DNA of 64,000 nt from Curtanaerobium respiraculi (GTDB taxonomy: Bacteria; Actinomycetota; Coriobacteriia; Coriobacteriales; Eggerthellaceae), in contig NZ_JANIPD030000001.1 of assembly GCF_024609215.1 (NCBI RefSeq), forward strand, positions 1-64,000, read 5' to 3'. Below the pieces are notes generated by a model that did no database searches, was not told the DNA's origin, and was given only the letters and a program-made list of their open reading frames with translations. Shown here piece after piece: positions 1-64,000 of this stretch. How positions within the stretch are numbered: the first letter of the stretch is position 1; each line of letters opens with the position of its first letter. Position numbers and translations under genes: made by a program.

Positions 1-53
1 TTCGATAGAATCCATCAACACGTTTTGGCCGACTGCAAAGTTGGGGCGCATGA

Positions 54-125
54 ACTTTCAGGGCTGTTTTAGGACATTTGAACTGGGGTTATAGCGACAT
101 TCATCAACACGTTTTGGCCTATAAC
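54..125 (+). repeat. 72-bp dispersed intergenic repeat, copy 1
   Basis: A 72-bp segment beginning ACTTTCAG and ending CCTATAAC aligns without gaps, at roughly three quarters identity by eye, to the reverse complement of 56021-56092. A partial second copy of its end (ATCAACACGTTTTGGCC) lies at 13-29, so the element probably continues left of the window. No reading frame explains the conservation. Confidence 0.7.
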
Positions 126-192
126 CCCGATAATGAGCCTTCGCAAGTCAGTGTGGATCTCTATGCGGCAACCCGAGCCTTCCTGCCGGGCA

Positions 193-247
193 GCGCGCAT
201 CTCGCCCAATGCGCGGTAGTGGCGGGTCGCATCCTCGCCGCAATCGC
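193..247. repeat. 55-bp exact duplicate of the 3' part of the GH13 gene
   Basis: Bases 193-247 are identical to 2012-2066, which lie inside the 3' coding part of the GH13 gene. Identity stops sharply at both ends. Here the copy is non-coding, downstream of the DUF4143 ATPase gene, so it looks like a short segmental duplication. The rest of 1-306 shows no credible gene. Confidence 0.85.
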
Positions 248-306
248 CTACGAGATAATCATCCGCGCCTTCGGATTCGCTTGTGCACTTCGCCGTGGGC
301 CTTCAC

Positions 307-1464
307 TCAGCGCAACAGCCAGTCATGGGCACTCCAAACCTTGGCGGCACCAACCGAAGTCGACGCATCCGACCGCATGACGACGAACCTGTTCTTCTCC
401 GGAACGCCCAGCGACTCCCCCACAACCCCAAGGTTCTTCAAATACGAAGCCTGGAAGGACATGGTCGACTTGACCTCGACGAGCTCAATATTCTGCGAAT
501 CGGTTGAATCCACAAGATCGACCTCCACTTTCCGGTCATCGCGGTAGAAGAACAGCCGGGGTTCCCTGCCTGCGTTGATATGGCGCTTCATCGTCTCTTC
601 CACGATGAGGTTTTCGAATATCGCCCCGCGAAATGGGCTGTCGCGCAGCTGCTCGGACGATTGGATGCCCAGCAGATAGCAGAGCAGGCCGGTATCGTAG
701 AAGTACAGCTTCGGGGTCTTGGTAAGCCGCTTGCGCAGGTTGGCGAAGTACGGCTGCAAGCGGAAGACGATGTAGCTCGACTCGAGCAGGGACATCCATG
801 ATTCAACCGTCGGCCGCGCGATCCCCGCGTCCGCCGCCAACCGGGAGATGTTGACGAGCGACCCCGCACACTGGGCGCAGAGCTGCAAAAGCTTCCGGAA
901 CGTCGAGAGGTTGCGCGCCTCGACATATCCCGCAATATCGCGCTGGACATACGTGTCCACATAGTTCCGGTAGAAGACCGAGCCGGGAATACTCGCGGCA
1001 TGCACGCGCGGATAGCCGCCGGAGAGCATGAACGAATCCGGGCTGATCTGCGAATCCGATCGATGAGCTTCCTTATACGAAAGCGGGAGGAGAGGAATCG
1101 TGCCCACCCGTCCAGCGAGAGACTGGGAAATGCCCTTCGCAATCAAAAAGTTCTGAGACCCGGAGAGGACATACTGGCCAGTCGACCCGCGGGAATCCGA
1201 AGCTACCTGGACTGCGTCGAACAAGGCGGGCAAGCGTTGGGCTTCGTCAATGATCATGCGGTCGGAGCGCTCTTTAATGAAGTCCGAAGCACTCGCCGCG
1301 GCCAGGTTGAAATCCGCCTCGTCCTCCAAGTTGACATAGGCATAGTCGGGAAACAAGGCTTTGACCAGCGTGGATTTACCTGACTGGCGCGGCCCCACTA
1401 CGGAGACCACGGGGAACCACGTCGCATTTTGCTCGATGAAGTCGGAAACGTCGCGATCGATCAT
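307..1464 (-). CDS. AAA-type ATPase with C-terminal DUF4143-like domain
   Basis: The protein is 385 aa from the ATG at 1464, which has a GAAAGGAAG ribosome site; an upstream ATG at 1500 lacks one. The N-terminal half is an AAA ATPase with a Walker A (VVGPRQSGKSTLV) near the start, a Walker B-like segment (RMIIDEAQRLP) and a sensor segment (YVLSGSQNFLI). The C-terminal half has the DUF4143 pattern, including FYRDDRKVEVDLV and the nuclease-like VEVKST. The family is widespread and its function is poorly defined; some members are proposed to act in stress or toxin-like roles. It stands alone, 246 bp downstream of the GH13 stop, with an AT-rich upstream region. Family membership is secure; cellular role is unknown. 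Confidence 0.88.
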   Translation of the reverse strand: MIDRDVSDFIEQNATWFPVVSVVGPRQSGKSTLVKALFPDYAYVNLEDEADFNLAAASASDFIKERSDRMIIDEAQRLPALFDAVQVASDSRGSTGQYVLSGSQNFLIAKGISQSLAGRVGTIPLLPLSYKEAHRSDSQISPDSFMLSGGYPRVHAASIPGSVFYRNYVDTYVQRDIAGYVEARNLSTFRKLLQLCAQCAGSLVNISRLAADAGIARPTVESWMSLLESSYIVFRLQPYFANLRKRLTKTPKLYFYDTGLLCYLLGIQSSEQLRDSPFRGAIFENLIVEETMKRHINAGREPRLFFYRDDRKVEVDLVDSTDSQNIELVEVKSTMSFQASYLKNLGVVGESLGVPEKNRFVVMRSDASTSVGAAKVWSAHDWLLR

Positions 1465-1514
1465 GCCGTGGCTTCCTTTCGAATTTGCAGTGAGGATCAT
1501 TCATGATTGCGAAG

Positions 1515-1566
1515 CTTAGGTTACCACAATTGTAAAGTATGATTAACCATGATTGTATAGTTTCTT
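1515..1566 (-). promoter_or_regulatory. AT-rich putative promoter/operator of the DUF4143 ATPase
   Basis: This AT-rich stretch just upstream of the ATPase stands out from the GC-rich surroundings. Read on the minus strand it carries two imperfect direct repeats, ACAATCATGGTTA and ACAATTGTGGTAA, and TACAAT-type -10-like hexamers. A promoter with a repeated operator is likely, but no -35 element can be assigned with confidence. Confidence 0.35.
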
Positions 1567-1710
1567 GACCCATAATGGTAGAGTAACACGTTCGCCCCGG
1601 CGGTGGTCATGTGCCCTGCCCGCTATGCTGAAAGCGCTGAAAAGACGACGAGGAGGTCCCCAAATGGAAAACGCGGCAACCGAGAACATGGTAACGAGGT
1701 CACAAGTCTC

Positions 1711-4011
1711 CTATTCGCACGAGTTCATCAAGCCCTCTACCGAGAACACCGCGGCCTGGCTGGGGTCGACGACCCCGTGGATGACGCCGTCCTCGTTCGC
1801 GCAGGACGCCTCTCCCAGATATCGTGCGGGCCGCCCGGTAAAGCGCATGTGGCAACCACCCGTTTCGCCCCCTTCGGGCGCCAGCAGGTCCGCCGAGTAT
1901 GGGAGCGGCCGATCGGAGCGGTTCGCGACGCATATGAGCGATCCCCGCGCGAGGACGAGCACGTCCGGGTTGGAGGCGAGCGCGACCAACCTCCCCTCCA
2001 AGCCCGGAAGCGCGCGCATCTCGCCCAATGCGCGGTAGTGGCGGGTCGCATCCTCGCCGCAATCGCGACGCGCTTCCCCCCAGGGGAACGTCCCGCGATT
2101 GAACGGGTCTCCCCCGCCCTGCATGCCCCGCTCATCTCCGTAGTACAGGCAGGGGATGCCGGGGATGAAGTACTGCACGGTCGCAAGCAGCTTCTGCAAC
2201 CGAGCGCCGTGGGCATCCTGCGCGGCGTCTATCCCGCGCACCGCCTCCAGCTGCGCGCCGCGCGCCATGCCCTTGATCCCGCGCCCGAGAGACAGCACCG
2301 TGCGCATCCGCTCGACGTCGTGCGACGAGGTGAGGTTCATGAGCGTCTCGTACATCGGCCGCGGGTACGCGCTCTGCTGCAAGCGCAGGAAGCTGGCGAG
2401 CTGGTACGCATCGATATCGCCGCAGCCGAAGGCGAGCAGCGCCGAGCGCAGGGGGTAGTTCATCACGGAATCCAACGCTGTCCCCAGCGCATACCGCCGT
2501 CTGCTGCCGTAGCTCGCTTTGGTCGTCGGATCCTCCCACACCTCGCCGATCACCGCTCCATCGGGGAGAGCGCCTTTCACGGATCGGCGGATCTTCTCCA
2601 AAACGTCGTCGGGAAGCTCGTCGGCGACATCCAAGCGGAAGCCCCGCGCACCGCGCGCGATCCAACGCGGGAGCACTCCGGAGGTGCCCTCCCCGCCGGC
2701 CGCCTCCGCCCCTTCCGGGCGAAGCGGCCCCAGAACGTTCCGCTGCCAGCTCCCGTCGTGCTCGTTCACCTCGGGCAACGTGGGGAACCCCCACCAGCAG
2801 CGATACGCGGCCCCGCCGCTCGGATGGTCGAAGTCGTACCATGCGCGGTACGGCGAATCAGGGCTGTTCCAGGCGCCCGGCCCATCGTAGTTTCCGCTGA
2901 GGTTGAAGTACACGCTGTCGGATCCCGTGTGCGAGAGCACGGCATCCAACACGAGGGATATCCCCCGCTCGCGTGCCGCCTTCGCGAGATGCTCGAAATC
3001 GGCTTCCGTGCCCAGCAGCGGGTCGGGCTTGCCGTAGTCGGCGGTATCGTACCGATGGTTGCTGCGCGCCTCCACGATCGGGTTGAGATACACGACCGTC
3101 ACGCCCAGCGAGGCGAGGTAGGGAAGCTTCTCCTCGATTCCCCGGAACGTTCCGCCGTAGAAGTCGACGGGATCGTAGGGTTCCTCCCACTCCATCGGCT
3201 CGCCCCAACGCCCGTGCATATGTACGGGGCGCCCCATGGACTCATGGTAGGCCACGCCCTCGCGTCGGATCCCGTCCTCTCCACGGGCAAACCGATCGGG
3301 AAATATCTGGTACATAACCCCTCGGCGCAGCCAATCGGGCGTTGCGAACGACGCGTCGTAGACGGTGATCTGGAATCCGAGCGGCTGCGTTCCGATAGCG
3401 GTATAGGAACCGCTTAGGGCGCGGAGCGCGTCCTCCGCGGTGAAAACCGCCTCGCCCGAGGTGGCGCGCCCGTCGTGACAGGGCACGTAGTAGACGGCCG
3501 ATCCGTCATCGAGCGTCAGCGAAAACGCGTAGAACACGACATGGGGGGCATCCCCCATCGCGATAGCCGCTCCAAAACCGCGATCGGTCGATCCGAGGGG
3601 CAGCGCCCGCCAGCCGGCGGCTGCGAGCAGCGAGTCTTCGGCGCGCGCGGCGGCACCGATGCGCAGAGGCGTTTCGAACCGCTTCCGACCGTCCGGGAAA
3701 GATCTAGGGGGAGTTCCCCAATCTGATGGCAGGGGACCGAGATGCCGATCCCGATCCGCCGAAAGGGCATCGGAGCGTTGCTGGCGATCGGTTTGCGTGG
3801 GATCCGCATGCCCGTCCCCGGATTCCCAAGCGGTATCGTAGACGAGCAGGTCTGCCCGGCGCACCCGCGGCTGCAAGTCTCGATGCACGCGTATGCGCAC
3901 CTGCACGCTTTCCCCCACGGGAACCGCGCCGGCAGGCCACCGATCATCAAGACGGCACGGATCATGCGCGATCTGCAGATTCAAATCCTCCGCCAAAGCC
4001 CATGCCTCCAT
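1711..4011 (-). CDS. GH13 alpha-glucan hydrolase (neopullulanase/cyclomaltodextrinase-like)
   Basis: The protein is 766 aa. After about 240 residues of N-terminal beta-rich module comes a GH13 barrel opening with [18 protein letters not shown]. Barrel motifs are visible: DAVLSHTG (region I), GFRLDVADE with the nucleophile Asp (region II), VIGEVWED with the acid/base Glu (region III) and SSHDVERM with the stabilising Asp (region IV). It probably hydrolyses alpha-1,4 (and possibly alpha-1,6) bonds in dextrins. No signal peptide is evident, so it is probably cytoplasmic and acts on glycogen-derived dextrins. It lies on the same strand as the glg operon but is separated from glgP by the 4.2-11.5 kb accessory block. 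The ATG at 4011 has a weak ribosome site; an in-frame TTG nine codons later follows a better GGAGG. Confidence 0.9.
2012..2066. repeat. Source copy of the 55-bp duplicated segment
   Basis: This stretch in the 3' part of the GH13 gene is identical to 193-247. Because it is in frame within an intact enzyme gene, it is presumably the original and 193-247 the duplicate. Confidence 0.8.
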
Positions 4012-4227
4012 TCAAACGAGAGCCACCAGTATAGCGCGAGCCGCACATGAGCTCATTGACGCCTATACTGTGAACGTCCTGGAACCTTGCTCCGTCTTAT
4101 AAAATCCACCATTCAATGTTTCGTTTCTTCACTCAAAAATGCAGTCGGTGTCGGCTGACTTCGCCTGCTTCCGCTCTCAGCTTAAGGAGAACACGCGTCT
4201 TCGACGTTCGCTCGCTGGGGAGCAGTT

Positions 4228-4443
4228 CTACCGCGCAACCGCCGCGGCTTTCCGCGCGAAGGTGCAATAGGGGTTCTCCTCGTACTCGGCCATGGAGGCC
4301 TCGCCGGTCTCCCAATACACGGCGCCCCACGCCCTGAGCACCTTCTCAGCGGAGTATCCCATCAACTCGACTGTTGCCGGGTAGTCGTAGCCCGACGCGG
4401 CCAGAGCCTCCTGGACGATCCTTCTCTCCTCGCGTCCGTACAT
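4228..4443 (-). pseudogene. IS3-family OrfA-like transposase remnant
   Basis: A 71-aa reading frame starts at 4443 behind a good GGGAGGGA ribosome site. Its first 45 or so residues (MYGREERRIVQEAL, then LMGYSAEKVLRAW and ETGE) follow the layout of the helix-turn-helix at the start of IS3-type OrfA proteins, which typically open MYSYEDR and contain LGYPSxxxLxxWY. The frame ends soon after, and no OrfB integrase domain or terminal repeats are visible, so this is probably a stub. It lies just downstream of the helicase gene, at the edge of the accessory block. The call rests on pattern resemblance only; a small orphan HTH protein is the alternative. Confidence 0.55.
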
Positions 4444-4513
4444 GCGGCATCCCTCCCGTTCCTGTTTGGTCCAGGATTTCCACCGCAGTCCGCATCCTTG
4501 CCTCACCCATAGC

Positions 4514-7500
4514 TCAGCATGCATCGCTACTATCAGAAACTACATCCGAAAGATGGCAGTAGGGGCATAGATTCAGGAAGAGATCACTCAGCTCGCCTTC
4601 GCTGGTCGAGCTGTTGGCAAAACGCTTGCGGAGCATCCCGAGAAGTTCTTCCTGATTCGGCTGCCCCATAACGGCTCGATACTCTGCAATTGTCGTAAGC
4701 AGGTAATCGTACAAATCGCCGTCACGGCTGAACGGGTAGTTGTAAACAAGTCGCACTATCGGCGAGACGTCCTCCCCGGCACGCACTCCCCAATACGGTA
4801 GGAGGCCTGATGGACCACCATCCAGGCTACCGGATCCGTTTTCCTTTTCGCTCGCAATCTCGAACAGCTCGTCCCATGCAAGTGGGCCGAAATCCACTTG
4901 GTCGCCGTACCGCCTGGCAAGCGTCTGGCGGACTGCGAGGTTCTTGTAGCGGTTGATGCGGCCCTCGCGTTGCTCGAAGTCTATGGGGCTGCTGGGCAGG
5001 TTCCAGTGGACGATCTGGCGGCAATACTGGTGGAAGTCGAGACCTTCCTGGCCGACCGAAGTGCTTATCAGGACGAACGGCCTGAAAGGAGAGTTGAACG
5101 CGGCTCTCAGCTCGGTTCGCCTGTTCTCGGCCTTGCCATCCCCAGTGCGGCTCTCCATGAAACCGGCCGCATAGTTCATATGAAGTCGCGTCACGAATGC
5201 CTTCCGCTGCCCAGCGCCAAGAACGTCCTGTTTGAACTGCGGGTACGTGTCCGCCTCATACAACCCTTCCGCCTTATGGAGGCTCGGCGTCTTGTCGTTG
5301 CCGATCCTGTCGCCGACGATCGCCTTGTGCGCCCGCACGACGTCACCGTCGAAGACAAGATGGAAGTACTCGTCCAGCACTGCCTGGAAGTTACCCTCGC
5401 AGCAGTAGTCGAGCACATGCTTCCAGTGGGCGTCCGCAGAAGTGGACAGGTTCCTCCTCTCGGTGACCGCGGCTATGCACGTCGTTGCGTCCGCGGTGTT
5501 CATCTTCGTGACGAAAGAGTACCCGAATTCGAAAGGCAGCGCAGGGTCCACCTCGCCGGGCAATCCGCCATGCGCGTACGTCCTGAGCGCGCAGACGGCG
5601 GGCGAGCCGATGGCGGCATCGACCAGAGCATCGACGAGATCGTCGGGGAACTCGGACATGTGCTCGCTGGGCGACCACTGCGCAAGCATCTCGACGTACG
5701 ACTTCATGTTACCCATAGCAGAGGGGTAGCTTTTCCTCAAAGCAGCGTTGGCAACGAGGCATTCCGCCCATTCCGAGCTACCCAGGTACCACCTATCCAA
5801 AGCAAGCTCCGCATACGCATACCAGGAGAGATTGCTTCGGGCGCTGCCGTCCGGGAGCCTCCTGAGGCCCAGGACGATGGCGAGGTCCGCTGATATCTTC
5901 TCCGAGACCACTGAGCGGATGCGCTCGAGCCCCGGCGGCTCTCCCTCGACAGAGCAGAACTCCACCGCGTCTGCGAGGTACTGGGACGGGTACGCAAGCA
6001 CGAAGGAATCGGGCCGAGAACCCGCCAGGTGCAGCCTTCCCCTAGGCGTGAGATGGGAGTCCGTGCTGTCGTCGTCGCCTTTCTGAAAATACCTGTAGTC
6101 CTCGCCATGACGTGCGATGCTAGCAACGTTTTTCTGCTCCGCCTCGTACGAGAGGAGCGTCGCCACGGCGGGGGGAACCATCGCCCATGACGAGAAGACG
6201 AGGGTTTTGCTGAAGCCTTCGGATTTCGCGAAGGGCGAAGAATCGTTAGGCTTGTAGTAGGGCATGCTAGGCGGAACCCAGAGCAGGCGTTCGGATTGCG
6301 AATCACCAAGCAGGTCACGCTTGAGACGCTGGTAGCGCGCATGCTGCACATCTATCGGCTTGTACGTGCTCATGCGGTTCCAATTTACCCACAGGCGGCG
6401 TCGTTGTTTCCTGGCGATCCTGTCCACCGCCGTCCAGTTCGATGTCGCATTCCTCGTTAGCTGACGTTTGAACTCGTACTCCCTCATGAACGAGAGAGGA
6501 TACGGGCAGGACTTCACGTAATCGGGGCTGATAAGGCCGCTCCTGACGCCCGCTGCGGAGCCGATGTCGCTCAGCGCGAAATAGGCTGCTATGTCATCTT
6601 CGGTGATGGCGAGGGGTTCGGGCTTGACGGCCCCCTGCACCTGGCCCACCATCTCCTCGGTAGACGTCCGCTCAGTCCTCGCCATGAAGCCGAGCATTGA
6701 TTCCTGGACGTTCTCCTTGCACTCCTTGCATGTCACGACGATGGCGCTGTCGCCGAGCGTGGCGGACACAAGCGCATGCCCATATTCGCTCCATGCCTCC
6801 TGGAACGCCGCTTTCGATTTCTGGCTTCCGGACGTGAGGAAGTCGACGACCTGGAGGAACTCGTGGGCGGAATCACCGAATTCCTCATCGTCATCCTCGT
6901 CGGGCGTTGTGTACATCCGGAAGGGAGTTGCCGACAGAAGCAAAACGCGCGTATCACCGCTGAAGAACCGCTTGGCAAGCAGGCTCGTCTCGGTATCGTT
7001 ATCCGAGATAAGATCCCTGAAACGCTGGAATTCGTCCATTATCACGAAGTCTGGATCCATCATGTCCATGCTCGCCTTCGAGAACGCGCGGCGCAACGAG
7101 GCGATTGCCAGGTTTCCGAAAGAACGGTTGTCGTCCGGACCGTTCTCTTCGAGGTAGGCAGCCAGGTCCGCTAGCGAGACCCGCTCGTCGGCGAGCTCCC
7201 CGCGAACGCATTCTATGAAATCGCCCGGGTACTCGGAGCCATCGCCCAATGACGCGACGCCTAGGCTTGCCTCCCTGACCGCCCGGTCCATCTCATCGCA
7301 CAAATAGTCCCAGTTGTCTTTTCTGAAACCCAGCTCGTAGGACCACATGAACCGGCGAAGCCTGCCGAGAAGCGTCCCATTGCCGCTGAACTCCGCGGCC
7401 CGGGAGAGGGTCGCGTATATGAGCGCGCGCTCGCGCATGGTTCCGGTTCCCGTGCTCAGTTTGAACGACGTCCCGGGCGTGAGCGGCGTTATCTGCACGT

Positions 7501-7894
7501 AGCGCCTCTTCAGTTCCGGGTCGCACCTCTCCTGCGCCAACCTGAGATGCTGCATCGACAACCTGGAGTCCTGGGCAGATGAAAGCTCGATGTCGGCGTC
7601 GATGCGCAGCTTCTGCACGTTCTGGTTTGCAATGGAGCCGTTGGCGCAGATGTACACGACCTTCACGAGGTCATCGCCTTCGGCGCTGCGCATACCCGCG
7701 ACTTTGGACACGACGCCCCTCGCAACGAGCGTCTTCCCGAGCCCTACCTCATCGGCGAGCAGGACGCGCTTCTGGCTCTTGAACAGGTGCGCTATATGTT
7801 CCGTTGTCGCACGCTGGAACGGCTTGAGGCCGGCCATGATCCGCTCGTCGATCTGCGCGAGCTCGGCACGAATGTCCCTCGCTTGTTTACCCAT
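4514..7894 (-). CDS. Large SNF2/DEAD-like helicase of a putative DNA-targeting system
   Basis: The protein is 1126 aa. The N-terminal RecA-like lobe has motif I (LLADEVGLGKTLVARG, about residues 45-60), a DExx motif II (VIMDEFQRF) and motif III (VLLLSATPF). The C-terminal lobe has the combined motif V/VI segment (STSVGQEGLDFHQYC, then QREGRINRYKN). Long family-specific inserts separate the lobes. A Cys/His cluster ends the protein (LNLCPYCH). Such enzymes use ATP to move on or remodel double-stranded DNA and are common motors in restriction-like systems. The start overlaps the end of the PLD gene by 8 bp, indicating translational coupling. No nuclease motif is seen in the helicase itself. Helicase identity is firm; the defence role is inferred from its neighbours. 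Confidence 0.88.
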   Translation of the reverse strand: MGKQARDIRAELAQIDERIMAGLKPFQRATTEHIAHLFKSQKRVLLADEVGLGKTLVARGVVSKVAGMRSAEGDDLVKVVYICANGSIANQNVQKLRIDADIELSSAQDSRLSMQHLRLAQERCDPELKRRYVQITPLTPGTSFKLSTGTGTMRERALIYATLSRAAEFSGNGTLLGRLRRFMWSYELGFRKDNWDYLCDEMDRAVREASLGVASLGDGSEYPGDFIECVRGELADERVSLADLAAYLEENGPDDNRSFGNLAIASLRRAFSKASMDMMDPDFVIMDEFQRFRDLISDNDTETSLLAKRFFSGDTRVLLLSATPFRMYTTPDEDDDEEFGDSAHEFLQVVDFLTSGSQKSKAAFQEAWSEYGHALVSATLGDSAIVVTCKECKENVQESMLGFMARTERTSTEEMVGQVQGAVKPEPLAITEDDIAAYFALSDIGSAAGVRSGLISPDYVKSCPYPLSFMREYEFKRQLTRNATSNWTAVDRIARKQRRRLWVNWNRMSTYKPIDVQHARYQRLKRDLLGDSQSERLLWVPPSMPYYKPNDSSPFAKSEGFSKTLVFSSWAMVPPAVATLLSYEAEQKNVASIARHGEDYRYFQKGDDDSTDSHLTPRGRLHLAGSRPDSFVLAYPSQYLADAVEFCSVEGEPPGLERIRSVVSEKISADLAIVLGLRRLPDGSARSNLSWYAYAELALDRWYLGSSEWAECLVANAALRKSYPSAMGNMKSYVEMLAQWSPSEHMSEFPDDLVDALVDAAIGSPAVCALRTYAHGGLPGEVDPALPFEFGYSFVTKMNTADATTCIAAVTERRNLSTSADAHWKHVLDYCCEGNFQAVLDEYFHLVFDGDVVRAHKAIVGDRIGNDKTPSLHKAEGLYEADTYPQFKQDVLGAGQRKAFVTRLHMNYAAGFMESRTGDGKAENRRTELRAAFNSPFRPFVLISTSVGQEGLDFHQYCRQIVHWNLPSSPIDFEQREGRINRYKNLAVRQTLARRYGDQVDFGPLAWDELFEIASEKENGSGSLDGGPSGLLPYWGVRAGEDVSPIVRLVYNYPFSRDGDLYDYLLTTIAEYRAVMGQPNQEELLGMLRKRFANSSTSEGELSDLFLNLCPYCHLSDVVSDSSDAC

Positions 7895-9788
7895 GCCGCC
7901 TCACCGCTTTATCGAACTGGGCTACCATGTCGCGCATCATCTTGATCCCGGCATCGTCGTACTTGCTCGGTAGGAACGAAAGCATGAGCTTTGCGTAATC
8001 GAGCTGCTCTCGGGCGTTCGGCGCGACGGCAAGGACCTTCAGCAACGATTCGTATATCCCCCCGCTTACGCCCGCGGCTGCGAGCCCGCCGTACGGCGCA
8101 GACCCACGGTTCTGGGCAGCATCCCCGCTGGGCGGCTGCATCCCGAAAGCGAGCGCGATGTAGGACGCGAGCACGCCGGAGTTTGCCTCCAGGATACCTT
8201 CGAGAACGCGCTTGATCCTCCCGTCCCTCTCATCCGGGCAGACGAACGACGAGTCGGGACAACGCACCAGGCAGCTTGTTCTGTAGTCATCGGACTCCGA
8301 GATGCCTTCCAGCACGAAGAACTCCGACTCGTTGTTTGCAGGGACTCCCTTGAATTCGGCCCGTCCTCCAGGTGCCGCGATTTCCATGGGGTCGACTTTT
8401 ACGAGATAGGGCGACAGGCTCAGAGCCAGGCAGGTGTCGAAACCGTTGAACAGCGGCAGCGAGTAATCGACCACCATGCGCTCCTCGCCGGGAAATGCCT
8501 CCGCTCGCCTGAACTCCAGGAGCTTGGCCGCGGCATGGAAGGATCTGTCGAGTTCGATGCGGCGCGCGATCTGTTCTTCGGACAGCTCCTCGGGCAGAAC
8601 ATTCGGCTTGTTCGGGTCGTAGGGCCCAAAGGGCTTCTTGTCACCGGCAAGCGATGCGACGAGGTCGTCTGCACTCAGCCTCCGCTTCTTCATCTGGAGG
8701 CGCAGGAGCACCTCCACGTTCCCCACCATTCCGTTGTGCGAAGCGTTCAGGGATCCGAGATAGAGATTCCGGTCGGCGTATCTCTCGGTCAGATACAGCT
8801 TCGCATGCAGGTCCGAATAGTCGACCGCGTTCGGCGCCCCCTCGCCGTCATCCTCGAGCGACACGTCGGAGAGCCAGTCCTTCGGTGCGTAACAGCTGTA
8901 TTTCGCGAGGAGGCCGCTGTCAATCTTCGCCAGCTCGGACTCCCTGCTGAACAAATGGAAGTTCTCGTTGGGACCGTTGCCGATGCGGTTCTGCGCGAGG
9001 CGCTTCAGCGGGCCGTCGTTCCCGAGGAACGGGGACACCACCACCGCCTTGGTGAATCTATCCGTAAACGGCGGTGTCTCTGACGCATCGAGCAAGCCCG
9101 AGCTTGAAGGGCCGAACGGCAGGAACTCATAGTCTTCGAAATACGTGCTGTCGACTTCGAAGCGGACCGTCGCAATCGCGTCGGATAGGCGCTTCAGAAG
9201 CCTGCGCGTCTCGCGGTCACCCTCCACGCCGTTGCTGTTTCGAAGATAATCGAGGAATCTCACGATTCCGCCCGATTCCGGCACGAAGCTCCCCGTGTCA
9301 TGTCCGTCTAGACGTGCGGCGACGTCCCATGATCCGCTGAAGGTGAGGTTCTTGCTCGTGACCAGCAGCCTGTATCGGTGCTCGTTGTTTGCGGTGCAGA
9401 CGAAGTCGAGGAGCCAGACCTTCGGATGGAAGGATGAGATGGACGTGCCGGCGCTGCGTGGACGGCGTACGATGACCTGGTTTACGAGCGGCTCTAGCAG
9501 AATCGCGAGCTGCCCCGTCCTGTCCTCGTCCTTGATCCGCCCCTTTTCGCAGAAGACGGCGACCTTCCCCCGAAGTTTCGCTATCGAGGCGAACGCGCCG
9601 ACAGGATTGCCGTTCGACGAGCCGCTTCGGAACACGCCTCCGGCAAGCGACATGCAGGCGCCGAGCATCGCGCTCATGTCGAGCGAGTACGTGGTCCCCA
9701 CGCATGCGGCGAGCTCATACCCGTCCTCGGGAGCCAGCTGGTCGGTGAAGTCGAGCCTCTCGTTTTCCATCTCAAGCATCTTCGTCAC
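7887..9788 (-). CDS. Phospholipase-D-like (two HKD motif) putative nuclease
   Basis: The protein is 633 aa with a GTG start at 9788, overlapping the previous gene by 17 bp. Two PLD-type motifs are visible: an N-terminal SSFHPKVWLLDF with TSKNLTFSG, and a later DLHAKLYLTERY with GSLNASHNG. These supply the paired His-x-Lys catalytic residues of the superfamily, so a complete active site can be expected from one chain. In helicase-linked systems the family usually acts as a metal-independent nuclease rather than a lipase. No signal peptide or membrane segment is evident. Its position between the DUF6361 and helicase genes suggests the helicase is its motor. The biochemical target is inferred. 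Confidence 0.85.
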   Translation of the reverse strand: MTKMLEMENERLDFTDQLAPEDGYELAACVGTTYSLDMSAMLGACMSLAGGVFRSGSSNGNPVGAFASIAKLRGKVAVFCEKGRIKDEDRTGQLAILLEPLVNQVIVRRPRSAGTSISSFHPKVWLLDFVCTANNEHRYRLLVTSKNLTFSGSWDVAARLDGHDTGSFVPESGGIVRFLDYLRNSNGVEGDRETRRLLKRLSDAIATVRFEVDSTYFEDYEFLPFGPSSSGLLDASETPPFTDRFTKAVVVSPFLGNDGPLKRLAQNRIGNGPNENFHLFSRESELAKIDSGLLAKYSCYAPKDWLSDVSLEDDGEGAPNAVDYSDLHAKLYLTERYADRNLYLGSLNASHNGMVGNVEVLLRLQMKKRRLSADDLVASLAGDKKPFGPYDPNKPNVLPEELSEEQIARRIELDRSFHAAAKLLEFRRAEAFPGEERMVVDYSLPLFNGFDTCLALSLSPYLVKVDPMEIAAPGGRAEFKGVPANNESEFFVLEGISESDDYRTSCLVRCPDSSFVCPDERDGRIKRVLEGILEANSGVLASYIALAFGMQPPSGDAAQNRGSAPYGGLAAAGVSGGIYESLLKVLAVAPNAREQLDYAKLMLSFLPSKYDDAGIKMMRDMVAQFDKAVRRHG

Positions 9789-11037
9789 CAGCCATCCAGA
9801 CCTCGTTAGCGAACGACGCGGCGACCTCGAAGCGGTATGAAAGCCTTCTGCCGCCTCGCCAGTTATCCGGGATCCCTTCAGATCTTCCTATTTTCGCCCG
9901 TTCGTGCTTGATGGAGCGCTCTCGGATCCGTATGCATTCATCCAACCTCGCGACATCCCCTTCAGCCATGCAGCTGCGTGCCTCAAGGAGGAACTGGTAA
10001 AGCGGGTGCGAACCCGCGTGCGAGAAGATGTCGAGGTGCTCGTATATCCAGTCGATATCGAGTGCGTTCGCGATAAGCGGCGCCGTCGGAGAGATTACCG
10101 ACCATTCCTGCTCGGCTTCCTCCCCTGTCGTGTCCAGCTGCGCGTTGTAGCGGATGCGGCATGCGTAAATGAAATCGCTGAATGCGACGGCATGTGTGAG
10201 CATATCGCCGAGCCCCTCATCCACCATCCCGCGCACCTTGCTTGCAAATGCCGGGAACGCGTTTGCAGCGGCAAGGGATGCATCCTCGTCGCCCTCCTGC
10301 GAACCCTGCGCGAATGCCCCGGTCGCCGTAGCGTAGACGTCGGGATCCTGCATGATGAGCGAGTACAGCGATTCCGGATATTTCAATTCCAGTTGCCGCC
10401 GGAGGAAAGACGCTTCCTCTTGCGTGAGGGCGATCGAGGCACTGTCGTGCCAATTCGCATATGATGCATCGGGGATGTGCCATAGGCTCTGCGACGCCAT
10501 GTCGTCATCGTTCCACCCGTTGGCGGCGTCTTCCGCCGACGACCGGCGACGCGAAGAGGCGCCCCGCCCCTCGATGGTTCTGAAGAACTCGTCGAATCCC
10601 ATATCTGGATTCCTGCAAAGGCCGAGTTTTCTGATCGTCGCCCAGTAGATCACCGCAGGACCCCGCTTGACCCAATGCCCTGAGAAATCGCCCCTGAGGG
10701 AGCGCGCGCCGATGATGCCCGTGGTATCGGCGGCGTTTGCCTTCAGGAGCCTTATGGCGAGCTGCTTTTCACGGTCGTCGTAGCTTCTTCTAAGCTGCCG
10801 GGCTGTCTTCGATGTGTTGTCCTCGCGCTCCATGTCCCTCAATGCATAGGGGACGAGGAAGAGGTAGCGAGCCTTGGTGAACAGCGTGGATGTCGTCGGA
10901 AAGAGCTCGTCGGCGAAGGCGTCTCTTACGATTCCGATGCCCAGCTCGTCTATGGCGGTCGGTTCTTGAAGAGCCGCAAGGACCGCAAGCGTCTTCTGAC
11001 GGGCCTCCTCCGAGTAGTCTATCCAACCAAGCTCCAT
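9772..11037 (-). CDS. DUF6361 family protein
   Basis: The protein is 421 aa. The N-terminus (ELGWIDYSEEARQKTLAVL, then ELGIGIVRDAFADELFP and TKARYLFLVPYAL) matches the layout I associate with DUF6361, a family of unknown function often seen beside helicase and PLD genes in accessory regions. No catalytic motif, membrane segment or signal peptide can be recognised. The ATG at 11037 overlaps the stop of the upstream small gene (TGATG), and the end overlaps the PLD start by 17 bp, so these genes are co-transcribed and translationally coupled. A recognition or adaptor subunit is a reasonable but unproven guess. Confidence 0.75.
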   Translation of the reverse strand: MELGWIDYSEEARQKTLAVLAALQEPTAIDELGIGIVRDAFADELFPTTSTLFTKARYLFLVPYALRDMEREDNTSKTARQLRRSYDDREKQLAIRLLKANAADTTGIIGARSLRGDFSGHWVKRGPAVIYWATIRKLGLCRNPDMGFDEFFRTIEGRGASSRRRSSAEDAANGWNDDDMASQSLWHIPDASYANWHDSASIALTQEEASFLRRQLELKYPESLYSLIMQDPDVYATATGAFAQGSQEGDEDASLAAANAFPAFASKVRGMVDEGLGDMLTHAVAFSDFIYACRIRYNAQLDTTGEEAEQEWSVISPTAPLIANALDIDWIYEHLDIFSHAGSHPLYQFLLEARSCMAEGDVARLDECIRIRERSIKHERAKIGRSEGIPDNWRGGRRLSYRFEVAASFANEVWMAGDEDA

Positions 11038-11471
11038 CAGTCGTCATCCTCCGCGACTTGCTCGTCGATGTCGAACCCGCCGTCGAGGATGAATCTCCTC
11101 AGAAGCCTGTCCACGCGCACGTTCACCTTGAACACGGGGGTCTTGGCACCTTCCCTTCCCTCGAAGAACGCCTTCGCCTTGGCCTTGCCAACGGTGCCCT
11201 TAAGCTTGCCGAAACGCTGGCATTCGTTGATGTTCGCCTCGGTCAGGCCAGAGGCGATCATTTCTCTTAACATGACCTCGTCTACTCCGGGAGACTCGAC
11301 GACTTGCAGAAGCTGTCCACCCTTCGCGCGCCGGTGGTATTCGGCGATGTAGTTTCGCAGCGTCTTGCCCCCTTGAAGGTGCATCTCGTCGTATCTTGCG
11401 TTGCAGTCCTCAATGCCCTTGATGTGCTTGCAGTGAGACAACCTTTCGGCATCTGGCCAAGCGAGATCCAA
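11037..11471 (-). CDS. Small or 5'-truncated first gene of the helicase/PLD operon
   Basis: Family not recognised. The frame is open up to and into glgP. Usable starts are a TTG at 11471, with AGGGGG immediately before it and no proper spacing, or an ATG at 11384 without a clear ribosome site. These give 144 or 115 aa. The part after about residue 15 looks protein-like, with a basic helical centre (VGKAKAKAFFEG), a FKVNVRVDRLLRRFILDGG segment and an acidic end (VAEDDD). Its TGA overlaps the DUF6361 ATG, so it belongs to that operon. Because the frame runs straight into the glgP stop codon at 11476-11478, this is either a small coupled protein or the C-terminal stump of a larger gene cut at the insertion junction. 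Confidence 0.5.
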   Translation of the reverse strand: MDLAWPDAERLSHCKHIKGIEDCNARYDEMHLQGGKTLRNYIAEYHRRAKGGQLLQVVESPGVDEVMLREMIASGLTEANINECQRFGKLKGTVGKAKAKAFFEGREGAKTPVFKVNVRVDRLLRRFILDGGFDIDEQVAEDDD

Positions 11472-11475
11472 CCCC

Positions 11476-13950
11476 CTATTCAAGGGCGTCCAAATGCCAG
11501 ATGGTGTCGTTGTACTCCCGGATCGCGCGATCGCTGCTGAAGAAACCCGATTTCGCCGTGTTGATGACCGCGCGCCGCAGCCATTCGTCATGGTTGTTGG
11601 CATACAAGTCGATGGCCTGGAAGAACGCACGGTCGTAATCGTCGAAATCGTGAAGGACGAAATACTGGTCCCCGCCGTCGCCAGGGCACAGCGAGTAGTA
11701 GATATCCTCGAACCGGGTGCCGTCATCGGTGGGCAGGCCGCCATCGATCAGATGGTGCAGCGCGCTGCCGACGCGCGGATCGCCCTCGGCGATGCCGCGG
11801 GGATGATACCCTTCCTGCTTCAAGCGGTCCAGATCTTCGACGCGCGCGCCGAAGATGAACAGGTTCTCCTCGCCCGCCTGCTCCGACATCTCGATGTTGG
11901 CGCCGTCCATGGTTCCGATCGTGAGCGCGCCGTTCATCATGAACTTCATGTTGCCCGTACCCGACGCCTCCAGCCCGGCCGTGGAGATCTGCTCGGATAT
12001 GTCGGCCGCCGGGATGAGCCGCTGCGCCGTGGTCACGTCGTAGTTGGGCACGAACACGACGGGGATGACATCTCGCGTGCGCTCATCGTCGGCGATGAGC
12101 TGCGACACCGCGTTGATGAGCCGGATGATGTCCTTCGCGCGACGGTACCCCGGCGCGGCCTTCGCGGCGAATATGAACGTCGTTTTCGGGAAGTCTTGGA
12201 TGCGCCCGCTGACGATGCCGTCGTACAGGCTCAGGATATGGAGGACCTTCAGCAGCTGCCGTTTGTACTCGTGCAGGCGCTTGGCTTGCACGTCGATGAT
12301 GGAATCCGGGTCGACGGCCAGGCCGTGCTTCGCCTTGAGCCATGCGGCGAATTCGATTTTCTTCTCCGCCTTGACCTGCGCGAACTTTGAGCGGAACCGG
12401 GAATCGTCCGCAAAGGGGACCAGATCCGCAAGCTTCGTCCAATCTTTGAGGAACCCCTCCCCGATGGTTTTGTCGACCAAGCTGTTCAACTGCGGGTTGG
12501 CGACCGCCAGCCAGCGCCGCTGCGTGATGCCGTTCGTGATGCCGCTGAACCGCTCGGGGTAGAGCGCGTAGAAGTCGCGGAAGACGCTCGTGCGCAGCAG
12601 ACGGCCGTGCAGCTGCGACACGCCGTTGGTATGCCCGCACATCAGCACGCACAGGTTCGCCATGCGCACCTCGCCGCCGTTGATGATGGACATGCGGGCG
12701 ATGCGGTCCGCGTCGCCGGGATACTGCTGCCAGATTCGGTCGCGCACGCGGGCGTCGATCGTCTCGATGATGCGGTAGATGCGCGGCACCAGGTTGCGCA
12801 GCACATCGGCGGGCCACTTCTCGAGCGCCTCGGGCATGATGGTGTGGTTGGTGTAGTTGAAGGTGCGCGTGGCAAGGTCGACGGCTTCCTCCCACGTCAA
12901 CCCTTCATTGTCGATGAGGATACGGATGAACTCGGGGATGGAGAGCGCGGGATGCGTGTCGTTGATCTGGACGGCGATCTTGTCCGGCAGCCCCTGCAGG
13001 CGCACATCGTCGGGATTGCGCTTCTTATACGAGTAGATGACCGACTGCATGGTCGCGGAGACGAGGAAGTAGAACTGGCGCAGGCGCAGCTCCTTGCCCG
13101 ACGAATGGCTGTCTTCGGGGTACAGGACCTTCGAGATGGTCTCGGCGAGCTCGCGCTCGGCCGCCGCGGCGGCGTAATCGCCCTGGTTGAAGCTGATCAG
13201 GTCGAGCTCCTTGGGGGCCTGGGCCGCCCATAGGCGCAGCGTCGCGGGGCATTTCGTCTTATAGCCCACCACCGGCATGTCGTGCGGCACCGCGTACACA
13301 CTCTGGTAATCATGGTACTCCACCTGCAGATGCCCCTCGTCATCCCAATGTTCCTCCACGTGGCCCCCGAAGCGCACCTCGACCATGCGGTCGGAGCGCT
13401 CCATCTGCCAGACGTCCTCCTCGGCGTCCCAGTCATCGGGCACCTCGACCTGGCGTCCGTGCTCGATCTCCTGGCGGAACAGCCCGTACTCGTAGCGGAT
13501 GCCGAACCCCATGGCGGGGAATTCGAGCGTGGAGAGGCTGTCGAGGAAGCAGGCGGCCAAGCGGCCCAGGCCGCCGTTGCCGAGGCCCTTGTCGGCCTCC
13601 TCGTCCTCGATGACGCCGAAATCGACGCCCATGCTCTCCAGCGCCGCGGCGTAATCCTCGTACAGCCCCATGTTCACCAAGTTGTTGGTGAGCGCCCGGC
13701 CCATGAGGAACTCCGCGGACAGGTAGATAAGGCACTTGTTGCCCTGCTTTTGCGACGCGCTGCGGCCGTCGATCCACACGTCGACGATGTCGTCGCGCAC
13801 GCACCGCCCCACGGCCTGGTAGATCTGCTCGGTCGAGGCGTCTTCCGACGTGATGCCGTAGCGTTTGCGCAGGCGCTTCTCGATGCGCTCGCAGATCTCG
13901 GCCGTGCGCGCCGCCTTGGGCTGCGGCTGAACTTCTTTTTCCTCAGACAT
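11476..13950 (-). CDS. glgP: Glycogen/starch phosphorylase
   Basis: At 824 aa this is full length for the family. It releases glucose-1-phosphate from alpha-1,4 ends of glycogen using pyridoxal phosphate. The PLP-lysine region is clear near the C-terminus (EASGTGNMKFMMNG), followed by TIGTMDGANIEM. Other signatures include LIYLSAEFLMGRALTNNL and GLGNGGLGRLAACFLDS near the N-terminus, and QVKRLHEYKRQLL-like VQAKRLHEYKRQLL. It is the last gene of the glg operon, 73 bp after glgA, and its stop directly abuts the accessory operon with no terminator in between. It supplies the degradative arm of the pathway. Confidence 0.97.
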   Translation of the reverse strand: MSEEKEVQPQPKAARTAEICERIEKRLRKRYGITSEDASTEQIYQAVGRCVRDDIVDVWIDGRSASQKQGNKCLIYLSAEFLMGRALTNNLVNMGLYEDYAAALESMGVDFGVIEDEEADKGLGNGGLGRLAACFLDSLSTLEFPAMGFGIRYEYGLFRQEIEHGRQVEVPDDWDAEEDVWQMERSDRMVEVRFGGHVEEHWDDEGHLQVEYHDYQSVYAVPHDMPVVGYKTKCPATLRLWAAQAPKELDLISFNQGDYAAAAAERELAETISKVLYPEDSHSSGKELRLRQFYFLVSATMQSVIYSYKKRNPDDVRLQGLPDKIAVQINDTHPALSIPEFIRILIDNEGLTWEEAVDLATRTFNYTNHTIMPEALEKWPADVLRNLVPRIYRIIETIDARVRDRIWQQYPGDADRIARMSIINGGEVRMANLCVLMCGHTNGVSQLHGRLLRTSVFRDFYALYPERFSGITNGITQRRWLAVANPQLNSLVDKTIGEGFLKDWTKLADLVPFADDSRFRSKFAQVKAEKKIEFAAWLKAKHGLAVDPDSIIDVQAKRLHEYKRQLLKVLHILSLYDGIVSGRIQDFPKTTFIFAAKAAPGYRRAKDIIRLINAVSQLIADDERTRDVIPVVFVPNYDVTTAQRLIPAADISEQISTAGLEASGTGNMKFMMNGALTIGTMDGANIEMSEQAGEENLFIFGARVEDLDRLKQEGYHPRGIAEGDPRVGSALHHLIDGGLPTDDGTRFEDIYYSLCPGDGGDQYFVLHDFDDYDRAFFQAIDLYANNHDEWLRRAVINTAKSGFFSSDRAIREYNDTIWHLDALE

Positions 13951-14023
13951 GGTTTCTCAAGCCTTCCCTCTCGAAAAACAAAAGCCGACGCCGCGGAAGG
14001 GCGTCGGCCAGAACGTGTTTGCG

Positions 14024-16129
14024 CTATAGCTGGCGGTAGAGCTCCGCGTAAGAACGGGCGCAGCGGGCGAACCCGAAATCGACCGCCATGGCATTGCGGA
14101 TGAGCTTCTCCATGCCGTCGCGATCGTCTTCATACACCCCATGGGCGCGCCACAACGCGTCCAGGAACTCGTTGTTATCGTAGTTGCGGAACGAGAAGCC
14201 GGTGCCCTCGCCCGTATACTGGTTGTACGGCTGCACCGTATCGGCCAGACCGCCGACCTCCCGCACGATGGGAAGCGTGCCGTAGCGCATGGCGATCAGC
14301 TGGGAGATGCCGCACGGCTCGAACTGGCTGGGCATCATGAAGAAATCCGCGCCGGCGTAGATGCGATGGGCCAGATCGTTGTTGTAGCCGATGTAGCTGC
14401 ACAGGCGGCCATGATGGCGCCATTCCGCGTCGTGCAGCCAGCTTTCGAACTCGGGATAGCCCGTGCCCAGGACGATCACGCGCGCATCGCTTGCCAGCAG
14501 GCGGTCGAGCGTGCCCTCCACCAGGGAAAGCCCCTTCTGGGGAACCAGGCGGCCCACCATGGCGTACAGCGGCGCATCGCCGCCCTCCAAGCCGAGCTCC
14601 GCCAGCAGCTCCTGCTTGACGAGCTTCTTGCCCGACAGGTCATCGGCGCTGTAGCGATGGCCGATGAACGGGTCGGTTTGAGGATCCCACACATCGTAAT
14701 CGACGCCGTTGAGGATTCCGAAAAGGTCGTGGCCGATATCGCGTGCGCGCAATATGCCGTCGAGGCCTTCCCCGCCCTCCGGCGTGGTGATCTCGTGCGC
14801 GTACGTGGGGCTGACGGTGTTCACCTTGTTCGCGAACACGATGCCCGCCTTCAGCATGTTGTCGCAGCCGTAGTGCTCGAGGAATTCCGGGGTGGAGAAC
14901 CGGTCGTCCACGCCGAGCAGGTCCTGATCGAGTTCATGGCTGAATTTGCCCTGGTAGCCCAGGTTATGGATGGTGAGGAGCGTTTTCAGGCCGCCCTGCA
15001 GCCAATCGGGGTACTGCGTCTTCGCGAGCATCGGCATCATAGCCGTGTGCCAGTCGTTGCAATGCAGGATCCCCGGCTCGAAGTCCAAGTTGGGCAGCGC
15101 ATCGAGCACCGCCCGGGTGAAGAATGCGTATTGCTCTCCTTCGAACTCGCCGCCGCAGTAGATGGGGCCGCCAAAGTAGAACTCGTTATCCATGAAGTAG
15201 AAGACGGTTCCCTCGTGGTCGAGCTTCTCGATGCCGACGTATTGCGTGCGCCAACCGAGCTTCACCTCGAAGTCGAACAGGTGCTCGACCTGATGGCCGT
15301 ATCTCTCCTTGATCACGCGGTGGAACGGCATGATGATGCGCGCGTCCACGCCCAGCTCCCTGAGGTATTTGGGAAGGGCGCCCACGACATCCGCCAGGCC
15401 GCCAGTCTTCGCCATGGGGGCCGCCTCGGCGGCGGCGATGAGAACGGGGGGAAGGTCGGCGAACTCCTTGGGAGCCTCCGCCTTCGGCGCTGCCTTGGGA
15501 GCAGGGGCCTTCTTCACCGGGGCAGCCTTTGCAGCAGGAGCCTTCTTCGCAGATGACCCTGCCTTTGCTGCGGGCTTGGCGGCGGACTTGCGCGTCGCAG
15601 CCTTGGCTGCCGGCTTTTTAGCAGCAGCGCGCCTGGTTGCAGGTTTTGGCGCAGCAGCCTCGGCAGGAGCAGCAACCGCGGCAGCGGCTTTTGCGGCGGA
15701 TGCGCTGTCGACCTTCGTCGCCGGGGCGGCATTCGCAGCAGATGCCGCGGCGGTCTTCACCGCTGGCTTGGCGGCAGCGCTGCGCTTGGCTGCGGGCTTC
15801 GCCGCAGGGGCCTTCGCCGCAGGTTTGCTCGTCGCAGCGGGCTTCGCGGCGGCCGTCGCGCGCTTCGGCGCGGTCTTGGCGGCGGGGGCCTTCGCGGTCG
15901 CCTTGGCCACCGCAACCTTGCTCGCGGCCGGCGTTTTAGCGGCGAAAGCGGTTCGAGACGCGGGTTTCGCAGCCGGCTTCTTCGCGGCCGTTGCCTTGGA
16001 AGCGGCTTTGGCACCTGCCTTGGGCGCCGTCTTCGCGGCTGCGGGCTTCGCAGCCGGCTCCTTCGTCGGAGGCGCGGCCTTTGCCGCGGCCGTCGCCGCC
16101 CTCTTGTTCGGATCCTTGGACTCCGTCAT
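14024..16129 (-). CDS. glgA: Glycogen synthase with long Ala/Lys/Pro-rich N-terminal tail
   Basis: The protein is 701 aa. Residues about 224-701 form a standard GT5 ADP-glucose:glycogen glucosyltransferase, with the ADP-glucose-binding KTGGLADVVGALP at residues 241-253, NDWHT, and the C-terminal FMMPSQFEPCGISQL motif. Residues 1-223 are an added low-complexity tail made almost only of Ala, Lys, Pro, Thr and Ser in PAAK-like units, resembling histone-H1-type or nucleoid-binding tails. The tail is in frame with no internal stop, and the ATG overlaps the glgD stop (ATGA) behind GGAGAG, so it belongs to the translated product. A nearer in-frame start at the catalytic domain is not evident. The tail's function is unknown; binding of a polyanion, the membrane or a glycogen granule is possible. 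Confidence 0.95.
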   Translation of the reverse strand: MTESKDPNKRAATAAAKAAPPTKEPAAKPAAAKTAPKAGAKAASKATAAKKPAAKPASRTAFAAKTPAASKVAVAKATAKAPAAKTAPKRATAAAKPAATSKPAAKAPAAKPAAKRSAAAKPAVKTAAASAANAAPATKVDSASAAKAAAAVAAPAEAAAPKPATRRAAAKKPAAKAATRKSAAKPAAKAGSSAKKAPAAKAAPVKKAPAPKAAPKAEAPKEFADLPPVLIAAAEAAPMAKTGGLADVVGALPKYLRELGVDARIIMPFHRVIKERYGHQVEHLFDFEVKLGWRTQYVGIEKLDHEGTVFYFMDNEFYFGGPIYCGGEFEGEQYAFFTRAVLDALPNLDFEPGILHCNDWHTAMMPMLAKTQYPDWLQGGLKTLLTIHNLGYQGKFSHELDQDLLGVDDRFSTPEFLEHYGCDNMLKAGIVFANKVNTVSPTYAHEITTPEGGEGLDGILRARDIGHDLFGILNGVDYDVWDPQTDPFIGHRYSADDLSGKKLVKQELLAELGLEGGDAPLYAMVGRLVPQKGLSLVEGTLDRLLASDARVIVLGTGYPEFESWLHDAEWRHHGRLCSYIGYNNDLAHRIYAGADFFMMPSQFEPCGISQLIAMRYGTLPIVREVGGLADTVQPYNQYTGEGTGFSFRNYDNNEFLDALWRAHGVYEDDRDGMEKLIRNAMAVDFGFARCARSYAELYRQL

Positions 16130-17262
16130 GAATTCTCTCCTTCAACGACCGCCCCTTTGCGAACTATCAGGGGAGATTCGGGCAACGCGACGCAGCGTGC
16201 CTTCGGGGCTATCGTGGCATCTTTATCGATGATCATGTTGCGCAAATGGGCTCCCCGGCCCACATGCGTGTTCTGCATGATAATACAATTCTCCACGTCG
16301 GCATCTTCGTCGATGGTAACCCCACGGAAGATCACGCTGTCCGCCACCCGGCCGCGCACGATGCACCCGTTGCCGAACAAGCTGTTCGACACCTGGCAGC
16401 CGCGCTTGAATTTGATGGGCGGGGCGTCGAGCGTCTTGGTGTACACCGGATTCTCCGAGAAGAACAGGCTGCGGCGCACGCCGGGATCCAGCATGTCGTG
16501 GTTCAGATCGAAATACGCTTTCACCGAGGTCACGCGCGCGGCGTACCCTTCGTGCATCACGGCGACCACCTTGTACCTCCTGGCGGCCGGCTCCAGCACG
16601 TCGGTCGAGAAGTTGTAATGGCCCTGCGCGCAGGCGTCTTCGACCAAGCGGCCCAGCAGGTCCTTGCGGATGAGCACCGCGCCCAGGCTTTCGACGTAGC
16701 CCGACGGGTTGAAGGGCTCGTAGCTTACGTCCTTCACCACGCCATCGTCATCGGCCTGCACGAAGGTGGCCTTCGAGGTGCCGTCCGCCATGAGCCGCTC
16801 GTTGCGCGAACAGAGTATGGCGATATCCGCCCCCGTCTCCTGCATGCGGTCGAACATGACGCTGTAGTCCTGCGTGTACACGGCATTCGTTTCAAGCACC
16901 AGGCAATAGGAGCGGCGCTGGTGGTTGATGAAATCGCGCTTGGCGAAGAGCGCATCGCAGACGCTGTGATACTGGCCGGGACTGGCGTCCAGGTCGTAAG
17001 GGGGCAGCACCATGATGCCGCCGTTCTTCTTCGACATATCCCAAGGCTTGCCGCTGCCGATCTGGTCCATGAGCGATTTGTAGTTGCGCTGGGTGATCAG
17101 CCCCACGTTGTGGATGCCGCTGTTGGCGAGGTTGGACAGCAGCAGGTCGATGATGCGGTAACGGCCGGCAAAGGGAAGCGCGGCGACGCTTCGCAGCGCG
17201 ATGAGCTCACGCAGCATCGGGGAGCCCTGCTCGGCATAGACAATGGAGAAGGCATCGTTCAT
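16126..17262 (-). CDS. glgD: GlgD-like subunit of glucose-1-phosphate adenylyltransferase
   Basis: The protein is 378 aa. It shares the nucleotidyltransferase fold and left-handed beta-helix end of GlgC, but the GGxGxRL nucleotide-binding loop is replaced by VYAEQGSPMLRELIALRS, as in GlgD subunits. Retained features include PFAGRYRIIDLLLSNLANSGI, GSGKPWD and hexapeptide-repeat segments (VADSVIFRGVTID, VENCIIMQNTHVGRGA). GlgD-type subunits form hetero-oligomers with GlgC and modulate its activity. The gene lies 3 bp after glgC and overlaps glgA by 4 bp, consistent with a stoichiometric complex. It is most likely catalytically weak or inactive on its own. Confidence 0.92.
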   Translation of the reverse strand: MNDAFSIVYAEQGSPMLRELIALRSVAALPFAGRYRIIDLLLSNLANSGIHNVGLITQRNYKSLMDQIGSGKPWDMSKKNGGIMVLPPYDLDASPGQYHSVCDALFAKRDFINHQRRSYCLVLETNAVYTQDYSVMFDRMQETGADIAILCSRNERLMADGTSKATFVQADDDGVVKDVSYEPFNPSGYVESLGAVLIRKDLLGRLVEDACAQGHYNFSTDVLEPAARRYKVVAVMHEGYAARVTSVKAYFDLNHDMLDPGVRRSLFFSENPVYTKTLDAPPIKFKRGCQVSNSLFGNGCIVRGRVADSVIFRGVTIDEDADVENCIIMQNTHVGRGAHLRNMIIDKDATIAPKARCVALPESPLIVRKGAVVEGENS

Positions 17263-17265
17263 GGG

Positions 17266-18489
17266 TTACTCCTCCCCTTCTTCGTTCGTTTCCTCCAGGG
17301 CGTTGAAGATGGCATCGGGCTCGATGCTGGCCCCCGGCTCGACCTGCGCCCCCGTGCCAATCTGCGCACCGGCGCCGATGACGACCAACTCGCCTTCGCC
17401 GCCCACCACGGCATCCGCCGCGATGTTGACGTTCTGCGCCACGACCGAGCGCGCCACCACGGCGCCCGGGCCGACGCGGGTCCCGCCGAGGATGACGCTA
17501 TCCTTCACCACGGCCCCCTCGGCCACCTGCACGCCCTGGAACAGGATGCTGTGCTCCACATTGCCCCGCACGTCGCAGCCTTCCGCGACCTGGCACGTAT
17601 CCAGGCGGCTGTCCGGTCCGATCAGGGCGGCGGGCAGGTTGGGGCTGCGCGTGTAGATATGCCAGCTGTTGTCGCCCATGTCCAGGGAGGGGACCTCGTT
17701 CAGCAGGTCCATATTGCCCTCCCACAGGCTGTCGATGGTGCCCACGTCGCGCCAATACCCCTCGAAGCGGTAGGCGGAAAGCTTTCGCCCGGTGTCGAGC
17801 AGCGCCGGGATGATGTCCTTCCCGAAATCGTGGCTGCTGTTCGCATTCGCGGCATCGTCGATGAGGTACTGCCGCACAACGGGCCAGGTGAACACATAGA
17901 TGCCCATGCTGGCGAGGTTGGTGGGCGGATCTTCGGGCTTTTCGACGAATGCCGTGACCGTGGTGCTGTCCGCAGCGGTGTCCAATATGCCGAAGCGGCT
18001 GGCCTCCTCCATGGGCACGGGCATGACCGCGATGGTCGCATCCGCTTCGTGGTTCTTATGGAAGCGCATCATCGCAGCGTAATCCATCTTGTATATGTGG
18101 TCGCCGGAGAGCACGACGATGTAATCCGGGTGATAGCCGTCGACGAACTTGATATTCTGGTAGATCGCGTCGGCGGTCCCCTCGAACCAGCGGCCGACGT
18201 CACCCGCCTGCGTGTAGGGCGGGAGCACGAACACCCCGCCGCCGTTGACATCCAGATCCCACGGCGAGCCCGTGCCGATGTAGGTGTTCAGCTCCAACGG
18301 CTCGTACTGCGTGAGGACCCCCACCACGTCGATGCCGGAGTTGGCGCAATTCGACAGCGGGAAATCGATTACGCGGTACTTTCCGCCGAAGGGAACGGCG
18401 GGCTTGGCGCTGTTGCGGGTGAGCACGCCCAGACGGCTGCCCTGACCGCCGGCAAGAATCATCGCAACGCATTCTTTATGCTCGCTCAT
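17266..18489 (-). CDS. glgC: Glucose-1-phosphate adenylyltransferase catalytic subunit
   Basis: The protein is 407 aa, normal for the family, and makes ADP-glucose from ATP and glucose-1-phosphate. The nucleotide loop [17 protein letters not shown] is intact, followed by [32 protein letters not shown] provides the catalytic Asp region, and FVEKP and [19 protein letters not shown] are substrate-site motifs. The C-terminus is a beta-helix. The ATG overlaps the glgB stop by 3 bp. This is the committed, usually allosterically controlled step of the pathway; the neighbouring glgD suggests control by subunit assembly as well as metabolites. Confidence 0.97.
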
Positions 18490-20465
18490 CGCTTCTCCTT
18501 CTTCCCCGACGGAAGTCCAAGCGCAGCAGCCTTGGGCTTTTTCTGCGCCGGCTTCCGCCGTTTGAACTCGTAATACACCGCCGAAAGGGGCGGGATGTCC
18601 ACATGTGCCGAGAACGGGTAGTTGACGAAGCCCTCGCCCTTCGTGCGCACCGATTTGACCTCTACCTCGCCGACGCCGCCGTATTTCGGATCATCGCTGT
18701 TCAGGATCACCTTCAGGCTGCCTGCGGTGGGTAGGCCCACGATGAAGCCGTTCAGCGGGTTGGGCGTGAAATTGAAGCACGCCACGACATCGGGCGTGTC
18801 GAACCCCATGTTGGCGGTGCGCAGGATCGCCAGCGAGCTCTCGTCGCGGTCGTCCACGTTCGACCACATGAACCCGTCCCAGTTGTCATCGTTCTTCCAC
18901 AACGCCGGGTGCTTGGCATACAGCTTGTTCAAATCGGCGGAGAATTTCTGCATGCCCCGGTGCGCCGGGTAGTCCAGGAGCATCCAGTCCAGCTGCTGCT
19001 CGAAATTCCATTCGATGAACTGCCCGAACTCGCCGCCCATGAACGTGAGCTTCTTGCCAGGATGCGCGAACTGGAACCCCATGAGGCTCTTCAACGTGGC
19101 GAATTTCTGCTCGTAATCGCCGAACATCTTGTCCACCATACTGCGCTTGCCGTGCACCACCTCGTCATGGCTATATGCGAGGATGAAATTCTCGCTGAAC
19201 GCGTACATCATACCGAAGGTGAGCTTGTCGTGGTTGCCGCTGCGAAAGAGCGGATCCATCTGGAAGTACTCGAGCGTGTCGTGCATGTAGCCCATGTCCC
19301 ATTTGAACGTGAAGCCCAACCCCCCGTTATCGGGCGGGTAGGTGACCATGGGGAACGCGGTCGATTCCTCGGCGATGGTGACCGCGCCGGGATAGGTGGT
19401 CAGGATGGAGCTGTTCAGCTTGCGCAGGAATTCGACGGCCTCCAGGTTGATGTTCCCACCGTCCTTATTGGGAACCCAATCCGTGCGGCTGTAGTCGAGG
19501 TACAGCATGCTGGATACCGCATCCACGCGGATGCCGTCGATATGGTACACGTCGAAGAAGAACATCGCGGAGCTGATGAGGAAGCTGACGACCTGCGGCT
19601 TTTCGTAGTCGAACACCAGCGTGCCCCAGTCCATGTGCTCGCCCTTGCGCGGATCGGCATATTCGTACAGCGGCTCGCCGTCGAACTGCGCGAGCGCCCA
19701 CGAGTCGCGCGGGAAATGCGCCGGCACCCAATCCAGTATAACGCCCACACCCGCGCCGTGCAGCTCGTCGATCATGGCCATCAGGTCCTGCGGGGTGCCG
19801 TAGCGGCTCGTAGGGGAGAAATAGCCCGTGCACTGGTACCCCCAGCTCGCGGGCAGGGGGTACTCGGTCAGAGGCATGAGCTCGACGTGCGTGTACCCCA
19901 TCTTCTTGCAGTACTTCGCCAACTCGCTTCCCGCGGTGCGGTAGTTGGGGTACACCTCGCCCTCGCCCACACGCCAGCTGCCCAGATGCAGCTCGTAGAT
20001 GCTCATGGGCGCATGCAGATTGTCGCGGGCGGCGCGTTGCTCCATCCAGGCGGCATCGCCCCAAGTATAGCCGTCGAGGTTCCACACCTTCGAGGCGGTG
20101 CTCAGGCCGTTTTCGGCGTGGAACGCGTAGGGGTCGGCCTTCCAGCGTACTTCCCCGTCCTTGCCGGTGATGCAGTACTTGTATGGGCTGCCATCTTCCA
20201 GGCCGCGCACCGTGCCCGCCCAAATGCCGGGATGAGGCTCCTCCAGGGGGGTCGCCGCCTCGTCCCAGCCGTTGAACTCGCCCGCCACATGGACGGCGGC
20301 GGCATGCGGGGCCCATACGCAGAACAGGTACGTATCGCCTTTCTTGTCGCCCTTTTTCGCCGTGGCTATCTTGTGGCAGCCGAACGTGAGGTACGCGCGC
20401 TGGGCATTGCCCTCACCGAACAGGTACAAATCGGTGTCGCGCAGGTACTTGGATAGATTCTCCAT
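18486..20465 (-). CDS. glgB: 1,4-alpha-glucan branching enzyme
   Basis: The protein is 659 aa from the ATG at 20465, chosen because GGTGGAGGAATCAG precedes it; a longer frame starting at 20525 has no ribosome site. There is an N-terminal CBM48-like domain ([20 protein letters not shown]), then a GH13 barrel with [16 protein letters not shown] (nucleophile Asp), [10 protein letters not shown] (acid/base Glu) and [13 protein letters not shown] (third Asp). The end is beta-rich and basic ([13 protein letters not shown]). It introduces alpha-1,6 branches into glycogen. It is the first gene of the glg operon and overlaps glgC. Confidence 0.96.
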
Positions 20466-20529
20466 CTGATTCCTCCACCTGACCGCAATCTCGGAAATCA
20501 TGCGAGCGCTCAAGCGAACCCGCACTCCC

Positions 20530-20535
20530 AGTATA
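20530..20535 (-). promoter_or_regulatory. Putative -10 box of the glg operon
   Basis: TATACT on the minus strand lies about 65 bp upstream of the glgB ATG. The same hexamer recurs upstream of several other genes here. No convincing -35 box is visible, so the assignment is tentative. Confidence 0.3.
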
Positions 20536-20615
20536 CGGCCTAGCCGGACGAACCCAGCCGTGAAAAAGATGCGCCTGCCAGATTAGTCGAGGGTTCGGAC
20601 CAATGGCGCGCCTGG

Positions 20616-21290
20616 CTATTGCTCGAATAGGCGAAAATGGCTTCTGCGCGTCTCCAATATGCCCTCCTTCGCCATGTGGGAGAGCTCTGCGGAAAGCGCG
20701 CTGCGATCGACCCCCAGATAGTCAGCAAGCTGCTGCCGGTTGAAAGGGATATCGAACTCGAGCGATTGGTTCGCGCTTGCCTGGAACGCCAGGTAGGCGA
20801 GCACTTTGCCACGGATGGATTTCGGGGCGCTGGAGAAGATGCGCTGCGACAGCCCCAGGTTCTTGCGCGCGAAGATCGCGAAGAGGTTGTCGGCGATCAG
20901 CTGATGGTGGGCGCACGCATGGGAACATGTGTGCATGACCTGGGCGACGTTCAGGAACAAGACGCGCGTCGGTTCGAGCGCGACGACGTCGACCACCATC
21001 GGCTCCTCGGGGAGGGCGGCGTAGGTTTCCGCGAACACGCGACCGGGGCCGACATGGCCCAGCACGCTCACCGACCCGGATATATCGCTCGATTCGATGC
21101 TCACCGATCCTGCGAGCACGAGCCCCATCGTCTTGGCCCGCTGCCCGCGCCGGAGGATGAGCTCGCCCTTCGCGTATGCACGTTGCGTCGCGCCCAAGCA
21201 CCCGAGCATCCCATTTATCTGCTGAGGTTGCGCGCCGCGGAACAGCGGGGCGCGTGCCAGGAATTCGAAGTCGATGGGATCGCGCGTCAT
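20616..21290 (-). CDS. Crp/Fnr-family transcriptional regulator
   Basis: The protein is 224 aa from the ATG at 21290, which has an AAAGGA ribosome site; a longer frame to 21350 lacks one. The N-terminal cyclic-nucleotide-binding-type beta-roll spans about residues 15-130 (GELILRRGQRAKTMGLVLAGSVSI, GRVFAETYAAL). The C-terminal winged helix carries FNRQQLADYLGVDRSALSAELSHMAKEG. No N-terminal Cys cluster for an FNR-type Fe-S centre is present, but CSHACAHH in the dimer-helix region is unusual and could bind a metal or heme. The effector is unknown. Two similar palindromes upstream suggest autoregulation. Confidence 0.9.
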   Translation of the reverse strand: MTRDPIDFEFLARAPLFRGAQPQQINGMLGCLGATQRAYAKGELILRRGQRAKTMGLVLAGSVSIESSDISGSVSVLGHVGPGRVFAETYAALPEEPMVVDVVALEPTRVLFLNVAQVMHTCSHACAHHQLIADNLFAIFARKNLGLSQRIFSSAPKSIRGKVLAYLAFQASANQSLEFDIPFNRQQLADYLGVDRSALSAELSHMAKEGILETRRSHFRLFEQ

Positions 21291-21303
21291 AAGGATTCCT
21301 TTC

Positions 21304-21317
21304 GTTGTAATCACAAC
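21304..21317. promoter_or_regulatory. Palindrome GTTG-N6-CAAC, proximal copy
   Basis: GTTGTAATCACAAC ends 14 bp upstream of the Crp-family start codon, with the outer bases C and G extending the symmetry. It shares arms and central AAT with the site at 21396-21409. Dyad symmetry of this length suits a Crp-family dimer, and the position next to the start suggests negative autoregulation. Confidence 0.55.
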
Positions 21318-21395
21318 GTAAAGTGTAGCAGCCTGCTCCCCAGATTGCACGAAGTCTCGAATTTGAAAGACTTTCGCGACAACTTTTCGCTTATC

Positions 21396-21409
21396 GTTGG
21401 AATTCCAAC
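21396..21409. promoter_or_regulatory. Palindrome GTTG-N6-CAAC, distal copy
   Basis: GTTGGAATTCCAAC is a perfect 14-bp palindrome, 92 bp centre to centre from the proximal site. It is probably a second binding site for the neighbouring Crp-family protein. Confidence 0.5.
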
Positions 21410-21449
21410 AAACCGCTCTGCTTCGTCGTGACCATCGCAGTCGAGGCGG

Positions 21450-21950
21450 CTATGGGATGAGAACGAAACCGATGATGTAGAAGGCGAGGGCGAGGAGCGC
21501 CCCCGCGACGACGTCGCGCGGGAAGTGAACGCCGCCGAGCACGCGGACCACGGCGAGCACGCAGGCACCCAGCAGGAGCAGGATGCCGAGAAGGGGCTCC
21601 GCTGCAAGCCACGCGAAGGCGATCATGAACATGCTGAACGTATGGCGGCTGGGAAAGGACTTCCCACCGGTGTCCTTTTTGATGAGCGGATCGATGGCAA
21701 GCACCTCGTAGGGGCGAGGCGCATTGCACCAGGCGCGGAACAAGGTGATTGCGGCGAACGCGACACCGGGCACCAGCACGCAACGCACGAGCAGGGCAAG
21801 ATCCGACCGGAAAAGCAGCACGACGAGCAGAAGCGGGTACGCCACATAGCCCAGGTACGTGAGCGCGCGGTTCACGTCGCTGAGCAGCTCGGCGCCGCCA
21901 GCCCGCGCGCGCAGGGGCGCGACCATACGCTCGTACTGCTCTGCCGTCAA
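21450..21950 (-). CDS. PAP2-family membrane phosphatase
   Basis: The protein is 166 aa with about five membrane segments. The three PAP2 phosphatase motifs are visible: KKDTGGKSFPSRHT, with motif I partly relaxed, SRHTF in motif II, and RVLGGVHFPRDVVAGAL in motif III. Likely substrates are lipid or undecaprenyl pyrophosphates or phosphatidate at the membrane. The start is TTG at 21950, since an in-frame TGA lies only 9 bp upstream; the internal ATG at residue 9 is the alternative. The ribosome site GGAAGG is supplied by the last unit of an 8-bp tandem repeat, so repeat number could influence expression. Confidence 0.85.
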   Translation of the reverse strand: MTAEQYERMVAPLRARAGGAELLSDVNRALTYLGYVAYPLLLVVLLFRSDLALLVRCVLVPGVAFAAITLFRAWCNAPRPYEVLAIDPLIKKDTGGKSFPSRHTFSMFMIAFAWLAAEPLLGILLLLGACVLAVVRVLGGVHFPRDVVAGALLALAFYIIGFVLIP

Positions 21951-21963
21951 ATCCGCTCACATC

Positions 21964-22051
21964 CTTCCGGGCTTCCGGGCTTCCGGGCTTCCGGGCTTCC
22001 GGGCTTCCGGGCTTCCGGGCTTCCGGGCTTCCGGGCTTCCGGGCTTCCGGG
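21964..22051. repeat. 8-bp tandem repeat, 11 perfect copies (CTTCCGGG)
   Basis: Exactly 88 bp of CTTCCGGG (CCCGGAAG on the minus strand) lie 13 bp upstream of the PAP2 start codon. The unit is not a multiple of three and the array is perfect, as expected of a simple-sequence contingency locus. The final unit forms the Shine-Dalgarno sequence. Confidence 0.95.
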
Positions 22052-22165
22052 AAAGCATAGCAGCCTCCCACGCGGAATCCGGTATTCGATGCAAATCACC
22101 AGCACTTCTCAAGGCAAAGCGGGAGGTTCCCCATCTCCGGCATAATCGCCCCCTCTTCTCTTGCG

Positions 22166-22192
22166 AGTGCACAGCGGCCCTCCCTGTGCACT
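22166..22192. repeat. 9-bp-stem hairpin in a 520-bp non-coding gap
   Basis: AGTGCACAG pairs perfectly with CTGTGCACT across a 9-nt loop, with no T tract. It sits in the gap 21951-22473, which besides the tandem array contains no credible gene. Confidence 0.4.
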
Positions 22193-22473
22193 GCCAAGGC
22201 GGGCGACACCTGCCCGAAATCCTCTTCTTTTGCGGGCGCGCGGCACCTCCCTCCATCCATCGTGAGCTCGGGATCTGGCCCCTTCGCCCAAGGAGAACCC
22301 CGACTCGATACTATTGGGAATACGCCTTCCGAGCAAACCGAACCGACTCGGGAAGATGGACGCAAACTGTTCAAATGGGGAAATCCATCACTGGGGGAAA
22401 GGCCACCCCACGCGAAGCAGCCCTTCGTTCGAGCTCATGGGGATAAGGCGAATCGGGCAGGCGATTCCATGCC

Positions 22474-23295
22474 TTAGCGCAGGCTTTCGAGCCAACCGGG
22501 CCGCTCGACGCGCATCTTCTGCACACCATTGTGGAACACGCCCCGCTCCAAACCGCTCGTGATAGCATGGCGAGCCCGCTCGGGATCGCGGATGACCGAC
22601 CCGCCCATGCAGTCGACACCGTATTCGTACAGCACGGGCACGGGAATAACGCTCGGCCCGACCAATATGGTGCTCCCCGCGCGCGAAAGTTCCAACAGAC
22701 GCGGCATGGTCTTGTTCGTCAGCGTCAGACCAGTCATGAAAGTGACGTCCGAATGGGGAATCACGAATTCGCACGCGGGATCGGGAACATCGTCGCCGTA
22801 CGGATTCCGCTCCAAAACCGTCAGATCGCAATACTCGCCCAGACGCTCGACCATGGGGAAGTGCCCCACCACGGCGACGCGCTTCCCGGTGCAAATGCCT
22901 TTGTACAGGTCGAACCCGTCGTTGGTGCCCTTCTCATCCACCTGCATGCCGACCGATTCGGCATGCTCGGGCGTGCTGTACCACGCGTTCAGCGCGGCAA
23001 CGCCCACGCTCGCTTCCAAGAAGTTCCAGCTGGTCGACAAGCACGCCAGGCTGCGCAGGTCCATCGCAGGACCGACGCCGTCCAAGCGGTACGAGCCCGC
23101 GCCTCCACGAGCGACCATGGACATTCCGAAGCCGCTTTCCGCCTCAACGAGGATGCAGTGCAGCCCGATGGTCACATCCACCACGCCGATTCCCCCGGGC
23201 ACGCCGGAAATCAAGTCTTTGTACAGGCTCCATTGGTCGGGCAGCTGGGAAATCTCGTCGAACGTGGGAAGGGGCTGCGCGGGCGTTTTGCTCAT
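22474..23295 (-). CDS. DUF364/DUF4213 Rossmann-like protein (possible heavy-metal/chelate family)
   Basis: The protein is 273 aa from the ATG at 23295 (GAAAGAGAG upstream). Features are an N-terminal DUF4213-like part and a C-terminal Rossmann-like DUF364 part with GKRVAVVGHFPMVERL, LTVLERNP, VTFMTGLTLTNKTMPRLL and ILVGPSVIPVP. Members are cytosolic and sometimes linked to metal or cofactor chelation, but the reaction is not established. The promoter side carries TATAAT on the minus strand at 23329-23334. The adjacent LysR gene is on the same strand and upstream, so it may control this gene. Confidence 0.8.
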   Translation of the reverse strand: MSKTPAQPLPTFDEISQLPDQWSLYKDLISGVPGGIGVVDVTIGLHCILVEAESGFGMSMVARGGAGSYRLDGVGPAMDLRSLACLSTSWNFLEASVGVAALNAWYSTPEHAESVGMQVDEKGTNDGFDLYKGICTGKRVAVVGHFPMVERLGEYCDLTVLERNPYGDDVPDPACEFVIPHSDVTFMTGLTLTNKTMPRLLELSRAGSTILVGPSVIPVPVLYEYGVDCMGGSVIRDPERARHAITSGLERGVFHNGVQKMRVERPGWLESLR

Positions 23296-23328
23296 GGGGA
23301 CTCTCTTTCCTCGGGAATGCATGACCCC

Positions 23329-23334
23329 ATTATA
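23329..23334 (-). promoter_or_regulatory. -10 box of the DUF364 gene
   Basis: A perfect TATAAT on the minus strand lies about 35 bp upstream of the start codon. No clear -35 hexamer is visible, so activator dependence is possible. Confidence 0.45.
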
Positions 23335-23524
23335 CTCATCGGGAAATTATCTACATCCGGCACTCGGATGCGAATGGTCGCAACGCGGCTCTTGCAAAGA
23401 GGACCGCCGACCATCCATGGCATGTATCGGCAACATGGAAAAGGATGCAAAAAGAAATCGACCGCCGTCCGAATCATGCAGAGCTTCCGGCCTCGGCATC
23501 CTTCCCAAGCGGTTTCCCACGCAG

Positions 23525-24412
23525 TCAATCCCCCAGCTTCCGCGCTGCTTCGACCAAGCGGGGAATCGCGAAGGATATGAACGCCCGGACTGCGGGCGAG
23601 GCCTCATCCTCGGGTATGTGCGCGATGCCGATAGACACGGATGCATCAGGCGACACGGGCAGGCACGCGACCCTCTCGTCCGCCTCGCGCGCATACAATC
23701 CGTTCATCATCGCCACGCCTAAACCGGCGGCGACCAGTTCGTACGCCGCACGGGTATCGGGAACGGTGTAGCGCGGCGACGGCACGATTTCCGCAGAGGC
23801 GAGCAGGCGGGCATTGTCACTGTCCTCCCCGGGGTACACCTCGATGAACGGATCGTGCGCGCATCGTTCGACGGGATAGCTCCCTTTTTGCACAAGCGCA
23901 TGGGATGCGGGCACCCACATGACCATCGGGTCGGCCAAAAGGGGAATCCAGTCGAAACTCCCCTCTCGCCTGCTGACAATGCAGAAATCGAGCATGCGGC
24001 CATCCAGCTTCCGAGCAAGGGGCGTGCTGTTCTGCACATCGAGCTCAATGCGGATTGCAGGGTGCTCCCGCCCGAATTCCGCAATGATCGATGCGAGCAC
24101 GTTCATGAACTGGCGATAGGCGCTGCCCACTCGAACCATGCCCATCTCGACGCCGCGCACTAAGGCAGCCTCCTGCTCGCACGCCTCCCCCACGGCGGCA
24201 AGCTGCGCCAGCAACGGCAGCATGCTCTCGCATTCCGGCGTGGGGACGACACCCGTTTTGCTTCGAACCAGCAGGGGGAAGCCGACTTCCGCCTCCAAAG
24301 ACGCCATCATCCGGCTGATGCCCGAATGCGTGTACCCGAGCTTTTCGGAGGCTCGCGCCAGATTCCCGCATTCGATCGCCTCCAGCAGCGCCCGGCATTT
24401 TCGCGTGTCCAA
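23525..24412 (-). CDS. LysR-family transcriptional regulator
   Basis: The protein is 295 aa with a TTG start at 24412 preceded by GAGGGGAA. The N-terminal winged HTH (ALLEAIECGNLARASEKLGY, HSGISRMMASLEAEVG) is typical, followed by a two-lobed periplasmic-binding-like effector domain. It is divergently placed from the DMT exporter across a 263-bp region with a 10-bp inverted repeat, the classic LysR arrangement, so that exporter is a likely target. The DUF364 gene downstream on the same strand is another. The effector is unknown. Confidence 0.92.
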   Translation of the reverse strand: MDTRKCRALLEAIECGNLARASEKLGYTHSGISRMMASLEAEVGFPLLVRSKTGVVPTPECESMLPLLAQLAAVGEACEQEAALVRGVEMGMVRVGSAYRQFMNVLASIIAEFGREHPAIRIELDVQNSTPLARKLDGRMLDFCIVSRREGSFDWIPLLADPMVMWVPASHALVQKGSYPVERCAHDPFIEVYPGEDSDNARLLASAEIVPSPRYTVPDTRAAYELVAAGLGVAMMNGLYAREADERVACLPVSPDASVSIGIAHIPEDEASPAVRAFISFAIPRLVEAARKLGD

Positions 24413-24444
24413 GGATTTCCCCTCTCTCGTGCGATCGCGATCTC

Positions 24445-24500
24445 TATCATTGCGCTTTCGTCAACTCATTATTGAATTTATATCGCTTTACGCAATGATA
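24445..24500. promoter_or_regulatory. Divergent LysR/DMT control region with inverted repeat
   Basis: TATCATTGCG at 24445-24454 pairs with CGCAATGATA at 24491-24500 in an AT-rich 56-bp segment between divergent genes. This suits a LysR operator. The rest of 24413-24675 is GC-rich. Confidence 0.5.
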
Positions 24501-24599
24501 TCAACGCAATAGACTGATTTTTGAATGCATCGAGGGTAATCTCGAAATGCCAAGCTGGACACAGCCGGAGCGATTCCGGGCGTTAACGTGACGGTCGGC

Positions 24600-24636
24600 A
24601 GCGCAGGCGCGGGGGGTTGTAGCGCAGGCGCGGGGG
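24600..24636. repeat. Two 16-bp direct repeats upstream of the DMT exporter
   Basis: AGCGCAGGCGCGGGGG occurs at 24600-24615 and again at 24621-24636, a period of 21 bp (two helical turns), about 40 bp before the exporter start. Confidence 0.5.
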
Positions 24637-24675
24637 TTCGCGGCGCGGGCGCAGACGGAAAGGAGATCCGAGACG

Positions 24676-25656
24676 ATGGGGACGAGGACGGCGGGACTGC
24701 TGCTGGCGGGCATCATCGTCACACGCGCGAGCGCCTGCATGTTCAGCAAGCTGCTCCTTGCCGGAATGGGCCCTTTCACGCTGATGGCGCTGCGCTTCGG
24801 AATCGTGTCCGCCTTGCTCGCGCTCCTCTTCGGAGGCAAGCTGGTGCGGGCGGACCGTGCGACGATCCGGCGGGGGGCCGCGATCGGCGCCCTGTTCTTC
24901 ATCGTCATGTCGCTCGAAACGATGGCGCTCTGCTATTCGGCCTCGTCAACCGTATGCTTTCTGGAGAACACCGCCATCGTGCTCGTTCCCCTGCTCGAGG
25001 CGGCCCACGCGCGAAGAGCTCCCCGCATCCGCGACATCGCCTGCACCCTCGCCGTGCTTGCCGGCGTCGGGTTGCTCACGCTGCAGGAGGGAATATCGGG
25101 TTTCGGCACGGGCGAAGCCCTGTCCCTTGCCGCGGCGGTATTCTACGCCCTCGCCATCATGGTCACCGCCCGCGCCGCACGCGCGCACGACTCGTTGACG
25201 CTGGGGGTGCTGCAGGTCGGGGTGATGGGCATTGCGAGCCCGATCGCGGCATTCGCGCTGGAATCCCCCGCCCTGCCAGGCGGCGGCATGGAATGGCTGT
25301 ACCTAGCGGTGCTCGTCTTCGTTTGCACGGGTTTCGGATTCACGCTGCAGCCCGTTGCCCAGCGCTACCTCTCTGCTGAGCAGGCGGGGATCTTCTGCGC
25401 CCTCAACCCTCTGACCGCGGGTATCTGCGGGACGCTCTTCCTCGCGGAACCGCTGGGATCCGCCCGCCTGGCGGGCATGGCATTGGTATTGCTCGGCATC
25501 ATGGTCGCATCGCTGAAAAAACCGGATCCTGAAAACCCGCTTCGTCAAAGCGCCGCCGAGTCGAACGTGCCCCCATCTCCCCCTGCGGTAAAATCCTTGG
25601 AAGGAACGCTCATTAAAGGAAAACGCGGGGAAGGCGGGAGCGGCGCATGGGCGTGA
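24676..25656 (+). CDS. EamA/DMT-superfamily transporter
   Basis: The protein is 326 aa with about ten membrane helices in two EamA halves (roughly residues 5-140 and 150-285) and a hydrophilic tail of about 35 residues. It begins MGTRTAGLLLAGI with AAAGGAGAT upstream. EamA proteins export or exchange amino acids, nucleosides or other small metabolites in the inner membrane; the substrate cannot be told from sequence. It is divergent from the LysR gene and overlaps the next gene by 10 bp. Confidence 0.9.
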   Translation: MGTRTAGLLLAGIIVTRASACMFSKLLLAGMGPFTLMALRFGIVSALLALLFGGKLVRADRATIRRGAAIGALFFIVMSLETMALCYSASSTVCFLENTAIVLVPLLEAAHARRAPRIRDIACTLAVLAGVGLLTLQEGISGFGTGEALSLAAAVFYALAIMVTARAARAHDSLTLGVLQVGVMGIASPIAAFALESPALPGGGMEWLYLAVLVFVCTGFGFTLQPVAQRYLSAEQAGIFCALNPLTAGICGTLFLAEPLGSARLAGMALVLLGIMVASLKKPDPENPLRQSAAESNVPPSPPAVKSLEGTLIKGKRGEGGSGAWA

Positions 25657-25964
25657 TCGCAGTGGTGAGGCAATACCTCAGCGTACGCACGCGATGGGAG
25701 GATATATGCGATCGCTGCACGCTCTGCTGCCATGAGCGCGACGTCGATCCGGACGGCAACGTTATGGTCGATTGGTGCGCACCGTGCGAGTTCTTAGATG
25801 AAGAGGCCCGCGCATGCACCGTCTACGATCGCAGGCTCGACGCATGCGATCGCTGCAGGAAGGTCGGCTTGCGCTCGGCCCTCTTCGATGGCCACCTGCC
25901 GCCGAGCTGCGCCTACGTGCGCATGTTCCGCCCGCTGCTGCATCGCGATCATCCGGCTCGCTGA
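25647..25964 (+). CDS. Cys-rich YkgJ/UPF0153-like protein
   Basis: The protein is 105 aa. Eight Cys residues sit in a CDRCTLCCHE motif near residue 22, then WCAPCEF, ACTVYDRRLDACDRC and SCAYV, the signature of YkgJ-type zinc- or iron-sulfur-binding proteins. The biochemical role of the family is unknown. It overlaps the DMT exporter by 10 bp, so the two are probably co-expressed. No membrane segment is present. Confidence 0.82.
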   Translation: MGVIAVVRQYLSVRTRWEDICDRCTLCCHERDVDPDGNVMVDWCAPCEFLDEEARACTVYDRRLDACDRCRKVGLRSALFDGHLPPSCAYVRMFRPLLHRDHPAR

Positions 25965-26077
25965 AGGGTTCGGGCGCATCGAAGGCGAAGCGGCATGCAG
26001 GCGCGTGCAAAAGCCGGTTGGACGCGCCATTTCATCCCACCCGGCGCGGACCCCTTGAAGCGTGTCCAGGAACCCCG

Positions 26078-26101
26078 CTCGCCGGGCCAAACGCCGGCGA
26101 G
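26078..26101. terminator. Possible bidirectional terminator
   Basis: CTCGCCGG and CCGGCGAG form a perfect 8-bp stem with an 8-nt loop between two convergent genes. No T tract follows on either side, so the function is uncertain. Confidence 0.35.
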
Positions 26102-26155
26102 TCCATCCCACCGGCGCTCCACGTCGCTTATCGGCAAGAGGTTGCAGCTGCCAGC

Positions 26156-27265
26156 CTACGAAACCTTCTCGCGGCAGAACGCCTCGATCCGCCCCATCAG
26201 CGCGGGATCCGTCTGGCTCGCGCGCTGCTTGTCGACATGGTCGAGCAGGTTCTGGTACGCATCGCCGGTCAGCGGCGTGCCGTACTCTTTGCGCAAGGTA
26301 TCGCGCTCGCTCCACAGGTCTTGCACATATCGCGCGGTATCCGCCGTGAACCAGAGCGCCGAATGCGTGTTGCGTGGTTCTTCCGAAACCTCCACCAACT
26401 GCACGTTGGGATTCGTGATCTGGGATGCATGCGCGGGGATGCCCGATTTGAAGGGCGGCACCGCCTCGTCTTCCGTCCCGTAGACGCATATGAACGGGGT
26501 GTCGGTGGCGTTGATGCCGTCGATCGCCGTCGTTTCCGAAGCGCCGCCGAACGCCAGGTAGTTCTGCATCCACACATGCGGGACGAACAGCAGCGAGCTG
26601 GGCCCCATGTACGTGCTCAGAAGCACATCGGTCGTCTCGTTCGCGGAGTCGAACGCCGATAGCGCCACGACCGCGCGGATATCCATCGCATCAGCGATAC
26701 CGTCCGCAAACGCGCTGGTCACCGCATGGCCGCCCATGCTATGGCCGATGAGGACCGTCGGCATCGAGCCGAGATCGTCACGCGAGCTGGCGTAGGAGAG
26801 CGCCGCTTCCAGATCGAACCTATGCTGGCACAGGCCGCGCACCGCATCGCCACCGCTCTTACCCGACCCCGTGCAATCGAAGGAGAAGCAGGTCCAGCCG
26901 CGCTGCTGGTAATACGTGACCAAGGGGAGCATTGTGTCCGCATCGCTGTTCAAGCCGTGCACGAACACCGCAAGGCCAACGGGCTTGTCAACCCCTTGGG
27001 CTGGGAAGATATACCCCCGCAGCTGCACGCCCCCGCTGGGGAACGCCACCTCTTCCCGCGGGTTCGCCGCAGGATCCAGATCGGAGTAGCGAAGGGTGAC
27101 CGCGTCCTCGGTCGACGTGTTGCGCCCGTACGAGTTATGGTTCGAAATCGCCATCATGATGCCGGGGATCACGATCAGAAACGAAGCGACGACGGCCGCG
27201 ATGGCGATCAGCCACCGGCGCTTCGCCTTATCCTGCTGGCTTGCATCTTGCTGCGCTTTCTCCAT
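26156..27265 (-). CDS. Membrane-anchored alpha/beta hydrolase
   Basis: The protein is 369 aa. Residues about 17-40 form one membrane segment (WLIAIAAVVASFLIVIPGIM) placing the catalytic domain outside the membrane. The alpha/beta hydrolase part has an oxyanion HGLNSDAD, the nucleophile elbow GHSMGGHA, an acidic loop (YGTEDEAVPP) and a late His (NTHSALW). It is probably an esterase or lipase of unknown substrate. It lies 13 bp after the HxlR regulator and forms the end of a likely ackA-hxlR-hydrolase operon. Confidence 0.86.
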   Translation of the reverse strand: MEKAQQDASQQDKAKRRWLIAIAAVVASFLIVIPGIMMAISNHNSYGRNTSTEDAVTLRYSDLDPAANPREEVAFPSGGVQLRGYIFPAQGVDKPVGLAVFVHGLNSDADTMLPLVTYYQQRGWTCFSFDCTGSGKSGGDAVRGLCQHRFDLEAALSYASSRDDLGSMPTVLIGHSMGGHAVTSAFADGIADAMDIRAVVALSAFDSANETTDVLLSTYMGPSSLLFVPHVWMQNYLAFGGASETTAIDGINATDTPFICVYGTEDEAVPPFKSGIPAHASQITNPNVQLVEVSEEPRNTHSALWFTADTARYVQDLWSERDTLRKEYGTPLTGDAYQNLLDHVDKQRASQTDPALMGRIEAFCREKVS

Positions 27266-27278
27266 GTGCGCGCGCCTC

Positions 27279-27656
27279 CTATTTTCCCCGCACCCCGATG
27301 ATGCCGCCCTCCTGGTACCATTCGCCCCATTTCGACATCGCGTCGATGATAGGACGCAAGCTCTCGCCCGTGGACGTGAGCAGGTATTCTACATGCGGAG
27401 GCATCTCGGAATAGACGCGGCGGACCATAAGCCCGTCTTTCTCCATCTCGCGCAGGTTGCTTGTGAGGACCTTCTGGGAAATACCCTCCACCGAGCGCTT
27501 CAGCTCGCCGAAGCGCTTCGTGCCGCCGAGCAGGTCGCGCATGATCAGCAATTTCCATTTCGACCCGATGAGGTTCGCCGTAGTGTGCACGGGGCAGGTG
27601 GGCATATCCGACCGAACAGGCCGGACGTCGTTTTTGTACTCGATATACCGTGCCAC
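27279..27656 (-). CDS. HxlR-family winged-helix regulator
   Basis: The protein is 125 aa with a GTG start at 27656 and a GAGGGC ribosome site. The conserved HxlR core is complete: CPVHTTANLIGSKWKLLIMRDLL, FGELKRSVEGISQKVLTSNLREMEKDGL, and SMPPHVEY-like EMPPHVEYLLT. The N-terminal Cys is the position that senses oxidants or electrophiles in some relatives. It starts 12 bp after ackA and ends 13 bp before the hydrolase, so it is likely co-transcribed and may regulate its own operon. Confidence 0.92.
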   Translation of the reverse strand: MARYIEYKNDVRPVRSDMPTCPVHTTANLIGSKWKLLIMRDLLGGTKRFGELKRSVEGISQKVLTSNLREMEKDGLMVRRVYSEMPPHVEYLLTSTGESLRPIIDAMSKWGEWYQEGGIIGVRGK

Positions 27657-27668
27657 GGACGCCCTCGT

Positions 27669-28892
27669 CTACTCGATCTCGCCGGGAACCTCGCCCTGCA
27701 CGATCGCGTCGGTTTCGCGGGCGATGCGCAGCTCCTCGTCGGTGGTGATGACGATGATCTTGATGGGGCTGTCATCCACGGAAACCACGCGGTCCGCCCC
27801 GACCTCGCCCACGAAATTGTTCTTGTCCTTGTCCAGGATCATGCCCATGTGGGCCAGGCGCTCGAACACCCGCTCGCGCATCTCCGCGCTGTTCTCGCCA
27901 ATGCCCGCCGTCATGACCACCGCATCGGTGCGGGTCATCACCGCGTAGTAGCTCCCGATCGCCTTCTGCACGGCGTACATGTACATATCGCGCGCAAGGG
28001 CGGCGTCCTCGTCGCCCTCTCGCGCGGCATCCAAAATCTCGCGCATGTCGCTGGACAGGCCGGAAACGCCCAGAAGCCCCGACTGCCGATTCAGGATATC
28101 GTCCATCTCGTCGTAGGTGAGCCCTTCGCGGCGCATGATGAACGTGATGATGGCGGGATCGATGGAACCCGAGCGCGTGCCCATCATCAGCCCCTCCAGG
28201 GGGGTGAACCCCATGGTGGTATCCACGGAGCGCCCGCCATCGACCGCGGCGATGGAGCCGCCGTTGCCCAGATGGCACGTGATGAGGCCGAGATCTTTCA
28301 GCGGCCTGCCCAGCAGATGCGCGGCTTGGTTCGCCGCGTAACGATGGCTCGTGCCATGGGCGCCGTAACGGCGGATATGGTAGTCGGTGTAGTAGCGCTT
28401 CGGCAGGGCGTAGCGATACGCCTTCGGAGGCATGGTCTGGTGGAACGCCGTGTCGAATACGACGGCCTGCGGCACGTTTGGCAGGCGCTTCTTCAAATCC
28501 TTGATGCACGCCACGGCGGCGGGGTTGTGCAGCGGGGCAAGCGCGCTGCATTCCTCGATCTTGTCCAGGACCTCTTTGTCCACCTGCACGCTATGGGAGA
28601 AGTATTCGCCGCCCGCCACGATGCGGTTGCCGATCGCCTCTATCTCCTCCAGGGAGGAAAGCGGGCTGTCGGCATCGTTTTCCAGCGCGCGGAGCGTGCG
28701 CTGCATGGCGCCCACCACGGAAAGGCCCGGGTAGTTCACATGCTCGCCGCCCTTCCCGAAATCGATCCTCAACGTCGCCTGAGGCAAGCCGAGACGCTGT
28801 CCCAGCACTCGCACCAGGGTTTTCTTGCCATCGGTCTCGATCAGCTGGCATTTCAGCGACGAGCTTCCCGCATTCACAACGAGGACGAGCAT
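27669..28892 (-). CDS. ackA: Acetate kinase
   Basis: The protein is 407 aa from the ATG at 28892 (GAAAGGAC upstream), the usual length. It has VLVVNAGSSSLKCQL at the N-terminus, the phosphate-binding GTSHRYAANQAA region, CHLGNGGSIAA, GGRSVDTTMGFTPLEGLMMGTRSG and FTAGIGENSA-like MTAGIGENSAEMRERV. It interconverts acetyl phosphate plus ADP with acetate plus ATP, giving substrate-level ATP in an anaerobe. No pta gene is next to it, unlike the common pta-ackA pair; the downstream neighbours are an HxlR regulator and a hydrolase. Confidence 0.97.
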   Translation of the reverse strand: MLVLVVNAGSSSLKCQLIETDGKKTLVRVLGQRLGLPQATLRIDFGKGGEHVNYPGLSVVGAMQRTLRALENDADSPLSSLEEIEAIGNRIVAGGEYFSHSVQVDKEVLDKIEECSALAPLHNPAAVACIKDLKKRLPNVPQAVVFDTAFHQTMPPKAYRYALPKRYYTDYHIRRYGAHGTSHRYAANQAAHLLGRPLKDLGLITCHLGNGGSIAAVDGGRSVDTTMGFTPLEGLMMGTRSGSIDPAIITFIMRREGLTYDEMDDILNRQSGLLGVSGLSSDMREILDAAREGDEDAALARDMYMYAVQKAIGSYYAVMTRTDAVVMTAGIGENSAEMRERVFERLAHMGMILDKDKNNFVGEVGADRVVSVDDSPIKIIVITTDEELRIARETDAIVQGEVPGEIE

Positions 28893-28983
28893 GATGGGTC
28901 CTTTCGACAAAATGTCCAATCGGATCGATCGGAACGGATTCGCAGCGTCCCCTATGGTAGCGTACTTCGACCGCGCCGCGCGC

Positions 28984-29736
28984 CTAAGCGGCAACCAGAT
29001 CGGCAACGAGCTTCACGGCAAACAGGGCGAGGACGAGCAGCATGATGGGCCGCACCGCCTTGCTCCCCTTCGAGGTGAAATGACGCGCGCCGAGCCAATT
29101 CCCCACGATGTTGAACGCCCCGGCGGCAAGCCCCAGGGGGAGCAGCACCACGCCGTTCGCCAAAAACACCACGAGGGCGGACGCGTTCGTGGCGAGGTTG
29201 ACGGCTTTCGTGGTCCCGGCGGCCACCGTCAGGTCCTGCCGGGCCAGACGGGTGAGCAGCAGCATCAGGAACGTGCCGGTACCCGGGCCGTAGAATCCAT
29301 CGTATACGCCGATGGCCAGCGCGACCGCCGCCGTGACGAGGACGGCGGCGCACGTAGGAAGCGGATGCTCGGCAAAGGTGCTGAAATCCTTGGTGCGCAT
29401 CACGTAGAACGCGATCACGGGCAGGATGGCCAGCATGATGGCTTTGAAGATGAGATCGCCCGTGGCGAGGGCGAGGTGGCTTCCGATGGCGCTGCCCGCC
29501 AGCCCGCATGCCACGCCGGCCGCGCAGAACGTGGGAACCATGAACCCGTTGCGCGCATACCTCCACGTGGCGATCGCCGTGCCCATGGTGGATGACAGCT
29601 TGTTCGTGCCGATGGCGCTGTGCACGGGCAAGCCGGCGAAAAGATAGGCGGGGATGGAAACGAGGCCGCCTCCGCCTGCCACGGCATCGATGAAGCCTGC
29701 GATGAGCGCAAGCGGGCAGACGATGAGGAATTCCAT
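28984..29736 (-). CDS. TauE/SafE (TSUP) family permease
   Basis: The protein is 250 aa with seven or eight membrane helices. It has the family's internal repeat: GFIDAVAGGGGLVSIPAYL with GTNKLSSTMGTAIATWRY in the first half, and GVYDGFYGPGTGTFLML with GTTKAVNLATNASA in the second. Such permeases export sulfite, sulfonates or related anions. It ends 91 bp before ackA on the same strand, so co-transcription is possible but unproven. Ribosome site CAAGGAG. Confidence 0.92.
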   Translation of the reverse strand: MEFLIVCPLALIAGFIDAVAGGGGLVSIPAYLFAGLPVHSAIGTNKLSSTMGTAIATWRYARNGFMVPTFCAAGVACGLAGSAIGSHLALATGDLIFKAIMLAILPVIAFYVMRTKDFSTFAEHPLPTCAAVLVTAAVALAIGVYDGFYGPGTGTFLMLLLTRLARQDLTVAAGTTKAVNLATNASALVVFLANGVVLLPLGLAAGAFNIVGNWLGARHFTSKGSKAVRPIMLLVLALFAVKLVADLVAA

Positions 29737-29844
29737 AGACGCTCCTTGGTTTCGCGCATCTGCGCTGTGCCATTGTAGCCAACCCGGCGCGCTTTCGCGC
29801 TAAGATGGGAAACCGCATGAAAATCGGCAGATAAGGAGGAACGC

Positions 29845-30585
29845 GTGCCGCAAAGCGAAACAGGCAAGCGCATCATCGCGACCCCGGCGTTCCTCTATGC
29901 CACGGTGCTCGTCGGCGGCGCGATCGGCGCCTGCGGGCGCTTCGGGCTCATCCTCCTGTTCCCCGACCAGACCTTCCCCCAGAGCACGTTGATCATCAAC
30001 CTCTTCGGGTGCTATGCGATCTACCTGATCTACCAGTGGCTCGGGCGGCGCGTCCACATGCCGTACGCGTTCGTGCGCGGCATGGGCATCGGCTTGGTGG
30101 GGACATTCACCACGCTCGCCGCGTTCGACATCGAATGCCTGCGCATGCTGCAGAATGGACAGTGCATGCTGTTCGCCGTCTACCTTACCGTGACGCTTGC
30201 ATGCTCGTTCCTCGCGTCGGTCGCCGGGTGGGGAACGTACAACCTGCTGCTGCGCAATCAGATGAGGAGGCTGCGCGGGCGGCAGCACGAACTGCACGAA
30301 CGCCTGCGAGAAGAGCAGACGGGGAAAGATGGCGAAGCCGACCGGGCCGCCGCCCCGCCCTCCCGGGTATCCCAATCGGAGATGGAGGCAGGCGAGGCTT
30401 TGGGGCAGGAAGGCCGTTCGCCGGATCGTGGAGCTTGCACCACTTCGAGCCTGGATGGCGCACGGCGCGGCGCGGCAGGATCGTCGCCCGGCGAAGGAGC
30501 GCGCCCTCCGATGGAATCGGATGCGCGCGATCAGAGGCCGTTCCCTGCGGAACACCCTGCCCAAGCGGGCGGAGGTGGAGAATGA
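29845..30585 (+). CDS. crcB: CrcB/Fluc fluoride channel subunit 1 with long C-terminal tail
   Basis: The protein is 246 aa with a GTG start at 29845 behind AAGGAGG. The first 135 residues form a four-helix CrcB domain with GGAIGACGRFG, the NLFGCY pore segment and the GLVGTFTTLAAF phenylalanine box. About 110 hydrophilic, Arg/Glu/Gly-rich residues follow and look disordered; normal CrcB proteins are about 125 aa. Fluc channels are dual-topology dimers that export fluoride passively. The stop overlaps the start of a second crcB gene, so a heterodimer is likely. I saw no fluoride riboswitch upstream. Confidence 0.88.
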   Translation: MPQSETGKRIIATPAFLYATVLVGGAIGACGRFGLILLFPDQTFPQSTLIINLFGCYAIYLIYQWLGRRVHMPYAFVRGMGIGLVGTFTTLAAFDIECLRMLQNGQCMLFAVYLTVTLACSFLASVAGWGTYNLLLRNQMRRLRGRQHELHERLREEQTGKDGEADRAAAPPSRVSQSEMEAGEALGQEGRSPDRGACTTSSLDGARRGAAGSSPGEGARPPMESDARDQRPFPAEHPAQAGGGGE

Positions 30586-30947
30586 GCGCGCTCGCTTTCC
30601 TCGCGGTTTCGGTCGGGGGCGCGCTGGGAGCGCTCTGCCGTGGGCTCATGACGCGCAGCCTGAAGGAGCGTATCAAGGGGCAGTTCCCCTTCCCCACGCT
30701 CATCGTCAATCTGATCTCCTGCTTCGGGGCGGGGTGCTGCGCGGCCCTGGCGCTCGATGGCATGGCGTACCTGCTGATCTTCGTCGGGTTCCTCGGCGGG
30801 CTCAGCACGCTCGCGACAATGAATTACGAAGCGGTGATCCTCTTCTCCTCGAAGCGCTACCGCACCTGCGCAGCGTACCTGGCGACGACGTACGCCACCA
30901 CCCTGCTCGCCTCCGCCATCGGCTTCGCCCTCGTCAGCGCACTGTGA
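30582..30947 (+). CDS. crcB: CrcB/Fluc fluoride channel subunit 2
   Basis: The protein is 121 aa with an ATG at 30582 overlapping the stop of subunit 1 (ATGA), behind GGAGGTGGAG. Four membrane helices are present with GGALGALCRGLMT, NLISCFGAG and GFLGGLSTLATMNYE. Some positions differ from subunit 1, notably Gly-Leu-Ser where subunit 1 has Thr-Phe-Thr, as expected when paired halves diverge. It probably inserts in the opposite orientation to subunit 1 to form the channel. Confidence 0.88.
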   Translation: MSALAFLAVSVGGALGALCRGLMTRSLKERIKGQFPFPTLIVNLISCFGAGCCAALALDGMAYLLIFVGFLGGLSTLATMNYEAVILFSSKRYRTCAAYLATTYATTLLASAIGFALVSAL

Positions 30948-31064
30948 AGCCGCCGCGAACCCGCAAATCCCGCCAATCGATTTCGCTGGAACCAGGCGAG
31001 ACGCCCGCATCAAAAAGCCGGCTGCCGGTTTCCCGCACCCTGGAGTTCCCAAAAAGAGGTCGTT

Positions 31065-31228
31065 GCGCCAACAAAGCCGGTTTCCAGCCTTTTGTAAAGC
31101 TGGGTTTCGGCCATGCAATTTGGCAATCTATACGTTTTCCCAGTTCAAGTAACATTCTTGCAGATCGATTATCCCTATTGAAAACAATCGCAGGTTCGGA
31201 AAAGGCTGGCAACCGGCTTTGTTGGCGC
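31065..31228. mobile_element. MITE-like element with 29-bp inverted ends
   Basis: Arms at 31065-31093 and 31200-31228 are inverted repeats matching at 28 of 29 positions, starting GCGCCAACAAAGCCGG and ending CAGCCTTTT. The 106-bp core is AT-rich and non-coding. The arms align with 22 of 29 identities to those at 56549-56577 and 56705-56733. A degenerate third arm-like stretch lies near 31258-31287. The whole gap 30948-31401 holds no gene. Confidence 0.7.
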
Positions 31229-31401
31229 AGAGCGCCCCGAAAACGGCGTTCCAGCTTTGCCGAAAGCCGGAAACCCGCGTTTTTGGCGCTCGCAAACGGT
31301 GCGCCGGACGGATGTTGTCCGACGGAATCAGGCGATTCGCGTTTTCCTGGCGGATATGAGCGCCGTGGCGTCGAACGGGAAAGCCGACCTTGCGCCGAGT
31401 G

Positions 31402-32598
31402 CTACCAGCGGAGGAAAGAGCGGGCGGCGGCGCGGGAGGCGGCGTCGACGGCCTCGAGCTGTTCGAGCGATTCGACCGCGGAATTCTTATGCGCGTCCAT
31501 CACGCGCTCCACGACATCGGCGATGCCCAGATAGCTGCAATCTCCCGCTAAAAATGCCGCGACTGCGACCTCGTTCGCGGCGTTCATCGCGCAGGGCAGC
31601 GTCCCTCCTGCGATGCCGGCGGCGCGGGCAAGCGCCAGGCAGCGGAACGTATCGGTATCCACGGGGTAGAATTCCAGCTTGCCCAGCTGCGTGAAATCGA
31701 GCGGCTGCACCGGAGCGTCCCACCGGTCAGGATAGCTGAGCGCGAACTGGATGGGAATGCGCATATCGGTGGTCCCCAGATGCGCCTTCACGCTGCCGTC
31801 GGCGAATTCGACCATGCTGTGGATAGCGCTCTGCGGCTGCACGACCACATTGATCCGATCGTAGGGCATGCCGAACAGATGATGCGCCTCGATCACCTCG
31901 AGCCCCTTGTTCATAAGCGTGCTGCTGTCGATCGTGATCTTCGGACCCATGTTCCATGTGGGATGCGCCAGCGCCTGCGCGGCGGTGACCTCGCGCAACT
32001 CGTCGCGCGTGCGTCCGCGGAACGGGCCGCCGCTCGCCGTCACCCACAAGCGGGAAACCTCCTCCCGGCGCTCCCCCAGCAGGCATTGGTAGATCGCGCC
32101 GTGCTCGCTGTCGATCGGCATGAGCGCCCCCGCCGGCCCCGCCGCCGGGGCGATGCCGTCGGCGCGGCGCCGCTCGTCGAGCTCCGCGGCAAGCGGCATG
32201 ATCAAATCGCCGCCCACCACGAGCGATTCCTTGTTGGCCAGCGCAAGCACCTTGCCCGCGCGCAGGGTTTCGTAACTCGCACGCAACCCCGCAGCGCCGA
32301 CCAGGGCATTCACCACTGCATCGACTTCGGGCAAGCGCACCAGGTCGCACACGGCATCCATGCCGTAGCCGACTTCCAATCCCCCGCACGACCGCCCGAT
32401 CGCCGGGCCGTCCTGCGATCCCGCCGCGACATACGAGGCACCGACCTCCCGTGCGGCATCGACCATCGCATTCACGCGGCGTCCGCAGGCAAGGGCGACG
32501 ACCTGCAGCTTGTCGGGATGGCGACGCGCCACGTCGAGCGTCTGCTCCCCGATCGAACCGGTGCAGCCGAGCACCGCGATACGCGTTTTACCAGACAT
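31402..32598 (-). CDS. dxr: 1-deoxy-D-xylulose 5-phosphate reductoisomerase
   Basis: At 398 aa this is full length. The NADPH-binding VLGCTGSIGEQTLDVARRHP opens the protein; ALANKESLVVGG and PIDSEHGAIYQCL (metal-binding Asp and Glu) mark the active site; SGGPFRG and HPTWNMGPKITIDSSTLMNK are catalytic-loop motifs. It performs the committed MEP-pathway step from DXP to MEP for isopentenyl diphosphate. It overlaps cdsA by 11 bp and is the last gene of the operon. The commonly following rseP and ispG are not here; a repeat-filled gap follows instead. Confidence 0.97.
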   Translation of the reverse strand: MSGKTRIAVLGCTGSIGEQTLDVARRHPDKLQVVALACGRRVNAMVDAAREVGASYVAAGSQDGPAIGRSCGGLEVGYGMDAVCDLVRLPEVDAVVNALVGAAGLRASYETLRAGKVLALANKESLVVGGDLIMPLAAELDERRRADGIAPAAGPAGALMPIDSEHGAIYQCLLGERREEVSRLWVTASGGPFRGRTRDELREVTAAQALAHPTWNMGPKITIDSSTLMNKGLEVIEAHHLFGMPYDRINVVVQPQSAIHSMVEFADGSVKAHLGTTDMRIPIQFALSYPDRWDAPVQPLDFTQLGKLEFYPVDTDTFRCLALARAAGIAGGTLPCAMNAANEVAVAAFLAGDCSYLGIADVVERVMDAHKNSAVESLEQLEAVDAASRAAARSFLRW

Positions 32599-33586
32599 GC
32601 GGAACGCATCCTCCCATCAGCAGCAGAAGCGCCGCCGTGACGCTCGCGAAAAACAGCGAGTCGCAGCGGTCGAGCAGCCCGCCATGACCGGGCATGATCG
32701 TCCCGGAATCCTTCACGCCTACGTTGCGCTTGATGCGGCTTTCGGTCAAATCGCCCAAGACGCCTGCGGAACCGCAAATCAGGCCGTATGCGATCGCTTG
32801 CGGAACAGATATCGAGATGCCGGGGATGAACACCATCAAGCACCAGAACGCCGCCGACACGACGAGTCCGGCGATCAGGCCCTCCCAGCTCTTCTTGGGA
32901 CTCGTGCGCGGGGCGAGCTTGTGCTTGCCGAAGCGGCTTCCGATCAGATATGCGCCGACATCGTTCATCCACACGCTCATGAACAGCACCAGCAGCAGCA
33001 CCCCGCCCCACGGCTCGGCGAGCGTGGACCGGATCAGGATCAGCGGGGACAGCAGCAGGCCCGTGTACGACGCGCCGAAGAAGCTGATCGCCACGTCCGC
33101 CACACGCGCATGCATCCAGTACACGTACCAGATGAAAAGCCCCATCATCAGGAACAGGCCCACCATGAGCACGCCGATGGAGCCGAAATGCCACATCGCG
33201 ATCGGATATGCCGCCGCTCCGATGACCCCGATGAACTCGTTGGGCATCTTCGAGTCGACGCGCATCATGTAATAGAACTCGCCAGCGCAGACGGCGGCGA
33301 CCAGCGCCAGGTACAGCATGGTGGTGACATCGTTCACCATGACGGCGATGAGGGTGACCACCACGTATACCAGGCCGGTCCTGAACCTCACCTGCAGGCT
33401 CGTGGCATTCTTGAAGCGGTCGGGCGTCTTATTGTACGCCGCCGTCTTCGCGCGGTTCTTCTTCTCCTTCAGGAAGCGCTTGCGCTTCACCCCGCGCGGG
33501 AGGGCATGCAGCGGATCGTCGGCAGCATCCCGTTCAGGGGACCGCTCGTCCACCTGCTCGATGCCTTCATCCCGGTTCCCATCCAT
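32588..33586 (-). CDS. cdsA: Phosphatidate cytidylyltransferase
   Basis: The protein is 332 aa. About 65 charged N-terminal residues precede seven or eight membrane helices. The CDP-diglyceride synthase signature is intact near the C-terminus (SRIKRNVGVKDSG then PGHGGLLDR). It makes CDP-diacylglycerol from CTP and phosphatidate in the inner membrane. It starts 3 bp after the uppS stop and overlaps dxr. The hydrophilic N-terminal extension is longer than in E. coli CdsA. Confidence 0.95.
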   Translation of the reverse strand: MDGNRDEGIEQVDERSPERDAADDPLHALPRGVKRKRFLKEKKNRAKTAAYNKTPDRFKNATSLQVRFRTGLVYVVVTLIAVMVNDVTTMLYLALVAAVCAGEFYYMMRVDSKMPNEFIGVIGAAAYPIAMWHFGSIGVLMVGLFLMMGLFIWYVYWMHARVADVAISFFGASYTGLLLSPLILIRSTLAEPWGGVLLLVLFMSVWMNDVGAYLIGSRFGKHKLAPRTSPKKSWEGLIAGLVVSAAFWCLMVFIPGISISVPQAIAYGLICGSAGVLGDLTESRIKRNVGVKDSGTIMPGHGGLLDRCDSLFFASVTAALLLLMGGCVPHVW

Positions 33587-33589
33587 CTG

Positions 33590-34372
33590 CTAGCGCACTC
33601 CCCCGAAGCGGCGATCCCGGCTCTGAAAATCGAGCAGGGCCTCCAGGAAATCGTAGCGCGTGAAGTCGGGCCAGAGAACCGGCGTGACGAAAAATTCGGC
33701 GTAGGCGACCTGCCAGAGCAGGAAATTCGACAACCGGGATTCCCCGCTCGTGCGAATCACCAGGTCGGGGTCGGGGATATCCGCCGTATCCAAGCCCCGC
33801 TCGAACAGCTCCTCGGTCACGGGAGCGATGGTGCGCCCCTCGCGCTCCGCGAGCACCGCCTGGTCCACGATCCGCTGGACGCTCGCAAGCATCTCGGCGC
33901 GCGACCCGTAATTCACGGCAACCACCAACGTCATGCCGGTGTTGCCCCGCGTCCGCTCCCATGCCTCGTCGAAAGCGTCGCGCGTTTCCCGGGGCAGGGC
34001 ATCCAGATCGCCTATCGTCATCACGCGCACGTCCTCCTCGTCCAGGCCGTCGACTTCGGCGAGCATGGTCTTGGCGAACAGGTTCATAAGCCCCGCCACC
34101 TCGTCGGCGGGGCGCTTCCAGTTCTCGGTGGAGAACGAGTAGATGGTCAGATACCGCACGCCGCAATCGCTGGCGCAGCGTATGGCCTCGCGCACCGCCC
34201 CGATGCCGGCCTTGTGGCCGCTCAGGCGGTTGAGCGCGCGCTTCTTGGCCCACCGCCCGTTGCCGTCCATGATGATGGCGACGTGCTCGGGCACCTGCGC
34301 GGGGTCGAGGGGGGCGGCGTCCAATCCGGCGGGCGGATCGGGGAATATTTCGTCCAGGGGCTTGTGCAGCAT
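33590..34372 (-). CDS. uppS: Isoprenyl (undecaprenyl) diphosphate synthase
   Basis: The protein is 260 aa. VAIIMDGNGRWAKKR carries the catalytic Asp at residue 36. GHKAG binds the diphosphate, and YSFSTENWKRP, GDLDALP and DLVIRTSGESRLSNFLLWQ are cis-prenyltransferase motifs. It builds C55 undecaprenyl diphosphate, the peptidoglycan lipid carrier, by cis addition of IPP. It sits between frr and cdsA in a conserved operon. Confidence 0.96.
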   Translation of the reverse strand: MLHKPLDEIFPDPPAGLDAAPLDPAQVPEHVAIIMDGNGRWAKKRALNRLSGHKAGIGAVREAIRCASDCGVRYLTIYSFSTENWKRPADEVAGLMNLFAKTMLAEVDGLDEEDVRVMTIGDLDALPRETRDAFDEAWERTRGNTGMTLVVAVNYGSRAEMLASVQRIVDQAVLAEREGRTIAPVTEELFERGLDTADIPDPDLVIRTSGESRLSNFLLWQVAYAEFFVTPVLWPDFTRYDFLEALLDFQSRDRRFGGVR

Positions 34373-34386
34373 AGCGGGAAAGGGCT

Positions 34387-34950
34387 TCAGATCGCCATGA
34401 CTTCCTTTTCCTTCTCCTTGAAGGAGTCCTCGACCTTGGCGATGTAGGAATCGGTCAGCTTCTGGATGTCGTCCTGCGCACGACGCTGCTGGTCTTCGGG
34501 AAGGTTATCGTTCTTGCCGGCCTTCTCCAGGGCGGTGTTCGCATCGCGGCGCGCGTTACGGATGGCGATGCGCGCCTCTTCGGAATACGTCTTGCAATCC
34601 CTCACCAAATCGCGGCGGCGCTCCTCGGTGAGCTGCGGAAACGAAAGGCGAATGCACGTGCCGTCGTTGTTGGGGTTGATGCCCAGGTTGGAGTTGTGGA
34701 TGGCGTGCTCGATGGCACCCAGGGTCCCCTTATCCCACGGCTCGATGACCAGCATATGGGCATCGGGGGTTTTGATGGCTGCCATCTGGTTGATGGGCGT
34801 CGGAACGCCGTAGTACTCCACGCGGATGCGGTCGAGCACCATCGCATTCGCGCGCCCGGTGCGCACGCTCGCGAACGCCTCGCCCAGCGAATCGAGGGCC
34901 TTCTCCATACGGTCTTCGGCTTCCAACTTGATCTCTTCTACATCTACCAT
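34387..34950 (-). CDS. frr: Ribosome recycling factor
   Basis: The protein is 187 aa from the ATG at 34950, the normal family length; a longer upstream frame is spurious. It has MEKALDSLGEAFASVRTGRAN near the N-terminus, the central YYGVPTPINQMA, and the helical end RRDANTALEKAGKN. With EF-G it splits post-termination ribosomes. It lies 51 bp downstream of pyrH in the expected order. Confidence 0.97.
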   Translation of the reverse strand: MVDVEEIKLEAEDRMEKALDSLGEAFASVRTGRANAMVLDRIRVEYYGVPTPINQMAAIKTPDAHMLVIEPWDKGTLGAIEHAIHNSNLGINPNNDGTCIRLSFPQLTEERRRDLVRDCKTYSEEARIAIRNARRDANTALEKAGKNDNLPEDQQRRAQDDIQKLTDSYIAKVEDSFKEKEKEVMAI

Positions 34951-35000
34951 GGCGGGAATCCCTTCGTTAGAACCTGCTTGGTGCCATTCTACACGCAGCG

Positions 35001-35720
35001 CTAGCTTACCGTCGTACCAACGTTCTCGCCTTTGAGCACGCGCGCGATATTGTCCGGCTGGGTGATGTCGAACACGAGCATGGGCATATTGTTGTCCATG
35101 CACAGCGATGTCGCCGTGGTGTCCATGACGTGCAGCTCCTTTGAGATGACGTCGAGGTAGCTGATATGGTCGAACCGCTTGGCATTCGGATTCGTCTTCG
35201 GGTCGCTGTCGTAGATGCCGTCGACCTTGGTGGCCTTCATCAGGCATTCCGCCCCGATTTCACACGCGCGCAGCGCCGCGGTGGTGTCGGTGGTGAAATA
35301 GGGGTTGCCCGTGCCGGCGGCGAAGATGACCACGCGGCCCTTCTCCAGATGGCGGATGGCACGACGGCGGATGTAAGGCTCTGCAACCTGGCGCATCTCG
35401 ATCGCGCTCTGGACGCGGCACAAGATGCCGGCGCGTTCGAAGGCATCCTGCAGCGCCAGCGCGTTCATGCATGTCGCGAGCATGCCAATGTAGTCGGCTT
35501 GGCTCCGGTCCATGCCCTCGGAAGCACCCGCCATGCCGCGAAAGATGTTGCCACCCCCCACCGTGACGGCGACCTCGATGCCGTCATCGACGATCTTCTT
35601 GATTTGGACAGCAAGGTCCCCGACCACCTTGGGGTCGATGCCGTAGCCGGCGCTGCCCATCAGGGCCTCGCCCGAAAGCTTCAGCAGCACGCGCTTGTAT
35701 TTGTATTGGGAACCCGCCAT
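35001..35720 (-). CDS. pyrH: UMP kinase
   Basis: The protein is 239 aa. [13 protein letters not shown] binds [12 protein letters not shown] is the UMP site, and [25 protein letters not shown] and LHVMDTTA are amino-acid-kinase-fold motifs. It phosphorylates UMP to UDP. It is the first gene of the pyrH-frr-uppS-cdsA-dxr operon (AAAGGATG ribosome site) and is insulated from htrA by a strong terminator. Confidence 0.97.
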
Positions 35721-35777
35721 AGCACATCCTTTCGCACAGATGGGTTCATCTTACCCGATTACGCAGGCGAACAGCAG

Positions 35778-35804
35778 AAAAGGCCGCAGGGCATGCGGCC
35801 TTTT
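35778..35804. terminator. Rho-independent terminator between htrA and pyrH
   Basis: AAAAGGCCGCA and TGCGGCCTTTT pair perfectly with a 5-nt loop. On the minus strand the stem is followed by TTTT, so it terminates htrA transcription before the pyrH operon. Confidence 0.85.
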
Positions 35805-35831
35805 CATAGCATCCATAGGATGTGGGAGTCG

Positions 35832-37232
35832 TTATGCGGCGGACTGGTTGCCTTCTCCGCTCCCGCTTCCGCCAGGCGATTGCTGGAAGGGAGTGGCGCT
35901 GGATTGCCTCTGCAGCGGCGAAGAGGAGGAGACGTCCGTGTCGCTGCCCAGGGTCGCCTGGCAGGTCTGCTGCTGCCCGTCGCGGTAGTAGGTGATGGTC
36001 ACCTGCGAGCCCACGCCGGCAATCCGGACCGCGGCGATGAGGTCGGTCGAGCTGGAGATCTGCGTGCTGTCCACCTTGGTGATGATATCGCCTTCCTTCA
36101 AGCCGGCAGCCGAGGCGGCGGTGCCGTCGAAGACCCCGTTCACGTAGGCGCCCTCGTTGATGGAGAGGTTGTAACGCTGCGCGATGGTGCTGGTGACGGA
36201 GGTGACCGACACGCCCAAGCTGGCATGGCTGGGCGTCTTGCCGTCGATGATCTGCTGGGCGATGTTCACCGCGTAATCGACGGGGATGGCGAAACCGACA
36301 CCCGAGTAGCTGCCCGAGTAGGACTCGATCACCGAGTTGATGCCGATGAGCTGGCCTCGGCTGTTCACCAGCGCGCCGCCCGAGTTGCCGGGGTTGATCG
36401 CGGCATCGGTCTGGATCATGCCGGGGTAGACGGATACGCTGCCGCTCGAGTTCGAGTTATACCCGTAGCCGTCGGAACTGTCGTTCGAAACCGTGATGGT
36501 GCGGCTCGTCGCAGAGACGATGCCCGTGGCCACCGACTGCTCCAAGCCGAATGGGCTGCCCGCGGTCATCACCCATTCGCCCGCCTTCAGATCACTTGAG
36601 GAACCGATCTCGACAGCGGTCAGGTCCTTGGCGTCGACCTTGATTACCGCGAGGTCGCTCGACTCGTCGACACCGACGACGGTCGCCGTATACTCGGCGC
36701 CATCGTTCACCGTGACCTTCAACTGATCGGCACCGCTCACCACATGGTAGTTGGTGAGGATGTAGCCATCGGAGCTGATGATGACACCGCTTCCCAGGCT
36801 CGTCTGGGTCAGCGTGCTGGAGCTGCCGTTGTTGCTGCCCCAGTTATGGTATCCATACGTGCTCGCGGTGCTCTGGTTCGTGTACACGTCGATGGCAACG
36901 ATGGAGGGGAGCACCTTCGAGGCGACCTGCTCGGAAAGCGTCGCATCATCATCGGCGGCGGTTGCCGTGATCGCCGCACCGGATCCGCCGAGCGTCGTCG
37001 TGGAGCCGGACTTCAAGGCGCCCGTGCCGAAGGCTATGCCGCCGAACAGCGCGCATGCCAAGGCGGCGCCGCAAAACGCCAGGAGGAAGGTCTTCGCGCC
37101 CCCGCGCTTCTTCCCCTTTTGCGCGGGGGAAGGGCTCGGGTTCGCATATGCCCAATTGGACTGGGGCTGCTGTTGGGTTGTCTGCCGGGGATCTTGCTGA
37201 TATGGCGGGACCGGCACGTCGTTATAGGCCAT
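35832..37232 (-). CDS. HtrA/DegP-like serine protease with PDZ domain
   Basis: The protein is 466 aa. A 48-residue Gln/Pro-rich cytoplasmic segment precedes one membrane anchor (TFLLAFCGAALACALFGGIA). The trypsin-like domain has the full triad in TNYHVVSG, SSDLAVIKV and INPGNSGGALV. A PDZ domain follows (LGVSVTSV to DGQQQ), ending in a Ser/Gly/Gln-rich tail. It degrades or refolds damaged exported proteins outside the membrane. AAGGAG precedes the ATG at 37232. It is monocistronic, with a terminator behind it. Confidence 0.94.
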   Translation of the reverse strand: MAYNDVPVPPYQQDPRQTTQQQPQSNWAYANPSPSPAQKGKKRGGAKTFLLAFCGAALACALFGGIAFGTGALKSGSTTTLGGSGAAITATAADDDATLSEQVASKVLPSIVAIDVYTNQSTASTYGYHNWGSNNGSSSTLTQTSLGSGVIISSDGYILTNYHVVSGADQLKVTVNDGAEYTATVVGVDESSDLAVIKVDAKDLTAVEIGSSSDLKAGEWVMTAGSPFGLEQSVATGIVSATSRTITVSNDSSDGYGYNSNSSGSVSVYPGMIQTDAAINPGNSGGALVNSRGQLIGINSVIESYSGSYSGVGFAIPVDYAVNIAQQIIDGKTPSHASLGVSVTSVTSTIAQRYNLSINEGAYVNGVFDGTAASAAGLKEGDIITKVDSTQISSSTDLIAAVRIAGVGSQVTITYYRDGQQQTCQATLGSDTDVSSSSPLQRQSSATPFQQSPGGSGSGEGNQSAA

Positions 37233-37611
37233 CGTATCGACTCCTTACATTGTATCGCGCGCGCTCGCAGCGCGGGCTTGAGCATAGCACGCCCGCCTCC
37301 GACCCCGCTTCCACCAGCGCGTCCGTAACGTTTCCGCCATCTGAATACACTGATTGGAGTATCGCGGCGCCCAGCAGGGACGAGCGCGTCCCACGCGTTC
37401 GGAGCGCCCCGGGGAAACGGCCATGCGCAGTGCCGCTCCCCCTTCCATGGCCAAGTCAAATTGGGTTCGGACCCCCTCGCAGAGCGGCGATGCGAACGTG
37501 CGGATGAAGCCGCGCCCGTCAGATCACGTGCGCCTTCTGTTGCCTGGACAACGGAAGGGGGCGCGAATTCGTGATATACCCGGTGAAGACATCGGAAAAC
37601 GGAGGCATACG

Positions 37612-37962
37612 ATGGACGTGAGCATCAAGCGGGTGTACGAACCCGCGGAACCCGGCGATGGATTCCGCATCCTCGTCGACAGGCTGTGGCCGCGGGGGAT
37701 GAAGAAGGTCGATCTCTCCTTCGACCTATGGGCGAAGGAGCTCGCCCCCAGCACCGAGGCGCGGAAGGAGTTCGGCCATAGACCCGAGAACTTCGAGGCG
37801 TTCCGCGCGCGCTACACGGCCGAGCTGGATGCAAGGCCGGAAGCCGTCGAGCAAGCGCATCGGCTTGCCGCGCTGCAGGAACCCGTCACCCTGCTCTACG
37901 CGGCGAAGGACCCGCGCATCAACCACGCGGTCATCCTAGCGGCCTGGCTGGAGCGATTCTAG
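37612..37962 (+). CDS. DUF488 family protein
   Basis: The protein is 116 aa from the ATG at 37612, behind GGAGG; a longer frame upstream lacks a ribosome site. It shows the DUF488 core: IKRVYEPAEPGDGFRILVDRLWPRG, LWAKELAPSTEARKEFGH and VTLLYAAKDPRINHAVIL. The family is cytosolic and of unknown function. The stop overlaps the mntP stop region from the opposite strand. The 380-bp upstream gap 37233-37611, shared with htrA, shows no other gene. Confidence 0.88.
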   Translation: MDVSIKRVYEPAEPGDGFRILVDRLWPRGMKKVDLSFDLWAKELAPSTEARKEFGHRPENFEAFRARYTAELDARPEAVEQAHRLAALQEPVTLLYAAKDPRINHAVILAAWLERF

Positions 37963-38516
37963 AAGAACAGGGCCTTCACGCCGATGGCGATGAGCACGGC
38001 CCCGCCGACGACCTGGGCGCGCGTGCCCAGCTTCTCGCCGAACCTGCGCCCGATCCCCAGAACCAGCAAGCAGAGCAGGAACGTGCTCAGCGAGACGATG
38101 CCGGCATCCATCCAGATGTTCTCGCCCGTTGCGGCAAACGAAACGCCCACGGCGAGCGCGTCGATGCTCGTCGCGACCGCTTGGACGAGGACCGTCGCCA
38201 GCGACAGCACCCCGCGTGCCGCCTCCGCTCCGTCCTCGAGCTCCTCGTGGAAACCGTCCCATACCATCTTGCCCCCGATAGCACCCAAGATGACGAAGGT
38301 GACGATGCCGGCGAACTGCTCGATGTAGCCCGCCGCGAGCGATCCGAGGAAATAGCCGATGAACGGCATGAGACCCTGGAAGGCTCCGAACGCGACGGGC
38401 TGGGAGAGGGCACGTGCCCGCCGCATGGCCGGATTGGCCAGCATATTCGCCAACGTCACGCTCATTGCATCCGCCGAGAGCGCGACGCCGATCAATATGA
38501 CTTCGAACAGGCCCAT
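37959..38516 (-). CDS. mntP: MntP-type manganese efflux pump
   Basis: The protein is 185 aa with six membrane helices and the two acidic metal-binding motifs of the family, ALSADAMSVTLAN in helix 1 and ATSIDALAVGVSF in helix 4. It exports Mn(II) under excess. GAGGGA precedes the ATG at 38516. I looked for a yybP-ykoY riboswitch upstream and did not recognise one. It converges with the DUF488 gene. Confidence 0.92.
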   Translation of the reverse strand: MGLFEVILIGVALSADAMSVTLANMLANPAMRRARALSQPVAFGAFQGLMPFIGYFLGSLAAGYIEQFAGIVTFVILGAIGGKMVWDGFHEELEDGAEAARGVLSLATVLVQAVATSIDALAVGVSFAATGENIWMDAGIVSLSTFLLCLLVLGIGRRFGEKLGTRAQVVGGAVLIAIGVKALFF

Positions 38517-38727
38517 GGAATCCCTCGTGTTTCAAGATGGATGCACAGGATAGCGCTTTGCACCCGCGGAGAACGGATGATTCCCAAATTCACATCACCC
38601 ACCGAACAGGGCAAATCCCATATCGACGCGATTGGGGATTTTTCCCAAAGCCGACTATTCGCAAATCGGCGCTCCAACGATAGGATATAGTCGAGGCAGG
38701 AGAGATGCTATCCAAAGAGGAGAGACC

Positions 38728-40104
38728 GTGGGGGAAACGGAAGGGAAAGGACTCTCCCGCATCACCTCTCGGGTGAAGTGGGAATACCTGGGGCTCATCA
38801 TCCCCGAGCTCTACGTATGGGGGATGCTGCACACCGAGGGCGTGGACGCGGTCGGCGTGCCGATGTTCATCACCATGGGATGCGCGATGCTCCTCGCGTG
38901 CGCGCTCGCGAAGTCGGCGCATGGCTTTCTCGAATTCGTGTTGATCTGGCCCGTCGCCCTTTTCGCAGGAGCAGGAGCCATCGCGCTGCTCGCCAGCCCC
39001 GATGCCTCCGTCCTAGCCGGCATCCTCGCCGGCATCGGAGCCACCGGCCTCTACCTTTCCTGGGTGCCGTGCTACGCCCGCATCGACCTGCGCTGCGCCG
39101 TCGCCTGCATCTTCAGCGCAATGCTCATCGGCATGATCCTGCGCATCCCCTTCGACATGCTCCCCACAGGCGCGCACTGCCTCGTGCTCGCACTCGCGCC
39201 CCTCGCCAACCCGCTCATGCTGAAACGCGCGCTTGCCAACCCCCTTCCCCAGGGAAGGCCCCCTCAAATCTACTTCGGAAACGCTTTCGAATCCCCGCCG
39301 CTCAAAATCCTGCTGGGCGTCGCCGTCTGCGCCTTCATCATCGGCATCGCCCCATCAATGGCGGCAACCCCCAGCCCGACCCCCCGCTTCGAGCTCTCAC
39401 TCGTGCACCATCTTTCCGAGGCGCTGGCGGCGGGCATGATCTTGTGGTGGGTGTTCTACTTCCGCGGGAAGCTGCATCTGACCAACATGTGGCGCGCAAT
39501 CGTCATACTGCTCGCAACGTCGCTTTTCTTCATGCCCACGCTGGGCGCCGACTGGATCGGGTGGACGCTCGTGCTGATGGCAGTGGGGCAGACCCTGCTG
39601 GTGAACGTGATGCTCGCGATGCTCTCCGATGCCGCCCGCCATTGCTCCGACTCCCCTTACCTGGTGTTCGGCGGAGCATGGATCGCCTACGCGGCGCCCC
39701 TGGCGCTCGGGATGCTCGTCGGCCCCATCATCTACCAGCAGCCGAACACGGAATTCCTCATAACGCTGCTCGCCTACGCGCTCACGCTCGCCGCCATCCT
39801 CACGCTCAACGACCGCAACTTCGTCGAAAGCCGCATATTCCGCGATCTCGACGTGCCCGATACCGAGACCGCGATGTTCGAGAACATCGACACCCAATGC
39901 GACAATCTCGCCGGAGTATACGGACTCACCGGTCGCGAGACCGAGGTGATAAAGCTCCTGGTGAAGGGACGCTCCAAAAGCTACATTGCCGAAGAGCTCA
40001 TCATCTCGGAAAACACGGTCCGCAGCCACGCGCGGCACATCTACAAGAAGCTCGATGTGCACAGCAAGCAAGACATCATGGATTTGCTCATGGAGCAGAG
40101 CTAA
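38728..40104 (+). CDS. LuxR-type regulator with polytopic membrane domain
   Basis: The protein is 458 aa, choosing the GTG at 38728 because AGGAGAG precedes it. About 370 residues form ten to twelve membrane helices (for example ACALAKSAHGFLEF, LVLALAPLANPLML, AIVILLATSLFFMPTLGAD). A C-terminal LuxR HTH follows (YGLTGRETEVIKLLVKGRSK, then ISENTVRSHARHIYKKLDV). This architecture is greatly expanded in Coriobacteriia, and individual members are thought to sense small molecules at the membrane. The nearby target is unknown; tRNA-Leu follows and mntP is divergent upstream. Confidence 0.9.
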   Translation: MGETEGKGLSRITSRVKWEYLGLIIPELYVWGMLHTEGVDAVGVPMFITMGCAMLLACALAKSAHGFLEFVLIWPVALFAGAGAIALLASPDASVLAGILAGIGATGLYLSWVPCYARIDLRCAVACIFSAMLIGMILRIPFDMLPTGAHCLVLALAPLANPLMLKRALANPLPQGRPPQIYFGNAFESPPLKILLGVAVCAFIIGIAPSMAATPSPTPRFELSLVHHLSEALAAGMILWWVFYFRGKLHLTNMWRAIVILLATSLFFMPTLGADWIGWTLVLMAVGQTLLVNVMLAMLSDAARHCSDSPYLVFGGAWIAYAAPLALGMLVGPIIYQQPNTEFLITLLAYALTLAAILTLNDRNFVESRIFRDLDVPDTETAMFENIDTQCDNLAGVYGLTGRETEVIKLLVKGRSKSYIAEELIISENTVRSHARHIYKKLDVHSKQDIMDLLMEQS

Positions 40105-40110
40105 ATAGGA

Positions 40111-40116
40111 TATAAT
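40111..40116 (+). promoter_or_regulatory. -10 box of tRNA-Leu(CAA)
   Basis: A perfect TATAAT lies 11 bp before the mature tRNA 5' end, directly after the LuxR gene stop. The -35 region is not obvious. Confidence 0.55.
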
Positions 40117-40127
40117 CTCGCTCGCAT

Positions 40128-40212
40128 GCCCGAGTGGCGGAATGGCAGACGCGACGGTCTCAAAAACCGTTGTCCACAAGACATGTGGGTTCGAATCCCA
40201 CCTCGGGCACCA
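40128..40212 (+). tRNA. tRNA-Leu (anticodon CAA)
   Basis: A full cloverleaf is visible: the acceptor GCCCGAG pairs with CTCGGGC, the anticodon loop is CTCAAAA (anticodon CAA), there is a long class II variable arm, the T loop is GGTTCGAATCC, and CCA is encoded. It reads UUG codons. The CCA ends at 40212. Confidence 0.95.
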
Positions 40213-40313
40213 TTTCGCATGGCAACGCGCCCGCATGGCCGTCTTGCAATTCGCGGGGAATCCAATCGCTGCATGGCGGGAAGCGACGGATGCGCAGGCG
40301 GACGGGCACCCCT

Positions 40314-40431
40314 AGGCTGTCCAGAAACTCCTATCAATCTGTTCAAGCATACAACATATAGTATCTATATATTTCTCAAAACACCATATGCCGTATGATC
40401 AGCAGTCTCAGAGGAAGTTTCTAGACAGCCT
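40314..40431. mobile_element. 118-bp AT-rich element with IS-like inverted ends
   Basis: GGCTGTCCAGAAACTCCT at 40315-40332 is an imperfect inverted repeat of AGGAAGTTTCTAGACAGCC at 40412-40430. The core is markedly AT-rich (ACATATAGTATCTATATATT). Such GGCTGTC-AGAAAC ends resemble IS termini, but no transposase is present, so it is a MITE or an IS remnant. It lies 100 bp after tRNA-Leu(CAA). Confidence 0.6.
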
Positions 40432-40444
40432 CCTCCGCACACGA

Positions 40445-40473
40445 CAACGGCCCCCGCATGGCAAAGGCCGTTG
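40445..40473 (-). terminator. Hairpin after the L,D-transpeptidase gene
   Basis: CAACGGCC and GGCCGTTG form a perfect 8-bp stem with a 13-nt loop 30 bp beyond the stop. The T tract is weak, so efficiency is uncertain. Confidence 0.45.
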
Positions 40474-40502
40474 CGATTCCCGCACAGCTCGTGTTGCCGG
40501 GC

Positions 40503-42080
40503 CTATTCGTGCACGATGACCGCGTTGTTGACCGAGATCACGTCGAACAGCGAGCTCGCCGCATTGTAGGGCAGGTTCACGCATCCGTGGGATCCGTATC
40601 CGTCGGCATAGCGCGTGCCGCCGAAGGCCGACTGCCACGTCGCGTCATGGAATCCGCATCCGCTGTATGTGAAGGGCATCCAGAAGGCGACTTTCGTGCG
40701 GTATTCCGGCTGCCCGGTGGACGCCTGCACATCGCCGGTGAGCGTGTAGTTGGTCGCCTTGTTGAGCACGCGCCACACCCCCGTGGGTGTGCTGTGCTTG
40801 GCATCGGGCCGTCCGGTGACGACATCGGACTCCCAGAGCACGTTGCCGGCGGCATCGACGAACCAGGCGTGCTGTTCGGAAAGGCTGACCTCGGCATGGG
40901 GTCCCCAGTCTATTCCGTTCTGCCCGTTCCAGGTATACCCTTCCTGGTTGGTGGGGATCGTCAGCGGCTCGGTCTGCCCGGCGGCGACGGCGGCCTCCAC
41001 CTCTTCGAGCAGCGATTCGGTGTTGATATCCCATCCGTAGGTGCCGCCGCTTACGGTGTACGTGGCGCCGTTGACACCAGTGAACGTGCGCTCCTTGCCC
41101 ACGGTGTAGACCGAATTAGCCAGCTCTTCGGTCCATGCGTTCATCTGCTCCTCATCGAAGGCGACAGCGAGGTTCTCATCGATCGTCACCCACTGCGCAA
41201 TCTGCGCGGGCCCCACCTCTTGAACGGGGATGGCCGTGTCGCCGAGCACCAGTTGGAAATCGGCCTTCAAGTACCCGTTCGCGGTTTCAGCCGCGGCGAT
41301 GAGCTTGGGATTGTCCTGGAAGACGGTCGGCTGCACCAACTGCGCCTCGGTCAAGGAGACGCTCGAATCCATCGTGGCAATGGCGGTTGCGACCGCATAG
41401 AACACGGCGGCGGAATCCACCTTCGTGCCGACCGATGCGGGCGCGACCACGAAGGCCTTGTCAACCGCCGAGAACGTGACCGTGGCGTTCACGGGATCGG
41501 TAGCAGTCGCGTTGAAGGCGTCCACGTACTGCCCGACCACGGCATCCAAGCCGGCGGAATCGAACGTGCTGGCCATGTTCGCCGTCTCGTCATGATCCTG
41601 GAAAATCTCATACGGCCATTTCCAGGGCTGGTTGTCGGAGATGGCGGCCGAAGCGACGTCCCCACCATCGACCTTTACGTTGGCGGCGGAGCTGTCGACG
41701 GTGAAATTGAGCCCGTCTCCCGTGACTTTGATCTTATAATTGCTCCCGATGTCCGAGGCTATGTCTGCGACCTCGGAAACGGGCTTTAGCGAGATATCGG
41801 CTGCCCCCAAAGCGGTGCGGGGGTAGAACACGTTGCTGAAAACCACGATGCCGATGAGGTAGGCCGCCACGAGGACGCCTGCGATGGATCCCAGCACGAT
41901 GGCGGCGATCTTCTTGCCGCGCGGCCGCTCCGCTGCGACGGCGGCATTCACCCCCGCGTAATAGCTGCCCACATGGGGGGTGGGGGTCGCCTCGCCGGAC
42001 GCTTGCGGCGCTTTTTCGGAAGCTCCGCCCGCGGCGGGGGCACCGTGCTTCCCGAGGGGCTCTTTCTTATTCCCGAACAT
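40503..42080 (-). CDS. L,D-transpeptidase (YkuD) with peptidoglycan-binding region
   Basis: The protein is 525 aa. A 55-residue Ala/Pro-rich cytoplasmic segment and one membrane anchor (IAAIVLGSIAGVLVAAYLIGI) are followed by a long extracytoplasmic region with two PG4-like repeats, then a YkuD domain. The catalytic motif SHGCVNLP lies near the C-terminus, with the upstream His in SGCGFHDATW. It would form 3-3 cross-links in peptidoglycan outside the membrane. GAAGGA precedes the ATG at 42080. Confidence 0.93.
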   Translation of the reverse strand: MFGNKKEPLGKHGAPAAGGASEKAPQASGEATPTPHVGSYYAGVNAAVAAERPRGKKIAAIVLGSIAGVLVAAYLIGIVVFSNVFYPRTALGAADISLKPVSEVADIASDIGSNYKIKVTGDGLNFTVDSSAANVKVDGGDVASAAISDNQPWKWPYEIFQDHDETANMASTFDSAGLDAVVGQYVDAFNATATDPVNATVTFSAVDKAFVVAPASVGTKVDSAAVFYAVATAIATMDSSVSLTEAQLVQPTVFQDNPKLIAAAETANGYLKADFQLVLGDTAIPVQEVGPAQIAQWVTIDENLAVAFDEEQMNAWTEELANSVYTVGKERTFTGVNGATYTVSGGTYGWDINTESLLEEVEAAVAAGQTEPLTIPTNQEGYTWNGQNGIDWGPHAEVSLSEQHAWFVDAAGNVLWESDVVTGRPDAKHSTPTGVWRVLNKATNYTLTGDVQASTGQPEYRTKVAFWMPFTYSGCGFHDATWQSAFGGTRYADGYGSHGCVNLPYNAASSLFDVISVNNAVIVHE

Positions 42081-42801
42081 GCTCTAGTCCTTCTTCAATG
42101 CCTGCGCGTGTGTTCGCGGCGTATTGTACCCCGCACATCTCGGAAATGTGCCGCAGATGGGAGCGAACGGGTTGGTTTCCATGGGAAACCGTCATTCACC
42201 TGCACCATGGTAAGTATATGCGGGCAAAATCGCAGGCTCTACACAAGCGGGGCACAGCATATCGCCCACGAGGCCCTGCATGCGGACCCCCGCGCCCTCA
42301 ATCTACTTCATCTGATTGACGATCCGCTCTTCGGGAGGAAAGAATCGAGTCATTGGCAATGATCACCGTGAGCGGAGTTTTCAACTCATGACTTGCATTC
42401 ACCATGAACCGCTACTGCGCCCTCCATGCCCGCTCGGCAGGATGCACCGCCCATCGGAAGAGCACGGGCGCTCAGCAATTAAACGCCCCGAGCGCTGCCA
42501 GGGGGGCAAGGCTCAGAGGAATAGCGAGTTGGGTCGTGGCGGCATCCACGTAATTGCTCGGCGCAAATGGGATGATGCTCATTTCATTCGCACGTTGAAT
42601 AGCGCAATTGTTGCGTTTTGCTATAGTCGTATAGTTCAATACTCCAAATACTCGCAAAGCATCAAGGGCTTGGGCTTGGGGACAGCGTAGGTTGAATTTT
42701 TAAACGCAAGTGTTGCAGTTAGATTTGCAACCAACCGGCTTGGGGACAGAAGCGCTGGCAAGGAACATCTTTGCCGATATTCTCTCCGGCATTCGTTGTG
42801 G

Positions 42802-42839
42802 ATGTTATAATTTGTTTTTCATGTTATAGATTGTTTTTC
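42802..42839 (+). repeat. Two 19-bp tandem repeats in the AAA ATPase promoter region
   Basis: ATGTTATAATTTGTTTTTC and ATGTTATAGATTGTTTTTC are head to tail (17 of 19 identical), followed by TTATTATAAATT, directly before the ATPase start. The first unit contains TATAAT. They are probably promoter plus operator. The 786-bp gap 42081-42867 has no credible gene; it also holds two copies of GGCTTGGGGACAG near 42668 and 42738. Confidence 0.6.
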
Positions 42840-42867
42840 TTATTATAAATTCATAGTCGGAGTCTTC

Positions 42868-43959
42868 ATGAAGCAGAACCCCTTCAAACCAACAGCCGGC
42901 AGAACTCCTCCAGAGCTCATCGGACGAGAGGACATCCTACTTGAGTTCACCGAAGGACTCGACAACGGTCCCGGCGCCCCAGGAAGGCTCATGCGATTAA
43001 CGGGCATGCGCGGAATGGGCAAAACGGCGGTGCTCAACGAGCTCGGAAGCCTGGCAGGGCATCGTGGGTGGACCGTCATCGACGAGACATCCACCGGATC
43101 GGTCTCGCAACGCATTTTGCAACGCCTTTCCCCTCGTACTTCAATCAGGGGGACAACGTTGCAACCCGAGGTGCTGGGGGTGAGTTTGGGCGCGATTGAA
43201 TTCGAGCGTACGTCCATCGAGTTACGCACGGCAATGGAGAAGGCGGCGAAGAAGGGCCTGCTCATCACACTGGATGAAGTGCAAGATTCCGACAGCGCAG
43301 ACATCGCCACATTGGCGTCGACGGTCCAGCACCTCATCCGCGAAGACCTTGATATCGCCTTCGTGTTCGCAGGGTTGCCCTCCCTGGTGGAAGGTGTCGT
43401 CAACAGCAAGGCGTCGACCTTCCTAAGGCGTGCCGTTCCTTTCAACCTCGGGTCCCTTTCCACCGCCGAAATTGCCGATTCCTTCGAAACGACCATTGCG
43501 GACTCGGGATTCCATGCGGACAGACAAATTGCCGAGACGATGGCAGAGGCGGCGCAAGGATATCCGTTCATGGTCCAACTCGTCGGCTACTATTCTTGGC
43601 AGGCAGCTGCCCGGCAGGCGAAAGAATCCATTGGGAATGAGGAGATCGAGCGTGGCGTTCGAACCGCCCGGCTGCGCTTCGACGAAACGGTTATCGAACC
43701 GGCTCTGCATGGGTTGCCAGCCGAACAAATGCGATTTCTTATCGCGATGGCGCAGACCAACACATCCCCTTGCAAAACCGCGGAAGTTGCCAAACTCATG
43801 GGCAAAACCGCTTCGCAAATCAGCATGCATCGAGCGCGTTTGATCAGCGCAGGGATTATCGATGCCGGATCATGGGGGCGTCTGCATTTCGCTATACCCT
43901 TCATGAACGAGTACATCGCCGATCACGAAGACGCCCTTGTTTCCGAGATAGAAGGCTGA
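42868..43959 (+). CDS. AAA ATPase (AAA_16/orc-like) of unknown role
   Basis: The protein is 363 aa. A conserved opening (NPFKPTAGRTPPELIGREDIL) leads to Walker A (TGMRGMGKTAVLNEL) and Walker B (GLLITLDEVQDSD), followed by a sensor-like VFAGLPSL and a C-terminal winged helix (TAEVAKLMGKTASQISMHRARL). It resembles stand-alone ATPases found near toxins or mobile DNA. The upstream start region is AT-rich with tandem repeats. Lower GC and the poorly coding flanks suggest acquisition. No partner gene is adjacent; a DUF4956 pseudogene follows. Confidence 0.85.
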   Translation: MKQNPFKPTAGRTPPELIGREDILLEFTEGLDNGPGAPGRLMRLTGMRGMGKTAVLNELGSLAGHRGWTVIDETSTGSVSQRILQRLSPRTSIRGTTLQPEVLGVSLGAIEFERTSIELRTAMEKAAKKGLLITLDEVQDSDSADIATLASTVQHLIREDLDIAFVFAGLPSLVEGVVNSKASTFLRRAVPFNLGSLSTAEIADSFETTIADSGFHADRQIAETMAEAAQGYPFMVQLVGYYSWQAAARQAKESIGNEEIERGVRTARLRFDETVIEPALHGLPAEQMRFLIAMAQTNTSPCKTAEVAKLMGKTASQISMHRARLISAGIIDAGSWGRLHFAIPFMNEYIADHEDALVSEIEG

Positions 43960-44145
43960 CCGGGGCACGGTGCCAAGTTACCGGGCTACCTCTCACCGCG
44001 CGCTCGGCGCGTATCCGTTGCGGCTGTCGCACACGCTTGCCAAATTACGCCTGTATCCGCAGGGATGCTCAAAAGCGGGAATGCCTACCACCATGCTGCC
44101 GTCCTGTGCATAGAAGGTGCCTGTTGTGCTTGACCCGCTTTTTAC

Positions 44146-44370
44146 CAGCTTGATCGCAACCGAGAACACGGCACGGCATTCGAGGACCTGTTCGATAGGT
44201 TGGCGGCACGGAACGAACTCGTTCAGGCGAAAACCACCGACATAGGAAGCCCGCATCGAATTCAATGCAAAATCGCCTCGAAAGATCACCGATAGGAAAA
44301 GGCACTGCTCAATGCCATTCGCGTCCGCAACGGCAATTTGATCGTGCAGTGCGGACGGCTCGTCCCGATC
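44146..44370 (+). pseudogene. Decayed C-terminus of a DUF4956-family protein
   Basis: One forward frame from 44134 reads LDRNREHGTAFEDLFDRLAA, NELVQAKTTDIGS, RIQCKIASKDHR, stop (TAG at 44293-44295), then EKALLNAIRVRNGNLIVQCG. This matches the C-terminal cytoplasmic layout I recall for DUF4956 proteins, in which the strand ending in KD is followed by EK..L...R.RNGNL. A second stop (TGA at 44131-44133) closes the frame upstream, and the membrane half is missing. It is therefore a relic. The remaining gap to 44477 is non-coding. Confidence 0.6.
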
Positions 44371-44477
44371 AAAGAATCCCTGCAAGGGGAGGGTCCAACA
44401 GAGAATGTCTCAGGCTCCGCGACTTGGTTGCAAGACGCTGGAGCCCGAAACCGAAGGCTTGAATGCTGGAAAAGGCA

Positions 44478-45791
44478 CTACACCAGCAGGAATGAGAGCA
44501 GGAAGGCGATGCTGGCGACCCACATGAGCGGGGACACCTCCTTGGCGCGCCCCTGCGCGATCATGATGATGCAGAAAAAGATGAAGCCGAAGCCGATGCC
44601 GTTGGTGATGGAATAGGTCAGCGGGATGCCCACGATCGTGAGGAAAGCGGGGATGGCGAGCTCGGGCTTGGTCCATTCGATCTGCCCGATGTTGCTCATC
44701 ATCAAGTAGCCGACCACCACGAGCGCGCCGCACGTCGCCGAGCTGCTGATCATGCCGATGATGGGCGCGAGGAACGCGCAGAGGACGAATGCCACGGCGA
44801 TGACCAGGTTCGAAAGGCCGGTGCGTGCGCCCGCCGCCGCGCCCGAGGTGCTCTCCGCGTAGCACGTGATGCTGCTCGCCCCGATGAAGCCGCCCACCGC
44901 CGCCGCGATGGAGTCGATGGCGAGGATCTTGCGGGCGTCCTCGATGCGGCCGTCCTTGTCGATGAAGTTCGCCTCCTGGCCCACGGCGAACGCGGTGCCC
45001 AGCGTGTCGAAGAAGTCGCTCATGAGCATGCTGAACACGAAGAGCAGCAACGCGGGTTCCAAAACCACTTTGACGAGCGGGAGCATGCCGTCCTCCCCGA
45101 CTTGCAACGGCGCTGCGAAGGCACTGAAGTCGAGGCCGAAGTCCCACGCGGTGGGCAGCGGCGTCACGCCCATGGAGATGCCGATGATGGTGGCGATGAT
45201 GATCGACCACAGCAGGCCGCCCGTCACCTTCGCCACCGTGAACCCTATTGCCAATACGATGGATATGATGGCGACGATGGCCGCGGGGTCCTTGACGGAG
45301 CCCATGGTGATGAGCGAGGATTCGCTCCCGACGATGAGCAGGCCGCCCTTCAAGCCGATGAATGCGATGAACAGGCCGATGCCGATGCCGATTGCCTGCT
45401 GCAGGCTAGCGGGGATGGCATCCATAATGGCCTCGCGCAGGCCGCAAAGCACCAATATGAGGATGATGACGCCTTCGAACACGACGCAGGACATGGCCAC
45501 GCGCCAGTCGACGCTCTCCCCGATGACGATGCTGAACACCACGACCGCGTTGAGCCCCATGCCGCTTGCCAGCGCCAAGGGGCGGTTGGCGACCAGACCC
45601 ATGATGGCGGTCATAAGCGCTGCGCCGAAGCACGTGGCGGTGAGCGCCGCGCTGAAGGGGATGCCTGCCTGCGAGAGGATAGCGGGATTGACGGCAACCA
45701 CGTATGCCATGGTGAGGAACGTCGTCAATCCGGCTATTACCTCGGTGCGAACGCTGCTGCCGCGCGCGCTTATCTTGAAGAATTCGTCCAT
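44478..45791 (-). CDS. AzgA-type purine (NCS2) permease
   Basis: The protein is 437 aa with about 12-14 membrane helices. Hallmarks are EVIAGLTTFLTMAYVVAVNP at the N-terminus, SGMGLNAVVVFSIVIG, FSMLMSDFFDTLGTAFAVG and the GASSITCYAESTSGAAAGARTG motif of AzgA-like hypoxanthine/adenine/guanine permeases. It imports purine bases with protons. CCAGGAGG precedes the ATG at 45791. TATACT on the minus strand at 45828-45833 may be its -10. No purine riboswitch is seen in the short leader. Confidence 0.93.
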   Translation of the reverse strand: MDEFFKISARGSSVRTEVIAGLTTFLTMAYVVAVNPAILSQAGIPFSAALTATCFGAALMTAIMGLVANRPLALASGMGLNAVVVFSIVIGESVDWRVAMSCVVFEGVIILILVLCGLREAIMDAIPASLQQAIGIGIGLFIAFIGLKGGLLIVGSESSLITMGSVKDPAAIVAIISIVLAIGFTVAKVTGGLLWSIIIATIIGISMGVTPLPTAWDFGLDFSAFAAPLQVGEDGMLPLVKVVLEPALLLFVFSMLMSDFFDTLGTAFAVGQEANFIDKDGRIEDARKILAIDSIAAAVGGFIGASSITCYAESTSGAAAGARTGLSNLVIAVAFVLCAFLAPIIGMISSSATCGALVVVGYLMMSNIGQIEWTKPELAIPAFLTIVGIPLTYSITNGIGFGFIFFCIIMIAQGRAKEVSPLMWVASIAFLLSFLLV

Positions 45792-45835
45792 GCGAGCCTC
45801 CTGGGGAAAAGTAACGGATGCGCAACAGTATAGCG

Positions 45836-45866
45836 AAAAGACGGCCGCGCGAAGCAGCCGTCTTTT
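45836..45866. terminator. Rho-independent terminator after the aldolase gene
   Basis: AAAAGACGGC and GCCGTCTTTT pair across an 11-nt loop that can itself pair partly. T runs flank it on the minus strand. It separates the aldolase gene from the purine permease gene. Confidence 0.8.
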
Positions 45867-45970
45867 GAAAACGCGGCGTTCGTAGGGGGAATCGACCCCA
45901 ACGGCCCGAAAGAGCGACGTTCTGCCGCCTCTGCCTGCGCTCCCCCGGGAAACCCGATCGGGGTTCGGAT

Positions 45971-46912
45971 TTAGAGCTCGAAGGCCTTCTCGCCGTTGAA
46001 CACCGCGAGGGCTTCGTCGACGCTGCAGTCCCCCAGCGTGATGGCGCTGATGGCGTTGGTCAGGCGCACCGCCTCGTCCAGGCTGCGCATATGGATGTTG
46101 CGGCCCGTCGCGTTGCCGACCGCACCGCCGATATGGATCTGGTCGTGCAGGTTCGCCAGGAACTCCCTCGCATCCGCCTTGCTACCGCCCGCGCAGACCA
46201 GCCCGGTGCGGCCCGCCGCCTGGCTGGCGATGGCGAGGTTCTGGGCGCTCGTGGCATCGTCGGTGGCCTTCGGGGGGTTGACCTTGACGAAATCGGCCCC
46301 CAGGCACAGCGCCGCCCCCGCCGCGCCGGCGATGGTGTCGGGATCCTTCTCTCGATCGGCCACCGCCTTGCCGCGCGGGTAGATCCACAGCACAACGATC
46401 AGGCCGTTCGCATGGGCCTCCGCAACCAGCTCGCCCGCCTCGGACAGCATGGTGGACTCGTATTCGCTGCCCAGGTACAGGGTGTAGCCCACGCCCACGA
46501 TGTTGACGCCTGCCTCGCGCATCGCCAGCACGGCTTCCAGGTCGCACAGCTGCGGAGAATACGGGTCGTCCTGCGCCGCCTTGATCAGGTTGGTCTTGCT
46601 GTTCATCTTCACCAGATAGTTGATCTGGGGATAATCGGGCGCGTACTGGGCGATGAGGCCGCGCTGGCCGGCGAGGACGCCGATGGTGCCCTGGGCGCCG
46701 ATCTGGAAGAGGTGCTCGGGGTCGTTGTCGCTTGCATCGATTCCGGGGCCGTGGAAGTCCCCGTTCAAATGCTCCATCTTCTGGTCGCAGGCGAACAGCA
46801 TCAACCGGCCGGTCCCCTGCGTGGCCTTCAGGTAATTTTCGATGTAGATCTCGCGCGCCTCCGGCATCACGTCGGCGGGCACTCGAACGGAATCGCGGGT
46901 AAGGGTAGGCAT
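45971..46912 (-). CDS. Class I (DhnA/FbaB-type) fructose-bisphosphate aldolase family
   Basis: The protein is 313 aa. The DeoC/FbaB/LacD fold is indicated by RLMLFACDQKMEHLN, VGYTLYLGSEYE, VLWIYPRG, GADFVKVNPPK (Schiff-base Lys) and LVCAGGSKADAREFL with IHIGGAVGNATGRNI (phosphate site). It cleaves fructose-1,6-bisphosphate or a related ketose phosphate. A perfect TAGGAGGAAAC precedes the ATG at 46912. It is monocistronic with a terminator. The exact sugar phosphate is not certain from sequence. Confidence 0.88.
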   Translation of the reverse strand: MPTLTRDSVRVPADVMPEAREIYIENYLKATQGTGRLMLFACDQKMEHLNGDFHGPGIDASDNDPEHLFQIGAQGTIGVLAGQRGLIAQYAPDYPQINYLVKMNSKTNLIKAAQDDPYSPQLCDLEAVLAMREAGVNIVGVGYTLYLGSEYESTMLSEAGELVAEAHANGLIVVLWIYPRGKAVADREKDPDTIAGAAGAALCLGADFVKVNPPKATDDATSAQNLAIASQAAGRTGLVCAGGSKADAREFLANLHDQIHIGGAVGNATGRNIHMRSLDEAVRLTNAISAITLGDCSVDEALAVFNGEKAFEL

Positions 46913-46985
46913 GTTTCCTCCTAGTTCGTGGAATGCGTGGCCATCGGCTCACGTCTTCGATTGTAGTGTACCGGGCCGAAGCGCC

Positions 46986-47255
46986 TTAGAACCATTCTTT
47001 TTTGCCGATGACGTATGTTTCATCGAAAGCGGGCTGCGGCATGGTGAGGTAGATGATCCCCTCGATGGCACCGATCAACCCCACGACCGCCGTGGCAACG
47101 CCGAAGCTCAACAGGCCTCCCACGATGGAAACGCCGAGCATGGCGAACCCCGTGTTGAAGTACCCGAGGTAAAACTTGTGCATGCCCATCGTCCCCAGCA
47201 ACAGTGCCAGGACCCCTGCGACGATATGGCTGCGCGTGGTACGGTACGGGTTCAC
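46986..47255 (-). CDS. TM2-domain membrane protein
   Basis: The protein is 89 aa. It has two membrane helices and the TM2 motif GTMGMHKFYLGYFNTG, followed by GLIGAIEGIIYL. The GTG at 47255 overlaps the stop of the VTT-domain gene (GTGA), so it is the last gene of that operon. The family is of unknown function. Confidence 0.85.
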   Translation of the reverse strand: MNPYRTTRSHIVAGVLALLLGTMGMHKFYLGYFNTGFAMLGVSIVGGLLSFGVATAVVGLIGAIEGIIYLTMPQPAFDETYVIGKKEWF

Positions 47256-48121
47256 GAGCGGTCGCCTTTATGGATGAGCGAGATGATCTTATCCTTGAAG
47301 ATGATGGCGACGATCGCAATCGCGCCCAACACGCCGAAAATCGCGATGGTCGTGCCGATATGGCCGTCCATCAAGCCCGCTGCGGCGAACGTCGAGGCAA
47401 GCACCCCGGGAATGCGAGCGATGTTGGCGAGGATGAGGTACTTGCGGCGCGGCATGCCCGTGAGCGGCACGATATAACTGAACACGTCCTTGGGCATGCC
47501 GGGGATCAAGAACAGTATGAACACGGTGGTGTCGAGCTTGCCGGACGCCTCGAAGCTGTCGAATCTCTCGAGCCAGTTAGCGGAAACCATATCGTTGACG
47601 AACGGCCTTCCCAGGCGGTGGACGAGCTCGTATATGATCCACATGGAGATATAGCAGCCGAAGATGATGATGACCGCGCCCCACCATGGCCCGTATATGA
47701 CGCCGGCGGCGACTTGGACGACCTCGCCGGGGATGAAGGCGACGATCACCTGCAGCAGCTGGAGGCCCAGCAATATGCCGACGCCCCAGGGACCCGCATT
47801 GCGCACGGTCTCCACCAGGCGGTCGATGCCGCCCGGCTCGAACACTTTCCCGAAATACGGCCAAAGCGCGATGACCACCACCACGCTGAGCACCAAAAAA
47901 GCCAGCAATCCGACGATCTTGAAAATGTCGCCTCGACGAACCGGCTTCGAGCCGACGGCCACCTCGGCATCGGCAAGCTCGTGCGCCCGCTCGCGCACCG
48001 TCTCATCTTCGACTTCGTACACGGTGAGCGCCGGCTTGCTTCCCCCGGGATCCGGGGAAAGGGTTTCCTCGCGTTCGCATGCCGCGTCATTTGCTGAGTT
48101 TTTTAGGTTCGTCATCCGCAA
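47252..48121 (-). CDS. VTT/DedA-like (TVP38/TMEM64) membrane protein
   Basis: The protein is 289 aa. About 65 charged residues precede the membrane region. The VTT core is present: VAFIPGEVVQVAAGVIYGPWWGA, YELVHRLGRPFV and PGMPKDVFSYIVPLTGMPRRKYL. Family members flip or move polyisoprenyl and other phospholipids or maintain membrane homeostasis. It overlaps the PRC-barrel gene by 35 bp if the ATG at 48121 is used, or slightly less from the second Met. Confidence 0.9.
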   Translation of the reverse strand: MRMTNLKNSANDAACEREETLSPDPGGSKPALTVYEVEDETVRERAHELADAEVAVGSKPVRRGDIFKIVGLLAFLVLSVVVVIALWPYFGKVFEPGGIDRLVETVRNAGPWGVGILLGLQLLQVIVAFIPGEVVQVAAGVIYGPWWGAVIIIFGCYISMWIIYELVHRLGRPFVNDMVSANWLERFDSFEASGKLDTTVFILFLIPGMPKDVFSYIVPLTGMPRRKYLILANIARIPGVLASTFAAAGLMDGHIGTTIAIFGVLGAIAIVAIIFKDKIISLIHKGDRS

Positions 48122-48920
48122 CCGCTCTATCGTATTCGTCCTTGAAGGCCTTGAACATGCCCTTGCTGCGGCCTATCTGGCGCCCCAACATGAACGACCC
48201 TTTGTTCACGGCCTCTTCGGTGGCCTTGGCGGCCTCGTGCATCTTCGGCTTCGCCTGCGCCTTAGCCTGCTCGTAGTGGGCATGGGCGCGGGCAGCTCCT
48301 TCGCCCGCCTTCTGCGCAAGCCCGCCCTCGGCGGCGAGGTCGAGTACGTCGTCCGACACGAGGATCGCCCCCCTGAGGGCCTCGCCCTCCCCCTCGCCGG
48401 ATTCGACGGCGACGTTGAGCTCCACGCCCCCGATGCCCGTCCGGAACCCTTTCACAAAGGAGGCTGGGACATCCATAGTGCCCAGAAGCGCCTTGTTCAT
48501 CGCCCCCTTCTCCACCGTGAAGGAGACGATCTTTCCGCTTTCTCGAAGGAAGGTGACATCGCCCACGTAGCCGCATTCCTCGCCGCCCATGGTGAGGATG
48601 GGCATGCCCTCCCACAGGGTGCAGCGATCCCAATCGAGTCCCAGGCGCTTGCACGCGGCCGCACCGGTGCCGTCCTTCCCGTCATCGGGGAGGCGGATGC
48701 GCCCATCCTCCCAATCGAAGCCGTCCAACGCGACGAACAGATCCTTCCGTCGAAACATCAGCGCCACATCGGGGCGCTTCACGATGAATCCGACGACGCG
48801 CTTCTCCGTGGGATGGAAGACGAATCGCCGCACTTTGCCGATCCGCTTCGTGCCGTCCTTGCCCCCTACGACGCGTGTGCCGATGAGGTCCTTGGTACTG
48901 TATGTCTTCGCTTCTGACAT
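48087..48920 (-). CDS. PRC-barrel domain protein
   Basis: The protein is 277 aa. It has two PRC-barrel-like units (about residues 8-80, TRVVGGKDGTKRIGKVRRFVFH, and about 105-170, CGYVGDVTFLRESGKIVSF) and an Ala/Lys/Glu-rich helical end. PRC barrels serve as small adaptor or sensor folds in RNA and photosynthetic proteins; the role here is unknown. The next gene is translationally coupled, so it may work with the VTT protein. Confidence 0.85.
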   Translation of the reverse strand: MSEAKTYSTKDLIGTRVVGGKDGTKRIGKVRRFVFHPTEKRVVGFIVKRPDVALMFRRKDLFVALDGFDWEDGRIRLPDDGKDGTGAAACKRLGLDWDRCTLWEGMPILTMGGEECGYVGDVTFLRESGKIVSFTVEKGAMNKALLGTMDVPASFVKGFRTGIGGVELNVAVESGEGEGEALRGAILVSDDVLDLAAEGGLAQKAGEGAARAHAHYEQAKAQAKPKMHEAAKATEEAVNKGSFMLGRQIGRSKGMFKAFKDEYDRAVADDEPKKLSK

Positions 48921-48933
48921 GGGATCTCCGCAT

Positions 48934-48982
48934 AAAAACGGCGCCCGACCTCGCCGGGAAGGCCCCGGGAGGTGCGGGCGCC
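48934..48982. terminator. Strong rho-independent terminator after the YtxH gene
   Basis: GGCGCCCG pairs with CGGGCGCC, and inner CTC/GAGG extends the stem. On the minus strand TTTTT follows the 3' arm. It separates the YtxH gene from the PRC-barrel operon. Confidence 0.85.
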
Positions 48983-48997
48983 GCGTATGGATACGGT

Positions 48998-49498
48998 CTA
49001 TTCCGCCTCGTCCTCTTCGGCGGGCGCGGCATGCGCGCCGGAGACTTCCGCCTCCGCCTCGGCGGGCTCCGCTACCGCGGGCTCGCCTGCCGTGGCAGCA
49101 ACCTGGGCGGCGATACGCTGGCGGGCGGCCTCGATCTTCTCACGCAGCTCCTCGTTGGATTCCGCGTACTGCGGGGCGGCGTTATCGCGGATCCGGGCGA
49201 CGCGATCCTGCGCGGCGGCATAGGCCTCCTGAGCGGCATCGCGCGCCTGGCCGACAACTTCGTTAGCGCGGGCGCCCGCCTGGTCGGCGTATGTCTGCGC
49301 GTTGGATGCGAAGTCGTTGTAAACCTGGGCACCGCGCTGCTGCGCCTGGCCGGCATACGTCTGAGCCTGGCCCATCGCCTCATTCGCCTTTTCCGCCACC
49401 AGCGCGCGGGTTTCGGCGCCCGTGCGCGGTGCGTACAGAAGAGCCGCTGCTGCACCGATAACGCCGCCTGCTAGGAAGAATCCCAATTTGTTTGCCAT
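48998..49498 (-). CDS. YtxH-domain small membrane protein with coiled-coil region
   Basis: The protein is 166 aa from the ATG at 49498 (GAAGGGGGC upstream). The N-terminus NKLGFFLAGGVIGAAAALLYAPRTGAETR is the YtxH glycine-rich membrane segment. A long Ala/Gln/Arg helical region follows (about residues 30-130, with repeated AQTYADQAG-like units), and then an acidic Ala/Glu tail. YtxH proteins are small membrane-associated stress proteins with no defined biochemistry. Confidence 0.85.
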   Translation of the reverse strand: MANKLGFFLAGGVIGAAAALLYAPRTGAETRALVAEKANEAMGQAQTYAGQAQQRGAQVYNDFASNAQTYADQAGARANEVVGQARDAAQEAYAAAQDRVARIRDNAAPQYAESNEELREKIEAARQRIAAQVAATAGEPAVAEPAEAEAEVSGAHAAPAEEDEAE

Positions 49499-49725
49499 GG
49501 TTGCCCCCTTCACCGCCGCAGCGCGGCAGTACCGTTTGCCTGGGTGAACGGCCTTTCCGTTCGTTGACCACAGATTATACGCGCCCGGCCCGCGCACGCG
49601 CGCGCCGTTGGGAAATCGTTATTCGCATTCGGACGCGACCGAGGACAGCGTGTTCCCATTCCCCGTGCTTCGGCGGCGATGCACGCAATGCGCCAGTGGA
49701 CAGGAGGAAGAGGAGAGGGCGTGAG

Positions 49726-49748
49726 GGCGAAGCGCACCGTGCTTCGCC
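49726..49748. terminator. Perfect 8-bp hairpin in the 340-bp gap 49499-49838
   Basis: GGCGAAGC and GCTTCGCC pair with a 7-nt loop, 90 bp beyond the stop of the small gene at 49839. There is no T tract. The rest of the gap shows no gene. Confidence 0.35.
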
Positions 49749-49838
49749 GTTCCACGCGGACGGCGGCCCCACCTCCATGTGCCCGAGCCCCTTGCCCTCC
49801 CGCGGCAAAGGACTGCAACGATTCCGCGGCGTCCTGCG

Positions 49839-50240
49839 CTACCCCGCCAATCCGTTCACCAGGGCAAGTGCATCGCGCAGCGCCCTCAACGCGGCCAGGT
49901 CGGACTCGAAGCTCACTTCCACACGGGCGTGGCCGTGCGCCTCGTCCGTCCATCGCGTCGTTCCGGTGAACACCGCGTCGGGGCGCGCGCTGCGCTCGGT
50001 TTGGAGATCGATGACGATATGTTCGAGAAGATGGGGGATCGACGTGCGGGCCATGACGCTGCCGAACGTGGGCCCCCGGTCGTTGACGCAGGCGTGATGG
50101 GGCAGCTGCGGCCGGATGGCGCATGCGCGGGCGGCGATCTCCGGCGTGGTGTAGCGCTGGGCGCCGCGGGCAACGCTCACCTCCACCAGCAAGCGGTCGC
50201 GCTTGACGACCACGCGTTCGAGCTCAACCAGCCCCATCAT
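49839..50240 (-). CDS. Hypothetical protein resembling the N-terminal part of cyanophycin synthetase
   Basis: The protein is 133 aa. The segment FGSVMARTSIPHLLEHIVIDLQTERSA resembles the helix in cyanophycin synthetase N-terminal domains that reads as xxLxHVxEHIALELQ, but the ATP-grasp and Mur-ligase domains are absent. It may be a stand-alone domain or a different family. The start ATG overlaps the stop of the upstream membrane protein gene (CAATGATG). No membrane segment. Function unknown. Confidence 0.6.
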   Translation of the reverse strand: MMGLVELERVVVKRDRLLVEVSVARGAQRYTTPEIAARACAIRPQLPHHACVNDRGPTFGSVMARTSIPHLLEHIVIDLQTERSARPDAVFTGTTRWTDEAHGHARVEVSFESDLAALRALRDALALVNGLAG

Positions 50241-51200
50241 TGCACGCGCGTCAGCACGGACACGCCCGATGGCACGTCCCCCGACAGAGCAGGGTCTTCC
50301 CTGGCCCCCAGCACGACGAGCAGGTCGGTTGGGCCGTTCTCATCGATGACCAGCGTGTTGCGATCTCCGCTGAAATGATAGCCGGCATGCCCCTTCGACT
50401 GGGAGAAATAGTAATCGATGCTCTTGCCCTGGGTATCCAGCGTATACGCGTACGCCACGCTCTCCGTCAGGTGCATGCTCTCCCCATCGATGACGATGGT
50501 AGCCCCCTCCGAGCTTCTCCACGTTCCCTGGAAATCCGCCGCATCATCGTAGCGCCACCAAATCAGCCAAGCGCACACCAGGCCGGCGATGAGGGCGGCT
50601 GCGAGCACCGCCGCGACGGCGATCGCGACGATCCTCTTCCCCGACCATCTTCTCCGCGGCTTCTCTGCAACGGTCTTCGCATGCGTGCGCTCCCTATGGG
50701 GCATGCGCGGGGTAGCATCCCGGGAAGGCGCGTCGCCGTGCGGGATGTAGGCGTCGGCTCGCGCGGGAGCATTCGAGGCAAAGGCCTCCGGAGCATCCTT
50801 TTGGGGAGTCCGGCCAGGTGGCGCTACCTGGCCATCCGCAGCCCGTCCGGCATCATCCGCCCTCGAGGCGGGCTCGGGGGAGCTGGCTGCCTTCGCCTCC
50901 GCCTTCGCGGTTGCCTTCGCCTTGCCCTTGGCGGCCCGCTGCTTGTCCTTCGCGCTCAAGCTGGGCCGCTTGCCCTTCGCGGCGGCAGGCTGCCGTCCCT
51001 GCGCCGCGGGAGGCTCGCCCGGATGCGGCCCGCCCTCCCCGGCACGCGAATCTGGCGCGGATTGCCCGCTGCTCGCCAACGGCGCCTCCGGTGCGGTTCG
51101 CCCGCCCTGAACCGCCGTCGATCCGGATGCATCCCGATCACCCTTCACCGTGGGTGCGGCAGGTGCCGGCTGTTTGGCGGAACCTGCTTCCGGCAAGCTA
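50237..51200 (-). CDS. Hypothetical single-pass membrane protein with disordered N-terminus
   Basis: About 320 aa, 3' end certain, start not. The frame remains open into serS, and usable starts are TTG codons near the serS stop, without a good ribosome site. About 200 residues are rich in Ala, Pro, Lys, Arg and Gly and look disordered (AKGKAKATAKAEAKAASS). A single membrane helix follows (IVAIAVAAVLAAALIAGLVC), then about 90 extracytoplasmic residues with FQGTWRSSEGATIVIDGESMHL, a lipocalin-like or DUF-type beta unit. The stop overlaps the next gene. Confidence 0.55.
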
Positions 51201-52484
51201 TTTTTCGGGCTCAATGCGCTCGACACCGCCCATGTAGCCCACCAGCGCCTCCGGCACGGTGATGCTGCCATCCTCGTTCTGGTAGTTCTCCATGATGGCC
51301 GCCATCGTGCGGCCGACCGCCAAGCCGCTGCCGTTCAGCGTGTACACGTAGCGGCTTCCCTTGAAATGCTCGGGATCGCGGTATTTGATGTTGGCCCGGC
51401 GCGCTTGGAAATCGCCGCAGCAGCTGCAGGAGCTGATCTCCTTGTAGGCGTTGTAGCTGGGCAGCCACACTTCCAAATCGTACGTCTTGGCGGCGGAGAA
51501 GCCCAGATCGCCCGTGCATAGCGTGATAACGCGATACGGGAGCCCCAGCTGTTCCATGATGTAGCCCGCCTCGGCGGTCATGCTCTCCAGCTCGTCGTAG
51601 GCCTCCTCGGGCTTTGCGAACTTCACCATCTCCACCTTATCGAACTGATGCAAGCGGATGAGTCCGCGCGTGTCGCGGCCCGCGCTGCCCGCCTCCTCGC
51701 GGAAGCAATTCGTGAAGGCGCAGTAGCGCAGCGGCAGGTCCTTGCCGTCCAGCACCTCGCCCGCGTGGATATTGGTCAGGGGCACCTCGGCCGTGGGAAT
51801 GAGGTACAGGCTCTCGTCCTTCGTCTTGAACAGGTCCTCTTCGAATTTGGGGAGCTGGCCCGTGCCTGTCATCGTCTCGCGGTTCACCAGGCTGGGGCAC
51901 CACCATTCCTTGAATCCTCGGCTCGTGTGAGTATCCGCCATGAAGTTGATGAGCGCACGCTCCAAACGGGCGCCCATGCCGCCCAGCAGCACGAAGCGGC
52001 TGCCGGAAAGCTTCACGGCACGATCGAAGTCGAGCATGCCAAGCGCGGGACCCAGGTCCCAATGGGCCTTGGATTCGAAGTCGAACTCGCGCGGGGTCCC
52101 CCACCGGCGCACCTCGGGGTTGTCGTTCTCGTCCTTGCCCACCGGCGTGCTCATATGCGGGATGTTGGGAACGCCCATGAGCAGGTGGTGCAGGTCCTCT
52201 TCGGTTTGCTTGCGCGTCTCGCCCAGGTCTTCCAGCTGCTGCTTGATCTGCGCCACGCGCTCTCGCTTCTGCGCGGCTTCGTCCTTCAGGCCCTGTTTCA
52301 TCAACCCGCCGATTTCGCCGGACAGCTGATTCCGCTCCGCTTGAAGCGCCTCTTCCTGCGAGATGGCAGCGCGACGCGCTTCGTCCAGCCGAGAGAATGC
52401 CTGAGAATCCCAGGAGAAGCTGCGATTCTCCATCGCGGTCTCGACCAGGTCCAGGTTCTCTCTCACGAAACGTGCATCAAGCAT
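51198..52484 (-). CDS. serS: Serine--tRNA ligase
   Basis: At 428 aa it is full length. An N-terminal coiled coil (about residues 30-100, rich in Glu, Gln and Arg) that grips the tRNA-Ser variable arm is followed by a class II catalytic core with [23 protein letters not shown]-like [33 protein letters not shown] (motif 2) and [15 protein letters not shown] (motif 3). CAGGAGG precedes the ATG at 52484. The downstream membrane protein gene is probably in the same operon. Confidence 0.97.
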
Positions 52485-52582
52485 GGGTTCCTCCTGCTTC
52501 GGATAACTTCGCGCGCCTTTCGCGCGTTGCGATAGTATACTCTTTCGCGACCATCGCTATCGAAAACCACGGAGAGGCGCAC

Positions 52583-52789
52583 ATGGACTGGACAGAACTG
52601 TACGGTTTCCTATTCGAATCATACGCGGGCGTCGGCATCCTGTTCGCGTTCACCGTTGTGATCTGCCTCATCGCTTGCGTGATCATGGAGCGCCGGACGA
52701 GGCGCATTTACAAGAACCATGAAAAGACGGAAGATGACTGGAGCTTCTTCGACGACGATGACGATGAAGAGGAAGGGTCGTCCAAGTAG
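52583..52789 (+). CDS. 68-aa single-pass membrane protein with acidic tail
   Basis: The protein is 68 aa from the ATG at 52583. Residues about 15-36 form one membrane helix (VGILFAFTVVICLIACVIME), followed by a basic stretch and a strongly acidic end (FFDDDDDEEEG). TATACT at 52537-52542 may be a -10 box. It is divergent from serS and precedes the pyridoxal kinase-like gene by 51 bp. Unknown family; coding is supported by the sensible topology. Confidence 0.6.
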   Translation: MDWTELYGFLFESYAGVGILFAFTVVICLIACVIMERRTRRIYKNHEKTEDDWSFFDDDDDEEEGSSK

Positions 52790-52840
52790 CAGCGCAATCG
52801 AGCGCCGCATGCATCCGATTGGAAAGGAAAGAGAGCAACT

Positions 52841-53701
52841 ATGACGGTTACGAAACTGTACGAGAGGCAAGGCGCCTATATTCCCCGCGTCGCCGCGATC
52901 CATGATCTGTGCGGCTACGGCAAATGCTCGCTGGGCGTTGCTATCCCCGTGCTCTCCGCCGCCGGATGCGATGTGTGCCCGGTGCCCACCGGCCTTTTCA
53001 GCAGCCATACCGCCTTCCCCGGCTGGTACATGCACGACACCACTCCCATCCTGCACGATTACCTGGAGGCGTGGAAGGGCATCGGGGTCGATATCGACGC
53101 CGTCTATTCCGGCTTCTTGGGCGCGCCGGAGCAGGTTGCCATCATCCGCGGCGTATACGAGACGTACCCGAACGCGCTGCGCGTTGTGGATCCCGTGATG
53201 GCGGATCACGGCAAGGTGTATCCCACGTACACGCCGGAGCTGTGCCAGGCTATGAGCGAGTTGGCGGCCGACGCCGACATCCTGACCCCCAATCTGACGG
53301 AGGCCAGCATCATACTGGGCACCGAATGGCCGGGCGCCGACATCGACGAGGCGAAGGTGCATGAGATGATCGATGGCCTGCGCGCGAAGGGTGCCAAGAA
53401 CGTAGTGCTCAAGGGCATCGACCATGGCGACGGCCAGATCCACAACTACATCGAAGGCGAATCCGTGCCCTTCACCATGACCACCAACGAGCTGCTGCCC
53501 TACATGCTGCACGGCACGGGCGACCTGTTCGCCAGCTCGCTGCTCGCCGCCGTGATGGCCGGGCGCGATCTGGCGGAGGCGACGCGCTTTGCAAGCGATT
53601 TCGTGGTCGATGCGATGAAGGTGACCAGCCACCAACCCGATTTCGAGAACCGCGGCGTATCCTTCGAGCCGCTGCTGGGCGAGATCGCCGGTCTGCTGTA
53701 G
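52841..53701 (+). CDS. Pyridoxal/pyridoxamine kinase-like PfkB protein
   Basis: The protein is 286 aa. It follows the PdxK/PdxY layout: AAIHDLCGYGKCSLGVAIPVLSA with PTGLFSSHTAF at the vitamer site, VVDPVMADHGK, ILTPNLTEA and the anion-hole motif HGTGDLFASSLLAAV, where GTGD holds the catalytic Asp. It would phosphorylate vitamin B6 vitamers with ATP. GGAAAGGAAAGAG precedes the ATG. Some members of this group take hydroxymethylpyrimidine, so substrate remains provisional. Confidence 0.88.
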   Translation: MTVTKLYERQGAYIPRVAAIHDLCGYGKCSLGVAIPVLSAAGCDVCPVPTGLFSSHTAFPGWYMHDTTPILHDYLEAWKGIGVDIDAVYSGFLGAPEQVAIIRGVYETYPNALRVVDPVMADHGKVYPTYTPELCQAMSELAADADILTPNLTEASIILGTEWPGADIDEAKVHEMIDGLRAKGAKNVVLKGIDHGDGQIHNYIEGESVPFTMTTNELLPYMLHGTGDLFASSLLAAVMAGRDLAEATRFASDFVVDAMKVTSHQPDFENRGVSFEPLLGEIAGLL

Positions 53702-53765
53702 GCGAAACGCAGCCCCAACCTAGCATGCTCAGGGATCACGCGACCCCTGGGGAAGCGTTGATTAA

Positions 53766-53890
53766 TTCCGCCTTGGCCGGGGACGGCGGGCTGAGCGCCG
53801 GGGCGGCGGAAGGCGAGCGGGCGCGCTGACGTGCGCGAACGGGGATCGAGCCGCTCCGGCGCCAGCGTGCCGTCCCCGGGCTGGCGGAAT
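53766..53890. repeat. Long GC-rich inverted repeat between convergent genes
   Basis: The arms starting TTCCGCC (53766) and ending GGCGGAA (53890) pair over 8 bp and then, after a small internal loop, over 11 bp. A second stem (GCGCCGGGGCGGC, 53795-53807, with GCCGCTCCGGCGC, 53850-53862) and a terminal CGCGC/GCGCG hairpin nest inside. The whole 125-nt segment can fold as one rod. It lies between the stops of convergent genes. Confidence 0.6.
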
Positions 53891-53904
53891 ATATCAGCGG
53901 TTCC

Positions 53905-55701
53905 CTAGTCTTCACGCACGGGAATGCCGACGAAGATCAGAACGAGACTGAGGACGAGAGGGACGGCGACCCGCCCGATTTCGATCGTGCTGGGCGCGAA
54001 ATCGCCAACTGCCAGGTAAGCATTCCCCAAGAGCATCGCCACCATCACAAGCGCGCTCGCAACCCATCCCAGCAACGCCATCGGGAGCGTGCCGCGCGTG
54101 CAGCACACTGCGCTGATGGCGGCGACCGAGAGCCACGCTGCAATGGACAGGTAGGTTTGGGGCAGGGAGAGCATCGCGAGCAGATGCCCGTTGTAGTCGG
54201 TGGACAGCTCCAACTGGAAACCCACCGCATTCCATGTGGAAATATCTTGCGCTCCGCCCGCCGTCAAGAGAAGGGCGAGCAGCGCCGTCATGCCTGTGGT
54301 GATGAGCGCGTCGCGCACGGGCAAGAAATACCCGGCAAGCAGCGGGGCGGCATTCCCCATGCCAAGGCACCCCAGAACGACCGGGGCCATCGCCGTATTC
54401 GCGTGCGGCATGCCGCGCCGGCCCGAGAAGAGCCACCATGCGCATGTGCCCGCCAGCAGCAATGCGCCCGGAACGACCGCCCCGCTTGCGAACAACGCGA
54501 TGGAGAATGCAGCGAGCGCCAGCACGGCGCCGACATGGGGCACGAGCGCCGCCGCAAGGACGATGAGGGCAAGCGCCCCCCAGAACGCGATGCCCCCCAG
54601 CCCCCCGAGCTGGGGGACGGCCTGCAGGCTCGCGAACGAGAGCAACCCCGCCCCGACGGTGCTCCAAGCCCGCATGAACGCAGGCTTCTCACGCAGGCCC
54701 AGGCGCTCCAGAAGCGGCACCCTCCCGGCGAGCTCCTCCTCGCCCCTCTCGTCGTCGATGGCCTGCGCCACGGTATGCGCGAGCTTCTTCGTTCCGGAAC
54801 GCGCATCGCCCAACAGCGGCAGGAGCACTTCGGCGAAATCGCGTACGCTCTCGTACCGCTCGTCGCGGTCGGGATCGAGCGCGTAGAACAGCACGTCGTC
54901 GACCTCGGGGCCGAGGTCGGGCATACACAGGTGGGGCAGAACCAATTCGGCATCGGTTATCGCACGTTGGGCGGCGGGGATATCCTTCGCCCAGAAGGGG
55001 TTCTCCCCCGCTATCATCTCGTAGACGACGCTCGCCAAGGCCCATTCGTCGCACCGTTCGTCTAGGGCGCCGCGATCCATCTGCTCGGGCGGCATGTAGC
55101 CGATCGTCCCCCCGGCCGCGCTGTCGAACCCGGCGGCGCTCGACAATTCCGAAAGCCCGAAATCGGTTACCTTCACCAGGCCTTGATGGTTGATGAGGAT
55201 GTTATCGGGTTTGATGTCCAGATGGAGCACGGCGTTCTCGTGGGCGGTGGCAAGAGCGTTCGCAACGCCATCGAACACCGCGGCGACGATATCGGCGTCC
55301 ACCCGATCGCCGCAGTCGCGCAAGAGCTGCGCCAGCGTGATGCCATCCACATATTCCATGATCAGGTAGGCTGTGGAGTCCTTCACCTCGAAGTCAAGAA
55401 CCCCCACGATGTTGGGCGCTTGGAGCAGGGCGGCGGTGCGCGCCTCCTCCAAACCGGGGATGTCGGCGTTGCCGGCCCGGAGAAGATCCTCCACGCTCTC
55501 GGCAGAAGCAGAATCTTGGGAATCCACGGGATCGACCCAAGGAGGCGCGCCCTCGGATGGGAAGCCGCCGAGCGGCATGCATTTGACCGCAACACGCCGC
55601 TGGATGCGCGTATCCCAGGCGATCTGCACCGTGCCGAATCCGCCGCGCCCCGCCTCGCCGAGCGGACGATAGCGATTGAGGATCAACTCCGTCGATTCCA
55701 T
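53905..55701 (-). CDS. Serine/threonine protein kinase with polytopic C-terminus
   Basis: The protein is 598 aa. The kinase domain (about residues 10-290) has the glycine loop (LGEAGRGGFGTVQIAWD), Lys in RRVAVKCMP, LHLDIKPDNILI with the catalytic Asp, TDFGLSEL, and GTIGYMPPEQM. It is followed by about 270 residues with roughly eight to ten membrane helices rather than the extracellular PASTA repeats of PknB. The kinase therefore faces the cytoplasm and is tethered by a membrane bundle that could sense a signal. GAGGAGG precedes the ATG at 55701. No phosphatase or FHA gene is adjacent in this window. Confidence 0.92.
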   Translation of the reverse strand: MESTELILNRYRPLGEAGRGGFGTVQIAWDTRIQRRVAVKCMPLGGFPSEGAPPWVDPVDSQDSASAESVEDLLRAGNADIPGLEEARTAALLQAPNIVGVLDFEVKDSTAYLIMEYVDGITLAQLLRDCGDRVDADIVAAVFDGVANALATAHENAVLHLDIKPDNILINHQGLVKVTDFGLSELSSAAGFDSAAGGTIGYMPPEQMDRGALDERCDEWALASVVYEMIAGENPFWAKDIPAAQRAITDAELVLPHLCMPDLGPEVDDVLFYALDPDRDERYESVRDFAEVLLPLLGDARSGTKKLAHTVAQAIDDERGEEELAGRVPLLERLGLREKPAFMRAWSTVGAGLLSFASLQAVPQLGGLGGIAFWGALALIVLAAALVPHVGAVLALAAFSIALFASGAVVPGALLLAGTCAWWLFSGRRGMPHANTAMAPVVLGCLGMGNAAPLLAGYFLPVRDALITTGMTALLALLLTAGGAQDISTWNAVGFQLELSTDYNGHLLAMLSLPQTYLSIAAWLSVAAISAVCCTRGTLPMALLGWVASALVMVAMLLGNAYLAVGDFAPSTIEIGRVAVPLVLSLVLIFVGIPVRED

Positions 55702-55851
55702 GGCGCATCCTCCTCTGCGGGGCTTTCGTGCGATTTATTTGTCGGAAGCCATACTATCGCAGTTTTTCGGGTTGCCAACCGCAGTGCTGTCGGTTACTAT
55801 TCCTTCTTGCCTGTCCGCCTTGGCTATCCGCCTTGGCGAACGAAGCATCAT

Positions 55852-55938
55852 GCGGGTGTGGCGGAATTGGCAGACGCGTACGGTTCAGGTCCGTATGGGG
55901 GCAACCCCATGAAGGTTCAAGTCCTTTCACCCGCACCA
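55852..55938 (+). tRNA. tRNA-Leu (anticodon CAG)
   Basis: The acceptor GCGGGTG pairs with CACCCGC, the anticodon loop is TTCAGGT (anticodon CAG), a long variable arm is present, and CCA is encoded at 55936-55938. It reads CUG codons. A terminator follows at once. Confidence 0.95.
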
Positions 55939-55944
55939 GAATGC

Positions 55945-55970
55945 AAAGCCACCCTCGGGTGGCTTTTTCG
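55945..55970 (+). terminator. Rho-independent terminator of tRNA-Leu(CAG)
   Basis: AGCCACCC and GGGTGGCT pair with a minimal loop and are followed by TTTTT, 9 bp after the tRNA CCA end. Confidence 0.9.
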
Positions 55971-56020
55971 CTTTCATCGCCCGGATGCCCGGCAACGTCG
56001 GGTTATAGGCCAAAAGTGGT

Positions 56021-56092
56021 GTTATAGGCCCTTTCGTGTTGATGGACTTCGCTGCACCCCCAGTTCAGATACCCTAAAACAGCTCTGAAAGT
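56021..56092 (-). repeat. 72-bp dispersed intergenic repeat, copy 2
   Basis: The reverse complement of this segment aligns without gaps to 54-125. A short extra copy of its GTTATAGGCC end lies at 56002-56011. It sits 80 bp after tRNA-Leu(CAG). Confidence 0.7.
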
Positions 56093-56362
56093 CCACGTCC
56101 TCCAATAATGCAAGTTGTAGGCTTTTCTCGAACTTGAAGCCATGTTTTCCGTCTGTTTGCCCAAAATGCGTGTGCCGGCTTGGCCGAAAGCCGAATGGGC
56201 GAACGAAGGCTGTACGGTCCCGATTGGTGAAATGGTGAGAAAACTTCCGTCTTGCGTTCCTGAAAAATATGCAGGCTCTATAGGTTCGAGGAAGAATAAT
56301 GACAACCATTCCGTGAACGTGGGATGTGCACTGAGGAAAAAGGGCGGGCTGACGTGCGCCCG

Positions 56363-56406
56363 ACCGCCGAGGGCGCGCAACGAAACCGCCGAGGGCGCGC
56401 AACGAA
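56363..56406. repeat. Tandem 22-bp direct repeat
   Basis: The 22-bp unit ACCGCCGAGGGCGCGCAACGAA (first 20 bases ACCGCCGAGGGCGCGCAACG) occurs twice without interruption or mismatch, in the non-coding stretch between tRNA-Leu and the thioesterase gene. Confidence 0.8.
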
Positions 56407-56487
56407 GGACGTTCCGGGAACCGGAACCCTTTAGGGGGATCTCCAACCTATTCGGAACATTAGCCTCTACGAGCCGAAGTTCGTCGG

Positions 56488-56516
56488 GGGCCATCTTCGG
56501 GGGTTTCCAACCTTTT
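56488..56516. repeat. Extra copy of the 29-bp element arm
   Basis: This 29-bp sequence (starting GGGCCATCTTCGGGGG) differs at 3 positions from the arm at 56549-56577 and lies in the same orientation. It suggests a solo or nested element end. Confidence 0.6.
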
Positions 56517-56548
56517 CCGGACCTGGATGCCTGGAAAAGCCGCTCCAT

Positions 56549-56733
56549 GGGCCAACTTCGGGGGTTTCCAGCCTTCTCGGAAGCTGAAGTGCCCTCCCCC
56601 TCCCTCGCAGGGAAACATCCATTCCGGCATTCGGCCAGGTCAACGAGGCGTAAAAAGGGCTTCCGCTCGGCATGCGCAAAATCGCAGGGTCGGGCCAGCT
56701 GGAGAAAAGGCTGGAAACCCCCGAAGTTGGCCC
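56549..56733. mobile_element. MITE-like element with 29-bp inverted ends, second copy
   Basis: Arms at 56549-56577 and 56705-56733 are inverted repeats matching at 28 of 29 positions (GGGCCAACTTCGGGGG to GGCTGGAAACCCCCG). The core is 127 bp. The arms share 22 of 29 positions with those of 31065-31228, so the two elements form one family. No transposase is present. Confidence 0.7.
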
Positions 56734-56796
56734 GGGATCCCCCCATATCGCGCCCTCAGGTCCCGTCAAAGCCGGAAAGTCCCCGAACTGGCCCCT

Positions 56797-56916
56797 CCCG
56801 ATTGCAATCGGGGGATAGGCGGCCCGACCAATTATTCGGAGCTTACCCCCAACACGGGCAACTCCGCGAGCGCGGAGAAGCAAGATAGCCCGGCCAATTA
56901 TGTGAAGCTTACCCCC
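56797..56916. repeat. Palindrome and 28-bp direct repeats before the thioesterase stop
   Basis: CCCGATTGCAATCGGG at 56797-56812 is a perfect 16-bp palindrome. Two 28-bp direct repeats (24 of 28 identical) lie at 56823-56850 and 56889-56916; both contain CCAATTAT and GCTTACCCCC. The second covers the thioesterase stop codon. Confidence 0.65.
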
Positions 56917-57334
56917 TGCTCTTACGACGCATGTTCTTGCGTTCGAAGTATTCGAAGGAGACGATCTTGGTTTCGAGCGTCCCTTCGGAAACGATGTCGC
57001 CCGCATCGTCGTAGGCGGCAACCTTCCACTGCTGCACGCGTGCGCCGGGAGCGTACTCCGTATCGCACACCAGCTCGGCCACTCCGCGCAGCCTCCCCCG
57101 TTTACCCGGTTTCCGATGCTTTACCTGCACGCTCGTGCCGAACGGCAGCTCTCGTCCAAGGTCGGCGTTCAGCTCCGCGCCCCGGCTCGCCGCAGTCTCC
57201 AACAGCGAAAGCGTCGCCCCGCCGTGCAGGAACCCATGCGGCTGGAAAAGCTCGGGAACGATGGGCATCTCCGCCACGACGCGGTTTTTACCCTCTCGAA
57301 TGATCGAGATGTTCAGCATATCGGTGAACGCCAT
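56909..57334 (-). CDS. PaaI-type hotdog-fold thioesterase
   Basis: The protein is 141 aa. The hotdog signature FQPHGFLHGGATLSLLETAASRGA carries the catalytic acidic residue helix, and VQVKHRKPGKRGRLRG forms the substrate strand. Such enzymes hydrolyse aromatic or short acyl-CoA thioesters in the cytoplasm. The C-terminus is strongly basic (ERKNMRRKSRG). It is an isolated gene surrounded by repeats. Its CoA-ester chemistry could connect to the pathway at 60.9-63.4 kb, though it is not in that operon. Confidence 0.88.
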   Translation of the reverse strand: MAFTDMLNISIIREGKNRVVAEMPIVPELFQPHGFLHGGATLSLLETAASRGAELNADLGRELPFGTSVQVKHRKPGKRGRLRGVAELVCDTEYAPGARVQQWKVAAYDDAGDIVSEGTLETKIVSFEYFERKNMRRKSRG

Positions 57335-57412
57335 GGGTTAACTCCTTACCAGGTGGGAATCCGATGCCATTGGGAATCATAGTACGGGAAGCCGTTCGCC
57401 GGTAGCGTGGCG

Positions 57413-57503
57413 CGCGTTTTCCATCCTCATTCGCACCACGCGCATGTCCACGTTCGATCCGAATCCATAGCATGATGACGCGTTTTCCATCCTCATTCGC
57501 ACC
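57413..57503. repeat. Two 25-bp direct repeats spaced 66 bp
   Basis: A 25-bp sequence beginning CGCGTTTTCCATCCTCATTC occurs at 57413-57437 and 57479-57503 without mismatch. Only two copies exist, with a 41-bp spacer. This is within the 728-bp non-coding gap 57335-58063. Confidence 0.75.
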
Positions 57504-57690
57504 CCAGTTCCAAACAGGAGCAGACGGAACGCCCAGCGCTTATCACCCCGCCTCATGGCGGTATGCTTACTGACCTCTCGCAGACAGGGCACACGCCTTG
57601 CAAATCTTTATTCTCGCCCGATGCTTGATAAGGAGCCACCATGCCCGCGGAAAAAGCGCACACCCTGCGTAGAGCGGCCGCACACCCCAC

Positions 57691-57720
57691 CTCGCTTAAG
57701 GGAGGGTCGCTTAAGGGAGG
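57691..57720. repeat. Tandem 15-bp repeat
   Basis: TCGCTTAAGGGAGGG occurs twice head to tail in the same gap. A weak 100-codon frame crosses it, but its composition does not support a gene. Confidence 0.6.
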
Positions 57721-58004
57721 GCTACCAGACTTGCGAGCCAAGCAGATCACAAATCTAACCTCAACCCTGAATGAGCGAAATGCCTACCGGTTTCCGGGGC
57801 AAGAAGCGATCTATCAGCCTCTGCCGCCTCTCGCATTCCATTCAGAAGGTTGGGGAAGCCGACACCCGGACTCCTTTAGAGAACGCACCTTGAAGGTAAG
57901 CGCTCTTCCGAATATTCCCTTTCGTGTGCCTGATGTCCCTTGATGAAGCTGTCGTCCAGAGACATCTTCGCCCTTTGAGCCGGAGCCGAGCCTCAAAGAA
58001 GAAG

Positions 58005-58032
58005 GGGCGGCCGATTTTGAGCGGCCACCCCT
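58005..58032 (-). terminator. Rho-independent terminator after the MFS gene
   Basis: On the minus strand, GGGGTGGCCG pairs with CGGCCGCCCC (one mismatch) and is followed by TTCTTCTTT. It lies about 30 bp past the MFS stop. Confidence 0.75.
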
Positions 58033-58063
58033 TCCAGCAGGCAGTAATACGACGGTTGAGCAG

Positions 58064-59365
58064 CTAGTCCTTCATGGGTTCCATGGCGCTGTAGCCGAAG
58101 AGCTTCTTGTACTGGGAAACCAGGTACAGGCACATGACGGTGGAAAGAAGCGCAGCGACGAGCAGGAGGATCATCATGATCCAGACGGCGCTCGCCTGAC
58201 CGACGGCGGTGGTCATGGAGCCGACGACGAAGGGCAGGAACACTGAGGCGAAACCCATGAACGTGTAGTACATTCCAACGTTGCGGCCGCGCGGTCCGGG
58301 AACGATCATCTGGCGCAGGGTCACGCCGGTCTGCAGCATGCCCCCGGCAGCGGAGAAGCCGAGAACGGCGATGCCGAAGTAGACGGCACCGGCGCCGATG
58401 CCCAGCGGGAGCGCCAGGATGACGACGGCCAGGGCAACGGAGGCCAGGATGGAGTCGATCAGGATGACCTTCAGCGGACTCCAACGGAGCTTGCCCATCA
58501 TGACGGCCCAGAAGAGGACGGCGATGATGGAGCCGGCAGTGTAGATGGATGTCAGGCCGGCGGCGGCAACCGGATCAAGGCCGAGGTTGGTGATGCCGAA
58601 CTGCTTGGAGTACTGCTGGGCACCGTACATGATGAACATGATCACGAAGCCGAAGAACAGCGTGATGAAGTTCTCGAGGCCGTTGGGCTTGCGCAGCATA
58701 GCGTCCTTGGCGGCTTGGATTTCCGCTTCCGCGGCGTTCTTGGCCTCCGTGTCGCCTTCGACGCCCTGCTTGCGCTCGTCATCGTAGACGAAGGGCGTGA
58801 GGGCGGCCATGATGACGCAGATGACCGACAGGACGATCGGGATGATAATGTTGATATGCCAGGAATCGCCGGCGTTCCATGCGGCCAGCAGGGGGTAGAA
58901 GATGCCGGACACGGAGATGACCGCCTTGATGCCGATCGTGGAAGAAGCGGCGTACTTCGGGTTCGCCTCGGCGATGGCGGGGTAAAGCGCGCCATCCCAG
59001 AAGCCGGACGTGGCGACACCGGACAGGAAGCCGGCGACGCATGCAACGGTCACGTCGGTGGCGACCAGCATGATGGCGAAGCAGATCACGTACAGGACAG
59101 CGCCCAGAACGGCGGGAATCTTTCGGCCGATGCGGTCGGAGATCTCGCCACCGATCCACACGCTCACGAATTTGCCAACACCCGTCCAGGTGATGGCCAG
59201 GGCGACCGCGGCGGCACCGGCGGTGGCGTCGGCATAGCCCCACTGAGTATAGAAGTTGACTTGGTTTTGGCTGAAAATAATCGCTTGCACGCCATGCGTC
59301 AAATAGCACATGTAGACGGTGGCGATGGCAAACATATATTTCTTTGCCCTCTGAACTGCGCTCAT
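58064..59365 (-). CDS. MFS transporter
   Basis: The protein is 433 aa from the ATG at 59365, chosen for GAGGAGGAATGCC upstream. Twelve membrane helices are expected, with the MFS motif A (GGEISDRIGRKIPAVLG) between helices 2 and 3 and a charged central loop (DDERKQGVEGDTEAKNAAEAE). It follows a LysR gene on the same strand, 281 bp away, and the CoA-transferase/acyl-CoA dehydrogenase genes. It is therefore likely to carry the acid used or released by that pathway. Substrate unknown. Confidence 0.9.
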   Translation of the reverse strand: MSAVQRAKKYMFAIATVYMCYLTHGVQAIIFSQNQVNFYTQWGYADATAGAAAVALAITWTGVGKFVSVWIGGEISDRIGRKIPAVLGAVLYVICFAIMLVATDVTVACVAGFLSGVATSGFWDGALYPAIAEANPKYAASSTIGIKAVISVSGIFYPLLAAWNAGDSWHINIIIPIVLSVICVIMAALTPFVYDDERKQGVEGDTEAKNAAEAEIQAAKDAMLRKPNGLENFITLFFGFVIMFIMYGAQQYSKQFGITNLGLDPVAAAGLTSIYTAGSIIAVLFWAVMMGKLRWSPLKVILIDSILASVALAVVILALPLGIGAGAVYFGIAVLGFSAAGGMLQTGVTLRQMIVPGPRGRNVGMYYTFMGFASVFLPFVVGSMTTAVGQASAVWIMMILLLVAALLSTVMCLYLVSQYKKLFGYSAMEPMKD

Positions 59366-59646
59366 GGCATTCCTCCTCATAGTTTGGATTTTTCACAAGT
59401 CGTACCGAGCCCGTGGTTAGCATTCGCCGCACTTGGGCCGTACAAGCGCATCGAATACCAACCTAAGTGCATGATATGGGTTGCCCCGGTTGAGCGCCAA
59501 TAGAACTTAATGTCATGAAATCGTTGAATTGATTGAATTTGTTATCCAGTGATAGCTGAAAACTATTCCAAGGCGCATTGGGCAATGCACGGCGGGGAAG
59601 CCTGCAGCCTCCCCGTCGGGGTAATATGAAAAACCTGATCCCTTAG

Positions 59647-60567
59647 CTAGTCGAGCGGGACATCATCATCATCGGGGCAACCCGCGGAAAAATCAACCGT
59701 GGGTGCGAGTTCGATGAAATGCTCAACCGTCGGGCTCCGATACACTCCCTTTTTGTAAACCATATACACCGGATGGAAATTCTTCGGAACCTCCTCGATG
59801 GGCAGCGCAGTCAAGTCCGCGAAAAGCGAGGTGGCAATCGTGTCCAGACTCAAGCCGATGGCATCATCGCTCGCAGAAACAATCGATGCAAGCGTGATCT
59901 CGTCGTCGCATCGCTCGGTTGGAATGACGTTGCGCCCCTCAAGAAGCTCCTTCACTTCCTTACCGATCGGCGTATCCTCTCGATATGTGATGATTGAGTG
60001 GCCGGCGAAATCGGAAAACGATAGCTTCCTTTTCTCAGCCAGGAAGCTATCTTTCGAGACGATGGCTACGAGTTCCTGGTAGAGAACAGGAACGAAAGCA
60101 AGATGATCTTTGCCTTCCACATAGGCGGTGAACGCCACATCGTAGCGGTCTTCCTCAAGCCCTTTGATCAAATCGTTCGTCATGCCCTGATACAGATCGA
60201 TGCGGGGACCGGAGCCGTATTTCTCTCTGAAGTCCCTGATGAGAAGCGATATGAAGCAGTTTTCGATGGTATAGATCGTACCGACGGAAACTGTTCCGCT
60301 GAACTGGCCCGTCTGCTCCTTAAGGATGTCGCTCCCCTCATGCAGGGCGGAAAGAGCTTTGATGGCGTACTTGTTGAACTCTTTGCCATATTTGGTCAAG
60401 CGGACGTTCCTACCGCTTTTCTCAAACAGCGGCACACCAAGCTCTTTTTCCAGCCTGGCAATGGAATTGGATAAAGTCGGCTGGGTGATGTACAGCTGTT
60501 CGGCCGCTTTCGTGTAGTGTTGAAGCTCCGCCAATTTGCAGAAGTACTGAAGCTGAGAGATATTCAA
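59647..60567 (-). CDS. LysR-family transcriptional regulator of the CoA-ester cluster
   Basis: The protein is 306 aa with a TTG start at 60567 behind GGGAGG. The HTH is typical (LQYFCKLAELQHYTKAAEQLYITQPTLSNSIARLEKELG), followed by an effector domain; the end is acidic (CPDDDDVPLD). It lies between the MFS gene and the CoA-transferase gene, all on one strand, and probably controls both in response to the substrate or a CoA ester. The intergenic space 59366-59646 before the MFS gene is AT-rich and could hold its target. Confidence 0.92.
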   Translation of the reverse strand: MNISQLQYFCKLAELQHYTKAAEQLYITQPTLSNSIARLEKELGVPLFEKSGRNVRLTKYGKEFNKYAIKALSALHEGSDILKEQTGQFSGTVSVGTIYTIENCFISLLIRDFREKYGSGPRIDLYQGMTNDLIKGLEEDRYDVAFTAYVEGKDHLAFVPVLYQELVAIVSKDSFLAEKRKLSFSDFAGHSIITYREDTPIGKEVKELLEGRNVIPTERCDDEITLASIVSASDDAIGLSLDTIATSLFADLTALPIEEVPKNFHPVYMVYKKGVYRSPTVEHFIELAPTVDFSAGCPDDDDVPLD

Positions 60568-60694
60568 GGGACCTCCCTCGCCGTGCCTTGCTTGGTTTTC
60601 CGATCAAAATATCTCACAAGTTATGTTGGAACATATTAATCAGAGTTAATTATAGCTTTTCTGTTATGAATCAGATACGAATCGATTGCCTTAT

Positions 60695-60746
60695 TGCACC
60701 CTCTTTCCCCGTCAGGTAATAAAAAATGACGGGGAAAGAGGGTGCA
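60695..60746. promoter_or_regulatory. 20-bp perfect hairpin between CoA-transferase and LysR genes
   Basis: GCACCCTCTTTCCCCGTCA at 60696-60714 pairs perfectly with its complement at 60727-60745, and the flanking T-A pair extends the stem to 20 bp. The loop is 12 nt and AT-rich. No T tract follows on either strand. It is 111 bp beyond the CoA-transferase stop and 128 bp before the LysR start. Confidence 0.7.
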
Positions 60747-60856
60747 GAATAGAAATTATGTAAGGAAAGCCAAAGGAGCAATGCCCCAAACGAAAGCGCG
60801 GTGCGCGGATGAAATCGCCCACGCACCGCATGTCTGAAGCGTTATCAATCAGGAAC

Positions 60857-62098
60857 TTATTTGCCCTGAAGGGTCGCCAGCTTGACAGGTCCGGAAACGG
60901 AGCCGTCTGCCATGGCAGCTTCGATCTCTTCCTTGCTGTAGCCCAGCTCAATCATAACGGCTTCGGTGGCAGAGCCCATCATATCGGTCGGCTCGAGCTC
61001 AGAGGTCTCGTTCAGTTCGAATTGCACGGGCACGGTCGGGCACCAACGGCCGCCCTTGGGATAGGGTACCTGCTTGATATACTCATTGATCAGCGCGTTC
61101 TGATCCTCGTACACGTCGGTCGGAGTCTGCGCGGGCTCGCAAGGCATGTCGTTCTTGCCAAACATGTCAAGCAGCTCGTCACGCGTGAACTGCGCGAAGC
61201 CGGCATCCAGAATATCTGTCACCTCACCTGCGAGACCCTTAGCGTTCACCGTCTCGCACACGGAGTAGTCCGGATGGTCGGCCAGCTCGTCGCGATGGAT
61301 GAGATGCATGACCTTCGGCCAGTCGCGATCGTATTCGGGAAGGCACAGCACAACCCACTTCTCGTCCTTGGAGCGGAACACGTTGTTCAGCGGGTTGTTG
61401 ACCTCGCGGCGACTCTTGGGGTACTCGTTGCCGTACTGGGCGGAAACCATGCCCGTGGACAGCGCGTAGATGGCAGCATGCTCGAGTGCGCAGGTCACGT
61501 AATCACCCTGGCCGGTCTTCTCACGACCAATGAGGGCAGCCAAGATGCCGGAGGCCAGAAACATGGAAGCCTGGAAGTCACCATAGCCGTTCGTCGGGAT
61601 CATCGGGGCGTCGCCCTTGTTCACCGTGGTGCCGAACACGCCACCGCGACCCATGTAGCAGGTAACATCGAAGCCGGCGTTGTCCTTTTCAGGGCCCTTC
61701 TTGCCGTAACCTAGGCCGTGACCCATGACCAGGCGGGGGTACTTGGCGTGAATGCTCTCCCAATCGAGACCCATCTTCGCCAGCGACTTCGTGCGCATGT
61801 TGGTGATGAACACGTCAGCGTCGACCAGCAGCTTGTGCATGACCTCAAGGCCCTTCTCGGACTTCAGGTTCAAACTTATGAAACGCTTGTGCATATTCGC
61901 CATGTCGAAGCCGAGGTTCTCGTCATCGGACGCGGGCATACCGAACACAACAGCCTGGTTCACACGGCCAGGATCGCCCTTGGCAGCTTCGATTTTGATA
62001 ATGTCGGCACCCCATTCGCCCAGCACACGGCCCGTCGTGGGAGTAGCCAAGAACGTGGTCAGGTCGATAACTTTGATACCATCAAGCGGCTTGCTCAT
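60857..62098 (-). CDS. CaiB/BaiF-type (class III) CoA-transferase
   Basis: The protein is 413 aa. It shows the family opening (PLDGIKVIDLTTFLATPTTGRVLGEWGADIIKIE), RFISLNLKSEKG, and GFDVTCYMGRGG, where the Asp is the residue that forms the aspartyl-CoA intermediates in class III enzymes. It moves CoA between acyl carboxylates. AGGAGA precedes the ATG at 62098. The adjacent acyl-CoA dehydrogenase gene, 119 bp upstream on the same strand, makes a CaiAB-like pair. Which acid is activated cannot be told from the sequence. Confidence 0.94.
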   Translation of the reverse strand: MSKPLDGIKVIDLTTFLATPTTGRVLGEWGADIIKIEAAKGDPGRVNQAVVFGMPASDDENLGFDMANMHKRFISLNLKSEKGLEVMHKLLVDADVFITNMRTKSLAKMGLDWESIHAKYPRLVMGHGLGYGKKGPEKDNAGFDVTCYMGRGGVFGTTVNKGDAPMIPTNGYGDFQASMFLASGILAALIGREKTGQGDYVTCALEHAAIYALSTGMVSAQYGNEYPKSRREVNNPLNNVFRSKDEKWVVLCLPEYDRDWPKVMHLIHRDELADHPDYSVCETVNAKGLAGEVTDILDAGFAQFTRDELLDMFGKNDMPCEPAQTPTDVYEDQNALINEYIKQVPYPKGGRWCPTVPVQFELNETSELEPTDMMGSATEAVMIELGYSKEEIEAAMADGSVSGPVKLATLQGK

Positions 62099-62217
62099 AT
62101 CGTCTCCTATCGAATCTTCCGGACAGCTGAAAAACCATCCCTTTGAAAAAGAGGGCCGACGAAACCGCCAACCCTCTCCCGATTATTCCATTCTAGAGTA
62201 AACTCCCAATGTCGTGA

Positions 62218-63414
62218 TTAGAAGTTGTACTTGATCTCGCCCTGGAAATTCTGGCACTGACGAGCGATAGTGATGCGCTGCACGCAGGGAGCGCCTTCTT
62301 CAAGCCACATGGCACGGCAGTCGCGATACAGGCGCTCGGTCGGGCCGTAGGGGGAATCCTCGAAGTAACCGTCGCCACCGAAAATCTCGAGCATCTCGTC
62401 GGAAACCAGCTTCACGGTATCGATGGAGAACAGCTTGCAGATGGCGGCCTTCTCGGTGACGTATTCGTTGGTGGGGTTGATGTCGTAATCGCGAGCGAAG
62501 TCGTAGATGGCGGTGCGGAGGACATGGATCATCTTCTGCATCTCGGCGATCTTCTGCTTGATCATCTGGCGGGAAGCGATCGGCTTGCCGAAGGTGATGC
62601 GGTCGTTAGCGCGCTTGAGCGACATCTCGAGCATGCGCTGAGCCATGCCGAGGTTGGAGCATGCGATGTGCACGCGGGAAACGGACAAGGAGTGGATGGC
62701 AATTTCCATGCCTTGGCCCTCTTTGCCAAGCAGGTACTTGGGATCGAGCTTGACGTTGGTGAACTTCAGGCCCGCATGGCCGGCGCCCCGGCAGCCCATC
62801 ATGTGGGACATCGGAACGATTTCGAAACCGGGAGCGTCATTGGGTACGACGAAGGCGGACAGACGGTCATCCTTTTCCTTGGTCTCGTCGGTCACGGCGA
62901 TGACATAGGTGTAGTCGGAGCAGTCGGTGTGGCTGATGAGCCACTTCTCACCGTTCAGCAGGTAGGTGCCGTCGGCCTGCTTGATGGCGGTGGTGTGGAT
63001 GTCAGCACCCGTGCCACCGGTCTGCTCGGTCAAGGCGAAGTTGATGTAGACGGACTTGTCCTGGAACTTGTCCATGAGCTTGTCCTTCAGCTCCTTGGTG
63101 CCGTAGTCATCAAGGATGCGCCAATTCAGGTCAGCGGCATGATGGAGATGCATGCGCATTCCGCCAGGACCGCGGGAGAACTCTTCCTGGACTCGCAGGA
63201 TTTCCAGCTCGGAGAGATCCCATCCGCCGTACTGGGAAGGTAGGTAGTAGCGGTACAGATCGTTCTTCTTTGCAAGCTCGTAGAACTCCTGAGGGAACGT
63301 ATTCGTGACCTCGATTTCCTTCTGCATCTCATCAAACGGGCCTTCGGCAAGCTCGCGGATCTGCTTCAGATACGCCTCGAACTGCTCATCGGAAATTTTC
63401 GCGTTGGGATTCAT
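62218..63414 (-). CDS. Acyl-CoA dehydrogenase family protein
   Basis: The protein is 398 aa from the ATG at 63414, which has a perfect AGGAGG; an 11-residue longer frame does not. It shows the acyl-CoA dehydrogenase fold with INFALTEQTGGTGADIHTTAI (FAD/substrate loop), WLISHTDCSDYTYVIAV, and GGDGYFEDSPYGPTERLYRD near the C-terminus. The region holding the catalytic Glu in short-chain enzymes reads IFGGDGYFEDSP. Next to a CaiB-type transferase it resembles CaiA, which reduces an enoyl-CoA with electron-transfer flavoprotein, so a reductive role is plausible. Confidence 0.94.
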   Translation of the reverse strand: MNPNAKISDEQFEAYLKQIRELAEGPFDEMQKEIEVTNTFPQEFYELAKKNDLYRYYLPSQYGGWDLSELEILRVQEEFSRGPGGMRMHLHHAADLNWRILDDYGTKELKDKLMDKFQDKSVYINFALTEQTGGTGADIHTTAIKQADGTYLLNGEKWLISHTDCSDYTYVIAVTDETKEKDDRLSAFVVPNDAPGFEIVPMSHMMGCRGAGHAGLKFTNVKLDPKYLLGKEGQGMEIAIHSLSVSRVHIACSNLGMAQRMLEMSLKRANDRITFGKPIASRQMIKQKIAEMQKMIHVLRTAIYDFARDYDINPTNEYVTEKAAICKLFSIDTVKLVSDEMLEIFGGDGYFEDSPYGPTERLYRDCRAMWLEEGAPCVQRITIARQCQNFQGEIKYNF

Positions 63415-63576
63415 ATATCCTCCTAGTGTGTCCCGCGATTCTTTCATCGAGCTTGATAGCTCTCATGGGTACTATTTTGTAATGGCTTACTACTATTTTC
63501 CAATTGATACCGATCGCCATTTTCCCGACGATCCATTCCGATAACCAATGGGTATCGGGAAATGCCTGTTCAGGGC

Positions 63577-63999
63577 CTATATTCCAACCGAAGACGTGGG
63601 AATCGGGGTTGCCATGCGCTCCAGCGGCATACGCACGATTCCCAAGTTGCGGACAGCGATGTAGGCCACCATCCCCGCTTTGCAGCGGAACTTGCATTCG
63701 ATGCACGGGTCTTTGTCGCAATAGGCGAAGGCATCCTCGTCCGCAAAGGCAAAAACGAGCGGCGAGTGCTTCTTGGGAATGACATACTTCACCTGGATGC
63801 CTGTGAAGGTCTTGACCGCAACCCAATCGATGGCGTACTCGTCGCTGCGGATATCCCAGGACACCTTCAGCGCATTGTTATTGAAACTGCCCACGAACTT
63901 ATAGTCAACCGAAACGCATTCGGGAAGGTCTTCCAGCGCCACGAACGAGACCGCCGACTCCTTCTCCTCCTCGTTTTCGCTGAAAAAATCAAGGTAGGC
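63577..63999 (-). CDS. Unknown protein, 5' end outside the window
   Basis: At least 141 codons; the frame is open to the right edge (AYLDFFSENEEEKES at the boundary), so the N-terminus is missing. The visible part has KVSWDIRSDEYAIDWVAVKTF and a Cys cluster, YCDKDPCIECKFRC, that could bind a metal or Fe-S centre. It ends ERMATPIPTSSVGI. Family not recognised. It lies 162 bp upstream of the acyl-CoA dehydrogenase start on the same strand, so it may share the operon or its regulation. Confidence 0.6.
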   Translation of the reverse strand, partial: AYLDFFSENEEEKESAVSFVALEDLPECVSVDYKFVGSFNNNALKVSWDIRSDEYAIDWVAVKTFTGIQVKYVIPKKHSPLVFAFADEDAFAYCDKDPCIECKFRCKAGMVAYIAVRNLGIVRMPLERMATPIPTSSVGI

Positions 64000-64000
64000 A

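Follow-up and report, generated by a model that had tools for sequence, protein, structure and literature searches.

The three large genes lying between glgP and a putative amylase gene in the stretch of Curtanaerobium respiraculi DNA analysed here (64,000 nucleotides, hereafter the window) are, to judge from their sequences, an intact-looking, diverged copy of zacABC. An operon that appeared to be unnamed now finds its place, as a diverged member, in a defence system already catalogued, the three genes of which keep their order across many phyla. The best explanation of the whole is probably that the operon is an Azaca/Zac mobile anti-phage module, restriction-like and without a methylase of its own.

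The operon and its insertion into the glycogen gene run

All three proteins were matched by Zac models of PADLOC-DB (version 2.0.0): ZacA by PDLC03828 (E 2.4e-78, residues 3-413 of 421), ZacB by PDLC03829 (E 1.9e-105, residues 4-626) and ZacC by PDLC03830 (E 2.5e-264, residues 16-1112 of 1126). ZacA, ZacB and ZacC are all present, in the order A-B-C and on one strand, so that the window operon has the same three near full-length genes in the same order as Azaca/Zac. It differs from other copies in being diverged, with best identities to relatives of about 40% for ZacA, 35-36% for ZacB and 44-45% for ZacC, in the cysteines at the end of ZacC, and in the hsdR and transposase remnants at its borders. 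In NCBIfam none of the matches of the three large genes reaches a model cut-off.

Azaca is the DefenseFinder name, which we take to be the same system as PADLOC Zac, on the strength of the shared gene name ZacC. It was reportedly introduced, with phage protection data, by Millman et al. in Cell Host Microbe in 2022. The Azaca identity makes a defence role slightly more credible. An earlier note on this DNA had held that the gene set matches no system that could be named, and had counted a match to a fully described system against its proposal of an uncharacterised one. The first point did not survive the PADLOC search, and a match to a described system was found in part: Zac models exist in PADLOC for all three proteins, and 'Azaca (ZacC)' is given among the DefenseFinder-database defence systems encoding an SF1/SF2 helicase in the portion of PMC12278908 available to us. 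Literature searches returned no paper on DUF6361 and no match to the Zac gene or system names as phrases, loose matching alone giving papers. Among the matches listed for Zac together with PADLOC, DISARM or BREX, the word Zac does not occur, and those listed for Azaca belong to chemistry and medicine, which says nothing on defence papers. The name Azaca is absent from the further defence papers compared, including one on S. suis, where 'Zacc' is an author name.

Features of the zac operon and its borders in the window
Feature	Position	Strand	Description
Alpha-amylase/pullulanase-like gene	1711..4011	-	Context, downstream of the insertion; named by sequence reading
98-aa ORF	4228..4524	-	Transposase N-terminal remnant, outside the Zac set
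ZacC helicase gene	4514..7894	-	1126 aa, motor
ZacB PLD-superfamily gene	7887..9788	-	633 aa, GTG start
ZacA (DUF6361) gene	9772..11037	-	421 aa
HsdR C-terminal remnant	11037..11384	-	About 110 aa, between glgP and zacA
glgP	11476..13950	-	Context, upstream of the insertion

The three large overlapping minus-strand genes stand as first described, with correct coordinates. The helicase and PLD genes overlap by 8 bases, the PLD and DUF6361 genes by 17, and the start of the DUF6361 gene shares 1 base with the stop of the upstream ORF (TGATG); these lengths are upper bounds because starts were taken as the first in frame. ORF analysis of the window found all three zac frames open. A sigma-70 consensus scan of positions 10900-11700 gave no promoter between glgP and zacA, which is weak evidence. 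Co-transcription of zac with glgP is therefore possible, and the operon may now ride on transcription of the glycogen genes.

Relatives of the amylase gene at E <=1e-100 occur in 21 of 138 genomes of the family, counting that of the window. From the 20 other amylase-bearing genomes, 11 stretches were fetched, and in 10 of these 11 glgP adjoins the amylase gene, seven pairs sharing one orientation, their aligned parts separated by fewer than about 90 bases, and three lying tail to tail. In the remaining relative glgP was not found within the stretch inspected. With the two genes side by side in 10 of 11 relatives, the roughly 7.4-kb block that separates them in the window is an insertion in a glycogen gene run, and the proposal of a compact accessory module (motor, PLD protein and DUF6361 partner) inserted in the glycogen locus is upheld. 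In the one further genome from this genus, an ORF that looks like a REP-type transposase follows glgP, and no amylase match was obtained at the E 1e-100 threshold. A search for repeats flanking the insert gave nothing convincing. The present neighbours of the window copy are glycogen genes, a setting that counts against a defence reading.

The ORF immediately upstream of zacA, which the earlier note had counted as the small first gene of the set, is instead the C-terminal end of a type I restriction HsdR protein. It is matched in 75 plasmid records (best 48%, E 3e-23), and 20 of the 20 among the matches listed are annotated as HsdR or restriction subunit R. In the genomes of the order, 31 other genomes among 297 match (best 55%, E 5e-33), four of them weakly (E >1e-4). 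The homology to HsdR starts at about the ATG at 11384. On these plasmid and order-genome matches we rejected this ORF as a Zac member. The HsdR tail stands alone at the locus, without the hsdM, hsdS and full-length hsdR of a type I system; elsewhere in the genome, a 995-aa frame matching HSDR_N lies on contig C2, as do HsdS matches.

At the other border, the 98-aa ORF aligned by pairwise BLAST, at 39% identity across 85 aa, with the beginning of a 565-aa ORF carrying HTH_Tnp_1, HTH_21 and rve domains. Because it matches the start of such an ORF, it is a transposase N-terminal stub, as had been suspected, and the transposase is presumably of the IS3-like type. The stub has no match in the plasmid records.

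The three Zac proteins and related systems

Window ZacC exceeds the Pfam cut-offs for DEAD and Helicase_C and is, by its motifs, an SF2 helicase or translocase of the SNF2/RapA-like kind, with motif I DEVGLGKT, motif II DEFQRF, motif III SATP and motif VI QREGR. In a sample of 63 ZacC proteins of at least 940 aa, the Walker A, DEFQ, SATP and QREGR residues are kept in 59-63 of 63. The next-best PADLOC matches, PDC-M27C (E 1e-22), DrmD (7e-14), DpdE (7e-13) and BrxHI (5e-12), are also defence helicases and align mostly across the shared helicase core; a search of PDB sequences gave two weak helicase matches. The Cys-rich end to which the earlier note had drawn attention is no feature of the motor: a CxxC within the last 60 residues occurs in 1 of the 63 proteins, the window copy itself, and we rejected it as a zinc-binding feature for this lack of conservation.

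ZacB is likely a nuclease. The PADLOC match is strong, and the Pfam PLD match of the window protein lies below the cut-off (E 0.0025). Two HxK half-sites with a downstream N and E/D are present, H121/K123/N147 and H328/K330/N348/E359, and each of these residues is invariant in 70 of 70 ZacB proteins of at least 540 aa, as are G345, S346 and N357. An HxK...N...E pattern occurs in PLD-type nucleases such as BfiI. The trailing D of HxKxxxxD is not conserved in the 70 proteins, positions 128 and 335-336 being variable. The description as a two-HKD PLD protein thus stands as to the two invariant HxK motifs and fails as to the textbook trailing D. The PDB sequence search found no solved relative of ZacB at E 1.

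Window ZacA exceeds the Pfam cut-off for DUF6361 (PF19888; E 8e-20), and 63 of 63 ZacA proteins match both Pfam DUF6361 and PADLOC ZacA. Their alignment contains many invariant residues. Six other Pfam families each matched one member, at E 0.014 or worse, and the ZacA profile gave two chance-level annexin matches (E 0.33 and 0.34) among PDB sequences, so that no convincing relative beyond DUF6361 was found in Pfam, PADLOC or PDB sequences.

By its parts, the nearest analogue of the operon is DISARM, with which it shares an SNF2-like motor (DrmD) and a PLD protein (DrmC), the likeness being E 7e-14 for ZacC and DrmD and E 0.004 only for ZacB and DrmC. According to the sections of PMC9142583 available to us, DISARM typically has a DrmA-DrmB core (a helicase and a DUF1998 protein) and a methyltransferase; DrmAB are considered the sensors of DNA structure and methylation, and DrmC appears to be non-essential. 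In contrast, DrmA, DrmB and a DNA methyltransferase are absent from the six ORFs scanned around the window operon, in agreement with the earlier view that the set is neither DISARM nor BREX. The PLD-helicase anti-phage protein NF042964 resembles Zac, by name, in joining PLD and helicase in one unit; it differs in being a single protein without DUF6361, and ZacC matches it weakly (E 2e-7), far below the cut-off.

Distribution of Zac

Scanning one genome per species (84,980 species) for a ZacA pattern gave at least 500 stretches, 403 of which encode relatives. The best 80 of these 403, together with L036-L039 and the window, make up the 85 loci considered here; L040 and L048-L052, from the same genomes as L066-L071, and the fragment L047/L053 were left out. 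ZacB is encoded in 83 of these 85 loci, and the contigs of the other two end within 142 bases. ZacC is encoded in 73, and 11 of the 12 loci without it end no more than 142 bases past the last Zac gene, L075 having 1,855 bases left. Wherever they are found, zacA, zacB and zacC follow in this order on one strand; in 51 of the 73 loci with ZacC, zacC overlaps zacB (first-in-frame starts). Because the same order recurs in all loci with downstream room but one, the operon goes beyond chance. The phyla represented include Actinomycetota, Bacillota, Bacteroidota, Cloacimonadota, Spirochaetota, Planctomycetota, Verrucomicrobiota and Pseudomonadota.

Within lineages the distribution is patchy. ZacA was found in 2 of 138 genomes of the family and 8 of 395 of the order, in one of these eight as a 51-residue fragment, and had no match in the one same-genus genome examined. 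Of 396 phylum genomes, five have a strong ZacB match (E <=1e-105), which in one of them is truncated where the contig ends; a further 75 have weak matches (best E 5e-11), mostly to the HxK region alone. In 14 well-known genomes searched as controls at a loose threshold, ZacB gave matches in five and ZacA in none.

Among plasmid records 42 carry ZacA, Cronobacter accounting for 19, and it is also present in one record of the phage collection; among viral_contigs, none of nine stretches was confirmed. Both Cronobacter plasmid loci opened have a tyrosine recombinase gene just upstream of zacABC. Identical ZacA proteins occur in L078 and L079 (Hespellia) and L080 (Lacrimispora), and separately in L075 and L141 (Velocimicrobium); identity across genera points to recent transfer.

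The accessory context that had been anticipated is seen in some copies from other genomes, which sit by restriction and other defence genes, among them type I and type IV restriction enzymes, GajB, PbeA, DarG and Mrr domains. REase_I models match 5 of the 72 nearest upstream neighbours. The neighbour tallies comprise 72 and 57 genes, with 25 of 125 and 25 of 80 families listed, from which the share of defence genes is not derivable. L067, L068, L078, L084, L095, L137, L139 and the window were left out, as were genes under 120 aa or more than 3 kb away and proteins over 1300 aa.

Proposed mechanism and alternatives

In the mechanism that we favour, ZacC would engage invading DNA and translocate along it as an SNF2/RapA-like motor, and ZacB would cut that DNA by means of its two HxK half-sites. 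ZacA would be an obligate third part, most likely a sensor or adaptor that licenses ZacB and ZacC, a role that is a guess because DUF6361 offers the only convincing relatives. Because neither DrmA and DrmB nor a methylase was found around Zac, self-recognition would draw on DNA structure, on a methylase encoded elsewhere or on a phage trigger. As for the history of the window copy, which may protect its host in this way, we infer that it arrived behind a type I restriction operon, the origin of the hsdR tail at its 5' side, and beside an IS3-like element, the origin of the stub at its 3' side. It would then have ended up between glgP and the amylase gene, the restriction operon being lost.

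Zac could also act by abortive infection, with ZacA and ZacC sensing a phage event and ZacB degrading DNA indiscriminately until the cell dies. That no methylase gene is seen in the operon agrees with this, and so does the resemblance of a nuclease with a sensor helicase to Hachiman as described in the available portion of PMC12278908. However, no sequence feature here separates abortive infection from direct restriction, and we regard abortive infection as quite improbable. It is very improbable indeed that the operon has no function in defence and is a DNA-repair set, either decayed or housekeeping. The HsdR and transposase remnants on its flanks would suit decay, but the three frames are open and the motifs intact, and the patchy spread, including the same-genus genome in which ZacA was not matched, does not suggest housekeeping.

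A closer tie to type I restriction deserves consideration, although we think it unlikely: Zac would serve type I restriction-modification (RM) as a second arm, reading the HsdMS methylation state or acting when HsdR is blocked, which would explain its place directly behind hsdR, and the window copy would be an orphan whose methylase has been lost. This is consistent with the presence of HsdR ORFs in 14 of the 85 loci (best 80 of 403 relatives plus five), all upstream of ZacA and co-directional. Eight of them, that of the window included, end no more than 62 bases from the ZacA start; the other six lie 644 to 4,430 bases from ZacA. The 14 ORFs fall under three best-matching HsdR queries, which were taken from loci of the hsdR-Zac kind. 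In the ZacA tree, which has 78 rows, the label hsdR_up, carried by 8 of them, needs 6 changes, a number as low being reached in 13 of 500 shuffles; the label was given without L105, L067 and L144, and the identical rows L079, L080 and L141 were dropped. It is moderately clustered and not of one origin, and the 6 changes speak for the tie. Against it, 71 of the 85 loci have no HsdR ORF in the stretch examined (the lengths of which differ), and the 2.3-fold excess of upstream over downstream DNA (594,856 against 261,504 bases, window left out) favours upstream finds. What is more, five of the eight abutting cases (L075, L078, L079, L080 and L141) are near relatives, with ZacA 96-100% identical, and the two plasmid-borne copies from Cronobacter stand on their own downstream of an integrase.

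TgvAB offers a parallel, being a defence set of its own embedded in a type I RM cluster, and differs from Zac as a GmrSD-like two-protein system without any Zac-like part. In the sections of PMC11411939 available to us, this two-gene system protects by itself, which argues against a second arm dependent on the cluster, even if protection without the rest of the type I RM cluster is 10- to 100-fold lower against several phages. The position of zacABC behind hsdR does not by itself prove joint action. There is a small chance that Zac is a modular second effector, recruited several times behind the hsdR of different HsdR groups, and that the window copy survived the loss of the mark within a run of metabolic genes; if so, one HsdMS methylation mark would steer two different destruction machines. 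The recurring physical link between Zac and type I restriction operons is directly testable. It is seen in one run, favouring a second arm, in MT835621, a record of human faecal origin labelled as unverified phage sequence, which carries hsdM, a tyrosine recombinase gene, hsdS, an ORF, hsdR, zacA, zacB and zacC. By our reading an extra HsdS-like piece may lie ahead of the recombinase; zacA starts 11 bases after hsdR.

Possible decay of Zac genes and of hsdR near Zac

Several of the stretches carrying ZacA relatives hold short or split ORFs of the Zac operon or of a neighbouring type I restriction-modification (RM) system. The ZacA match in L053 lies in a small ORF that adjoins one of 1122 aa, and it is perhaps the relic of a Zac since replaced. 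ZacC is divided between two ORFs in L068 and L070, as is ZacB in L096 and L120; these are either decayed copies or sequencing errors. The short HsdR ORFs of L080 (Lacrimispora) and L144 parallel the arrangement in the window. Because such ORFs lie upstream of Zac in all three, there is a hint that hsdR has been lost repeatedly in its vicinity.

Positions of features in the window and in other Zac loci
Locus	Positions	Strand	Feature
L053 (genome G559)	8278-8652		124-aa ORF containing ZacA match (52 residues, 60% identity)
L080	9338-9988		Short HsdR ORF (216 aa), upstream of Zac operon
L144	5019-5558		Short HsdR ORF (179 aa), upstream of Zac operon
L158 (MT835621.1, labelled Bacteriophage sp.)	103-23224		Type I RM genes and full zacABC
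Window	307-1500	-	AAA_14/DUF4143 ATPase; PADLOC candidate PDC-S01 match (E 5e-97)

Zac in different hosts and elements

ZacA sequences are identical among L078, L079 and L080, and likewise between L075 and L141, the source records within each set being different genera or bins. In MT835621.1 a recombinase gene adjoins hsdS among the RM genes, and an ADP-ribosylglycohydrolase and a CHAP/lysozyme-like protein are also encoded. Labelled as a phage sequence, this record appears closer to a conjugative element than to a phage.

Recurring neighbours

Among neighbour clusters named by eye, ADP-ribosylglycohydrolase-like genes occur near Zac in 9 loci and macro-domain-like genes in 7. A Pfam search of the nearest neighbours confirmed part of these namings and likewise found NADAR; a connection of Zac with ADP-ribose or NAD chemistry is possible. 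An HTH-WYL regulator-like neighbour was identified, also by eye, in 10 loci (L082, L092, L103, L104, L107, L127, L128, L132, L136 and L144), and among the nearest downstream genes, 57 in all, Pfam detected a WYL domain in 2. A protein resembling the window's AAA_14/DUF4143 ATPase is also encoded upstream of Zac in L066.
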